Origin: a virus
Direction: 5' to 3' (one strand)
Length of the DNA stretch: 40,916 nt
IMG/VR virus record: IMGVR_UViG_3300031772_000088
Span: 1 to 40,916 of that record
A program made the translations under genes and the position numbers. Shown piece by piece: positions 1-40,916 of the stretch; position 1 is the first letter of the stretch; the number at the start of each line of letters is the position of its first letter. Under the pieces are notes generated by a model. It did no database searches. It worked only from the letters and a program-made list of their open reading frames with translations, and was not told the origin of the DNA.

Positions 1-297
1 GCTCGTGTCCACCGGACTCAGAACTGGAAGGACAACCTCCGGAAGCGCATCGAGGATGCCATCGAGACGTTCGAGGACATGATCGAGGACCGCCAGAAGA
101 TCAAAGAGCGGGAAAAAGTCCGAGCCGAACGTCAACGGCAAGGCCAGATGCTCGATGCTCTGGCTGACCAGGAAGAGCGCAGCGGGCGTCCCGGCCCGTT
201 CACGGACATGATGAATCGGATGTTCTCGAACAAGAACATGCTCCTGTCCCCCAAGCAGCTTGCCTGGGTCGAGAGCACCTACGCTCGCCTTCGCTGA
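1..297 (+). CDS. Hypothetical small charged protein, 5' end missing
   Basis: The reading frame is open from the first base, so the gene begins outside the window; 98 codons are visible, and the Met at base 79 is probably internal. The visible protein is very rich in Arg, Lys, Glu and Asp and looks helical through its first two thirds. It ends in LSPKQLAWVESTYARLR, a Lys-Gln...Trp...Tyr-x-Arg pattern seen at the ends of many small phage proteins of unknown role. Its stop codon overlaps the next start (TGATG), so the two are probably translationally coupled. No function is proposed. Confidence 0.6.
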   Translation, partial: ARVHRTQNWKDNLRKRIEDAIETFEDMIEDRQKIKEREKVRAERQRQGQMLDALADQEERSGRPGPFTDMMNRMFSNKNMLLSPKQLAWVESTYARLR

Positions 298-803
298 TGT
301 CCTGCCCCGATCCCTGTGCCATCGTCGCACCAGAACCCTGCCGGGCTCTGGTGGACTACATCATGATGATCGGGAACACCAAGGTGGGTTTCGTGGCGAA
401 ACTCCTGGCGACCCTTCGGGTCTGGGGGCCAGAGTTCACTCCGGCCGATATTCACCAGGCGGAGATTCGTGCGGCCTCGACCTTGGCACAGACTGCTCTG
501 ATTCGTGGGCAATCTCTCCAGTTCATGAGGCTCGCCGTTCCTTGGGATGAGCCCACAGCGGCGACCTTCTTGGGGGTCACCGTTCCGGAGCTTCAAGCCT
601 TCGAGGCTGAAACCACGGTCATGCCCCCCAGCATCTGGCTGGCGTTGGCAGACTACGTAGCCAAGCTCGACGGCCGGTCGCACTACGACATCCCCCCTCC
701 GTGCCCGCCTGAGAACTGGCAGCCCCGGGTCATTCGGGTGTGGCCTGATTTTCCGACACCTTCGTCGCAGACATTCCCGGCTCCTGGGTGTACTCCTTGC
801 TGA
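297..803 (+). CDS. Hypothetical protein with a possible HTH-like segment
   Basis: A 168-aa protein whose ATG overlaps the upstream stop codon by one base. I do not recognise the family. Around residues 80-125 the pattern TAATFLGVTVPELQAFEAE, then a Pro-Pro-Ser and a helix LADYVAKL, resembles the spacing of an XRE-type helix-turn-helix: a short helix ending in LGV, a recognition helix, an acidic turn, and a closing helix. That would allow DNA binding, but the match is by eye. The C-terminus is rich in Pro and Cys (PPPCPPENW, then PGCTPC at the end) and probably disordered. It sits between two unknown genes ahead of the tail block, so context gives no role. Confidence 0.6.
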   Translation: MSCPDPCAIVAPEPCRALVDYIMMIGNTKVGFVAKLLATLRVWGPEFTPADIHQAEIRAASTLAQTALIRGQSLQFMRLAVPWDEPTAATFLGVTVPELQAFEAETTVMPPSIWLALADYVAKLDGRSHYDIPPPCPPENWQPRVIRVWPDFPTPSSQTFPAPGCTPC

Positions 804-804
804 G

Positions 805-1644
805 ATGAAGCAGATCGAGTTCAGCGTCTCCCTCGACCCAAACGCTCCTCCATGTCTCGACGACGCGGTCACATTCGAGACCGGAGCCTCTATCCAGCAG
901 GTACGGGATCCTGCTACCTTCGCCTACAACCACCATGGGCCTGGGTTCTTGGATGTGTATCCTGGGGCGTTGACGGTGTTTTTCGAGGACTTGGTCTTGG
1001 GGCGGCCGTTGCCGGTGAGGTTCGTGGCTCATCGGATCGAGGGGATGGATACGGTGGTCGCCATGGCTCTTTTCATGCACCGTGAGCTGGCCATTGAGCC
1101 TCGGACGCCTGGATTCGTGGCCCAGGTGGACTTTCTGCATCGGCGGGGGCTGACCGTCGTGGGGCATGTAGACCGAGACGTGGAGCAGATGGTGGTGCTC
1201 CTGAACGACGGCCCTGAGAAGTCGGACCCCGAGTGGCTCCAGAGGGCTATCGGCTGGGTCAGGGAGTACCTGCTGACCGGGAGTGTGCCTGGGACGGTCA
1301 GACCTATGCCCGTACGGGTCATCGACCGTGGGACCAACGGCTTCGTGGTCGCAACGACCTCCGAGCCGCATCTGCTTCGACCCTGGATCGAACTTTACCG
1401 GCTCGGGTTTCTACGAGGGGTCGTTTTCGGTGAGGACGTAGAGGGGCGTCGTCAAGTTCTCGTGAGTCGCAAAAGCCCTTTCGTGGAACTGGACCTTCTG
1501 AAGGCAGCGGCCATTTTGAACGAGATGGAGGCGGCCTTGCAGGTAGAACCCTCGTGGACGGTGGAGGGGCTCTGGTTGTCAGGGCCCCCACGGGGCACGC
1601 TTTTGTTGCCAGAGCATGTGCTACAGGTGCTCATTCGGATGTGA
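805..1644 (+). CDS. Hypothetical protein with clustered His/Asp residues
   Basis: A 279-aa protein starting one base after the upstream stop. Its first half carries closely spaced potential metal ligands: His43-His44 in NHHGPG, His76 and Asp82 in AHRIEGMD, Asp109 and His112, and His121 and Asp123 in GHVDRD. The double His and the H-x5-D arrangement recall DHH-type phosphoesterases, but the canonical order of motifs (HxDxDG first, DHH later) is not met, so this is only a suggestion. The second half has alternating beta-strand and helix patterns with no motif I can name. It lies in the same transcription direction as the tail genes but need not be structural. Confidence 0.6.
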   Translation: MKQIEFSVSLDPNAPPCLDDAVTFETGASIQQVRDPATFAYNHHGPGFLDVYPGALTVFFEDLVLGRPLPVRFVAHRIEGMDTVVAMALFMHRELAIEPRTPGFVAQVDFLHRRGLTVVGHVDRDVEQMVVLLNDGPEKSDPEWLQRAIGWVREYLLTGSVPGTVRPMPVRVIDRGTNGFVVATTSEPHLLRPWIELYRLGFLRGVVFGEDVEGRRQVLVSRKSPFVELDLLKAAAILNEMEAALQVEPSWTVEGLWLSGPPRGTLLLPEHVLQVLIRM

Positions 1645-1671
1645 GTTATCCTTTCGTATGTTTGTAGGAGC

Positions 1672-2520
1672 GTGGCTCAGCTACGGATGGTAGTCGTCGG
1701 AACGGACGGAAACATCGACTATGTCGAGACGCCCGATGGTATCCGGTACGCTCTGGGGACGACCTCCGTGCTCTCGGTCGTGGCAAAGCTCGTCGCCGGG
1801 CTGAGGCAGCGTCGGGAAGCTCTGGATGCCTTCAACAAGGAGGGCCAGGTCGCGGTAGTACTGGACGTGGATGCGCTCTTCGACATGCTTGCACCTCGAC
1901 GGTTGAGGTGGGCAGCCGGTACTTCACTTATCCCCCGCTCAAATCAAGAAGATCCCCTTCAAAGATGGCTCGGTCTGCCGAGACAAGGTGAACTCATGAA
2001 TCCCAAGGCATCGTTCGAGTCCAGGCTCGCATACATCGAGCAGCAAGTCGGCACCCTCAACAACGGACCGAACCCGGAGGCGCTGAAAAACCTTCAGGTC
2101 GCCGTTGCCAGCATCAACCTTCCCAACTTCGGGGATCAGTCGGACAACAGCTCGTTCATGGGCCTGGGGCAGCCCAAGGTGGACACGGTCGAAGACCCGG
2201 GTGCGTACACCCCGCCGCCCGCCGTGACGCACCCCCTGGGCAAGTCTGCGAGCTTCGCCTCCTTCCAGGAGAACACCAAGCTGGCCGAGGAAGTCATCCA
2301 GCACGTCGCCGAGACGGACTCGAAGATCGATGCCCTCGTGACTGCCGGTCGCCGGTTCAACGCCTCGAAAGCCCGTGGTGACCTGCACGTCGTCACCGCC
2401 ACCCTCGCCAGCATGATGCGTCAGGTGGACCTCGCGGAGCCGTGGGTGACTACGGACCTTCGTGGGCTCTCGAAGCGGGCCCGAGAGATCCACACGCTCT
2501 TCGCTTCGGCCAAGGTCTGA
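1672..2520 (+). CDS. Hypothetical protein upstream of the tail tube gene
   Basis: A 282-aa protein. The start is a GTG preceded by AGGAG at 1666-1670, one base from the start codon; this is tight, but no better start is visible. Two parts can be seen. Residues 1-108 are mixed alpha/beta, with a Gly-Asn-Ile-Asp turn and a VVLDVDALFDML strand-helix. Residues 109-282 are largely helical with a Pro-rich break (AYTPPPAVTHPL). An in-frame ATG at 1996 has its own AAGGTG five bases upstream and could yield the second part alone (174 aa). Position just before the tail tube would suit a sheath or completion protein, but it is far too short for a sheath and I do not recognise it. Confidence 0.65.
   Translation: MAQLRMVVVGTDGNIDYVETPDGIRYALGTTSVLSVVAKLVAGLRQRREALDAFNKEGQVAVVLDVDALFDMLAPRRLRWAAGTSLIPRSNQEDPLQRWLGLPRQGELMNPKASFESRLAYIEQQVGTLNNGPNPEALKNLQVAVASINLPNFGDQSDNSSFMGLGQPKVDTVEDPGAYTPPPAVTHPLGKSASFASFQENTKLAEEVIQHVAETDSKIDALVTAGRRFNASKARGDLHVVTATLASMMRQVDLAEPWVTTDLRGLSKRAREIHTLFASAKV
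1985..1998 (+). promoter_or_regulatory. Possible internal ribosome binding site and ATG
   Basis: AAGGTG at 1985-1990 stands five bases before an in-frame ATG at 1996, inside the GTG-started gene. The spacing is better than that of the annotated upstream start. It could produce a 174-aa C-terminal isoform or be the true start of a shorter gene. Confidence 0.35.
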
Positions 2521-2555
2521 GCTGAACCATCCACCTCTTCTGGGAGTGACATCAA

Positions 2556-3299
2556 ATGGCCGTCGATAAGAACAACTACATCTACCGGATGGGGACTGCT
2601 CCGAACACCAGGGCGGCGGTTTCCCAGAAGAACAAGATCTACGGTTACGCGGTTGGAGCCAACAGCGGCAAAGGTGGATTCCAGCAACTTGGGGCCATCA
2701 CGGAGTTCGGCTTCGACGAGTCTCGTACCATCGACCCGATCCGAGGCGTCGGCTTCGGCGACATGATCGCAGAGCTGGTGCCGTCGGTCACGGAGCCGAT
2801 GTCCCTGACGCTCAACAAGACCCTGCTCTACACGGCCAACCTTCTCCAGATGGTCGGATACAAGGGCGGCATCGACGGCATCGTCAGGTCGCTCCGGCAC
2901 CACCGCTGGCCGTTCGACATCAAGCAGGAGTTGGTCTTCTCCGAAATCGCGACGCTGGATGGGGCGACAGGGTCTTCCCAGTTCAACCCCAAATCCACAG
3001 TCCAGCCTGGCGACCCTGGCGGGCAGGCTGGAACCAAGGACGATATTCTGAACCCCATCGTGGCCCTCTTCACGTTCTACGAGGGGTGCTGGTTCAACTC
3101 GTACTCGGCCAGCTTCACCAGTGATGCCGCGATGGTCGCTGAGAACAGCTCCGTCACCGTGACCGACATCATCGACGGCCTCGGTCAGTACGGTGAGTTC
3201 ATCGACACGGGCCTCGCTCCCGTCGGTGGTAACGGAGCGGCTGGAAATGGCTTCTCCGCACGCTTCGGCGGCGGTGCGAACAGTCCCACGTTCCCGTGA
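2556..3299 (+). CDS. Probable tail tube protein
   Basis: A 247-aa protein starting at ATG 2556 after GGGAG. It would polymerise into the inner tail tube through which DNA passes. Support comes from size, position (directly before chaperone-like genes and the tape measure), and sequence. The segment around residues 75-125 (SLTLNKTLLYTANLLQMVGY, then IDGIVRSLRHHRWPFDI) follows the beta-hairpin/helix pattern of T4 gp19-type tubes, and residues 170-215 (VALFTFYEGCWFNSYSASF, then SVTVTDIIDG) resemble the closing strands of the tube barrel. The Gly/Pro-rich tail (AAGNGFSARFGGG) is probably flexible. A terminator follows ten bases after the stop, as is common for abundant tail proteins. The family match is by eye. 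Confidence 0.65.
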   Translation: MAVDKNNYIYRMGTAPNTRAAVSQKNKIYGYAVGANSGKGGFQQLGAITEFGFDESRTIDPIRGVGFGDMIAELVPSVTEPMSLTLNKTLLYTANLLQMVGYKGGIDGIVRSLRHHRWPFDIKQELVFSEIATLDGATGSSQFNPKSTVQPGDPGGQAGTKDDILNPIVALFTFYEGCWFNSYSASFTSDAAMVAENSSVTVTDIIDGLGQYGEFIDTGLAPVGGNGAAGNGFSARFGGGANSPTFP

Positions 3300-3309
3300 T
3301 CGTAGGCGA

Positions 3310-3335
3310 CGAGGGGTCCGACCCTTCGAGTTTTT
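3310..3335 (+). terminator. Rho-independent terminator after the tail tube gene
   Basis: CGAGGGGT (3310-3317) pairs with ACCCTTCG (3321-3328), giving eight pairs including one G-U, with a three-base loop CCG. It is followed by AG and five T residues (3331-3335). It lies in the longest gap of the window (3300-3387), which otherwise holds only the AGAGGAG ribosome site of the next gene; no promoter is evident. It would limit read-through from the abundant tube transcript into the chaperone and tape measure genes. Confidence 0.65.
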
Positions 3336-3387
3336 CGCACGTCGAGCACAGCAGTACAGATCAAAATCAAATCAGAGGAGTTACAAC

Positions 3388-4437
3388 ATGGGAACGGTTT
3401 CTGCGAGGGATCTCCTCGCTTCCCTCGACAAGACCCGCGACATGGGTCTTGTCGAGGAGACGTTTGACATCTGCGGCCACAACATGGTGGTCCGTAATCT
3501 TCGTCCCACTGAAGTGGAGGCAGTCCTCGAAAGCTGTAAGGGACTCGAAGACCTCCCCTATGTGAATGCTTACCAGCGGGAGCATGTCATCCGGGCCATC
3601 GTCGAGTTGGACGGCTACGACCTCCGCGAGGTCGAGTTTATCGACGACGAGGAACCGGACCCGAAGAAGCCAGGTCAGATGAGGCGGGTTCGTGTCGAGC
3701 GGCACAAGTGGCTCTCCGACAAGGTGGTCCGAACCTGGGGCCAAGAGGTGATCTTCATCGTCTACCGGAAGATCGGGGACTGCACGACCAAGGCGGACAA
3801 GGTGACTCAGGAGGGGGTCATCTTCATGGTGCCGGACGAACAGCCTGAGGCCACCTATCGACGGATTTTGGGGGAGTTGAAAGAGGCGGAAGACAACGTG
3901 CCGCCCACCCTCATCGACAAGACCCTGACCGAGTTCGGGTACATCCGTAAGTCCACAGCAGACGAGCTGAAAGCCGCTGAGGACCGGCTGGCACAGCTTC
4001 GGGTGGATGAGGAAGCCAAGGAGGCAGCCGAAGCCAAGGCAGCCGAAGCCGCATCTCAGCCGATCTCCCCTGTGGCTCAAGCCATGGCGAATCGAAAGCC
4101 CTTGAACCAATCGGAGGAAGTTCCGCCGCCAGAGAGGGTCGTTGTGACCCCCGCTCAGGCTCCTCGACAGGTCGTTCCAGCCCAGCCGCAAGGGGCAGCC
4201 GTGCCCTCCAGGGCGTCACAACTGGCGGCTCTGGAAGCCGATGCCGACTTGGTGGGAGCGTTGGACGTTGCTGTAGCTGGACCCTCCGGCGTTCTCCCGA
4301 GGGCTGGGGAAGTGGCTGAGTTGGGCGGGTCTTCACCTCGCCCTGACGCTGCCCTAGATGCCCGTCAGGCGGCCAGCATCATCGACCAACCACCGCCAGC
4401 AGGAATCAATCCCAAGTTCCGTCCTCCGCAGCGGTGA
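3388..4437 (+). CDS. Putative tail assembly chaperone
   Basis: A 349-aa protein. ATG 3388 is chosen because AGAGGAG lies eight bases upstream; the same frame is open back to about 3193 only by overlap with the tube gene and across the terminator. Residues 24-60 (EETFDICGHNMVVRNLRPTE, then VEAVLES) show the small beta-hairpin plus helix typical of N-terminal domains of tail chaperones such as the XkdN type. Residues 60-190 form a folded alpha/beta region. From about residue 190 the protein turns into an Ala/Glu-rich helix (EEAKEAAEAKAAEAA) and then a Pro/Ala/Gln-rich disordered tail. Lying between tube and tape measure is the standard place for a protein that holds the tape measure soluble during tail assembly. 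The next gene carries a similar N-terminal pattern. Confidence 0.5.
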   Translation: MGTVSARDLLASLDKTRDMGLVEETFDICGHNMVVRNLRPTEVEAVLESCKGLEDLPYVNAYQREHVIRAIVELDGYDLREVEFIDDEEPDPKKPGQMRRVRVERHKWLSDKVVRTWGQEVIFIVYRKIGDCTTKADKVTQEGVIFMVPDEQPEATYRRILGELKEAEDNVPPTLIDKTLTEFGYIRKSTADELKAAEDRLAQLRVDEEAKEAAEAKAAEAASQPISPVAQAMANRKPLNQSEEVPPPERVVVTPAQAPRQVVPAQPQGAAVPSRASQLAALEADADLVGALDVAVAGPSGVLPRAGEVAELGGSSPRPDAALDARQAASIIDQPPPAGINPKFRPPQR

Positions 4438-4441
4438 GAAC

Positions 4442-5719
4442 GTGACCCAGGCCACGGCGTACGACAAGGATCAGGAAAGTCTCCGCCGTAAAAACGAAGG
4501 GGAGACAGACGACGACTCTCGTCCGCTCATCCCAAAAGCGCCCGAGGTAAACCAGGAGGTTTACCGGGACGTTGCTCCGATGCTTTTTCGCGGATTCTTG
4601 TCGGTTTCCGCAACCATCAGCGGTGTTCCGTTCGTCTTCAAGAGCTTGAATCAGCACGAATTTGACATGATCCATCTCATGGGTGGAGGGGCTGACGAGC
4701 AGGCCCCAGGCTTCTGGGATCTATTCCTGGCGCATGGTGTTTTCCTCATCGGGGGTCAGAATGTCCTCGTGGAACGTCAGAGGTGGATGCCGAAGATCGC
4801 CAACACCTTCCGAGACATGCTGCCTGCGGCCAAGGCCAAGGTGATCCGGCATCTCTCCGAGCTGAACCACCGAGCCGCGAACGCCACGACGTTGACCGAG
4901 GCGTACATGATGGAGACGTACTCCAGGTACCGGTGGGCACAGTTTCATGGGCTCAATCTCTCCTGTACCTCCGTGACGGGTATCGCTGGTACGGAGACCC
5001 TGGGGTTGAACTGGGCACAGCTCACCTGGCGAGCCCTCAACTACTACGAGGACCAGGGGGCCGTCTACGAACGGGAGTGGGATAACGCCAAGTTCATCGG
5101 TTCCTGCTCGGCGGGCAAGGGGATGCAGAGGATCTACAACAAGGACCATGACCGTCATCGAACGGAAGCGGAGGATCGGATCGCCAGGAAGGACAAGATC
5201 CTTCGGCATGTCCTGGAGGGTCGTCCTATGGACGACGGGACAACCCTCCGTAACGGGCAGATTGTTGAGGTCGCTCAGACGGTCGAGCAACTAGCCGACC
5301 AACTGGACCGCTCTCTTCGTGGGGAGCAGGACTGGCACGACCGCGTTGTCGCAGAGCATGAACAGCGAGCCTTGGATGCCCGTCAGCAGAAGAAGGAGCA
5401 CCTTCTTGCTCTTACAGAGGCGTCGAACAAGAAGTTCGAGGGGCGTCGTATCACTGGCAGCACCAACGAGATGGTGGGTCTAACCCCCGCACAGGTTCAA
5501 GAACGGATCCAGCGTTCCAGGCAGCTCCAAGCTCAGGCTCTCGCCCAGGGGATGGTGTACCCGGAAGCCGAACAGGCGGAGAGGATGAGCCGCTTTTTGG
5601 AGCGCCACGGGCTTTTGGGGCAAGAGGTAGAAACGAACATCGGTGTCTCTGACCAGGATACGTCTGGAGCAACTCCTATTCCGCCGCCGCGTGATCCCGG
5701 CAAGCCTTGGAGGCCGTAA
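4442..5719 (+). CDS. Second tail-assembly-chaperone-like protein
   Basis: About 425 aa from GTG 4442, which follows GGTGAG at the upstream stop. An ATG at 4358 in the same frame would give 453 aa but overlaps the previous gene by 80 bases and has no ribosome site. Residues 40-75 (SVSATISGVPFVFKSLNQHE) repeat the hairpin-helix pattern seen in the preceding gene. The middle is helical and Trp/Tyr-rich (YSRYRWAQFHGL, LNWAQLTWRALNYYEDQ). The second half is a long charged coiled-coil-like region with Gln/Glu/Arg, ending in a Pro-rich tail. The frame is +1 relative to the upstream gene and no convincing slippery site is seen, so this looks like a separate gene rather than a frameshift extension. 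The stop overlaps the tape measure start (TAATG). Confidence 0.5.
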   Translation: MTQATAYDKDQESLRRKNEGETDDDSRPLIPKAPEVNQEVYRDVAPMLFRGFLSVSATISGVPFVFKSLNQHEFDMIHLMGGGADEQAPGFWDLFLAHGVFLIGGQNVLVERQRWMPKIANTFRDMLPAAKAKVIRHLSELNHRAANATTLTEAYMMETYSRYRWAQFHGLNLSCTSVTGIAGTETLGLNWAQLTWRALNYYEDQGAVYEREWDNAKFIGSCSAGKGMQRIYNKDHDRHRTEAEDRIARKDKILRHVLEGRPMDDGTTLRNGQIVEVAQTVEQLADQLDRSLRGEQDWHDRVVAEHEQRALDARQQKKEHLLALTEASNKKFEGRRITGSTNEMVGLTPAQVQERIQRSRQLQAQALAQGMVYPEAEQAERMSRFLERHGLLGQEVETNIGVSDQDTSGATPIPPPRDPGKPWRP

Positions 5720-8700
5720 TGGCAACGGAAGACATTACACTTCAACTCGGGATCGAGTTTCGTGCCGCCCAGTTCCAGAAGACGTACAAAAATGCGTTCA
5801 AGGAGATGGAGAAGGCGTCCACCAAGGCCGCCAAGTCCGGCCAGGGTGCCTTCGGTGACTTCGTAGACAAGGTCTCGAAGCGTTTCACTAAGATCCCCAA
5901 GCTCACCAAGCTGGCCGAGAAGGAACTGAAGAAGTACAACAGGGCGCAGAAGGAAGGTCTCGTTAACTACAAAAACGAGATGAAGATCCTCATCAAGAAG
6001 CAGGTCAAAGTCAAAGAGGAGATCGCGACCCTCAAGGCTCTCGGTGACCAGGCAACGGATACGCAGCGTAACGTTGTTGCGGGGGCTCAAGCAGAGGTCA
6101 AGGCTTACCAGGCGTCGGCTGCTGCTGCGAAGAAGTGTTACGAAGACGCCAAGGCGGGGGCCGAAAATTTGCAGGCCGACATCGAGGCCATGAAGATCAC
6201 CGTGAACGGTGAGGAGATGATCAAGGCCGCTGTGACGGCGGGTAAAGAGTTTGCGGAGCCTTTTGGACAACTGCTTCGAAGGGACGTTGAGGGAGCTGCC
6301 AAGACCTTCGGTAAGCAAGCGGGGCAGGGGATAAAGTCGATAGGCCGAGGGGTTGGGGGCTTTGGCGCAAAGCTGACCGCCAAGGCCGAGAAGATGCAGG
6401 GGAGTGACGCGCACCAGGCCGGAGGCGGAAATCGAGCACTTGCAGGCACCATGAAGATGATGGGGAGCGTCTTCTCGAAGATGGGGCCGATCATCCAAAC
6501 CCTCAGCACGGTCGGACCCATGATGGGGGCTCTTGCTGGTTCGATGGTTGGGCTCGTCAAGCTATTCATCGACGCCGAAGGAGCAGTCAAAGAGTTCAAC
6601 AAGGATCTGTTGGCTTCGGCGGGGACGGGCCAGTGGTTCGGAAAGGGTATGAGGGACGCTCGTGTCGGCCTTGCTGACATGGACAAGACCCTGAATCAAT
6701 TCAGAGAGTCCGCCCACGACATCAAATCGAACTTCGAGTGGGGTATCGGGGTAGCCACCCACAAGGAAGTCTTGACGTCCCTTCAGGCCGAAGGTGTCAC
6801 CCTGACCGCTATGGTCCAGCAGTACGGGCAGTTGAACAAGGTGTCGGGCGTGTACTCCAAGGACGTGGGGGCTGTCACGCAGTCGGTGGTGGGTTACTCC
6901 CGCTCCATGGGCGTCAGCCTCCAGGAAGTCACGGGCTTTCAAGCCGAGATGATGACCGAGATGGGGGCAGGACTGGAGAAGGTGAAAGAGTCTTTCGACC
7001 AGATGAGTGCAGCGGCTGTAGATGCCGGGATCGCGAGCAACAAGTTTTTTGCGATGATCCGTGGTGTGTCGTCTGACCTCGCCCTGTACAACACCCGGCT
7101 CGATAGCGCCGTTCAGCTTCTTGGGAAGCTCGGGAAGGTCATGAGCCCCAAGAACGCACAGAAGTTCATGCAGTTCGCCTTGAGTGCCATGAAGGGTATG
7201 AGCCTCCAGGACAAGGTGCAGTTGTCGCTCATGGCTGGGCCGCAGAAGGTGGCCAAGTTGATGAAGGAGGACATCGCCGAGAAGACGAGCAAGCTGGCCG
7301 AAGATATCTCGAAGGCTGGTGGGGGTAGCGTGAAGGAGATTCAGGCCGCCCTCGAAGCTGGCCCCGCTGGTGAAAAAGCCATGAAAGGCTTCATCGACGC
7401 TGCGGAAAAAGCTTCCGGTAAGGGCATGGGGGACATCCGTGAAGCGACCTCCAAGCTCGGGATGCAGAAGCAACAGGCTGGGAAGGGGATGGTGGGGACG
7501 GCTGCCGCTTCTGAGAGCATGGATGCCTCCCGCAAGATCGAGATGATGATGGCAGCCGTGGATCGCTTCGGGGGTGTTGGATCCATCGGTGGCGAGGTCA
7601 AAGGCCAGGAGGTGTTCGGCAGTATGGACACCTACCAGCAGGGCAAGATCATGCAGAAGACCATGGAAGACCAGCGAAAGGCCATCGTCGAGAGCGGGCA
7701 GTACACGAAGGAACAAGCTGCGGACATGTCCTGGAAACAGCTCCAGGGCACGATGAGCGAGGGGCAGAAGGCCACCATAAAGGCCGCTGAAGACGAAAAG
7801 AAACGGTTGGAGGATGTGCAGAAAGCACAGGACCAGGCGAACAAGCAGGTCGGGGAAAGGGTTCAGTCCATCTCGGAGAAGCTCGAAGAGTTGATGAAGT
7901 GGTTCATGAACCAGCTCTACAATCTCCTGACGGGAATATACGCCGCGATCATGAAGTGGGCAGGTTTCAGTAATGGTGTGGGGGCCGCACAGGTCGAAGC
8001 TGCTCGATCCGGTAATACGGAAATAACGAAAGCCTTGGAGGGCCAAAAGAGCGACAAGGATGCAGGCATTGCCCTCCTCCGAACGTCGATGGGGAAAGAC
8101 CTCGCGGGGCAGACTGTGGAGCGTAAGCAGGGGAGCTTCAAGCGTGATGAGGCGGAGGAGATCGAACGAAAGTCTATCGGAAGTGGGGAAGAGGAACAGG
8201 CTAAGGCAAAAGCGAAAGCAGATGCCTTGCGAAAGGAAGCTGATGCCCTGGACAAGAAACAAGAATGGGTCACATCGCAACTGGATGCCAAAGTAACGGA
8301 TAAACAGAAGGCTGCCGACCCTGGGGATCGAAGCAAGCAACGTGGAGCTGCCTGGGCAGCGATGAGCACGGAAGAGCAGACCAAGATGCTTGGCGAGTTC
8401 ACCAAGGCATTTCCAACCAAACCGCTTGACGACATGGCCACAGCGGCGACCAAGGAGGGTTCCATCTACACCCACGACAAGACGGTGGCAGAGTCAGTCG
8501 ATGCCTTGGGTATGACTGGGTTTGCGACCTACGATGAGCTGGTGGCGGGGTCTGTTGATGCCCTGGCGGGGGCGGTGGAGGCACTGGGGGCGGGTGGGTT
8601 CGACGTGTGGGTTCAAAATTGGCCCACGTCGATTGCGGACCAGCCTCAGGTCGCCGCCCCTGTGATGGGTGGGGGTGGGGATGCCATCGACCCCACCATC

Positions 8701-9219
8701 CTGGAGGATCAGGTTGAGCAGGAAGAGGCCGCAGTCGGGTCGCTGGCAGAGATCGAGAAGGTGCTCAAGTTCAAGGGTGTCCGCCTGAACAAGAACATGA
8801 TCGACACCGACCTGAAGAAGATGACCGAGGAAGCGACCCTCGATGCGATGCGGGTCGGGCTCCTGGAATACGCCATGTACAAGGACAAGAAGCCCGAGGA
8901 GCTTGCGGCTATGCTGGCGGGTGCTGACCCCAAGACCTTCGGTAAGGGGCTCCTGGAACGTGCTGTCAAGCCGAACGCCGCTGGCGGTATGGTCACTGGG
9001 GTCGAGGGCGGGGAGGCTGTGGTGGCGGCTCCAGGAGAAGGGCTCGTCTCCATCGGCGAGGGAGAACGGATCCTTCCAGCCAACGCCGCTGGTACGATGG
9101 GCGGCACCTCCAGTGCGGTCACGGTCACCCTCGAATTGGTGGGCGACCTCAAGCAACTCGTTCGAGCCGTGGCTCAAGACGAGATCGTCCGACACGCTGC
9201 TGCCGCCAGCACCCGGTAA
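5719..9219 (+). CDS. Tail tape measure protein
   Basis: An 1166-aa protein starting at ATG 5719, with TGGAGG just upstream; a TTG at 5707 is possible but less likely. It would set tail length and leave with the DNA. Residues 10-190 are charged coiled coil rich in Lys, Glu and Ala. Residues 255-284 form a hydrophobic stretch (Met-Gly-Pro-Ile-Ile to Leu-Phe-Ile). The central part is long, helical and Met/Lys-rich, and residues 726-750 give a second membrane-like helix. Another charged helix follows, then a Gly/Val-rich C-terminus around 1089-1127 with the classic tape-measure ending (GGMVTGVEGGEAVVAAPGEG, then ERILPANAAG). Using the usual 0.15 nm per residue gives a tail near 175 nm. No peptidase or lysozyme motif was seen in it; the lysin domain is two genes downstream. 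Confidence 0.9.
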   Translation: MATEDITLQLGIEFRAAQFQKTYKNAFKEMEKASTKAAKSGQGAFGDFVDKVSKRFTKIPKLTKLAEKELKKYNRAQKEGLVNYKNEMKILIKKQVKVKEEIATLKALGDQATDTQRNVVAGAQAEVKAYQASAAAAKKCYEDAKAGAENLQADIEAMKITVNGEEMIKAAVTAGKEFAEPFGQLLRRDVEGAAKTFGKQAGQGIKSIGRGVGGFGAKLTAKAEKMQGSDAHQAGGGNRALAGTMKMMGSVFSKMGPIIQTLSTVGPMMGALAGSMVGLVKLFIDAEGAVKEFNKDLLASAGTGQWFGKGMRDARVGLADMDKTLNQFRESAHDIKSNFEWGIGVATHKEVLTSLQAEGVTLTAMVQQYGQLNKVSGVYSKDVGAVTQSVVGYSRSMGVSLQEVTGFQAEMMTEMGAGLEKVKESFDQMSAAAVDAGIASNKFFAMIRGVSSDLALYNTRLDSAVQLLGKLGKVMSPKNAQKFMQFALSAMKGMSLQDKVQLSLMAGPQKVAKLMKEDIAEKTSKLAEDISKAGGGSVKEIQAALEAGPAGEKAMKGFIDAAEKASGKGMGDIREATSKLGMQKQQAGKGMVGTAAASESMDASRKIEMMMAAVDRFGGVGSIGGEVKGQEVFGSMDTYQQGKIMQKTMEDQRKAIVESGQYTKEQAADMSWKQLQGTMSEGQKATIKAAEDEKKRLEDVQKAQDQANKQVGERVQSISEKLEELMKWFMNQLYNLLTGIYAAIMKWAGFSNGVGAAQVEAARSGNTEITKALEGQKSDKDAGIALLRTSMGKDLAGQTVERKQGSFKRDEAEEIERKSIGSGEEEQAKAKAKADALRKEADALDKKQEWVTSQLDAKVTDKQKAADPGDRSKQRGAAWAAMSTEEQTKMLGEFTKAFPTKPLDDMATAATKEGSIYTHDKTVAESVDALGMTGFATYDELVAGSVDALAGAVEALGAGGFDVWVQNWPTSIADQPQVAAPVMGGGGDAIDPTILEDQVEQEEAAVGSLAEIEKVLKFKGVRLNKNMIDTDLKKMTEEATLDAMRVGLLEYAMYKDKKPEELAAMLAGADPKTFGKGLLERAVKPNAAGGMVTGVEGGEAVVAAPGEGLVSIGEGERILPANAAGTMGGTSSAVTVTLELVGDLKQLVRAVAQDEIVRHAAAASTR

Positions 9220-9222
9220 CGT

Positions 9223-10110
9223 ATGGCCAAGGGCAACCGTGTCATCAAGTCTCCGAATCCTGACCAGGACCAGCTTTATGGGCCTGGGACGTTTTCGTAC
9301 AAGACGGGCACGGAGCTTCGACGTGGGCCGATTCCGATGGTCTTTCAGATCACGAGTCCGTTCGACCCGATGGTGGCTCTTCTCCCTCATGCGCTCGTTC
9401 TTCACGTCAACCCGTCGAGCTTCTCAGAGACACACACGAAGAAGATCGAGCGCATCCAGACGCGAGGGGGCTTCGTAGAGCAGCACTGGCAGGATGAGCT
9501 TTCCGAGATTTCCGCCGACGGGTCCACCGGGGCCTTCATGAACCTCTACACGGGCGTCACCTCGGTGCTCAGGCAACGGACTATCGCCTGGGATCGCTTC
9601 CGCGACCTCTACGACATCTTTCACAACAACGGGTCCGTGTACGACCCCTACGGCAACATCGTTCTCCAGGGGAACGTCATGATCCTGTTCGACCGTGGTA
9701 CCTACATCGGGTACTTTCGGACGTTCAGTTACGAGGAGACGGAGGACAGCCCTTTCACGTTCAAGGTGAGCTGGTCGTTCAAGGTACAGCAGATCCTCAT
9801 TCAGATCCCGGACAAGATCCGACTGCCTGAAATCATCCGAGAGTTCCCCGCAGACGTGCAAACCAACACCAATCCGACGAAGACCCAGGCCGCGTCGGGG
9901 TTCGAGGAGAAGCTCCGTGAAATGGGCCCTCCGCCCAACCTCACAGCCGCTCAGGTGGCGGCAGCACAGGAGAAGCTGGGCGAAGATGCCCGCATCGGCG
10001 CTTTGGTGGAGGGGATCGACAGGCAGTTCGATTCCGGGTTGGCCGGGTCGTTTGTGACCATCCTGAAGCCCGACCCTGCTGGGGCTGCCAAGCGTGCAAA
10101 GGCTAAGTAA
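9223..10110 (+). CDS. Tube-like baseplate/hub protein, paralogue of the next gene
   Basis: A 295-aa protein. Residues 57-195 form the recognisable domain: a strand with LHVNPSSFSE, then TRGGFVEQHW, SADGSTGAF, DIFHNNGSVYD and GYFRTFSYEE. This is the pattern (Asn-Pro start, Gly-Gly-x-Val-Glu-x-x-Trp, isasGxTG) found in tube-initiator or LysM-linked hub proteins of contractile systems, for example the CIS tube protein group. The same domain recurs in the next gene at about residues 466-640. Residues 231-275 are a separate helical tail that is 35/45 identical to the C-terminal tail of the next gene. The protein probably joins tube to hub at the top of the baseplate; the exact T4 counterpart is uncertain. 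Confidence 0.6.
   Translation: MAKGNRVIKSPNPDQDQLYGPGTFSYKTGTELRRGPIPMVFQITSPFDPMVALLPHALVLHVNPSSFSETHTKKIERIQTRGGFVEQHWQDELSEISADGSTGAFMNLYTGVTSVLRQRTIAWDRFRDLYDIFHNNGSVYDPYGNIVLQGNVMILFDRGTYIGYFRTFSYEETEDSPFTFKVSWSFKVQQILIQIPDKIRLPEIIREFPADVQTNTNPTKTQAASGFEEKLREMGPPPNLTAAQVAAAQEKLGEDARIGALVEGIDRQFDSGLAGSFVTILKPDPAGAAKRAKAK
9913..10047. repeat. Shared C-terminal segment, copy 1
   Basis: Codes for residues 231-275 of the tube-like protein. It aligns without gaps to 12153-12287 (offset 2240 bases). It includes a 28-base perfect match (9931-9958) and a 26-base perfect match (10022-10047). The protein segment has GPPPNLTAAQV, EDARIGA and IDRQFDSGLAG in both copies. Confidence 0.9.
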
Positions 10111-10112
10111 CC

Positions 10113-12338
10113 ATGCCCGTCCCCGTCCCCAACTTCCCAGGCGACCCTGCACCCATTCCTCCGAGCCCTCCTCGCTGGTACGAGCAGATTGAGGGGCTGG
10201 CCAAGCTATACAGCCCCGCCGTTTACGACCAGTTGACGACACAGCTCGTTAACTGGAAGACGCAGCCAGACCCACAGAACTCGGACTTCGTCCCCCTCAC
10301 GGATGTGCCCGACTGGAGCCCACGGGACGCCAAAATCTTCGTGGTCGGGATCATCCCTCCTTCCGCTGAGGTGACCGGGAGGCTCCTGGACAGGTCAGCC
10401 ACGGTTCAAGCTCAGCCAAGCAGTGCGACGGGTGTGAACACCACCATCGACCTGTCGGGACAGAAGGATCCGGTGGCCACTCCGGCACCAGCCGCTGCCA
10501 CTCCATCCTCAACGCTCCGGGTGCCCACCGGCACGTATACGGGCCAGTTCAAGGACGTCGTTGTAGGTTTTTTGCCTACCATCCCAGGGTACTCAATTAA
10601 CCTGCCCCCTGATGCGGCAACCCCCTTCACTGGGATCAAAATGAACCCAGGTGCGGCTGGGCCTGATGGGGCCCCCGGAGTAGCCCAGAATCACAGTGCC
10701 CCGGAGATGTACAATAGATTTCTGGAAGCGTACCGGAAAGCATTCCCTGGGGAGGAGCCCACGCCCACGCAACTAGCTTTTCTGATTACTCAGTCGCGTC
10801 GAGAAAACAATGGGAACTGGAAGAACAACAACCCTGGCAACATTGGGGCTGAAAAAGCAACCAGCGGCTACTTCGTTACGGGGAACGGACGTAAATGGAA
10901 GACATACCCTGACGCTCAAGCTGGTGCAGACGCCTATGTGAAGAGGGTGTTCGAGAACCCCAATACCCGAGCCGCCGCAGCCAACGGAGACGTTTCGGGG
11001 TATCTGATCGGGCTCGCCCAGACGAGATACTACGAGGAGCCTTTCAATGAGTACTACGGGGGGAAGAAAGGCGGCAGTGGATTTACCAAGGGGCCCGACA
11101 GTTTGCAAACAGTCCTCGCAGAGTTGACAAAGGCGGGGGGTCCAATCTGGCCAGATCCCAAACTACCTCTTTCAGGCCCAGATAGCTGTGCGTTCAAAGA
11201 ATCGGGCGTTCAGGCTCAAGCTCGACGGGTGAAGGGCTCTGCGGGGTCCAGATTCAACGCGACCACGTTCTACAACGCCGCTTGTCCGCTGGCGGTACCG
11301 GTGTCTGCTACAGCGGCTCCAGCACAGCCCACCAACTTCGCTGGCAAGGGGTCGGAGGCGGCTCAGACGGCACAGAAGGCTCAGGCTGCCATAGCGAATA
11401 AGGACCTGAGCCTGAACGACTCCATCTTGGGCAAGCAGCTCCTGGGGGCACAGAAGGACTACATCGACGCCCTCCAGAATGCCATCGAGGTCATGCGTAA
11501 CACCCCTCCGCTCCGGATGCTGGTGAACCCCATCTCGTTCAATCCGTCCGAAGAGAAGATCATCTCAGACGGCAATTTCAGCCGAGGAGATGGTCCGGTC
11601 GTCGAGCACTGGGGTGAGCAGCAGACCAAGATCTCGGCCTCTGGGAAGCTCGCAGCATTCTATGCCCTGGATGCTGGTGGGTCGTCTCCCGCAGGAGCAG
11701 GGTCGGCTGGAACGTCCCCTGGACTCACCCGGATGGCTCGGAACTTCTCGGAGTCGTACAAGAATTTCCTCTCCCTCTACCTGCTCTACCGCAACAACGG
11801 TACGATCTGGCTGAACACCTTCAGCAAGCAGAACCCTGGGTCGAATAACCTCGCCTTGGTGGGATCGATCTACATCTACTACGATGATGTGGTGTACTTC
11901 GGGGCGTTCGACTCGTTCACCATCACGGAAACGGACGACAAACCCTACTCCTTGGAGTACAGCTACGAGTTCACGGTGCGGGCGAAGTTCGAGCTTGATC
12001 GCATCCCCGACCCCCTGGAAGGGTACGGGAACGACGCTCTGTTCGCCGCCAAGCTGCCCGACATGTCGAACAAGTCGATCAAGACCACCCAGACGGAAGA
12101 GCCAGCCAGACCCGTGAACGCCCAAAACCCACCAGGCATTAACCACACGGGGCTCCGTGATCTGGGCCCCCCGCCCAACCTCACAGCCGCTCAGGTGGAG
12201 GAGTTTCAAAAGAAGCTGGCTGAGGATGCCCGCATCGGTGCTCAGGTGGCAGCGATCGACCGGCAGTTCGATTCCGGGTTGGCCGGGCCTAGTGGTAATG
12301 CCCTTGCGCTGGATGCCCTCAAGAAGGGCAAGAGGTAG
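10113..12338 (+). CDS. Baseplate hub protein with inserted lysozyme-like domain
   Basis: A 741-aa protein in three parts. Residues 1-190 are Pro/Ala/Thr-rich with short strand segments. Residues 196-338 look like a peptidoglycan hydrolase: a helix with QLAFLITQSRRENNGNW, then NNNPGNIGA, a GRKWKTYPDAQAGADAYVKR segment and a helical end. Glu231 beside the Asn-rich loop is the obvious candidate catalytic acid, as in goose-type or glucosaminidase-like enzymes, where a Glu precedes an NPGN or NLFG loop. Residues 466-640 repeat the tube-like domain of the preceding gene (LVNPISFNPSEE, VVEHWGEQQTKISASG, RNNGTIWL, FGAFDSFTITETDDKPYSLE). Residues 681-725 are the shared tail. The architecture recalls T4 gp5, where a lysozyme is built into the central hub to open the cell wall, but arranged differently. 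Confidence 0.7.
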   Translation: MPVPVPNFPGDPAPIPPSPPRWYEQIEGLAKLYSPAVYDQLTTQLVNWKTQPDPQNSDFVPLTDVPDWSPRDAKIFVVGIIPPSAEVTGRLLDRSATVQAQPSSATGVNTTIDLSGQKDPVATPAPAAATPSSTLRVPTGTYTGQFKDVVVGFLPTIPGYSINLPPDAATPFTGIKMNPGAAGPDGAPGVAQNHSAPEMYNRFLEAYRKAFPGEEPTPTQLAFLITQSRRENNGNWKNNNPGNIGAEKATSGYFVTGNGRKWKTYPDAQAGADAYVKRVFENPNTRAAAANGDVSGYLIGLAQTRYYEEPFNEYYGGKKGGSGFTKGPDSLQTVLAELTKAGGPIWPDPKLPLSGPDSCAFKESGVQAQARRVKGSAGSRFNATTFYNAACPLAVPVSATAAPAQPTNFAGKGSEAAQTAQKAQAAIANKDLSLNDSILGKQLLGAQKDYIDALQNAIEVMRNTPPLRMLVNPISFNPSEEKIISDGNFSRGDGPVVEHWGEQQTKISASGKLAAFYALDAGGSSPAGAGSAGTSPGLTRMARNFSESYKNFLSLYLLYRNNGTIWLNTFSKQNPGSNNLALVGSIYIYYDDVVYFGAFDSFTITETDDKPYSLEYSYEFTVRAKFELDRIPDPLEGYGNDALFAAKLPDMSNKSIKTTQTEEPARPVNAQNPPGINHTGLRDLGPPPNLTAAQVEEFQKKLAEDARIGAQVAAIDRQFDSGLAGPSGNALALDALKKGKR
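12153..12287. repeat. Shared C-terminal segment, copy 2
   Basis: Codes for residues 681-725 of the lysin-bearing hub protein and pairs with 9913-10047. The DNA-level identity in blocks, beside strongly diverged tube-like domains just upstream in each gene, suggests gene conversion or constraint on this segment. Confidence 0.9.
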
Positions 12339-12340
12339 CC

Positions 12341-15300
12341 ATGCCGCGAGGACCGTACCAAGGAACGTTTCAGCCGAACCTCAAGCCCACAGTGGTCACG
12401 GGGCCGGATGCGGTCGTCTACATCAACGGCGAGTCCGACATCATTGGCTGCCCAAGCTGCTCCAAAAAGTTTGACTTCAACGCCTACATCACAAGCGTCA
12501 CGGTGGACCTCAACGTGGACAGCCCTCCTGGGACGGCTTCCATCAACCTGTCGATCCCTCGGCACGCCGTAGACGACTTCTATTTCGAGAACCAGGCTCT
12601 CATCACCCCGATGATGGAGATCGAGATCTTCGCCAAGGGGTACTTCTTGATCGAGGGTGTGCCCCAGTACTACCCCATCTTCTGGGGGCTAGTCACCGAG
12701 GTCGGCAACTCGTACTCCGGTGGAGAACACTCCGTCACCATTCAGTGCTCGGACATCCTGAAGTGGTGGGAGTTGTGCAAGATGAACATCAACCCTGCCT
12801 TCACAGGGGCGGCGGGGCAGGCGGGCCGCAGCATCTTTGGTAACGTCTTCTTCGGCATGAACCCGTTCGACGTGATCTGGACGTGTGCTCAGCAGTCCTT
12901 CGGGGACATCGTTGTCGGCTCCGGCTCGCTGACCTCCCTCAACAAGGAGTCGGGCGAGGGGAAGCAGGTCTTTCAGGAAGCTCTCCAGGACATCATGCTG
13001 TACTGGGAGAAGCGGTTCTCCCGTACTCGCTCGAACCTGCTGATGTACGGCACCAACGGCATCGCCGTTCGAGGGGATACCCTCTCCGAGGCGTATGTCC
13101 CTGTGGACTCGAAGAAGTTCAAGGTACATCCGTACGCTTCAGCAACGGTACGAAAGGCCAACGGGGGCAAGGAGGCCGGGCAGATGGTGTTCGATCCCAC
13201 CGACCCCTCCGTTGTCGCATTCCGCACGCAGTTCTCTCAGGCCGGACAGGTCAACTTCTTCACCAGTGAGTTCCAGACCAAGCTGGAGCTGGCGAACGCT
13301 GCCAAGGAGGTCATCGGCTACGAGTTCTTCATGGACGTGACGGGCGACCTCGTGTTCAAGCCGCCCTTCTACAACCTCGACATCCTCTCGAACAAGCCGG
13401 TTTCGTGGATTCAGGACATCGACGTGATCGACTGGGACTACTCAGAGTCCGAGGCGGAGGTGGTCACGCAGCTTACGATGCAGGGGGACTTTGGAGGGGC
13501 CACCTCCTATGGCTTCCCCGAGGACTGCACCCCGTTCACCTCGGTGACGGACTATCATCTACTCCGGAAGTACGGGTGGCGCTCCCAGTCGGTCAACTCC
13601 GAGTTCATGGCCAGTCCGTTGCTGATGTTCTACCACGGGATGGACATCCTCGACCGCATCAATGCGAAGCGGCATCGCATGAGCGTGACCATCCCGATGC
13701 GGTCTGAGCTACGTCTGGGGTTCCCCATCTACGTCGCTCCGCTCGATCAGGTCTGGTACATCATAGGCATCTCGCACAACATCGCGTTTGGCGGACGTGC
13801 CACTACGGCTCTGACCCTGACGGCACGACGTGCAAAGTTCTTCGCCCCGAAGGGAATCGGGATACTTTTCAAGACGGACTACAAGGGACCCACCACGTCA
13901 CAGGGTGCAGACCCCAAACCCGACCCCAATACCAAAGATGCAAAGGGCTCGCAGAAGGTGGTGGCAGCACCCTCAGCCAAACTGCCGTTCAAGTACACCT
14001 CCAAGCAGCTATCTCAGTATGGGTTCTTCCGGCTCAACATCGGGGATGCAGCTCCAATGCCTCCGACCATCTCCAAGATTCTGAAGGCGGGCCAGGATAA
14101 CCCCTTCGCACCGCTCATCCTGCGACACCCCAAGACGGGCAGGGCAGTTGGGTATCCGAACGTCGTCATGGTGTACACACGGCCGTTCGACCCCCCTCCC
14201 GATGACCTCGCCAGGAACGCTGGACAGAAGACCAAGGGGAACCCCAATCTGAAAAAGCAGGGGCAGGCTCAGTTGAAGGCCACCCTGAAGCAGTTGGAAG
14301 ACGGGCTTCGGACAATGAACACCCGTACGGCAGCGGATGACGCCCGTGACTCGCTCCTGAACAACCGGTACCAGTACGGGCTCAACTCTGCTGGAGTCAT
14401 GATTTATGCGTGTGACTTCGAGGGGCTCTTTGGGGAAGTGGCCTTCCTCAAGAGTGCCAACATCGAGACCGTCGGAGCCGACCAGACCCCGATCACGAAC
14501 ATCTTTCCCAAGGGCAACAAGACCTCCATGCTTCGTCCCGTGTCGGACGAACGAGGCTTCGAGGTGATCGGGCACTTCCGGTACGGTCGGGGGCTGGCTC
14601 TTCGAGATGGGATGCTCGTCTACAACCCTAACGAGAAGAACAAAAAGGCGTCCGTGGGCATCCAGGTCGCCCTCTCCGGTGACCTCTTCGCGACGCTGGC
14701 CTCGCAGTCTCAGGGTCTTTCCAGCCTGTCCACGACCTACCCCAACCCGATTGCGGCTATCACGGAGATGCGGCCGGATGACCTGCCTGTCGGAGGGGTA
14801 ATCAACCCGGGGACCAACAAACCTCAGTTCGTCCCCGTCAACCCGGATGCGGTGGTGCCTGGGACGAACTTCGTGGATACCGCCCCGTTGGGGTCTGCTG
14901 AGCAAAAAGGCAGTATCGCCTCCCTGGAAGCAGGGCAACTCAGTCGTGCCGTCACCATCGCGGAGCTGAATGTACTGAAAGACCCTGGATCGCAGGACAC
15001 CTCCTGCTCTTGTCTATCAGGCCGATCCGACCTCGCGTTCATGAACGTGGGGTATCAGATCAAGCCCCTCACCGTGAACACGATGGGCGGGGTGGCTCCG
15101 GCTGCCGGTACGCTACCTGGGCCGACCGGCGGTGCTGCACCTCCGCCCACTACCACGGTGGGTGGGGATATCACCATTACCAACGCGATCCAGGGCACGA
15201 CGAGCCCCTACGTCTCGGAGCCCGTGACGGATCAGCAGTACCGGTCAGCTCTTGGTGGGGCGAATGTCCTTTCCAAGATCGACCAGTTCCTGTACTCGTT

Positions 15301-15805
15301 GTACTCGGCTCTGGACAAGCCCCATCAGGAGTACGAGGCGGCTCTTCGCGGGGAGCTTCTGGACCTCACCTTCCCCAAGGACGAGGAAGTCAAATTCGGG
15401 CAGATATCGGCGGCGCCTTCTCCGTTGTCGCCGCCCTACAATCCTGCCAATCGCCTGACAGTGGGGGACCCTGCCGGATTTGCCGCTCAGGCTAACTCGG
15501 CCAAGTCGGACCTGAAGAAGCAGTGGAACAGCTTTGGAGACAAGCTCGCGAAGAACACTCAATTGGCCAAGTTGACCGGGGAGCGAGACTTGGCTGCGAA
15601 AGAACTGAACCAAACCAACGCTCAAATCGCCGCCCTCACCAAGCAGCTTGCCCTCATCGACAGTGGTGACGCTAAGGTGGTGAGCCTCAGCAGCACCTCT
15701 ATCCAGGATCAGATCAAGTCGTTGAAGGCGGAGGCGGCCAAGTTGACGAAGCAGGTCAAGGACGACGACCTCCAGATCTCACAACTCAACGCGAAACCAG
15801 GGTAG
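12341..15805 (+). CDS. Baseplate hub protein, gp27/gpD-like
   Basis: An 1154-aa protein in the position of the trimeric hub that joins tube and spike. Residues 20-520 fit a late-control-D/gp27-type hub: a strand-rich domain with an added CPSC (Cys37, Cys40), a GLVTEVGNSYSGGEHSVTIQ strand pair, a helical insert with DILKWWELCKMNINP, a second barrel with GDLVFKPPFYNLD, and the closing IYVAPLDQVWYIIGISHNIA and TTALTLTARR strands. Residues 520-560 are a linker. A further domain of unknown type follows (about 560-800, with RYGRGLALRDGMLVY), then a Gly/Pro/Thr-rich region. A C-terminal coiled coil from about residue 1050 has repeated Leu/Ala/Lys heptads (DQIKSLKAEAAKLTKQVKDD). It is roughly three times the size of T4 gp27, so the C-terminal half is an expansion. 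Confidence 0.65.
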   Translation: MPRGPYQGTFQPNLKPTVVTGPDAVVYINGESDIIGCPSCSKKFDFNAYITSVTVDLNVDSPPGTASINLSIPRHAVDDFYFENQALITPMMEIEIFAKGYFLIEGVPQYYPIFWGLVTEVGNSYSGGEHSVTIQCSDILKWWELCKMNINPAFTGAAGQAGRSIFGNVFFGMNPFDVIWTCAQQSFGDIVVGSGSLTSLNKESGEGKQVFQEALQDIMLYWEKRFSRTRSNLLMYGTNGIAVRGDTLSEAYVPVDSKKFKVHPYASATVRKANGGKEAGQMVFDPTDPSVVAFRTQFSQAGQVNFFTSEFQTKLELANAAKEVIGYEFFMDVTGDLVFKPPFYNLDILSNKPVSWIQDIDVIDWDYSESEAEVVTQLTMQGDFGGATSYGFPEDCTPFTSVTDYHLLRKYGWRSQSVNSEFMASPLLMFYHGMDILDRINAKRHRMSVTIPMRSELRLGFPIYVAPLDQVWYIIGISHNIAFGGRATTALTLTARRAKFFAPKGIGILFKTDYKGPTTSQGADPKPDPNTKDAKGSQKVVAAPSAKLPFKYTSKQLSQYGFFRLNIGDAAPMPPTISKILKAGQDNPFAPLILRHPKTGRAVGYPNVVMVYTRPFDPPPDDLARNAGQKTKGNPNLKKQGQAQLKATLKQLEDGLRTMNTRTAADDARDSLLNNRYQYGLNSAGVMIYACDFEGLFGEVAFLKSANIETVGADQTPITNIFPKGNKTSMLRPVSDERGFEVIGHFRYGRGLALRDGMLVYNPNEKNKKASVGIQVALSGDLFATLASQSQGLSSLSTTYPNPIAAITEMRPDDLPVGGVINPGTNKPQFVPVNPDAVVPGTNFVDTAPLGSAEQKGSIASLEAGQLSRAVTIAELNVLKDPGSQDTSCSCLSGRSDLAFMNVGYQIKPLTVNTMGGVAPAAGTLPGPTGGAAPPPTTTVGGDITITNAIQGTTSPYVSEPVTDQQYRSALGGANVLSKIDQFLYSLYSALDKPHQEYEAALRGELLDLTFPKDEEVKFGQISAAPSPLSPPYNPANRLTVGDPAGFAAQANSAKSDLKKQWNSFGDKLAKNTQLAKLTGERDLAAKELNQTNAQIAALTKQLALIDSGDAKVVSLSSTSIQDQIKSLKAEAAKLTKQVKDDDLQISQLNAKPG

Positions 15806-15808
15806 CGA

Positions 15809-18016
15809 ATGACCATCCGAGCTGGAGACTTCCGGAAGAAGCACCCCGAAGGCCACAACATCGGCCGGGACTTCGCTGATGGCGGATTCCCTCAGGGTCT
15901 CCACGTCGGCATCCTGGTACGGATCGACGAGTTCGCCATGAAGGGGGACGTGAAGGTTCTGACCCGAGGTGGGCAGATTGTCCCCGAAGTGGACCTGACC
16001 GTCGCGATGTGTGGCCCACGTTCCTTCTGGGGTGGGGTTCCGGAAATCAACTCGATAGTCGTCTTGGCCTACCGCCAGCGGAAGCGGAAGGTCTTCGAGC
16101 CCATGGTGCTGACCTACATCCCTGTAGGGAACAAAGGGGGGATGCGCTTCGACCCGTGGTCACCCACGGACCCGAAGGATGTCCCCACGGACCCGGCGGC
16201 TCGGGAGACCTACGACAAGTTCATCGGGCGTACGATCCGGCAGAAGAAGATGAAGCTGAAGCCAGGCAACGTCGGAGGGATGTCCTCCGATGGGGCGGAG
16301 TTCCTGCTCGCCAAGGATGTTCGGATGACGAACAGAGCGGGTGACCTCATCGAACTTCGGGACGCAGAGCGTACCCTGGTCACCCAGGCCATCCACCGGT
16401 TCGACTCAACGGCGGGCTGCGTGTACTACTCTGGCCCCGTTCGCCGTGGGGAAATGTACCTCCCCTCTGACATCTTCAGCAAGGGCCGAACCCTCAAGAC
16501 TGAAAAGGACCGCTATTTTGGGGCCGACGAACTGAAGGCTCTTGGACCGGGCGACCCTGGGTCCCCGACCAAGTTCGCCAACTCGGATGGGGTCGTGCTC
16601 GACTTTTTCAACGACTTCGCGACCTACCCCCCCACGACGTACTCGAACGGAAAGAAGGTCTTCTACCCCTCGACCGTTTTCGGGACGAGCATCGAAGACG
16701 GAGAGAACGGGGCGGGGTTCCCGTTCACAGAAGACAGAATGGAGATGATCCACGACACGGATCTCATCCAGGATGTCCTACATGAGATCGACGGGTTTTC
16801 CCTCGTGTCTCCTGGGAGCATCGCACGGCGACGTGTTTACATCGAGCGTGTCTATGGGACGGTCATCGGGAATGATGCCCACTCGTCGCAAGGAATGCGT
16901 GTCTACGGCAAGGTCGTCCGACCCGAGCTGTGGTCTGCCTTTCGTGCAGATGGTGAGGGGACGTTCGCTATGGGGGAGGTGGAGCGAGCCGCCAAAGGGG
17001 ACACGGAGACCCTCACCGCTGCGGCGGCCTTCCTCTTCCGCATCTGGTGCCCGTATGGGGCTTCGGACGACAACGCCTTCTCGGTGGCTATCGAGAAACA
17101 GGGGAAAGTCTACCTGCACGTCCCCAAGCCCACGTCCGAGCGGTACCTGGACGACTCCGGGGTCTCGATGGAAGCAAACCTTCTCGGGGCCCTCAAGCTT
17201 TACATCGGGGCCTCGAACAACAACAACACGAGCATTCAAGCCAGCTTGGCTGGTGGGATCGTCGCCGACATCGGTCGAAACAAGGACACGGGCAACTGCC
17301 TCGATTTGACGTTCCACGGCAGCGTCAATTCCACGTACAGCGGTATTGACGGTGAGGTCGGGTACGCGAAGTTCGATAATATCCAGGCCAGCTACGGGAT
17401 AGCGACGGGCGGGGATATGATCGAATCCATTGGAGGGGCCAAGATCACGACGGTCAACGGCGGCCTGACCCAACAGGCAGACCGAATGAGCATCCAGGTT
17501 TTTCAGGGGCTCGGGATGAACCTCGGCCAGCTTGACGTGCTGGTGGCGCAGAAGAGCCAGTACAACTACGCCCTCGGCGTCCTGGAGACCGTCGTTGCTA
17601 TCGGGAAGGTCACCACCGTCCTGCTGGGAGGCCAGATCACGACCATCGCGGCTGGAGGGGAGCTTACGAACATCGGAGCCGGTGGTTCCGTCACGAACGT
17701 CGGAGCCGGGGGCTACGTGGTGAACGTAGCCGGAGGTGTCGTCTCCTTGGCTGCTGCCGCTGGAGCGGTGACCCTGACGGCGGGGCTGGCCATGAGTATG
17801 ACGGCCGGGCTCACGATGAGCCTCACGGCTGGACTGGGGATCGTCATCTCGGCCCCTGGGTTCGTCTCCATCACCTCCCCCCTCATCACCCTTGGCGGGC
17901 CCTCTGCGGTTCTCGGGGTCTGCCGTGGAATCCCTAGCCTCCCGCCCGGAACGCCCACCCTGGATCTGATCACGGGCACCCCACTTTTCGGGGCGCTCCT
18001 CGTGCTCTCGAACTGA
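15809..18016 (+). CDS. Baseplate central spike protein (OB-fold plus beta-helix)
   Basis: A 735-aa protein. Residues 25-110 look like an OB-fold of the gp5/gpV/VgrG type (GLHVGILVRIDEF, then VKVLTRGGQIVPEVDLTVAM, GVPEINSIVVLAYRQ). The middle third has spike-associated features (SDGAEFLLAKDVRM, GDLIELRDAERTLVTQAIHR), comparable to spike beta-prism starts, and a large inserted region. From about residue 600 the chain becomes a repetitive run of Gly, Ala, Val, Thr and Ile with short alternating strands (TTIAAGGELTNIGAGGSVTN, then VTLTAGLAMSMTAGLTMSLT), typical of a trimeric beta-helix needle. It ends in GLGIVISAPGFVSITSPLIT and a short tail with Pro residues. It would form the membrane-puncturing tip under the hub. 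Its stop overlaps the next start. Confidence 0.8.
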   Translation: MTIRAGDFRKKHPEGHNIGRDFADGGFPQGLHVGILVRIDEFAMKGDVKVLTRGGQIVPEVDLTVAMCGPRSFWGGVPEINSIVVLAYRQRKRKVFEPMVLTYIPVGNKGGMRFDPWSPTDPKDVPTDPAARETYDKFIGRTIRQKKMKLKPGNVGGMSSDGAEFLLAKDVRMTNRAGDLIELRDAERTLVTQAIHRFDSTAGCVYYSGPVRRGEMYLPSDIFSKGRTLKTEKDRYFGADELKALGPGDPGSPTKFANSDGVVLDFFNDFATYPPTTYSNGKKVFYPSTVFGTSIEDGENGAGFPFTEDRMEMIHDTDLIQDVLHEIDGFSLVSPGSIARRRVYIERVYGTVIGNDAHSSQGMRVYGKVVRPELWSAFRADGEGTFAMGEVERAAKGDTETLTAAAAFLFRIWCPYGASDDNAFSVAIEKQGKVYLHVPKPTSERYLDDSGVSMEANLLGALKLYIGASNNNNTSIQASLAGGIVADIGRNKDTGNCLDLTFHGSVNSTYSGIDGEVGYAKFDNIQASYGIATGGDMIESIGGAKITTVNGGLTQQADRMSIQVFQGLGMNLGQLDVLVAQKSQYNYALGVLETVVAIGKVTTVLLGGQITTIAAGGELTNIGAGGSVTNVGAGGYVVNVAGGVVSLAAAAGAVTLTAGLAMSMTAGLTMSLTAGLGIVISAPGFVSITSPLITLGGPSAVLGVCRGIPSLPPGTPTLDLITGTPLFGALLVLSN

Positions 18017-18585
18017 TGCCTCTCGCTCCACCGGCCATCGCCCTGACGTTGGGGACGAACCTGCTCGCCACGGGGCATCTCGGGCTGGCCATGCCGAAGT
18101 TTGCTGGGGCTACGGCTCTTGGTGTCTCGCTCTGGGCCACCAAGGCCACGGTTTCCGTGACAGGGGCTGGGGCTGCTGGTACGGGGATCGCCACGCTCCC
18201 GCTGCTCGTCCCACAGCCGCTGCTCCTGGTGAACCTCCAGACGAGCTTCCTCACGTTCGGGGTCACGGGCTTCTTCAGTCCCCTGACCGCTCTCGGACTG
18301 GCGAATGGTCTATCGTTGTCCTTGGTGCAGGGCATTATTTTTGCGACTGTCGTGGGTGTCGGCAGCGGAGCCGGTGTAGCAAAGGTCGTCTCACCTCCAG
18401 CGTATCTGGCCTTCCAGGAGGCGTACGCGAGTTTCGGGATGGTCGGACCAGGAGCGATCAAGATGGCTCTTGCTCTTGGGGCGACCTTCGACAAGACCTT
18501 CGCTGCTTTTTCGATACCCATTCCAATCGTAGGCCCGGCTGGACCGGCCCCCGGTGTCGGAACAGGCACTGGCAAAATCATATGA
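18016..18585 (+). CDS. Hydrophobic three-repeat protein, possible spike cap
   Basis: A 189-aa protein with almost no charge until late in the chain, rich in Gly, Ala, Leu and Val. It is made of three diverged repeats: about 15-77, 78-136 and 137-189. Each begins with a Phe/Leu-x-x-x-Gly-x-x-Gly helix (ATGHLGLAMPKFAGATALG; TFGVTGFFSPLTALGLANG; SFGMVGPGAIKMALALG) and ends with a Gly-rich turn and hairpin (VTGAGAAGTGIATLP; VVGVGSGAGVAKVV; APGVGTGTGKII). A single chain with three-fold internal symmetry next to a trimeric spike recalls PAAR proteins, which cap spike trimers, though no PAAR motif or metal ligands are present. It could also be a membrane-active or spike-adaptor protein. It is coupled to the spike gene by TGATG. 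Confidence 0.6.
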   Translation: MPLAPPAIALTLGTNLLATGHLGLAMPKFAGATALGVSLWATKATVSVTGAGAAGTGIATLPLLVPQPLLLVNLQTSFLTFGVTGFFSPLTALGLANGLSLSLVQGIIFATVVGVGSGAGVAKVVSPPAYLAFQEAYASFGMVGPGAIKMALALGATFDKTFAAFSIPIPIVGPAGPAPGVGTGTGKII

Positions 18586-18597
18586 GAGAGGTCACCT

Positions 18598-21500
18598 GTG
18601 GGTCTGTCGATTAAGGGCTACGTCCTCGAACCACCCCGTGTAGGGCAATCGAACTCCCCGTTCACGTTCACGCCGAACGATGAGGTCGCCAATTCTGGGA
18701 CATTCAACGCCTACTACACGCCCGGCTCGGAGACCGTTTCGAGGTCGGACTACTGCACGGTCGTCCAGACTGAGGGGCTGCTTGTCAACGCCGCCTTTGG
18801 GTGGACCAAGAACGAGGGCGGGACGTTCACCACGTCCACCGTCCGGCGGTTCGACTACGACTCCCTGGCGGGGCACTTCAAGCCCCTCCCAGGGGCTCCA
18901 CCGGACGCTGTGGGTGTCCTGGACACCACGGCGAACACGACACGGCTGAAGGTCGTTCCTCCCATCGGAGTGCTCGTGGCGGCCCCTTTCAGGCTCTCGG
19001 TGGGTACTGGATCGGGCACGACCCTCCTGACGAGCTTGGTCCTCACGTTCGGGGCTCCGGTTGTCGGGACCGTGGAGATCCTTTCGACCACCGGGGAGCT
19101 GAACTGGAACCCCGCAGACATCACGACGTACCTGGGGCAGACGGTACACTTCCAGCGGCAGTCCTACTTCGCCTTCTCCGATTCCACGGGTCTCCTGGGG
19201 CTCGCTCAAGCCCCCTTTCTGCTCCTCAACCCCATTCCTGGCACCGGGCAGTACCCTCGGGTTCGCTTCGGGTTCGGGTTCTACCTGACGCCCATCCAGG
19301 TCGCCACCGAGGGCGGGTTCTCCCCCAACCCCGTGGCAGGGACGGTCGAGTGGGCTCTCTCGACCGGACGGCTGAAGTTCAACTCCGGGGACGTGATCGC
19401 CAACACGGGGAAGCCCGTCTACTACGATGGCGTTTTGTTCTCCTGGAAGCAGATCCTTCCCACGCAGTTTGGGGGTCTGGTTACCGCTCCGTTGCCGCTT
19501 GTTCCGATCCCGCCTCCAGGTGGGGACATCATCTTCAGGCTCGTATCGGGCTACCAGTTCCCCGCTGTTCGACGGGTTACGGTCTTCGACGCGGGTACGG
19601 CTGGAGAGGTGCAGGTCAGGACGGACGGGGCGGTCGGGTTCTCGACCACGGACCAGGCTACGTACGGTGCCGCTTCGGTCTCGGTCTACATCGGCGACCT
19701 GCCCATCGAACGTGGGGTCTCGATGCGGTTTTTCCGCAGCCCCGTCAACCTCAACGGACTCGACCCGACGGTCAAGGACGTGTCCGCGATCTACTCGACG
19801 ACGGGCGCCATCTGGGCGAACCCGATCATCGAGGTGCCGTACGTCTTGCTGCCGACGACTCCGCTTCAAGACCCCGGCTACCCCCTCGTGGTCAAGGTGG
19901 AGCAGGGCACGGGCTCCTTCACGGGAACGCTTCCCGACCTTGGTGGGGTCGCGCCTCCGGTGGGTCTTGGGTACATCCTCGACTACGAAGCCCGGCAGCT
20001 CTACTACGCTCGAAGGCAGGTCAACCAGATCCAGACCTTCGGGCAACCTGGCGGGACGCTTCAGCTTCAGAACATCCCGGTTCGACCCGAGAACCTGCTC
20101 TTGGAGGTCGAGTCCTCTCCTGGAACGGGCATCTTCACGCCCTTGGTGCAAGGGCAGTCGATGCTGTTCGACAAGAACCCAGGCATCATCACCCTGACCT
20201 CTCAGACCGGCACCCTGGTCATCCAGAGCACGGCGGCGTCTTTCGTCGGCACGTTGCTGACCGACCCCTCGGTCGATTTCTTGGTAGCTGGCGTTCAACC
20301 GGGCCACCAGCTTGTCGTTCCGGCTGGCCCGGCAGCGGGCGTCTTCACCATCGTCGCTCGAACGGCGACCACGCTGACGACGGACCTTCCCGCCCCCGGA
20401 GTGGGAAGTGACTTCGCGTACGAGGTCCGGACAGCCCCCGAAGTCATCGCGGATCGGTACTTCCAGGAGATCGTTCCCGTCGATCCCAACACGAAGGTCG
20501 AGCGGATCCGGGCCCTCGGGGCCAGCCAGAACTCTACCACCGTCTACGTGGGCGGTGCTCCTGGGCAGTTCCTGTCCGCGACCACCCTCGTGGATACCCT
20601 GGCAGACTTCGTGACGGCTGGCGTCCAGGCGGGGGACACGGTGCTCCTCACCTCGGGCCCGGATACCGGCAGCTACCGGACGGTCACGATCGTGGACACC
20701 ACCACGCTCACCGTGGATCGGGACTTCACGTCTTTCCCGAGCGCCAACTACCAGATCGAGCGTCGTCGTCGCATCCCGAAGGTGATGATCCCTCGCAGCC
20801 GAGTCAGGCTGGGGCTGACCACGTTCGCCATATTGGTGCAGAAGCCAGACAACCCTTCCTTCACGGCTCCGGCCCTTCTCCCTGCGGGAACCGTCGAGGT
20901 CAGCCTCCAGACGGGAGACCTCAACTTCTCGCAGGCGGACGTGCTGCTGGGAGTTCCTGCCTTCTGGGGGCTTACCCTTCGGCTTCAACTGGACTACCGG
21001 ATCAGCAAAGACCTGGGGTTCATCGAGCTGATCGAGCGGCTGCTCACGAACGACGAGATGTACGTGACGTACAAGCCGGTGACCTCCGACGGCGTGTTGC
21101 CGCCCGTGACGGAGCACATCGGGTTCCTGATCCGGAAAGAGCTGACGCAGCCTTGGCCTCGTCCGACGCAGACCAATCAGGTGCCGTTCAACCCAGCCGG
21201 GCGAACCGTCGCGGCGAATCCGGCTCCGGCCGTTTTCCGTGGGGGCCGACCTCAGGACGACACCCAGATCGGCATCAACCTAGCCACCTCCACCGTCACG
21301 TTCCTTCCGAACGTGGGCTTCATGACGGATGCGTTGCCTTCAGGCTCTGCGGTCGAAGTCGATGAGCGGATCCTGGTGGACTACTACGTCTTCGAAGCGG
21401 TCGGCGGGGAGAAGTCGTTCACGGTTCTTCAGCCACCGATCTTTGCCGCTCAGGTGATCCTGCACCTGGCATCGCCTGCTTTTATCCTGCTTGGAGACCA

Positions 21501-24500
21501 AACAGCGGTCTTTCCGGCGAACTACTTGCTGCGGGTCGAGCAGCAACAGGTGTACCTGATTGGCTCGTCGGTCTACGACCCCCTGGCGGACACGACGCTC
21601 ATCACGTTGGCCTACGGGGCCACCTTCCAAGACGACTTCACGAACCCGAAGTTGTACCTCAGTTCGGGGCCGATCCCGCTGAACCCGGTCTTCCCGACAC
21701 CGTCCTACTTCTCGACGGAGATCGCGTCCTTCGGAGCTGTGCCCCGAGGGATGAACGTCTTCACTCTCCCTGGGGACGCGACCCTTCAGTATCCGAAGGG
21801 CACGGTGGTGCTCTTCACCAACTCCGCCACCTACTACGACCTGTATGTGGTCTCGGGGGCGACCTTCAAGGATGGGGTCACGTCGATCATCCTTCAGCAG
21901 AATGTCCGCCAGCAGTACATGACGGGCACCACGGTTCTGAAGCGTTCCATCCGGCCCATCTTGGAGGATGGGGTGACGCAAGCTCAGCTTCGTTCGATCC
22001 CGATTCTGGAACAAGGGGTCATCCTGTTCCGCCGTGTGACGGGACAGCCCGGGGTCATCATGGTCACCCCCGACGAGTACACGCTCGATGGGGGCGGGGC
22101 CTTGACCTACACGCCCCCGCTTCAGCCGAACGAGTCCATCGACATCTTCTACACGAGCTACCGGATCGCCCAGGCGGGCACTCGGATCCGAGCCTCCTAC
22201 ACCTCGCTGACGGTTCCTTCGGACTCGAACGGACTGCTGGGGCAGATCCTCAAGGCGGACTACTCAATCTTCGCTGGGGACTCGTTCTACTACCGGGTCG
22301 AGACACTGACGAACTTCTCGGCCGAAGTTCTGGAGACTCTCCAGGCCAGTGCCCAGAGCAGCTCTCCTTCGAGCGGCCCGACGACCTCGAACGCTTCGAC
22401 TCCTACGCTCTTTCAGCAAGGTCGGGAGTCCCTCTTCTTCACTGAGGGGCACACGGCGAACGTGGACTACGTCAGCCGTCAGTACCTCAAGTTCTTCAAC
22501 GACAACACGCACCGACTCGAAGACGTTCTTCAAGACGAGGATGGCCGCTACATCGGGGACACGAACGGGCGGTTCCGTTTCGACGGTAAGATCGGCAACC
22601 CCGTCCGAACGGTCTACTCAGCGGTCACGAACGAGATCGACGACACGTTCAAGATCTCTGACTTTCCGGTCGTTATCACCTCCATCTTCCCGCTCGTGTT
22701 CACGTACGTTGGGACGTACGTTCAGCTCTACCAGCCCTCGAACTACGGACGGCTCTTCCCGACGGCCAAGGAGCACCTGTCCCTGGTGACCACGGCGGGA
22801 ACCCCTCTCGCCAACACGGGGGATGTGATCGGCGACTTCGGGGCGAAGCCGATGACCTCGTTGCCGGGCACCATCTACCGGCGGTTGCCCCGAGCCCTCG
22901 TTCAGCAACCCGCTGCGGCGGGCTCCACGACGCTCTTCGTAGATAATGCGAGCGGCAGCCCGACGTTCCTTCGGCCTCCTTTCGCGGTGGGCATGAAGGT
23001 GGCCATCTCGAACCGGGACGGCACGGTCATCGTCCCGGATGCGGTGCCGTTGACGGTCACAGCGGTACTCACGGCCCCAGAGCGGATTCAGATGGCCGGT
23101 TTGCCGTTCGTTCCCGCAGGGGCGACGGTCTTCCTCTCGACCAAGGACACGGTCTACCAGAAGCTCTACCGGCAGGGCTTCGACATGGCGGTCAACACGG
23201 ACGCGGGGCAGCTCGTGTTCATCAAGCCCTACCCGCCTCTGGACGGCTCAGTTCCAATCATCCCGGCAGAACTGCGTATCAACCCGCCAGGCCCTGGGGA
23301 AGTCTTGCAGATGGACTACGTGGGGGTCTCGAATCTGGCCACGGCTGCCTTCAAGTTCCCGGCTCTCGTGGGCGAGATCGGGTCGGACTGCAATGACCAG
23401 GGCATCCCCATCCTCAGCCCGATCCAGGCACAGGAAATCCTGGCCAACCAAGCGGAGACGGCAGTGGACGCGGCAGTGAACGGGAGCACGACCTCTCCGA
23501 CCACGCTCTCCGGGATGACCTTGGACGGAACGGGCACGGTCCTGACCTACACGGGGCCTTTCCCGATTCCGCTCCCGCAGGTCTACGACCTCGTGCAGTT
23601 CACGACGGGGCCGAATGCCGGTACGGGGTATCGCCGCATCAGCGTTGTGGGCCCCACCTCGGTCACGGTGGACTCCGCCTTCCCGTCCCCTGGCGTGGGT
23701 GGTGATGCGGTCATCACGGCCACGAACAACGTGGGGCCTGTGTCGGCGGCGACCTTCCCCCTAGCGAATGTCCTCGACGACCCGGCTCTCAGCCCGCTCA
23801 TCAAGGTCGGCTTTACGGTCATCCTGACCACGGGGGCGAATGCGGGCGTTCGGCGGCAGGTCACGGCGATCCTGAGCCCGACTCAGCTTCAACTCAACTC
23901 CGGGGTTCCGTTCTTGGTGCCAACAAGCTATCGGGTATCTGACCACCTCAACACCTTCTCGAACACGCTCCCCATTTACCCTTCCGTGTTCACGCAACAG
24001 AGCGTTCTGCTCACGAACGACCATGATGTGATGCCTGCGGTCGCGGACTCGGTGGTGCTGGCCATCACCCGCTTCTTCGAGGGAGATGCTTTCCCTCCAG
24101 GGACAGACGGGGTGCTCTCTGACCTTCTGACCCCAGCCTCGAACCCGGGTACGGTCGCGGCGGCTATCCTGACGGATGCAGGGCAGGACTTCGTGACGGC
24201 CGGAGTCAACGCGACCCACTTCGTCTACATCGAGGTCGGTGGGAATGCTCAGTTCTACGCCATCCAGTCGGTTGATAGCCCGACGCAGATCACGGTCACG
24301 ACGCCTTTCCCCGTCGCTGGGATCGTCTCGTACCGGGTGGTCAAGGCATTCGGAGTCGGAGCCCAGGCAATCCAGGATCTCTTCACCATCCGAGCCGATG
24401 CTCAAGCTTGGGTGCAAGGATGTAATGCGTGGACGGCGTTGCTTGCGACCTCCACGTCCGTCTACGTGCCCCCGGGCATCGTGGACCCCCTCATCTACGC

Positions 24501-24777
24501 GAACCCGTGGACTGCTCTGACCTTCTTTCAGCGGTTGGCGGCGTTGGCCGTCCGACTGGCGGCCATCACGGGGCCGACCGGTCCCATCCCTCTCGTGACG
24601 GCCATCGTGAAAACGAGAGACAAGCTCTACGACAAGAGGTATGCCTGGATCGACGCACGGACCAACGTACAGACGGGCAGCCTGTACGTCATCCAACGAG
24701 CGGTCGCTGACCGAGCTACGGCGACCGCGAAGCTCTACAACGACCTCCTGAAGATTCTCTCTGTCCAGACGGTGTGA
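18598..24777 (+). CDS. Giant multidomain beta-rich tail/baseplate protein
   Basis: A 2059-aa protein from GTG 18598, preceded by AGAGAGG. No single family is recognised. It is strand-rich with few charges and contains two families of internal repeats. The first is GTVExxxxTGxLxF followed by an Asp-x turn, at residues about 154, 245, 333 and 763 (for example GTVEILSTTGELNWNPADIT and GTVEVSLQTGDLNFSQADV). The second is the FVTAGV domain, five copies at 547-611, 661-721, 1636-1709, 1722-1782 and 1855-1918. The last 120 residues are helical (FFQRLAALAVRLAAI, then RAVADRATATAKLYNDLL) and could bind the baseplate or trimerise. Its place between spike and wedge genes suggests a peripheral baseplate or short-fibre role. 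Its length and modularity are typical of large-genome phages. Confidence 0.55.
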   Translation: MGLSIKGYVLEPPRVGQSNSPFTFTPNDEVANSGTFNAYYTPGSETVSRSDYCTVVQTEGLLVNAAFGWTKNEGGTFTTSTVRRFDYDSLAGHFKPLPGAPPDAVGVLDTTANTTRLKVVPPIGVLVAAPFRLSVGTGSGTTLLTSLVLTFGAPVVGTVEILSTTGELNWNPADITTYLGQTVHFQRQSYFAFSDSTGLLGLAQAPFLLLNPIPGTGQYPRVRFGFGFYLTPIQVATEGGFSPNPVAGTVEWALSTGRLKFNSGDVIANTGKPVYYDGVLFSWKQILPTQFGGLVTAPLPLVPIPPPGGDIIFRLVSGYQFPAVRRVTVFDAGTAGEVQVRTDGAVGFSTTDQATYGAASVSVYIGDLPIERGVSMRFFRSPVNLNGLDPTVKDVSAIYSTTGAIWANPIIEVPYVLLPTTPLQDPGYPLVVKVEQGTGSFTGTLPDLGGVAPPVGLGYILDYEARQLYYARRQVNQIQTFGQPGGTLQLQNIPVRPENLLLEVESSPGTGIFTPLVQGQSMLFDKNPGIITLTSQTGTLVIQSTAASFVGTLLTDPSVDFLVAGVQPGHQLVVPAGPAAGVFTIVARTATTLTTDLPAPGVGSDFAYEVRTAPEVIADRYFQEIVPVDPNTKVERIRALGASQNSTTVYVGGAPGQFLSATTLVDTLADFVTAGVQAGDTVLLTSGPDTGSYRTVTIVDTTTLTVDRDFTSFPSANYQIERRRRIPKVMIPRSRVRLGLTTFAILVQKPDNPSFTAPALLPAGTVEVSLQTGDLNFSQADVLLGVPAFWGLTLRLQLDYRISKDLGFIELIERLLTNDEMYVTYKPVTSDGVLPPVTEHIGFLIRKELTQPWPRPTQTNQVPFNPAGRTVAANPAPAVFRGGRPQDDTQIGINLATSTVTFLPNVGFMTDALPSGSAVEVDERILVDYYVFEAVGGEKSFTVLQPPIFAAQVILHLASPAFILLGDQTAVFPANYLLRVEQQQVYLIGSSVYDPLADTTLITLAYGATFQDDFTNPKLYLSSGPIPLNPVFPTPSYFSTEIASFGAVPRGMNVFTLPGDATLQYPKGTVVLFTNSATYYDLYVVSGATFKDGVTSIILQQNVRQQYMTGTTVLKRSIRPILEDGVTQAQLRSIPILEQGVILFRRVTGQPGVIMVTPDEYTLDGGGALTYTPPLQPNESIDIFYTSYRIAQAGTRIRASYTSLTVPSDSNGLLGQILKADYSIFAGDSFYYRVETLTNFSAEVLETLQASAQSSSPSSGPTTSNASTPTLFQQGRESLFFTEGHTANVDYVSRQYLKFFNDNTHRLEDVLQDEDGRYIGDTNGRFRFDGKIGNPVRTVYSAVTNEIDDTFKISDFPVVITSIFPLVFTYVGTYVQLYQPSNYGRLFPTAKEHLSLVTTAGTPLANTGDVIGDFGAKPMTSLPGTIYRRLPRALVQQPAAAGSTTLFVDNASGSPTFLRPPFAVGMKVAISNRDGTVIVPDAVPLTVTAVLTAPERIQMAGLPFVPAGATVFLSTKDTVYQKLYRQGFDMAVNTDAGQLVFIKPYPPLDGSVPIIPAELRINPPGPGEVLQMDYVGVSNLATAAFKFPALVGEIGSDCNDQGIPILSPIQAQEILANQAETAVDAAVNGSTTSPTTLSGMTLDGTGTVLTYTGPFPIPLPQVYDLVQFTTGPNAGTGYRRISVVGPTSVTVDSAFPSPGVGGDAVITATNNVGPVSAATFPLANVLDDPALSPLIKVGFTVILTTGANAGVRRQVTAILSPTQLQLNSGVPFLVPTSYRVSDHLNTFSNTLPIYPSVFTQQSVLLTNDHDVMPAVADSVVLAITRFFEGDAFPPGTDGVLSDLLTPASNPGTVAAAILTDAGQDFVTAGVNATHFVYIEVGGNAQFYAIQSVDSPTQITVTTPFPVAGIVSYRVVKAFGVGAQAIQDLFTIRADAQAWVQGCNAWTALLATSTSVYVPPGIVDPLIYANPWTALTFFQRLAALAVRLAAITGPTGPIPLVTAIVKTRDKLYDKRYAWIDARTNVQTGSLYVIQRAVADRATATAKLYNDLLKILSVQTV
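20236..20430. repeat. FVTAGV domain copy 1
   Basis: Residues 547-611 of the 2059-aa protein, with FLVAGVQPGHQLVV, a Gly-Pro-Ala-Ala-Gly turn, TATTLTTDLP and a closing Tyr-Glu-Val strand. Most similar in layout to the next copy. Confidence 0.7.
20578..20760. repeat. FVTAGV domain copy 2
   Basis: Residues 661-721 of the 2059-aa protein, with the clearest form of the motif: DFVTAGVQAGDTVLLTSG, then GSYRTVTIVDTTTLTVDRDF. Confidence 0.8.
23503..23724. repeat. FVTAGV domain copy 3
   Basis: Residues 1636-1709 of the 2059-aa protein. The opening motif has diverged to VYDLVQFTTGPNAGTGYRRI, but the Gly-x-Asn-Ala-Gly turn and the SVTVDSAFPSPG ending are kept. Confidence 0.6.
23761..23943. repeat. FVTAGV domain copy 4
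   Basis: Residues 1722-1782 of the 2059-aa protein, with LIKVGFTVILTTGANAGVRR and LSPTQLQLNSGVPF. It directly follows copy 3, forming a tandem pair. Confidence 0.65.
24160..24351. repeat. FVTAGV domain copy 5
   Basis: Residues 1855-1918 of the 2059-aa protein, with DFVTAGVNATHFVYIEVGG, then IQSVDSPTQITVTTPFP. The usual Gly-Asp after the motif is replaced by Ala-Thr-His. Confidence 0.75.
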
Positions 24778-24992
24778 TGATGAGCGACGAGACGACCCCT
24801 CCTGAACCCCCCGCCGTCGAAACTGACGCCCCTCCGCCCGAGGAGGCTCCGGAACCGCCACGTTGGGAGTACAAGACGGAGTTTGGAATACATTCCAAAA
24901 TGAGGGACGTGATCGGCAAGACCATCGACGTGACGGTGTCCGAGATCGACAAGCTGAAGCTGAAGCTCGACAAATTGACGTACGGGGCCTGA
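24777..24992 (+). CDS. Small acidic Pro-rich protein with a C-terminal helix
   Basis: About 71 aa. Three start codons follow each other in frame (GTG 24774, ATG 24777, ATG 24780); ATG 24777 overlaps the upstream stop as TGATG and is preferred. The first 28 residues are almost only Pro, Glu, Ala, Thr and Asp (for example APPPEEAPEPP) and must be disordered. The rest, from RWEYKTEFGIH, forms a short strand and an amphipathic helix with regular Leu/Ile and Lys (IDKLKLKLDKL). It may act as a small adaptor or chaperone for the flanking giant proteins. No family is recognised. Confidence 0.65.
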   Translation: MMSDETTPPEPPAVETDAPPPEEAPEPPRWEYKTEFGIHSKMRDVIGKTIDVTVSEIDKLKLKLDKLTYGA

Positions 24993-24993
24993 G

Positions 24994-27342
24994 ATGGGTC
25001 AACCCGAGACATGGCAGTCCTTCCAAATTCAGATCCCTGGGAAGGATCTGCTCAAGAAGGCCCGCAACATCCTGGAGACCCTCCTGGTCTACCTCGATGT
25101 GGTCAAGGCGTTCCTGGAGACGGTCAAGGCGTTCCTGGTGGACTTCGGGAACCCGCTGAAGGCGTTGATCGAAGCCCTGCTGAACCTCATCAATACGCTC
25201 ATCGAGGCGTTGAAGCGTACAGGGGTGTACGCCCTCTATGACATTCCAGATCCACTTCGTGACCCCAGGTTCCTTCGTCACAAGGGGGGATACCAAGGGT
25301 TCAAGGCCCGATTCAAAGGTTCGCTGGTCGATGCCCAAGACTTCAATCGACCCCAGCCCATCAAGGGAGCACTCAAGGGCGGCTACATCCTGATCGTCGC
25401 TGACGCGAATGGGCCAGCTCGCCTTATCCAACTCATCCAGACCCTTCTGAAGTTCTTTGGGGGTGAGTTCCTCAAGCCCAAGTACCGTCAGCCGTCGAAC
25501 GCCAGGGTTGTCCCGGTGGGAGAGAGCGGGGATCCCATCCTGGCGGTCACCAAGGTCTTCAAGGATCAGGTGAAGGCCCTGGCGATCGAGTGGTCTCTCC
25601 CTTCAATCACTCCTTCTGCCGACCCCACCTTTCAGGGGATCGCGTCTGACATGTCGCAGGAGTTCTACCCCCCGAACTGGCTCATCGAACGCTCGGACAT
25701 CTCTCTGAACAACGAGGTGGACTCCAAGGACATCTCGAACGCGGCTGCTGCCGGACAAGTCGTCAAATTCGTGGACACTCAGTTCGTGAATCCACGCAAA
25801 GCCCCTGGACAGCCAGCGAACAAGGTTGTTCAACGCAAAGTCCGACTGAAGGATCAGAATGGCGATCCTTTCATCAAATTCCAGGGTTACGCTATCATCA
25901 GCCCTGGGAACAACCCCGCCAGCTTTCTCTTGGGACAACTCGGGACGTTCCGGTTCATCGACACCAATGTCGAGCTAGACAAGACGTACTTCTACCGCGT
26001 ACGGGCATTCAGTGGGAACTTGCAGATTGCCCCGTTCTACAACTTGGACAACCCGGCCATCGGGGACATCAAGTTCGAGCAGTCCGACATCGTAACCAAC
26101 ATGAACGATGGGGGGTCACCCTACTTCCAGTGGCCTTCGGGGACACCTGGCGATCCTGTTGTGATGGGGAAGCCGTCTCCGATTCTCCGGGGTAAGGTGC
26201 CGAAGCTCAACCCCAAGTTCGACGTATTGGAGGTTGTTCGGAGGGTCTTCCTCGCTGCGTACTCGTTCAACTTCCATCTCCCGCTCCCTCCGGGGGTGGT
26301 CAAACTGGATCAGAACAAAAAACAGGTCAAGGATAACTTCGGCAACCCTATATACTACCCGCAGTTCACGAACAAGGGGGATCCCATCCCCCCGCTTGGC
26401 ACCACGGACATCGGCAAAGGAACTCTCACGCGGTTGGCGGGGCCGTTGGCGTCCTTGGGGGTCATCCCCGTTATCAGCCTCACGGGGTCGGTGTCTCCGA
26501 TCTCGTACACCCCCAGCCCTTCTACTGGGAAACTTCCTGACATGCCGTGGCAGCTCAAGCGAGTACGCTATGCTGCGGCTCGCAACGCGGTGAAGTTCGC
26601 GGGGGTCTTCCTCGACGTTCCTGCTTCCATGGTGGAGGGGTTCAGGAAGCTCATGCAGGGGCCGTTGCCATCGGGCACCCCGACGACGAAGGGCACGCTG
26701 GTAGGAGCGGACACCTTGGAGAAGATGGTCTTCGCCTTGACCAAGGTGAGCATCCAGCGAACAGCGGGGCAAGAAGCCCTCGCGAAGGTCTTCGAGACGG
26801 ATGCGATAGCCGGTGGGGCTCTTGTGGTGGACCAGGACACAGCGGCCACGTACGGGACGGCGTTCCAAGACCCCATCGTGAGGAAGAACCTTCTCCAAGC
26901 CGTGAACTTCCTGTTGGCGATGGCATCGCAGGGCGTCCCGCCCAACTGGATCCAGATCAGCATCCTGCGGGACATCATCCCATGGTCTGGGCAGATCCTC
27001 TACGACCTCCTGGCCAAGATTCAGGCGCTCTTCGACGCATTCAAGGGCGTCATCGAGGAGCTGAAGGCGTTCATCGACCTCCTGATCCGGAAGATCGACA
27101 CCCTGGAACGCTTCATCAAGTTCCTGATCGAGATCCTGAACTACATCGAAAGCCTCTCTGCGGGCTTCTACATCCTCAACGTCTCGACCCTGGAGGGGGA
27201 CGTGGGGGACTGGTTCAACGCCATCGACACGGCTCAGAACGAGCCTCCAAGCGGGCCCCTTGGGTACACGGGCGGCATCTGCCTCGCGTACCTGGCCATC
27301 AACATCGACGCCTTCAAAAAAGCATTCAACGCCATCTTCTAG
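24994..27342 (+). CDS. Structural protein with amphipathic helices at both ends
   Basis: A 782-aa protein starting one base after the upstream stop. Residues 17-75 are a run of amphipathic helices with repeated Leu-Leu and Ala-Leu-Ile (KAFLETVKAFLVDF, LLNLINTLIEALKRTG). The DNA here carries a short tandem repeat around 25100-25140. The middle, about 80-560, is folded, with an FN3-like stretch near 310-345 (LGTFRFIDTNVELDKTYFYR, then VRAF), where the Tyr-x-Tyr-Arg-Val-x-Ala pattern is typical of FN3 strands. Residues 640-730 return to amphipathic helices (LFDAFKGVIEELKAFIDLLI, then LERFIKFLIEILNYIESL). The position among baseplate genes implies a virion component. The helices could form a bundle, contact a membrane, or both; nothing shows which. 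Confidence 0.55.
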   Translation: MGQPETWQSFQIQIPGKDLLKKARNILETLLVYLDVVKAFLETVKAFLVDFGNPLKALIEALLNLINTLIEALKRTGVYALYDIPDPLRDPRFLRHKGGYQGFKARFKGSLVDAQDFNRPQPIKGALKGGYILIVADANGPARLIQLIQTLLKFFGGEFLKPKYRQPSNARVVPVGESGDPILAVTKVFKDQVKALAIEWSLPSITPSADPTFQGIASDMSQEFYPPNWLIERSDISLNNEVDSKDISNAAAAGQVVKFVDTQFVNPRKAPGQPANKVVQRKVRLKDQNGDPFIKFQGYAIISPGNNPASFLLGQLGTFRFIDTNVELDKTYFYRVRAFSGNLQIAPFYNLDNPAIGDIKFEQSDIVTNMNDGGSPYFQWPSGTPGDPVVMGKPSPILRGKVPKLNPKFDVLEVVRRVFLAAYSFNFHLPLPPGVVKLDQNKKQVKDNFGNPIYYPQFTNKGDPIPPLGTTDIGKGTLTRLAGPLASLGVIPVISLTGSVSPISYTPSPSTGKLPDMPWQLKRVRYAAARNAVKFAGVFLDVPASMVEGFRKLMQGPLPSGTPTTKGTLVGADTLEKMVFALTKVSIQRTAGQEALAKVFETDAIAGGALVVDQDTAATYGTAFQDPIVRKNLLQAVNFLLAMASQGVPPNWIQISILRDIIPWSGQILYDLLAKIQALFDAFKGVIEELKAFIDLLIRKIDTLERFIKFLIEILNYIESLSAGFYILNVSTLEGDVGDWFNAIDTAQNEPPSGPLGYTGGICLAYLAINIDAFKKAFNAIF

Positions 27343-27374
27343 GCTACTTGTGAAAGGAACAAGGTAGGTACACT

Positions 27375-28115
27375 TTGGCCTACGACTTCAAAGGCACGTT
27401 TAACACGAGCGGCTTCAACCGTTTCGTAGCCTTTGCACGAGGGCAGCAAGCGGATCTCGTGGGGCGAATCATCAACCTCCAGGAGGAGCAGATCCGCACG
27501 GGGAGTCTTTCGTTTGCCTACGACGGGCAAGGGGTGCCTCAACAGTACGAGCCGGACAACGAGTCCTACATCGGGAAACTCGTCGCTGCCTATGAGGTGC
27601 TGGGCGGCGACCCATTCTTCGACCTGAACATCCGAAGCAAAGCACAGGCAGTCTTCCTCGTCCCAGGCGATGAGACCGTCTCGGCCACGACGATGTCCAA
27701 CGGCGAAGCTGTGGGACTGCCAGGGCGGGCGGATGCCGAGTCCGGAGCGTTGATCGAGAATATGCGGGAGTGGGCTGAGGGTGTGATCGACTACAAGCGG
27801 GACTATCTGGAGCGCAAAATCCGTCGAGCGGTGGACTACGCGGACCAGCTACAGGATGAAATCGACCTTCTGGCTCTGCTCATGGGGCCGGTCGATTCAA
27901 CGGGCTCGTTCGACAACATCTTCTCAGCACTGAACCAGCTCATCGCGAACCCCGAGTACCGTGCCATCTTCGACGACAAGGGGAACGACCCGAACATGAA
28001 GAACGTGGACGCCCCCTTCACCATCTACGATGCGGGGCCAGACCGGGCACCTGGCGATAGTCCAGGACGAGATGAGGGTGGGTATCTCCCCCCCGGTGGT
28101 ACGGTGGCCGTGTGA
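27375..28115 (+). CDS. Putative baseplate-associated structural protein
   Basis: A 246-aa protein from a TTG start. AAGGTAGG at 27361-27368 is well placed, and the first upstream stop in frame is at 27351, leaving no ATG or GTG. The N-terminal half has a conserved-looking FNRFVAFARGQQADLVGRII segment and a strand region. The centre is a long charged helix (MREWAEGVIDYKRDYLERKI, then RRAVDYADQLQDEID), and the C-terminus is Gly/Pro/Asp-rich. I do not recognise it. Its stop overlaps the GTG of the gp25-like gene by four bases (GTGTGA), so it is likely translated with the wedge genes and may belong to the wedge. Confidence 0.55.
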   Translation: MAYDFKGTFNTSGFNRFVAFARGQQADLVGRIINLQEEQIRTGSLSFAYDGQGVPQQYEPDNESYIGKLVAAYEVLGGDPFFDLNIRSKAQAVFLVPGDETVSATTMSNGEAVGLPGRADAESGALIENMREWAEGVIDYKRDYLERKIRRAVDYADQLQDEIDLLALLMGPVDSTGSFDNIFSALNQLIANPEYRAIFDDKGNDPNMKNVDAPFTIYDAGPDRAPGDSPGRDEGGYLPPGGTVAV

Positions 28116-29251
28116 GCTACGATCGCAAACTGGACCAAGTATGCCCCCACCGGGTCGTCGAGGAAGCTCTCTTCCTCGACGCTTCGGCTACGGTAGCGAC
28201 TCCTTTGCGGCCCATTTCATCTGGAAACTCCGTAGAGGTCAGGCTGAACGGAGCGATCGAGGTGCCGTCCGTGGGCGTGTACACGACAGCTACCTCGGTG
28301 GGCTCGAAGGACGGACCCTTCACGATCACTCCAGGCGTGAACGACACGATGCGATTGATCGTGAACAACGGCCCGCAGCAGGTCGTCGTTATCCCTGGGG
28401 GTATCAAGATCCCACCGGATCGGATCGCGTCATTGCTCACGGCGGGGCTCAAGGGCATCCAGTTTTTCGTCCAGAACCAGCACATTGGCTTCCGTACCGA
28501 TCAGTCTGGCCCCCACGCGACGGTGTTCATCCCTCCCACGGCGACCTTGGCCCCCATCCTGGGCATCCCAACCCCACGACAGTGGCGGGGGATGGTCGTC
28601 ACGCCTGGGTGGACGCTCGTTAACAACCCGTTCACGCTCAACGACAGGCCAACCCGTCTCGTGGTCTTTGACGAGCCTCTGAAAGGCTTCGGGAATTACG
28701 TCGAGCTGAACTACGTCACTCTTCAGCAGGAGTGCCGACGTTGTGGGGGCACCGGGGTTGAGAACGACTGGCTTTACGGATCCTCCGGAGAGGTCGTCCA
28801 GGTCTTCGACGAGGCTCTGCTCATCCAGGAAATTCAGAAGCTCATGTACACCGTGAAGGGTTCCAACACCTTCCACAACTGGTACGGCACCTCTCTCCTG
28901 GAGTCCATCGGGACGAAGCTCGTAGCGGGCGGTATTCTGCAAAATCTTCTCGTGGGTGACATCTACCAGGCGTTCGGCCGGTGGCAGTCGATCAAGCGTC
29001 AGCAGGAGGAGAACGTCGGTCAACTGGTCTCCGACCAGGAGTTTCCGTTCAAGTTGCTGGCTGTGGACCTCAAATTGAGCCAGCGAGACCCGACTGTTCT
29101 CTTCATCGACATGACCATTCAGAACCGTTCTCAAGATCCCATCCAGCTTAGCAGGGGCATCCGGCTGCCTCAGCCGGTGGATTTGCTGGGCTCCACGCAG
29201 GCCCAGGGTATTTTCCGAGAATCCCTTACGAAGCCGACGCTTGTTGGGTGA
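28112..29251 (+). CDS. Baseplate wedge protein, gp25/gpW-like, with added N-terminal domain
   Basis: A 379-aa protein from GTG 28112, overlapping the previous stop. Residues 235-345 match the gp25/gpW wedge pattern: helix LLIQEIQKLMYTVKGSNTFH, WYGTSLLESIGTK, a helix ending in SIKRQQEENV, and the strand pair FKLLAVDLKLSQRDPTVLFI. T4 gp25 is only about 130 aa, so the first 230 residues are extra. Residues 66-153 resemble flagellin-IN-like domains (GPFTITPGVNDTMRLIVNNG, then IPPDRIASLL and a LGIPT end). CPH at 11-13 and CRRC at 208-211 could together make a Cys/His zinc site just before the wedge domain. It would sit in the baseplate as the sheath-initiating subunit next to the J-like protein encoded downstream. 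Confidence 0.65.
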   Translation: MSYDRKLDQVCPHRVVEEALFLDASATVATPLRPISSGNSVEVRLNGAIEVPSVGVYTTATSVGSKDGPFTITPGVNDTMRLIVNNGPQQVVVIPGGIKIPPDRIASLLTAGLKGIQFFVQNQHIGFRTDQSGPHATVFIPPTATLAPILGIPTPRQWRGMVVTPGWTLVNNPFTLNDRPTRLVVFDEPLKGFGNYVELNYVTLQQECRRCGGTGVENDWLYGSSGEVVQVFDEALLIQEIQKLMYTVKGSNTFHNWYGTSLLESIGTKLVAGGILQNLLVGDIYQAFGRWQSIKRQQEENVGQLVSDQEFPFKLLAVDLKLSQRDPTVLFIDMTIQNRSQDPIQLSRGIRLPQPVDLLGSTQAQGIFRESLTKPTLVG

Positions 29252-29254
29252 CCC

Positions 29255-32200
29255 ATGGCTACCGCACCCCTAATTCAGCTACGCGATAGTACCGGGTTCA
29301 CGACGAACCTCGTTTTCACCACGAACCGTGATGCGGTCTTCCTCTACGGGACGGTCGAGCTGAACACGGCTGCCATCCAGGTGAGCGTCAACGGAGGGCC
29401 GTTCGTAACGGACCCCACCCTGATCAAGCTCGACCTGAACCGGTGGACGTACCCGAACCCGAACGTCTACCCCGCTGGAGCCCTCCTCGACACGGGGGTC
29501 AACGTCATCCTCATCCGGGTGATCGATATCTTGGGGAAGGTCAGCCCTCCCGCCCGAGCCGAGATCACGCTGGTTCGTAACCTGCAACTCACTGGGCCCG
29601 AGATCCCATCCGGAATCCGAGTGCAACGTCATCGGGACTCGGTGACGTTGCTGGCAGCCATCCCAGTGCCGACCGTAAACATCTTCGGCGGCACCGCCAC
29701 GGCCGTGTTCCGTGGGTTCAATCTCTATGCTTCCTCCTCTCCTGCGGGTGCCACCGGCTACTTTCAGATCAACGAACTGATCATTACGGAGGAGTCCAAT
29801 ACCTTCCAGGAGGACGTGATCGCCACGTCCCAGCAGAAGGTGACCTGGAGCAACGGGAAGAACCAAAACCTACGGATCAAAGTCACGGAAGAGGACGAGT
29901 TCGAGACCACGCTCGAAACCAGACTCAACGTCATCGAGGACGTCAGCGGCTTCTTCGATAGCGTCCGGGTGACCACGACCCTTGAGAGCTACCTGATCAC
30001 GAAGTTCGCCAAGTTCGTGCATAGTCGAGGAGGTGGGTCCGGCATCATCAACTCGGATCAGTTCGTTAACGTGAATGCTTCGCAGCCGCTCTACTACGTG
30101 TTCACGGCGATTTACTACGACCCCACGGTCTCGTCGGAGTTCGAGACGCCCTTCTCACAGGAGGTCTTGGGCACCCCTCTCGTTCTCGACTCTACCCTCC
30201 GAGACTTGCCTGGTCGCGCCCGTATCCAGATCGTCACCGACTACGTGACGGCCATCGTCCGGGTCAACACGGCGATCTCCATCAACCCGGGTTCCACCAC
30301 CCGAGACGTCAGCATCGACCCCTTCTCCTCGGAGTCCGAACGGCTCTGGTTCCTCCTTGACTTCGTTCATCGGTCGCAGGGGTTCCTCACGTTGCTCCAG
30401 ATCGATGACATCAACGCGGATGGTGTCTCGGACTCCGTGGGAAGCTCCTCCTACAAGACAGCCCTTCGAGCGGCTATCGGATACACGAGCGACCAAGCAA
30501 CGCAGAATCTCATTGACCAGCAGTTCGACAAGCTGGCCAGAAACGTAGACAAGACCCGACTGTCGGGTCGGCCTGCTGTGGGGCAGGCTGTCCTCTTCAC
30601 CACCACCAAGCCCGTGTCGGATATCCCGGTGCCTGCTGGTACCTTCGTTTCCAGCGACGCGGATCCTGACAACAACCTCCCGGCCATCCGGTTCCGTATC
30701 GGCGGCACGTACATCATGTCGGCGCTCAACGCGGATGCCTACTACAACTTCGACACGAAGCGGTACGAGTTGGTGGTAGACATTACATGTGAGGTGGTTG
30801 GGTCTGACGGGAACCGCCCGGCAGGCACCATCAAGAGCACCGGACTGGCAGGGCTTCAGGTCACGAACACGGAGAACACCGTCTTCGGTGAGAGCATCGA
30901 GTCCAACGCGGAGCTGGCTGCTCGGTCCATCCTGGCCTTCGCTTCGGTCGATACGGGCACGGAGGGCGGGTACTACTCCACGGCCGCAGAGCAGGTCGGG
31001 ATCATCAAGGCGAAGGTCGTCAAGAGCGGTGACGACCTGATGATGCGGGACTGGGATCCCCTTCGGAAGAAGCACATCGGCGGCAAGGTGGACATCTGGG
31101 TGCAGGGGCTCCAGGAGCGCACGGTCACCGAGAACTTCGCCTTCGAGTTCCAGATCGCCCGGGACATCCAGTGCCTGATCGTAGACCTGCTCTCGCTCAC
31201 GTTCCGGGTGCTCGACTCCCGTGTGACCGTCAACACGCCCCTCATCGAGATTCTGAACAACCCCCCGCAGGGGCTTGGGGTCAGGAACGCAAGCCTCGGG
31301 CTCGACTACGACCTCACGGGCGTTATCATTCTCGACTACAACACCTTCCGGATCAACACCGCTATCCCGCAGCCCTTTACCGCCATCGACGACGTCATCC
31401 TGGCCGACTATCGGTTCCGGTCGATCAACGATTTCTTCTTCACCTTCCAGCCGTGTCGGCGAGTCGTTTCGGTTGTGGGTGAGGTGGCTGGACCGCTTCT
31501 GGCGGAGTCGAACTACAAGCTCTACAAGACGGGTGACCCCCTCATCGAGGGCGAGTCCACCATTGCCAAGGACTACCTGGAGGTCACGCAGTACCTCGGG
31601 AAGCCCTCCGGCGCACAGATCCCCGTCAACGACGAAGCCCACGTTCTCATCGGATTCGTCCGGGAGCCCCTGGACTCCATCGGGATCAACACGAAGACCA
31701 TCCGCGTCTTCAACCAGGCTCGAACCGTCGAGTACAAGGGCCCAGAGACCCTCTTGCCCGACTTCGACATCGTGGCGGGGTCCGTGACAACCCCAGCCAA
31801 GATCGTCCGAACTGCCGCGTCCGTCATCAAGAACGGTCAGCAGGTCAGCGTGGACTACGTGAAAGACGAGAACTTCACGGTCACGTACGTCATCAACGAC
31901 CTGCTCCAGCACCTCCAGCAGGTTGTCAACAACCGCCGACACACGACAGCGGATGTCCTGGTCAAGCAGACCATCGACAACCCAATCGACATCGAGACCT
32001 CGGTGCAGCTCAAGCATGGGGCGACCAAAGACCGCACGGACCCAGGTATCCGTTCCAACGTCTCCATCGAGCTGGACAAGCGACTCATCGGCCAGGGTGC
32101 GGCTCAGTCTGACGTGATCAACGCCGTGGATTCGACCACGGGGGTGGACTTCGAGATCGTGCCCCTCGCGAAGATGGCCTACGCGGATGGGGCTCGTCGA

Positions 32201-32698
32201 ATCCGGGAGTCCGTGCTTTCCACGAACGTCCACCTGGCCGCCTACGACATCGGCGGCCAGCGGGCCTTCATCCTGACCAATCCCCTGACGAGCCCGACCA
32301 CGGATGGCGGCGGCCTCGCCACAGAGCACAAGGGCGTCTTCCAGGACGACGTGGCGATGAAGCTCGTCTCCACGTTCAACACGGTCGCCTCGGCTCCGAA
32401 TCAGGCATACATCATCGGAGCTGGGGGAGCCATCCTCACCGGGTACTCGGACGACGCGACCCTGACGGCGGCGGGCTTCACGACCCCAGAGACCCGGCAG
32501 GCAGAGCGTCTTCGTCGGACAGCCAATCATATCATCGTGGCGATCTTGGTGACAGTTCTGCCACCCGATGACCCCAGCAATCACGCCTACACCTGTTCGT
32601 ACGTGGTCCGTGGGGACTCGGGGGCCAAGGACTTTGCGGCAGCCGAGGTCGAGTTCCTTTCGCTGGGCAACTTCACGATCACCTACAGGAACGGCTGA
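29255..32698 (+). CDS. Baseplate wedge protein, J/gp6-like
   Basis: An 1147-aa protein starting three bases after the gp25-like gene, the standard W-J order. Residues 1-430 are N-terminal Ig-like/beta domains (VFLYGTVELNTAAIQVSVNG, DTGVNVILIRVIDILGKVSP). The baseplate-J core begins at about 439: GRPAVGQAVLFTT, IPVPAGTFVSSD, a FRIGGTYIM strand, then GSDGNRPAGTIKST (from about 517) and TENTVFGESIESNAELAARS (549 region), followed by the KVDIWVQGL strand. This is the hallmark ipaGt ... GxxGNxxaGtI ... NxxxxxGG/E-x-E pattern of the family. The C-terminal third carries further strand domains and RQAERLRRTANHIIVAIL. It would dimerise into the iris ring of the wedges. P2 gpJ is about 300 aa and T4 gp6 about 660, so this is an enlarged member. 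Confidence 0.8.
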   Translation: MATAPLIQLRDSTGFTTNLVFTTNRDAVFLYGTVELNTAAIQVSVNGGPFVTDPTLIKLDLNRWTYPNPNVYPAGALLDTGVNVILIRVIDILGKVSPPARAEITLVRNLQLTGPEIPSGIRVQRHRDSVTLLAAIPVPTVNIFGGTATAVFRGFNLYASSSPAGATGYFQINELIITEESNTFQEDVIATSQQKVTWSNGKNQNLRIKVTEEDEFETTLETRLNVIEDVSGFFDSVRVTTTLESYLITKFAKFVHSRGGGSGIINSDQFVNVNASQPLYYVFTAIYYDPTVSSEFETPFSQEVLGTPLVLDSTLRDLPGRARIQIVTDYVTAIVRVNTAISINPGSTTRDVSIDPFSSESERLWFLLDFVHRSQGFLTLLQIDDINADGVSDSVGSSSYKTALRAAIGYTSDQATQNLIDQQFDKLARNVDKTRLSGRPAVGQAVLFTTTKPVSDIPVPAGTFVSSDADPDNNLPAIRFRIGGTYIMSALNADAYYNFDTKRYELVVDITCEVVGSDGNRPAGTIKSTGLAGLQVTNTENTVFGESIESNAELAARSILAFASVDTGTEGGYYSTAAEQVGIIKAKVVKSGDDLMMRDWDPLRKKHIGGKVDIWVQGLQERTVTENFAFEFQIARDIQCLIVDLLSLTFRVLDSRVTVNTPLIEILNNPPQGLGVRNASLGLDYDLTGVIILDYNTFRINTAIPQPFTAIDDVILADYRFRSINDFFFTFQPCRRVVSVVGEVAGPLLAESNYKLYKTGDPLIEGESTIAKDYLEVTQYLGKPSGAQIPVNDEAHVLIGFVREPLDSIGINTKTIRVFNQARTVEYKGPETLLPDFDIVAGSVTTPAKIVRTAASVIKNGQQVSVDYVKDENFTVTYVINDLLQHLQQVVNNRRHTTADVLVKQTIDNPIDIETSVQLKHGATKDRTDPGIRSNVSIELDKRLIGQGAAQSDVINAVDSTTGVDFEIVPLAKMAYADGARRIRESVLSTNVHLAAYDIGGQRAFILTNPLTSPTTDGGGLATEHKGVFQDDVAMKLVSTFNTVASAPNQAYIIGAGGAILTGYSDDATLTAAGFTTPETRQAERLRRTANHIIVAILVTVLPPDDPSNHAYTCSYVVRGDSGAKDFAAAEVEFLSLGNFTITYRNG

Positions 32699-32700
32699 CC

Positions 32701-32874
32701 ATGAATCTCACGATCGACTGCGAGAAGCATGGGCAGAGTCAGAGGGCGCTCCCTGTCATCAACGGGGCCATCCTCCCGTGGACGGAGTGGCCGAAGGACG
32801 TCGAGAAGCATCCCCGGGTGTGCTGCCAGTGCCTGGCGGCGGCCATGGTGTCCCCCATCAGGAAGTGTGCGTGA
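32701..32874 (+). CDS. 57-aa Cys/His protein, possible zinc finger
   Basis: A short gene between the J-like and gpI-position genes, two bases after one stop and three before the next start. AGGA lies upstream. The protein has Cys7-x-x-His10 near the N-terminus and Cys41-Cys42-x-Cys44 near the C-terminus, plus a final Cys56; the central segment has two Trp and Pro (LPWTEWPKD). C-x2-H with C-x2-C over a 34-residue span fits a small zinc-binding fold. It may be an assembly factor or a minor virion protein. Clean spacing, correct frame and strand support it being real despite its size. Confidence 0.6.
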   Translation: MNLTIDCEKHGQSQRALPVINGAILPWTEWPKDVEKHPRVCCQCLAAAMVSPIRKCA

Positions 32875-32877
32875 CGT

Positions 32878-33693
32878 ATGCCTCGCTTCGTCCGTGACCC
32901 CAACCGGCTGAACTACACCGTCTCGCAGACGGGCAAGGAGTACAATCTCCGCGTCCTTCAGCGAGCGCAGCCCATCTTCACGACCCTGCTGAACCTCCTG
33001 GCCTCGAACTACGTGTCGGCCGTGCAAGGGCCACAGTACACGAACGAGATGAAAGCGGTCGCCGTCGAGCTGGCCAAGCTGGAACTGGCCCTCGAAGACG
33101 TGGACTGGGACCGAACGGTCACGACCACCCGGCCCGAGTTCCTCTACTCGATCATCGGGTACTTCCTCTTCCAGAACGGTCGAATCCCGAACCTTCAGTG
33201 GGACGACGACCAGTTCCGAGACGTGCTCATCAACCTCATCCGCATCTACTTCCAAGGCTCGATCCCCAAGTCGATGGGCGACGTAGCGGCTCTCTTCATC
33301 GACGGGACCATTCTGGTGCGGGAGAATTTCCTTCTTCTCCGGCAGGGTGCCACTGGACTTGACATCTCCGACCAGTTCGGCTTTGACGTAGATGTGGTGA
33401 TCCCCCTCGGGGGCGGCTTCCCGGTGGACCTCTTCAACTCGGACGCAGCCATCCGGCAGATCCTCGACATCGTGCGGCCCGCCCACACGCTCTACCGGCT
33501 CAGGTACATCTTCCAGGACAAGTACATCCCGAACGACCCCCTGAACAAGATCCTGGACTCGATGCGGTGGTACATGTCCAGCTACAACTACGACGACTTC
33601 AGGGTGTACTGCCAGGGCATCCGCGACCGGGACCGCCTCGGGGTCAAGGTCAACCAGCACACCGTCAGCGAAGACCACTCAGCCGACTTCTGA
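32878..33693 (+). CDS. Putative baseplate wedge protein in the gpI position
   Basis: A 271-aa protein. It follows the J-like gene (after the tiny Cys/His gene), the place of P2 gpI in the W-J-I order. The N-terminal part is helical (LRVLQRAQPIFTTLLNLLAS, then NEMKAVAVELAKLELALEDV), as in wedge proteins that begin with a helix bundle. The middle has IYFQGSIPKSMGDVAALF and a strand region around VDVVIPLGGGFPVDLF. The segment IRQILDIVRPAHTLYRLRYI resembles the P-A-x-T-x-x-x-L pattern often near the end of gpI-type proteins. It would link the wedge ring to the fibres encoded next. Assignment rests mainly on gene order. Confidence 0.5.
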   Translation: MPRFVRDPNRLNYTVSQTGKEYNLRVLQRAQPIFTTLLNLLASNYVSAVQGPQYTNEMKAVAVELAKLELALEDVDWDRTVTTTRPEFLYSIIGYFLFQNGRIPNLQWDDDQFRDVLINLIRIYFQGSIPKSMGDVAALFIDGTILVRENFLLLRQGATGLDISDQFGFDVDVVIPLGGGFPVDLFNSDAAIRQILDIVRPAHTLYRLRYIFQDKYIPNDPLNKILDSMRWYMSSYNYDDFRVYCQGIRDRDRLGVKVNQHTVSEDHSADF

Positions 33694-33714
33694 CGACCTC
33701 TAACCTTCTTGTCA

Positions 33715-33727
33715 CCTCCATAGGAGG
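33715..33727 (+). promoter_or_regulatory. Hairpin covering a strong ribosome binding site
   Basis: CCTCC (33715-33719) can pair with GGAGG (33723-33727) across an ATA loop, and in a second register with GGAGG at 33726-33730. The ribosome site AGGAGGAGG (33722-33730) stands eight bases before ATG 33739. Two registers mean that part of the site stays free in each. The gap 33694-33738 shows nothing else. Confidence 0.4.
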
Positions 33728-33738
33728 AGGCTGCCCCC

Positions 33739-34269
33739 ATGCATATCATCGAAGACACACTTCGCCCACGGGCCAAGGTCCGCATCCACCACGAGCGTGC
33801 GTACGACCTCGATGAGACGACGGGGGTCTGGCTCACGCGAGCAGAAGACGACGACGTGGTCGTGGACAACATCGTCACGAACGCCGGACTGATTCGCATC
33901 CACGCCTACGCCTATGCGACGGCCATCTCGGTGCCGAACCGGGTCGCTCTGGGCGGCGGCTTCAACTACATCGGGCTCTCGAACGACCCGGTGGCCCCCG
34001 CAGCCACCGACACGCTGCTCACGGCCGAGCTTGCCCTCTTCGGCCTTGCCCGAGCCCTGGCTGCGGTGACCCTGCCGGTCGTTCCGGCCAACCAGTCGGT
34101 CATCACCAAGACGTTCACGTATATCGGGATTCCGCCGCAGTCTGTCCAGAAGACGGCCCTCTTCGATCTGGCGGTCGCTGGTGTGATGGCGCACGAGGTC
34201 CAGTTCCCGACCCGAACACTCAACACCAACGACATCCTGGTGGTGACCTTCACGATCACCATCGCGTGA
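33739..34269 (+). CDS. Structural protein, likely tail appendage or fibre-linked
   Basis: A 176-aa protein behind one of the two strongest ribosome sites of the window, suggesting high copy number. The layout is familiar from small phage appendage proteins of undefined function: a leading charged segment, VVVDNIVTNAGLIRIHAYAY, a NYIGLSNDPVAPAATDTLLT loop, LARALAAVTLP, then VITKTFTYIG, SVQKTALFDLA and a closing NTNDILVVTFTITIA strand. The Asp-Thr-x-Leu-x-x-Glu after the loop and the final strand pair suggest a beta sandwich. It lies between wedge and fibre genes, so it may be an adaptor between baseplate and the giant fibre-like protein. No closer name is justified. Confidence 0.55.
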   Translation: MHIIEDTLRPRAKVRIHHERAYDLDETTGVWLTRAEDDDVVVDNIVTNAGLIRIHAYAYATAISVPNRVALGGGFNYIGLSNDPVAPAATDTLLTAELALFGLARALAAVTLPVVPANQSVITKTFTYIGIPPQSVQKTALFDLAVAGVMAHEVQFPTRTLNTNDILVVTFTITIA

Positions 34270-34282
34270 TCCAGGAGGTCAC
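34266..34282 (+). promoter_or_regulatory. Hairpin joining a stop codon and a ribosome binding site
   Basis: GTGA (34266-34269) pairs with TCAC (34279-34282), extended by CC/GG with one bulged T, leaving AGGA in the loop. The TGA stop of the upstream gene (34267-34269) is in the left arm, and AGGAGGT (34273-34279) serves GTG 34286. A ribosome ending the upstream gene would open it, which implies translational coupling. Confidence 0.4.
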
Positions 34283-34285
34283 TAG

Positions 34286-37200
34286 GTGGCGTGTGTCCTT
34301 ACCCCAATTGCGGTCAATGGCGGGCCGATTTCGGCCACGCTGGTGTCTGGGTGCTCGTCCACCCATAGGGCCGCTTTTGCCAAGTACTGGACGTTTACGG
34401 TCGTTCAGGGGGCCAACAACGTCGTCATCCAGATGACCGGGACGGGGTTCACGGACCCCTACCTGTACCTGCTTCAGGGGATCGGGTTCACCGGGACCGT
34501 CATCGCAGAGGACGACGACTCGGGACCGGGCTTTCAGGCCCTCATCCAGATTCCGTTCCTGCCTCCCGGCTCCTACACCATCGAAACGTCGTCGTTTGCG
34601 ATGGGAGCGGTGGGTGCGTTCACGCTCGAAATCGCAGGGGTGGTCATCCCCCCGGTCGTCCATCCCCCCGTCCTCATCTCCGAGCATCTCAGCATCTCGG
34701 AAAGTCACGCCGCGTACTTCCCGTTCGCTGCAAACATCGTCGAGAACCTCGGGGTCACGGAAGCGACGACGGCTATCCGTGGGGCACCTCCCGTCGTCGC
34801 TCCGGAATCCCTGACCGTCACCACGGTGGTGACGCCCACTGGGGGGTTTTTCGACCTCCCCCTGACGGAGTTCCTGACCGTCACGGAGGCCGTGGCCGAG
34901 ACGTACGGGGGCGTTGTCGAGCCCGCCGAGACCCTGGCCATCACCGAAGCGTTGGTGGTCGAGGACGTGGTGGATTTCGAGGCTCTGACGCTCACGGAGC
35001 TTGCCAGCCCAACTGCTCAACTGCTCGTGGGCGTTCAGGAGAGCCTGCTCGTCGAGGAAACCCTCGCCATCGGGGCCATCTTCGTCGAAAGTCTCGACGA
35101 CCACACGCTCCGGGTGACCTTCCCCGAAGAGATCCAGCTCGCAGACGCGATCGACCTCCTACGATACCGCCTTCGTCCCCTTGATGGCGGAGTCCCCATC
35201 GGCATCGAGCATGTCATCGGGATTCAGCGGGCCAAGCTGAAGGGCGTCGAGGGGGACATCGGAGCGACGTATCCCACCTCCACGTTTGGGCCTGGAGTCA
35301 ATGTCGGCGAGGCTCTGACCATCCACGAAACGGTGGCCATCGAGCACAACCACAATCGGCAGATTTTCGGTGAATCGGAGGTTCCACCCTCCCCTCTCAT
35401 CGTTGACACGATCCTCCTCAAGGACATGGCGAGCTTCGACGCCGAGGTCGGGGACTACGTCTCGATTGAGGGGTCGCTGTACAACCCCGATACGCAGGCC
35501 CGAGTCCTGAAGGTCGGCCCCCTCCTGTCCTTCCTGACCGTGGACCTCCCATACTACACGAGCGACCCGATGAACGGGCAGCTCCAATGGGTCCTCCGTG
35601 GTGGCGTCGTGGCCGTCGTGCTGACCGTCAGCAAGCCCACGAACGGCAAGAAGTACGAGCTGACCGGGGACACCCTCCGTAAGAAGGACGGCAGCTTCTA
35701 CGGGTTCCACACGGAGTTCGTGGCGGTATCGAGCAAGCCCACCGTCCTTGGAGCGACGTTCGAGCCGGAAGAAGGCGGCCTTATCATCGAGTTCTCCGAG
35801 CCCATGCGCTCGGACCATGCCCTCCTCGACCCCCACGAGTACGCCATTTCGGGGCCCACCGTGGTGAGCGTCCTGGGAGTACGAACCCTCGATGCCAGCA
35901 GCGTCTTTCTCAAGACCATCGGGTTCGGGGCGGGGTCGTACCAAGCCTTCGTCAACGCGACTGGCACACCGAAGGATCTGGCGGGTAATCCCGTAGATCC
36001 CAGCTTCAACGCGGCCATCTTCACCTCGTCGGTGCCGCAGACCACTCGCAGCATCTTTGTGGACCGTGGCCCGATTACCAAGCCGCCCCTGACCATCCAG
36101 ACCGGGGTTGGCATCACCATCACCGGGCAGACGATTCTGAACCTGACGCTCGGGTCGCTTCCGCCGACCGTGGTGGGCCTCTACATCATCCTGGGGTCAA
36201 ACTCGACGAACGGCGGGACGTTCCTGATCACGTCGTGGGTGTCCCCGACCCAGATCACGATCAAGGCAAACCTGCACCTCCCGGATGCCGGGCAGGCCAC
36301 GACGACCTGGGAGGTCTATGACCCCCGGAATGGCGAGATCGCGGACGACCCCATCGACGTGGTCGTCAAGGTCAACGCTGTCCCGGTAGCGGTCGAGGCC
36401 GTCATCGGGCTCCTTGGGCAGGTCGTTCTCTTCGCTCCTCCGGCTCCTGCCGATGACGTGAAGGTGGACTACTCGTTCATCTGCAACCCGACCGTGGAGG
36501 TCAGGCGGCTCAACTCCAAGGAGTTCCGACTCAACGCCTGGAATCGGGACCAGGGCTTCCCCCATGATGTCTCGGGGCACCACTACCGGTACAACAACCA
36601 GCTCATCCGACCGTCCGACTTCGTGGCCGGGGACATGCAAGCCCGGCTCGACCAGCCCCGGCAGCGTGACCTCAAGTACCGGGCCTACGAGCGGGAGTAC
36701 TCGGCGCTCCTCAACGACCCGAACCTGCTTCTTCTGAACAGCCCGCTTCACCACATCGCCTACCCTCCCTTGGAGCGGACGGTCTCGGCGAGCTTCATCA
36801 ACTACCTGCCCACGGCTCTCCCCGAGGTCTTCCCGGTCACCCCGTGGACCAGGAAGGGCACCGGTCTGGCGAGCATCCTCTTCAATCAGCTCATCGTCGA
36901 GGACACCAGCTCGGGAGCGTTCCCGACCGGCGACCCCTTCTTCTGGTCTCGTGAGATCGACCTCACGTTCCCGCACGTTTACGCGGCAACCTGGCAGGTA
37001 CAGATCAACGCGGTCTCGAACTACGAGGGCGTATGGACGGGCATCGCGGTCGGCTTCTCCGACGAGCTGAAGGCCATCGTGGTCGGGTACATCCTCGACG
37101 CCGGGGTCATGAAGGTCGGCATCCTCCGGAAGGGCTTCGGAAACGACCCTTCTCAGGTGTCTTCGTGGGCGGGCGGGCTCGATTCTCTGGGCAACCCGAC

Positions 37201-39925
37201 CGGCCAGCCTGTCGTCCTTGACTGGTCAGCCCTGCACAGCTTCCGCATCTACCAGACCGGGGGCGTCGTCCGGGTCTTCTTCGACGGGGAGATCATCGAG
37301 AACATGCGGCTCTTGGAGGACGACCTTCCGTTCCTCGAAGAACTGAACGACCCGTTCAACCAGGCGCAAAACAGCTTCTTTGGCAGCCTCTCTCGGCCCG
37401 CTACCAACGTCTCGACCTGGGACTTTGTCCGATACCTCGTCCTTCCGCTCAACCCGTTCCAGACGGCCCCCAGCATCTTCGTCAGCTACGAGGGGAACGA
37501 CTTCCCCGAGACGGCGGTGCCGCCGTGGCTTCCGGTTGGGTACCACGGGACCGAGAGCATCGTCGCAAGTGCCGGGCTCCTGGTCGAGTCCACCTCAGCT
37601 ACGGATGCGGCGACCGAAGCCAAGGTGGGGCTCATCGGCGGAGACTTCCGAGGCTTTGCCCGGTTGGAGCCCCTTCTGGCGGTCTCCAGTGACGTGATCC
37701 TGGACGTGAGTGCTCAGATCCTCACGCAGACGAACGGCATCACGCCGAACGCCTGCATGGCCGCCATCGACGACGGCACCCGGCTTCTTCAGCTCTCGTT
37801 CTTCCCAGACCGGCCGAGCCCCAAGTTCAGCTATGGTGGCCGCAGTCTGCCAGGCGACTTCCAGCCGACTCCTTGGTTGGATGCAGGTACGGCTCCGGTC
37901 GCGATGGTGGGGCGCACCCTTCGGATCACCGACTCCTCGGTCACCGACGGCCGGGTCTACTACCGGGACGACAGTGCTGCGATCGGCACGGACGCCAGGA
38001 TTGTCGCGGCATCCACGGACTACATCCAGGACTTCCGATGCACGGTGCTGGCACACACGCCCGACCCGGGAGGGTTCTCGGGCGTCATGGGGGCCATCTA
38101 CGACGGGAGCCGCCTTCTTGGGTTGATGCTCCTCGACATCGCGGGAGTCCGGTATGTCGCCCCGCACTCGGATGGCACGCTACTTCCAGGGCCGATTCAG
38201 TATCCGTTCGAGTGGAATGACGGCGAGCCCCATACGTACAGGCTTGTCAAATCTGGCGCGAACGTGACCGTTTTCGTGGACAACACGCTCCTTGGAGTTG
38301 TCCCGTACGCAGCCTTCACGGGCATCGTTGGTCCTGTCACGGGCACCATCTCGTGGGGTTCCAGCACTGTGGCGTCGATGGGGGCAACCTCGACCGTGGA
38401 TTGGGTGTACTCGAACGTCTGGCGGCTCGTCCCTGACCTTCGGCACTACTGCGGCTTCTGGAAGGGCACGGACCCGGACCAGCTCACCGGTTACCACCTT
38501 CCTCTCAAGACCTCTGGCCGTGGGGCAGTGGTCATCGGCAACGCCCTTCAGGACTCGACCGCGAACTTTGTGACCGCTGGCGTTCTGGTCGGGGACCAAC
38601 TCGTCATCGACGTGGGCGGTAACAAGGGCACGTACGAGATCGCTTCCGTCACACCCACCCAGCTCACCATCCTGAACCCCATCACCTGGCCGGTGCAGCC
38701 CAGCCTCGTGAACTATCGGGTGCCTCTCCAGGTGGACTGGTCCGTCCCCCACAAGTACCGGATGGTCAGGAGCCCAGACGGCTCCACGGTGCTCTTGCTG
38801 GACTCGCAGCAGGACGCCCTCATCACCATCGGGTACAACGAGATCGACCTGCCTGTGAGCAGCGTAGGGGTGCCCACGGTCATTGCAGGCGGCCTGCCCA
38901 GCATCACCTGGGGGGCCTTCGACCCCACGAACCTCTCGGCGGTCATCTGGGACTTCGTCCGGTACGGCATCACCCGGTCACCGACCGAGCTTCGCATCGC
39001 TCCTCACCACCAGATCCTGAACCAGCGGAACGTGATGGCGAGCCCGGAGCACCTCCGTACCACCATCAAGCACCCCCACACGGACTTCTGGTCCTCGGAC
39101 GTGGGTATCCCGCCGCAGACGGAGCCGGATTTCCTCAAGAATCCCCTGCTCATCGCGTACACCCTCTTGAACGAGGGTACGCCGTTGGTGCCCTCCACCC
39201 AGAGCACGGACGTTCAGACCCCCATCGCAACGACCGAGTTCGTCTCGATGCTGAACGCCATCGAAGACCTGCTCAACACGGACGGGGACTTCAAGCTCAA
39301 CGACGGGTCGAAGCGGCACATCCTGAAGATCCCGAACGGCGTACTCTACACGGGTCTCCAGGTTCTTGAGACCACGACCGGGGTGTTGAATCAGGTCACG
39401 CCCTTCTGCGACGAATGTGAGTCGCCGGACTGGGGCACCCTCTACTGGCAGAAAGAGGTCTGTCTCAAGTACGACGGGGCGGTGCTGCCTGAGAACTCTG
39501 GGGCCTCGACGCCGTGGACCCGGGTGGACGACATCCCAGCGAACGTCTTCGCGACGCCTTTCTCTGGGGTTTTGACCTACGGAACGACCGGCCCGACCCG
39601 AACCGTCTACCGGAATCCCACGTCTCTTCCTGACTCCGTGGGCCTGACCACAGAGATCAAGGTCAGGATGAGGGTCCTTCAGGACACGACCTTCGGCCTC
39701 GGGGACTCTCAGGTACGGCTCGGGTTCTCCTCGACGGCAGGCTTCACGCTCTCGTTGGCGTTCGTGACGACCCCTCTCGGAGAGCGGTATGTGCTGCTTG
39801 TTGACCAGAACACGTTGAAGGTTCTTGGTGGGATTCCTTTCGACTGGTATGACGGTCTCTTCCACGTATATCGAATGGTTCGAGACCCCATGACCGCCTC
39901 TGTGAACGTCTTCGTGGATAGCTGA
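34286..39925 (+). CDS. Giant fibre-like protein with PPC, Ig-like and ConA/LamG-like modules
   Basis: An 1879-aa protein from GTG 34286, six bases after AGGAGGT. Residues 12-118 resemble a PPC domain (FAKYWTFTVVQGANNVVIQM, IAEDDDSGPGF, LPPGSYTIET). Residues 130-285 carry about seven short E-x-L-x-(I/V)-x-E repeats (ISEHLSISES, TEFLTVTEA, AETLAITEA). Ig-like domains follow; the clearest, at 482-582, has IIEFSEPMRSDHALLDPHEY and DLAGNPVDP. FVTAGV domains lie at 374-438, 612-679 and 1418-1479. ConA/LamG-like modules carry the W-x(3-5)-H-x-(F/Y)-R signature near 979, 1310, 1484 and 1853. The last one stops at the signature strand, 26 residues from the end, so its closing strands are missing. This is an adhesin-like architecture, likely for host surface sugars or proteins. 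Confidence 0.65.
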   Translation: MACVLTPIAVNGGPISATLVSGCSSTHRAAFAKYWTFTVVQGANNVVIQMTGTGFTDPYLYLLQGIGFTGTVIAEDDDSGPGFQALIQIPFLPPGSYTIETSSFAMGAVGAFTLEIAGVVIPPVVHPPVLISEHLSISESHAAYFPFAANIVENLGVTEATTAIRGAPPVVAPESLTVTTVVTPTGGFFDLPLTEFLTVTEAVAETYGGVVEPAETLAITEALVVEDVVDFEALTLTELASPTAQLLVGVQESLLVEETLAIGAIFVESLDDHTLRVTFPEEIQLADAIDLLRYRLRPLDGGVPIGIEHVIGIQRAKLKGVEGDIGATYPTSTFGPGVNVGEALTIHETVAIEHNHNRQIFGESEVPPSPLIVDTILLKDMASFDAEVGDYVSIEGSLYNPDTQARVLKVGPLLSFLTVDLPYYTSDPMNGQLQWVLRGGVVAVVLTVSKPTNGKKYELTGDTLRKKDGSFYGFHTEFVAVSSKPTVLGATFEPEEGGLIIEFSEPMRSDHALLDPHEYAISGPTVVSVLGVRTLDASSVFLKTIGFGAGSYQAFVNATGTPKDLAGNPVDPSFNAAIFTSSVPQTTRSIFVDRGPITKPPLTIQTGVGITITGQTILNLTLGSLPPTVVGLYIILGSNSTNGGTFLITSWVSPTQITIKANLHLPDAGQATTTWEVYDPRNGEIADDPIDVVVKVNAVPVAVEAVIGLLGQVVLFAPPAPADDVKVDYSFICNPTVEVRRLNSKEFRLNAWNRDQGFPHDVSGHHYRYNNQLIRPSDFVAGDMQARLDQPRQRDLKYRAYEREYSALLNDPNLLLLNSPLHHIAYPPLERTVSASFINYLPTALPEVFPVTPWTRKGTGLASILFNQLIVEDTSSGAFPTGDPFFWSREIDLTFPHVYAATWQVQINAVSNYEGVWTGIAVGFSDELKAIVVGYILDAGVMKVGILRKGFGNDPSQVSSWAGGLDSLGNPTGQPVVLDWSALHSFRIYQTGGVVRVFFDGEIIENMRLLEDDLPFLEELNDPFNQAQNSFFGSLSRPATNVSTWDFVRYLVLPLNPFQTAPSIFVSYEGNDFPETAVPPWLPVGYHGTESIVASAGLLVESTSATDAATEAKVGLIGGDFRGFARLEPLLAVSSDVILDVSAQILTQTNGITPNACMAAIDDGTRLLQLSFFPDRPSPKFSYGGRSLPGDFQPTPWLDAGTAPVAMVGRTLRITDSSVTDGRVYYRDDSAAIGTDARIVAASTDYIQDFRCTVLAHTPDPGGFSGVMGAIYDGSRLLGLMLLDIAGVRYVAPHSDGTLLPGPIQYPFEWNDGEPHTYRLVKSGANVTVFVDNTLLGVVPYAAFTGIVGPVTGTISWGSSTVASMGATSTVDWVYSNVWRLVPDLRHYCGFWKGTDPDQLTGYHLPLKTSGRGAVVIGNALQDSTANFVTAGVLVGDQLVIDVGGNKGTYEIASVTPTQLTILNPITWPVQPSLVNYRVPLQVDWSVPHKYRMVRSPDGSTVLLLDSQQDALITIGYNEIDLPVSSVGVPTVIAGGLPSITWGAFDPTNLSAVIWDFVRYGITRSPTELRIAPHHQILNQRNVMASPEHLRTTIKHPHTDFWSSDVGIPPQTEPDFLKNPLLIAYTLLNEGTPLVPSTQSTDVQTPIATTEFVSMLNAIEDLLNTDGDFKLNDGSKRHILKIPNGVLYTGLQVLETTTGVLNQVTPFCDECESPDWGTLYWQKEVCLKYDGAVLPENSGASTPWTRVDDIPANVFATPFSGVLTYGTTGPTRTVYRNPTSLPDSVGLTTEIKVRMRVLQDTTFGLGDSQVRLGFSSTAGFTLSLAFVTTPLGERYVLLVDQNTLKVLGGIPFDWYDGLFHVYRMVRDPMTASVNVFVDS
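35405..35599. repeat. FVTAGV domain copy 6, inside an Ig-like domain
   Basis: Residues 374-438 of the 1879-aa protein, in a diverged form: DMASFDAEVGDYVSIEGSLY, then LLSFLTVDLPYY. The Ig-like strand VESLDDHTLRVTFPEEIQ lies before it, and the likely closing strands (VVLTVSKPTNGKKYELTG) lie after it. Confidence 0.5.
36119..36322. repeat. FVTAGV domain copy 7
   Basis: Residues 612-679 of the 1879-aa protein, with VVGLYIILGSNSTNGGTFLI, then SPTQITIKANLHLPD and a WEVYD ending. It lies between FVDRGPITKPPLTIQ and DPIDVVVKVNAVPV, which may be two halves of one domain. Confidence 0.5.
38537..38722. repeat. FVTAGV domain copy 8, inside a ConA-like module
   Basis: Residues 1418-1479 of the 1879-aa protein: ANFVTAGVLVGDQLVIDVGG, then YEIASVTPTQLTI. 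It falls just before the DWSVPHKYRMV signature strand of a ConA-like module, where other modules have only a loop. Confidence 0.7.
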
Positions 39926-40916
39926 TGGCAGGAGCATACGGAAGAGGCGGATACGGTTCGAGCCCTTACGGGTCTCGGCCTGAATTCGTCTCGTTCCGGG
40001 TCTCTGGGGCGGTGGCGGGCACCGTCTCCACGGTGGTGGTCTCATTCTCGGACCCCATCGACATCACCTACCCGGGGTACATCAACCCGGCGAATTACAC
40101 GATCTCTGGGCTGTTCGTCACGGGTGCCTCGATCGACGGGCCGTTCAGCGTCCTGCTCTCGACCTCCATCCAGTCTCCGATCTCGTACACGGTCGAAGTC
40201 ACGCAAGCCCGGAATGTGTACGGGGACTACCTCGACCCGCTCTACCGAACGGCCACCTTCGTCGGGATCCCCTTCGCACCCAACTTCCTGCCAGTCGGCG
40301 TGCAGAAGAGCCGCATCCGCCTCGTGTTCAGCGAGGCTGTGTTGGCCAATGCAGCGGTCTTCGACCCGCTTTCCTACGTGGTCACCGACATCCACGGGGC
40401 GGTGATCCGGGTCTTGTCCGTCAGGTCCGAGCAAGGGGCCGCAGACCCCCTCGCAGTAGCTCTGACCATCGACACCGACATGGTGGCGGCCGAGTGGTAC
40501 GTCATCACATGTGCCTCTGGGATCGTGGCGGCGTCCTCTGGGCTGTCGCTGGTCCCGGCAACGCAAAAGATGCAGTGGGTCGAGCCGACCCTCAATAGCT
40601 CGATCGCCATCGCCAAGTTCTCGGGCGAGGTTCAAGGGGGCCTGCTCACCGACCACGCGGGTCTCGTTTACTTCAGTCCTGCCTTGGATTTGGCCGTTCC
40701 GGGGTCGATCATCCAGATCGATTCCGTGGAGGTCTGCACCAAGGCGTTCGACGAGTACGTCCTCCCGACCCCTCCCGACCCCCCGGCTCTCTACACGTTT
40801 GACGGCTCGGTAGCTCGGGCTGGGGTGCTCAACAGCGGTACGGTGCTTTGGGGCGAATTCCCCAGGTTGACCGAAGCACAGGTCAACCTGGCCATCACCC
40901 GGGTTGAACCGATGCC
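39925..40916 (+). CDS. Ig-like tail/fibre protein, 3' end missing
   Basis: ATG 39925 overlaps the stop of the giant fibre-like gene (TGATG). The frame stays open for 330 codons to the end of the window, so the gene continues beyond. The N-terminus is Gly/Tyr/Ser-rich (AGAYGRGGYGSSPYGSRP), a flexible leader often seen on phage structural proteins. Two Ig-like domains of the SbsA/Big_5 type follow, at about 20-112 (VVVSFSDPIDITYPGYINPA, then NYTISG) and 113-212 (RIRLVFSEAVLANAAVFDPL, then SYVVTDI). Further strand-rich sequence runs to the end. The domains resemble the Ig-like domain at 482-582 of the preceding protein (FSEPM ... DPHEYAISG), so the two genes share modules. Likely a fibre or decoration protein. 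Confidence 0.65.
   Translation, partial: MAGAYGRGGYGSSPYGSRPEFVSFRVSGAVAGTVSTVVVSFSDPIDITYPGYINPANYTISGLFVTGASIDGPFSVLLSTSIQSPISYTVEVTQARNVYGDYLDPLYRTATFVGIPFAPNFLPVGVQKSRIRLVFSEAVLANAAVFDPLSYVVTDIHGAVIRVLSVRSEQGAADPLAVALTIDTDMVAAEWYVITCASGIVAASSGLSLVPATQKMQWVEPTLNSSIAIAKFSGEVQGGLLTDHAGLVYFSPALDLAVPGSIIQIDSVEVCTKAFDEYVLPTPPDPPALYTFDGSVARAGVLNSGTVLWGEFPRLTEAQVNLAITRVEPM

Follow-up and report, generated by a model that had tools for sequence, protein, structure and literature searches.

When a contractile tail meets the host membrane, the spike tip makes the first contact, and to our knowledge the known separate tips nearly all belong to PAAR or PAAR-like families. The window analyzed here (the whole stretch of DNA, a 40.9-kb IMG/VR virus record with a tail operon) encodes a small hydrophobic protein directly after a spike gene. 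A preliminary description had suggested a different type of spike cap or a membrane-piercing tip, built of three diverged repeats, and we refer to the protein as the candidate cap.

The locus and its spike gene

The features of the locus are as follows.

12341..15805, plus strand: hub protein, gp27/gpD-like position, query for homologous loci
15809..18016, plus strand: putative trimeric central spike, 735 aa, gp5/gpV-like (PHROG_694 and PDB fold matches)
17876..18013, plus strand: spike residues 690-735, the conserved C-terminus and proposed docking site (conservation, no HxH)
18014..18018, plus strand: TGATG, spike stop overlapping the candidate cap start, one base shared
18016..18585, plus strand, stop codon included: candidate cap, 189 aa, three diverged repeats (open reading frame, repeat statistics, model)
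18598..24777, plus strand: very large protein, 2059 aa, downstream neighbor in nearly all loci (listed for its position, with no part in the cap claimed)

Reading of the sequence bore out the gene as first described, namely an open reading frame of 189 aa at 18016-18585 that is coupled to the spike gene by TGATG, the spike TGA (18014-18016) sharing one base with the ATG (18016-18018) that follows.

The spike of the window has OB-like strands at residues 32-104 and a Gly-rich repeat region toward its C-terminus. PHROG_694 (baseplate hub and tail lysozyme) matched 40 of 51 spike members (best value 4.9e-10), and the best PDB fold match of the spike model was P2 gpV (E 0.0084, probability 0.99), followed by the R2 pyocin spike. 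T4 gp5 beta-helix headed the PDB profile list, weakly, and the beta-helix part of the monomer model was of low confidence. By sequence and model, the upstream neighbor is a gp5/gpV-type central spike with an OB-fold and a beta-helix similar to those of known spikes. Its last 46 residues had a mean conservation of 3.28 bits (2.73 in the remainder), and residues 71-105 near the N-terminus were at least as conserved. Self-capped spikes such as P2 gpV and the R2 pyocin spike carry an HxH metal apex; no HxH motif occurred in the last 150 residues of any of the 51 spikes.

Baseplate_J was present in all 13 records tested that carry the candidate cap family, and a gp25/wedge-like pair similar to that of phage G was also found. 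Because the tail sheath model PF04984 was detected in none of the 13 records (it was weak even in phage G), the assignment to a contractile tail type draws on Baseplate_J and the gp25/wedge-like pair. Upstream of the hub, the window encodes adjacent proteins (9223-10110 and 10113-12338) whose C-terminal tails resemble each other (PPNLTAAQV...DARIGA.V..IDRQFDSGLAG); the second also has an additional internal stretch, possibly a cell-wall hydrolase. LR745208, introduced below, has a similar pair (L008 5978-7979). The 2059-aa protein contains recurring 'DTL.DF..AGV..GD' units, and no family was found for its first 801 residues.

Homologues and linkage to the spike gene

A direct search gave one close relative and a search with the spike a second. 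Collection by alignment of the upstream hub protein (hub-first) yielded 80 IMG/VR loci on contigs of up to 529 kb. Complete homologues of the candidate cap occurred in 65 of these loci, the window included, and represented 54 distinct proteins of 187-193 aa with pairwise identities of 27-90% (mean 43%). The remaining hub-first loci end inside the spike or just past it, and all contigs that reach further carry the gene. In total, the family comprises 79 IMG/VR contigs and the 485-kb phage LR745208, and whole-record searches of 32 long records (64-529 kb) found a single copy in every one.

The spike gene was located just upstream in 78 of the 79 contigs, sometimes with an insert, often an HNH endonuclease, between the two. 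This was the case in all 65 hub-first loci; as a check that the linkage was no artefact of locus collection, searches starting from the candidate cap recovered 41 loci, of which 40 have a homologue of the spike directly upstream, and added 14 new contigs, 13 with the spike. Linkage to a central spike gene and one copy per phage both agree with what would be expected of a spike-tip cap. Of the 65 loci, 27 had a distance from spike stop to cap start of -1 base (the genes overlap by one base), and in 50 it did not exceed 15 bases.

Longer gaps occurred in 14 loci, most of which hold an insert with the motif SMTLDRI.P.LGYVPGNIAVISHLANT.KQNCTDP, which we read as a putative HNH homing endonuclease. 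Free-standing HNH-type open reading frames of several lengths were located exactly between spike and candidate cap in L019, L020, L022 (an HNH-type remnant), L030, L061, L075/L076 and L084, and another HNH gene overlaps the cap start in LR745208 (LR745208.1:227302-227994). The junction looks like a repeated insertion site. A 1193-base insert in L042 encodes a 255-aa protein resembling a Dam-type DNA adenine methylase and not an HNH endonuclease. The long gap in L069 (same contig as L114) arises because the spike gene is split into two overlapping frames just upstream of the cap (13894-16049), by a frameshift, a split gene or a sequencing error.

Two members depart from this arrangement. The distant homologue L136:5001-5588 lies on a 78-kb contig in which a spike was recognized nowhere; amidase-like and other proteins are found upstream of it and a very large protein downstream. 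The distant homologue in LR745208 (226727-227305, minus strand, 192 aa, E 4.5e-6) is about 240 kb from the spike, which is at about 471 kb, and the hub, at 318 kb, is likewise distant from the spike. The very large gene follows the candidate cap in 64 of 65 loci, with inserts of 0.2-1.8 kb between them in many.

No relative was seen in T4, KVP40, P-SSM2, S-PM2, syn9 or phage G. Searches by tblastn recovered only the copy of LR745208 itself from INPHARED phages (four members as queries) and no homologue from PLSDB (one member), and a scan of genome_contigs found none. A weak match in Tunturi_5 was antisense to annotated genes, contained an internal stop, and was dismissed.

Internal repeats and predicted fold

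The repeats, all on the plus strand, are given below with their AlphaFold2 segments.

18016..18213, plus strand: repeat 1, residues 1-66; helix 5-18, GxxG turn, helix 26-43, Gly-rich hairpin (strand segment 45-62); invariant glycines G23, G36, G52, G55, G57
18214..18396, plus strand: repeat 2, residues 67-127; helix 67-80, G82xxG85, helix 88-103, hairpin 107-125 (strands 107-113 and 117-125); invariant glycines G85, G98, G118
18397..18582, plus strand: repeat 3, residues 128-189; helix 130-139, G141xxG144, helix 145-164, hairpin 166-188 (strands 166-172 and 175-188); invariant glycines G173, G186

For the window sequence alone, the off-diagonal self-similarity score was 80 against 40 +/- 8 in shuffles, none of 200 reaching 80. 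Pair by pair, repeats 1 and 2 matched clearly, 2 and 3 marginally, and 1 and 3 not significantly. With profiles from the 54 homologues, all three pairs were significant in hhalign (P 2.2e-9 for repeats 1 and 2, 1.6e-6 for 2 and 3, 3.3e-5 for 1 and 3), and the observed score was reached in 0 of 200 column shuffles for every pair. The clearest internal triplication was in L136, in which repeats 1 and 2 are about half identical and the single sequence gave repeat-pair scores of 125, 79 and 69 (shuffles about 28; p<=0.0005 each). Invariant glycines fell at matching sites across repeats, in the turn between helices (G23, G85, G144) and in the GxG of the second strand (G55/G57, G116/G118, G182/G184/G186). 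The three diverged repeats are therefore upheld by self-alignment. The preliminary description had named two outcomes as speaking against its reading, the lack of a significant three-fold repeat and homologues lying mainly away from spike genes; since the repeat is significant and the homologues found by profile searches follow spike genes, with L136 and LR745208 as exceptions, neither occurred.

The AlphaFold2 model (54-sequence alignment; pLDDT 91.2, pTM 0.82) runs H-H-E, H-H-EE, H-H-EE, that is, as three helix-helix-beta-hairpin copies. Of the repeat unit as first described, the Gly-rich hairpin stood, while the single Gly-x-x-Gly helix gave way in the model to two helices joined by a GxxG turn. 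Repeat statistics and modeled secondary structure together indicate that the protein is pseudo-three-fold. The predicted helices are 10-20 residues long and mildly hydrophobic (mean Kyte-Doolittle 0.2-1.2), and the most hydrophobic stretch is a beta hairpin. The strong hydrophobicity noted for the window protein held across the family (mean GRAVY 0.91, 4.5% D/E/K/R), and 52 of 54 members had a 19-residue window scoring 1.6 or more.

PHROG_5576 (65 aa, the length of one repeat) matched repeat 1 of L136 weakly (E 0.0057). Since its model also matched 7 of 14 control genomes, we treat a homotrimeric version with one repeat per chain as a lead only.

Relation to PAAR and other known families

The candidate cap is outside known families by Pfam, PHROG, PDB sequence and PDB fold comparison. 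No Pfam family matched the window protein or the 54 family members, PHROGs gave weak matches, none worth the name, and PDB profile searches found no family; scattered matches in these three with E above 0.006 were dismissed as chance. A Foldseek search of the model against the PDB returned nothing at E<=0.001 (best E 0.18; query-length TM no higher than 0.22), and among predicted viral structures (BFVD) there was one fold match, A0A8S5RUZ0 (E 1.9e-3, TM 0.37).

As initially stated, the protein has neither PAAR motifs nor PAAR metal ligands. PF05488 (PAAR) matched neither the window protein nor any of the 54 members, and no PAAR structure was among the 50 best listed PDB fold matches of the model. 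In PAAR, Zn is held near the vertex by three His and one Cys (PMC8651086). Such a His3-Cys site was not found across the 54 members: His is conserved in a single column (48 of 54, with Val in the window protein), and 29 of 54 have no Cys.

PF05488 exceeded its cut-off in T4, KVP40 and phage G, whereas the 31 family-bearing records examined and LR745208 gave no such match. It was not detected in some phages without the candidate cap either (S-PM2, P-SSM2, Tunturi_5). A Fisher test of PAAR against cap occurrence on this small, non-random panel (p ~0.004) is descriptive only, because the records are related to one another. PF13665 (Tox-PAAR-like) had no match in family-bearing records. A survey of 224 jumbo phages found stand-alone PAAR in most Myoviridae jumbo phages (PMC7824862).

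Proposed role and alternative explanations

We propose that the gene probably encodes a pseudo-three-fold tip of the spike trimer, analogous and unrelated to PAAR, in uncultured huge phages with contractile-type baseplates. Indirect evidence gives the idea of a different type of spike cap good support, through the repeat, the single copy, the position behind the spike, the missing PAAR, the apex-less spike, and the non-PAAR sequence and fold. One chain with three alpha-alpha-beta-hairpin units would form a pseudo-three-fold fold, and because of that fold a single copy could cover the blunt C-terminus of the spike homotrimer, at a presumed ratio of one cap to three spikes. The hairpins may continue the beta-structure of the spike and dock on its conserved C-terminus, and the greasy surface might help the tip to enter the host membrane at tail firing. 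PAAR's geometric answer, known from T4 and type VI secretion, would then have been reached with an unrelated fold. On this reading the cap, whose gene is linked to that of the spike, would bind the spike. Against a cap stand L136, which has the clearest three-fold repeat and no recognizable spike, and the unlinked homologue of LR745208, a phage whose hub and spike are far apart as well. The constancy of the very large gene downstream, the undetected PF04984 and the lack of PAAR in some phages that have no candidate cap also count against it.

The alternatives differ mainly in what the hydrophobic, triplicated protein would act on. It could be a membrane-inserting, pore- or fusion-like protein that is injected with the tube, perhaps riding the spike, and whose three GxxxG-like helical hairpins open an inner-membrane DNA channel. 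The hydrophobic composition and windows given above would suit this, and a T6SS effector has been reported to need glycine zippers for its translocation (PMC10240207). However, the model shows short helices of no more than mild hydrophobicity, its most hydrophobic stretch is a hairpin, and it is one compact, high-confidence fold; because of these helices we keep membrane insertion as a rather unlikely rival despite the composition. We also considered an ordinary integral membrane protein or holin and rejected it on the position of the gene, the compact alpha/beta model and the short helices. We consider it distinctly unlikely that the protein is a dedicated assembly chaperone, like DUF2169 for PIPY tips, that covers the hydrophobic end of the spike and is not part of the finished virion. 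A chaperone, too, could be tightly coupled to the spike, present in one copy and hydrophobic on its surface, and DUF2169 strictly co-occurs with VgrG-PIPY genes (PMC11883445); yet a three-fold repeat that fits a three-fold spike is required of a cap and not of a chaperone, and no PAAR or Tox-PAAR-like client was detectable in family-bearing records.

The partner could instead be the very large protein encoded downstream, which has 2059 aa in the window, because its gene is almost as constant a neighbor as the spike, and in L136 the homologue precedes a large protein with a similar start on a contig that has no recognized spike. That the protein caps or adapts this product is nevertheless very improbable in our view: the start-stop overlap and the shortest distances are to the spike, the inserts described above part it from the large gene in many loci, and a trimeric spike is the obvious partner for a three-fold form. 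Improbable in the extreme is a PAAR-superfamily protein that has diverged, by common descent, beyond recognition. It would share the gene neighborhood and the pseudo-three-fold single chain, and PAAR types range from 85 to 168 aa, many without typical motifs (PMC8651086), but the family has no Pfam match, no PAAR structure among its listed fold matches, no His3-Cys site, and a helix-helix-hairpin unit.

Returning to the spike-tip cap, a further-reaching version, which we offer tentatively and hold to be doubtful, is that PAAR is replaced, across a broad range of huge phages, by a hydrophobic, triplicated helix-helix-hairpin tip that enters or stays in the host membrane, unlike PAAR, a rigid metal-stabilized cone. 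Breaching would then be partly chemical as well as mechanical. Internal triplication that brings an unrelated fold to the three-on-one geometry would clearly be convergence, and it would put a name to the tip protein that is missing in a large set of huge phages. If the hydrophobic surface is functional, membrane crossing by tips would become testable with a small protein.

Comparison with known systems

Like PAAR proteins (T4 gp5.4, T6SS PAAR), the candidate cap is a small single chain with an internal three-fold build and a proposed spike-cap role, and its gene, as is often the case for PAAR, is beside that of a gp5/VgrG-type spike. It differs from them in having no PF05488 match or motifs, no Zn site and no fold match, in being twice the length of the smallest PAAR, in its three helix-helix-hairpin units, and in its strong hydrophobicity. 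Tox-PAAR-like (PF13665) and PIPY (DUF4150) proteins are alternative VgrG tips without PAAR motifs (PMC11883445). PIPY is said to resemble PAAR in structure, whereas the predicted fold here is not, and the records that carry the family leave PF13665 unmatched. By fold search the spike is of the same class as the self-capped spikes P2 gpV and R2 pyocin, but HxH is absent in 51 of 51 spikes and a separate protein follows instead. In T4 gp5, conservation drops toward the C-terminus except in the last strand, which binds the cap gp5.4 (PMC4576200), and the spike here parallels T4 gp5 in its conserved C-terminal end.
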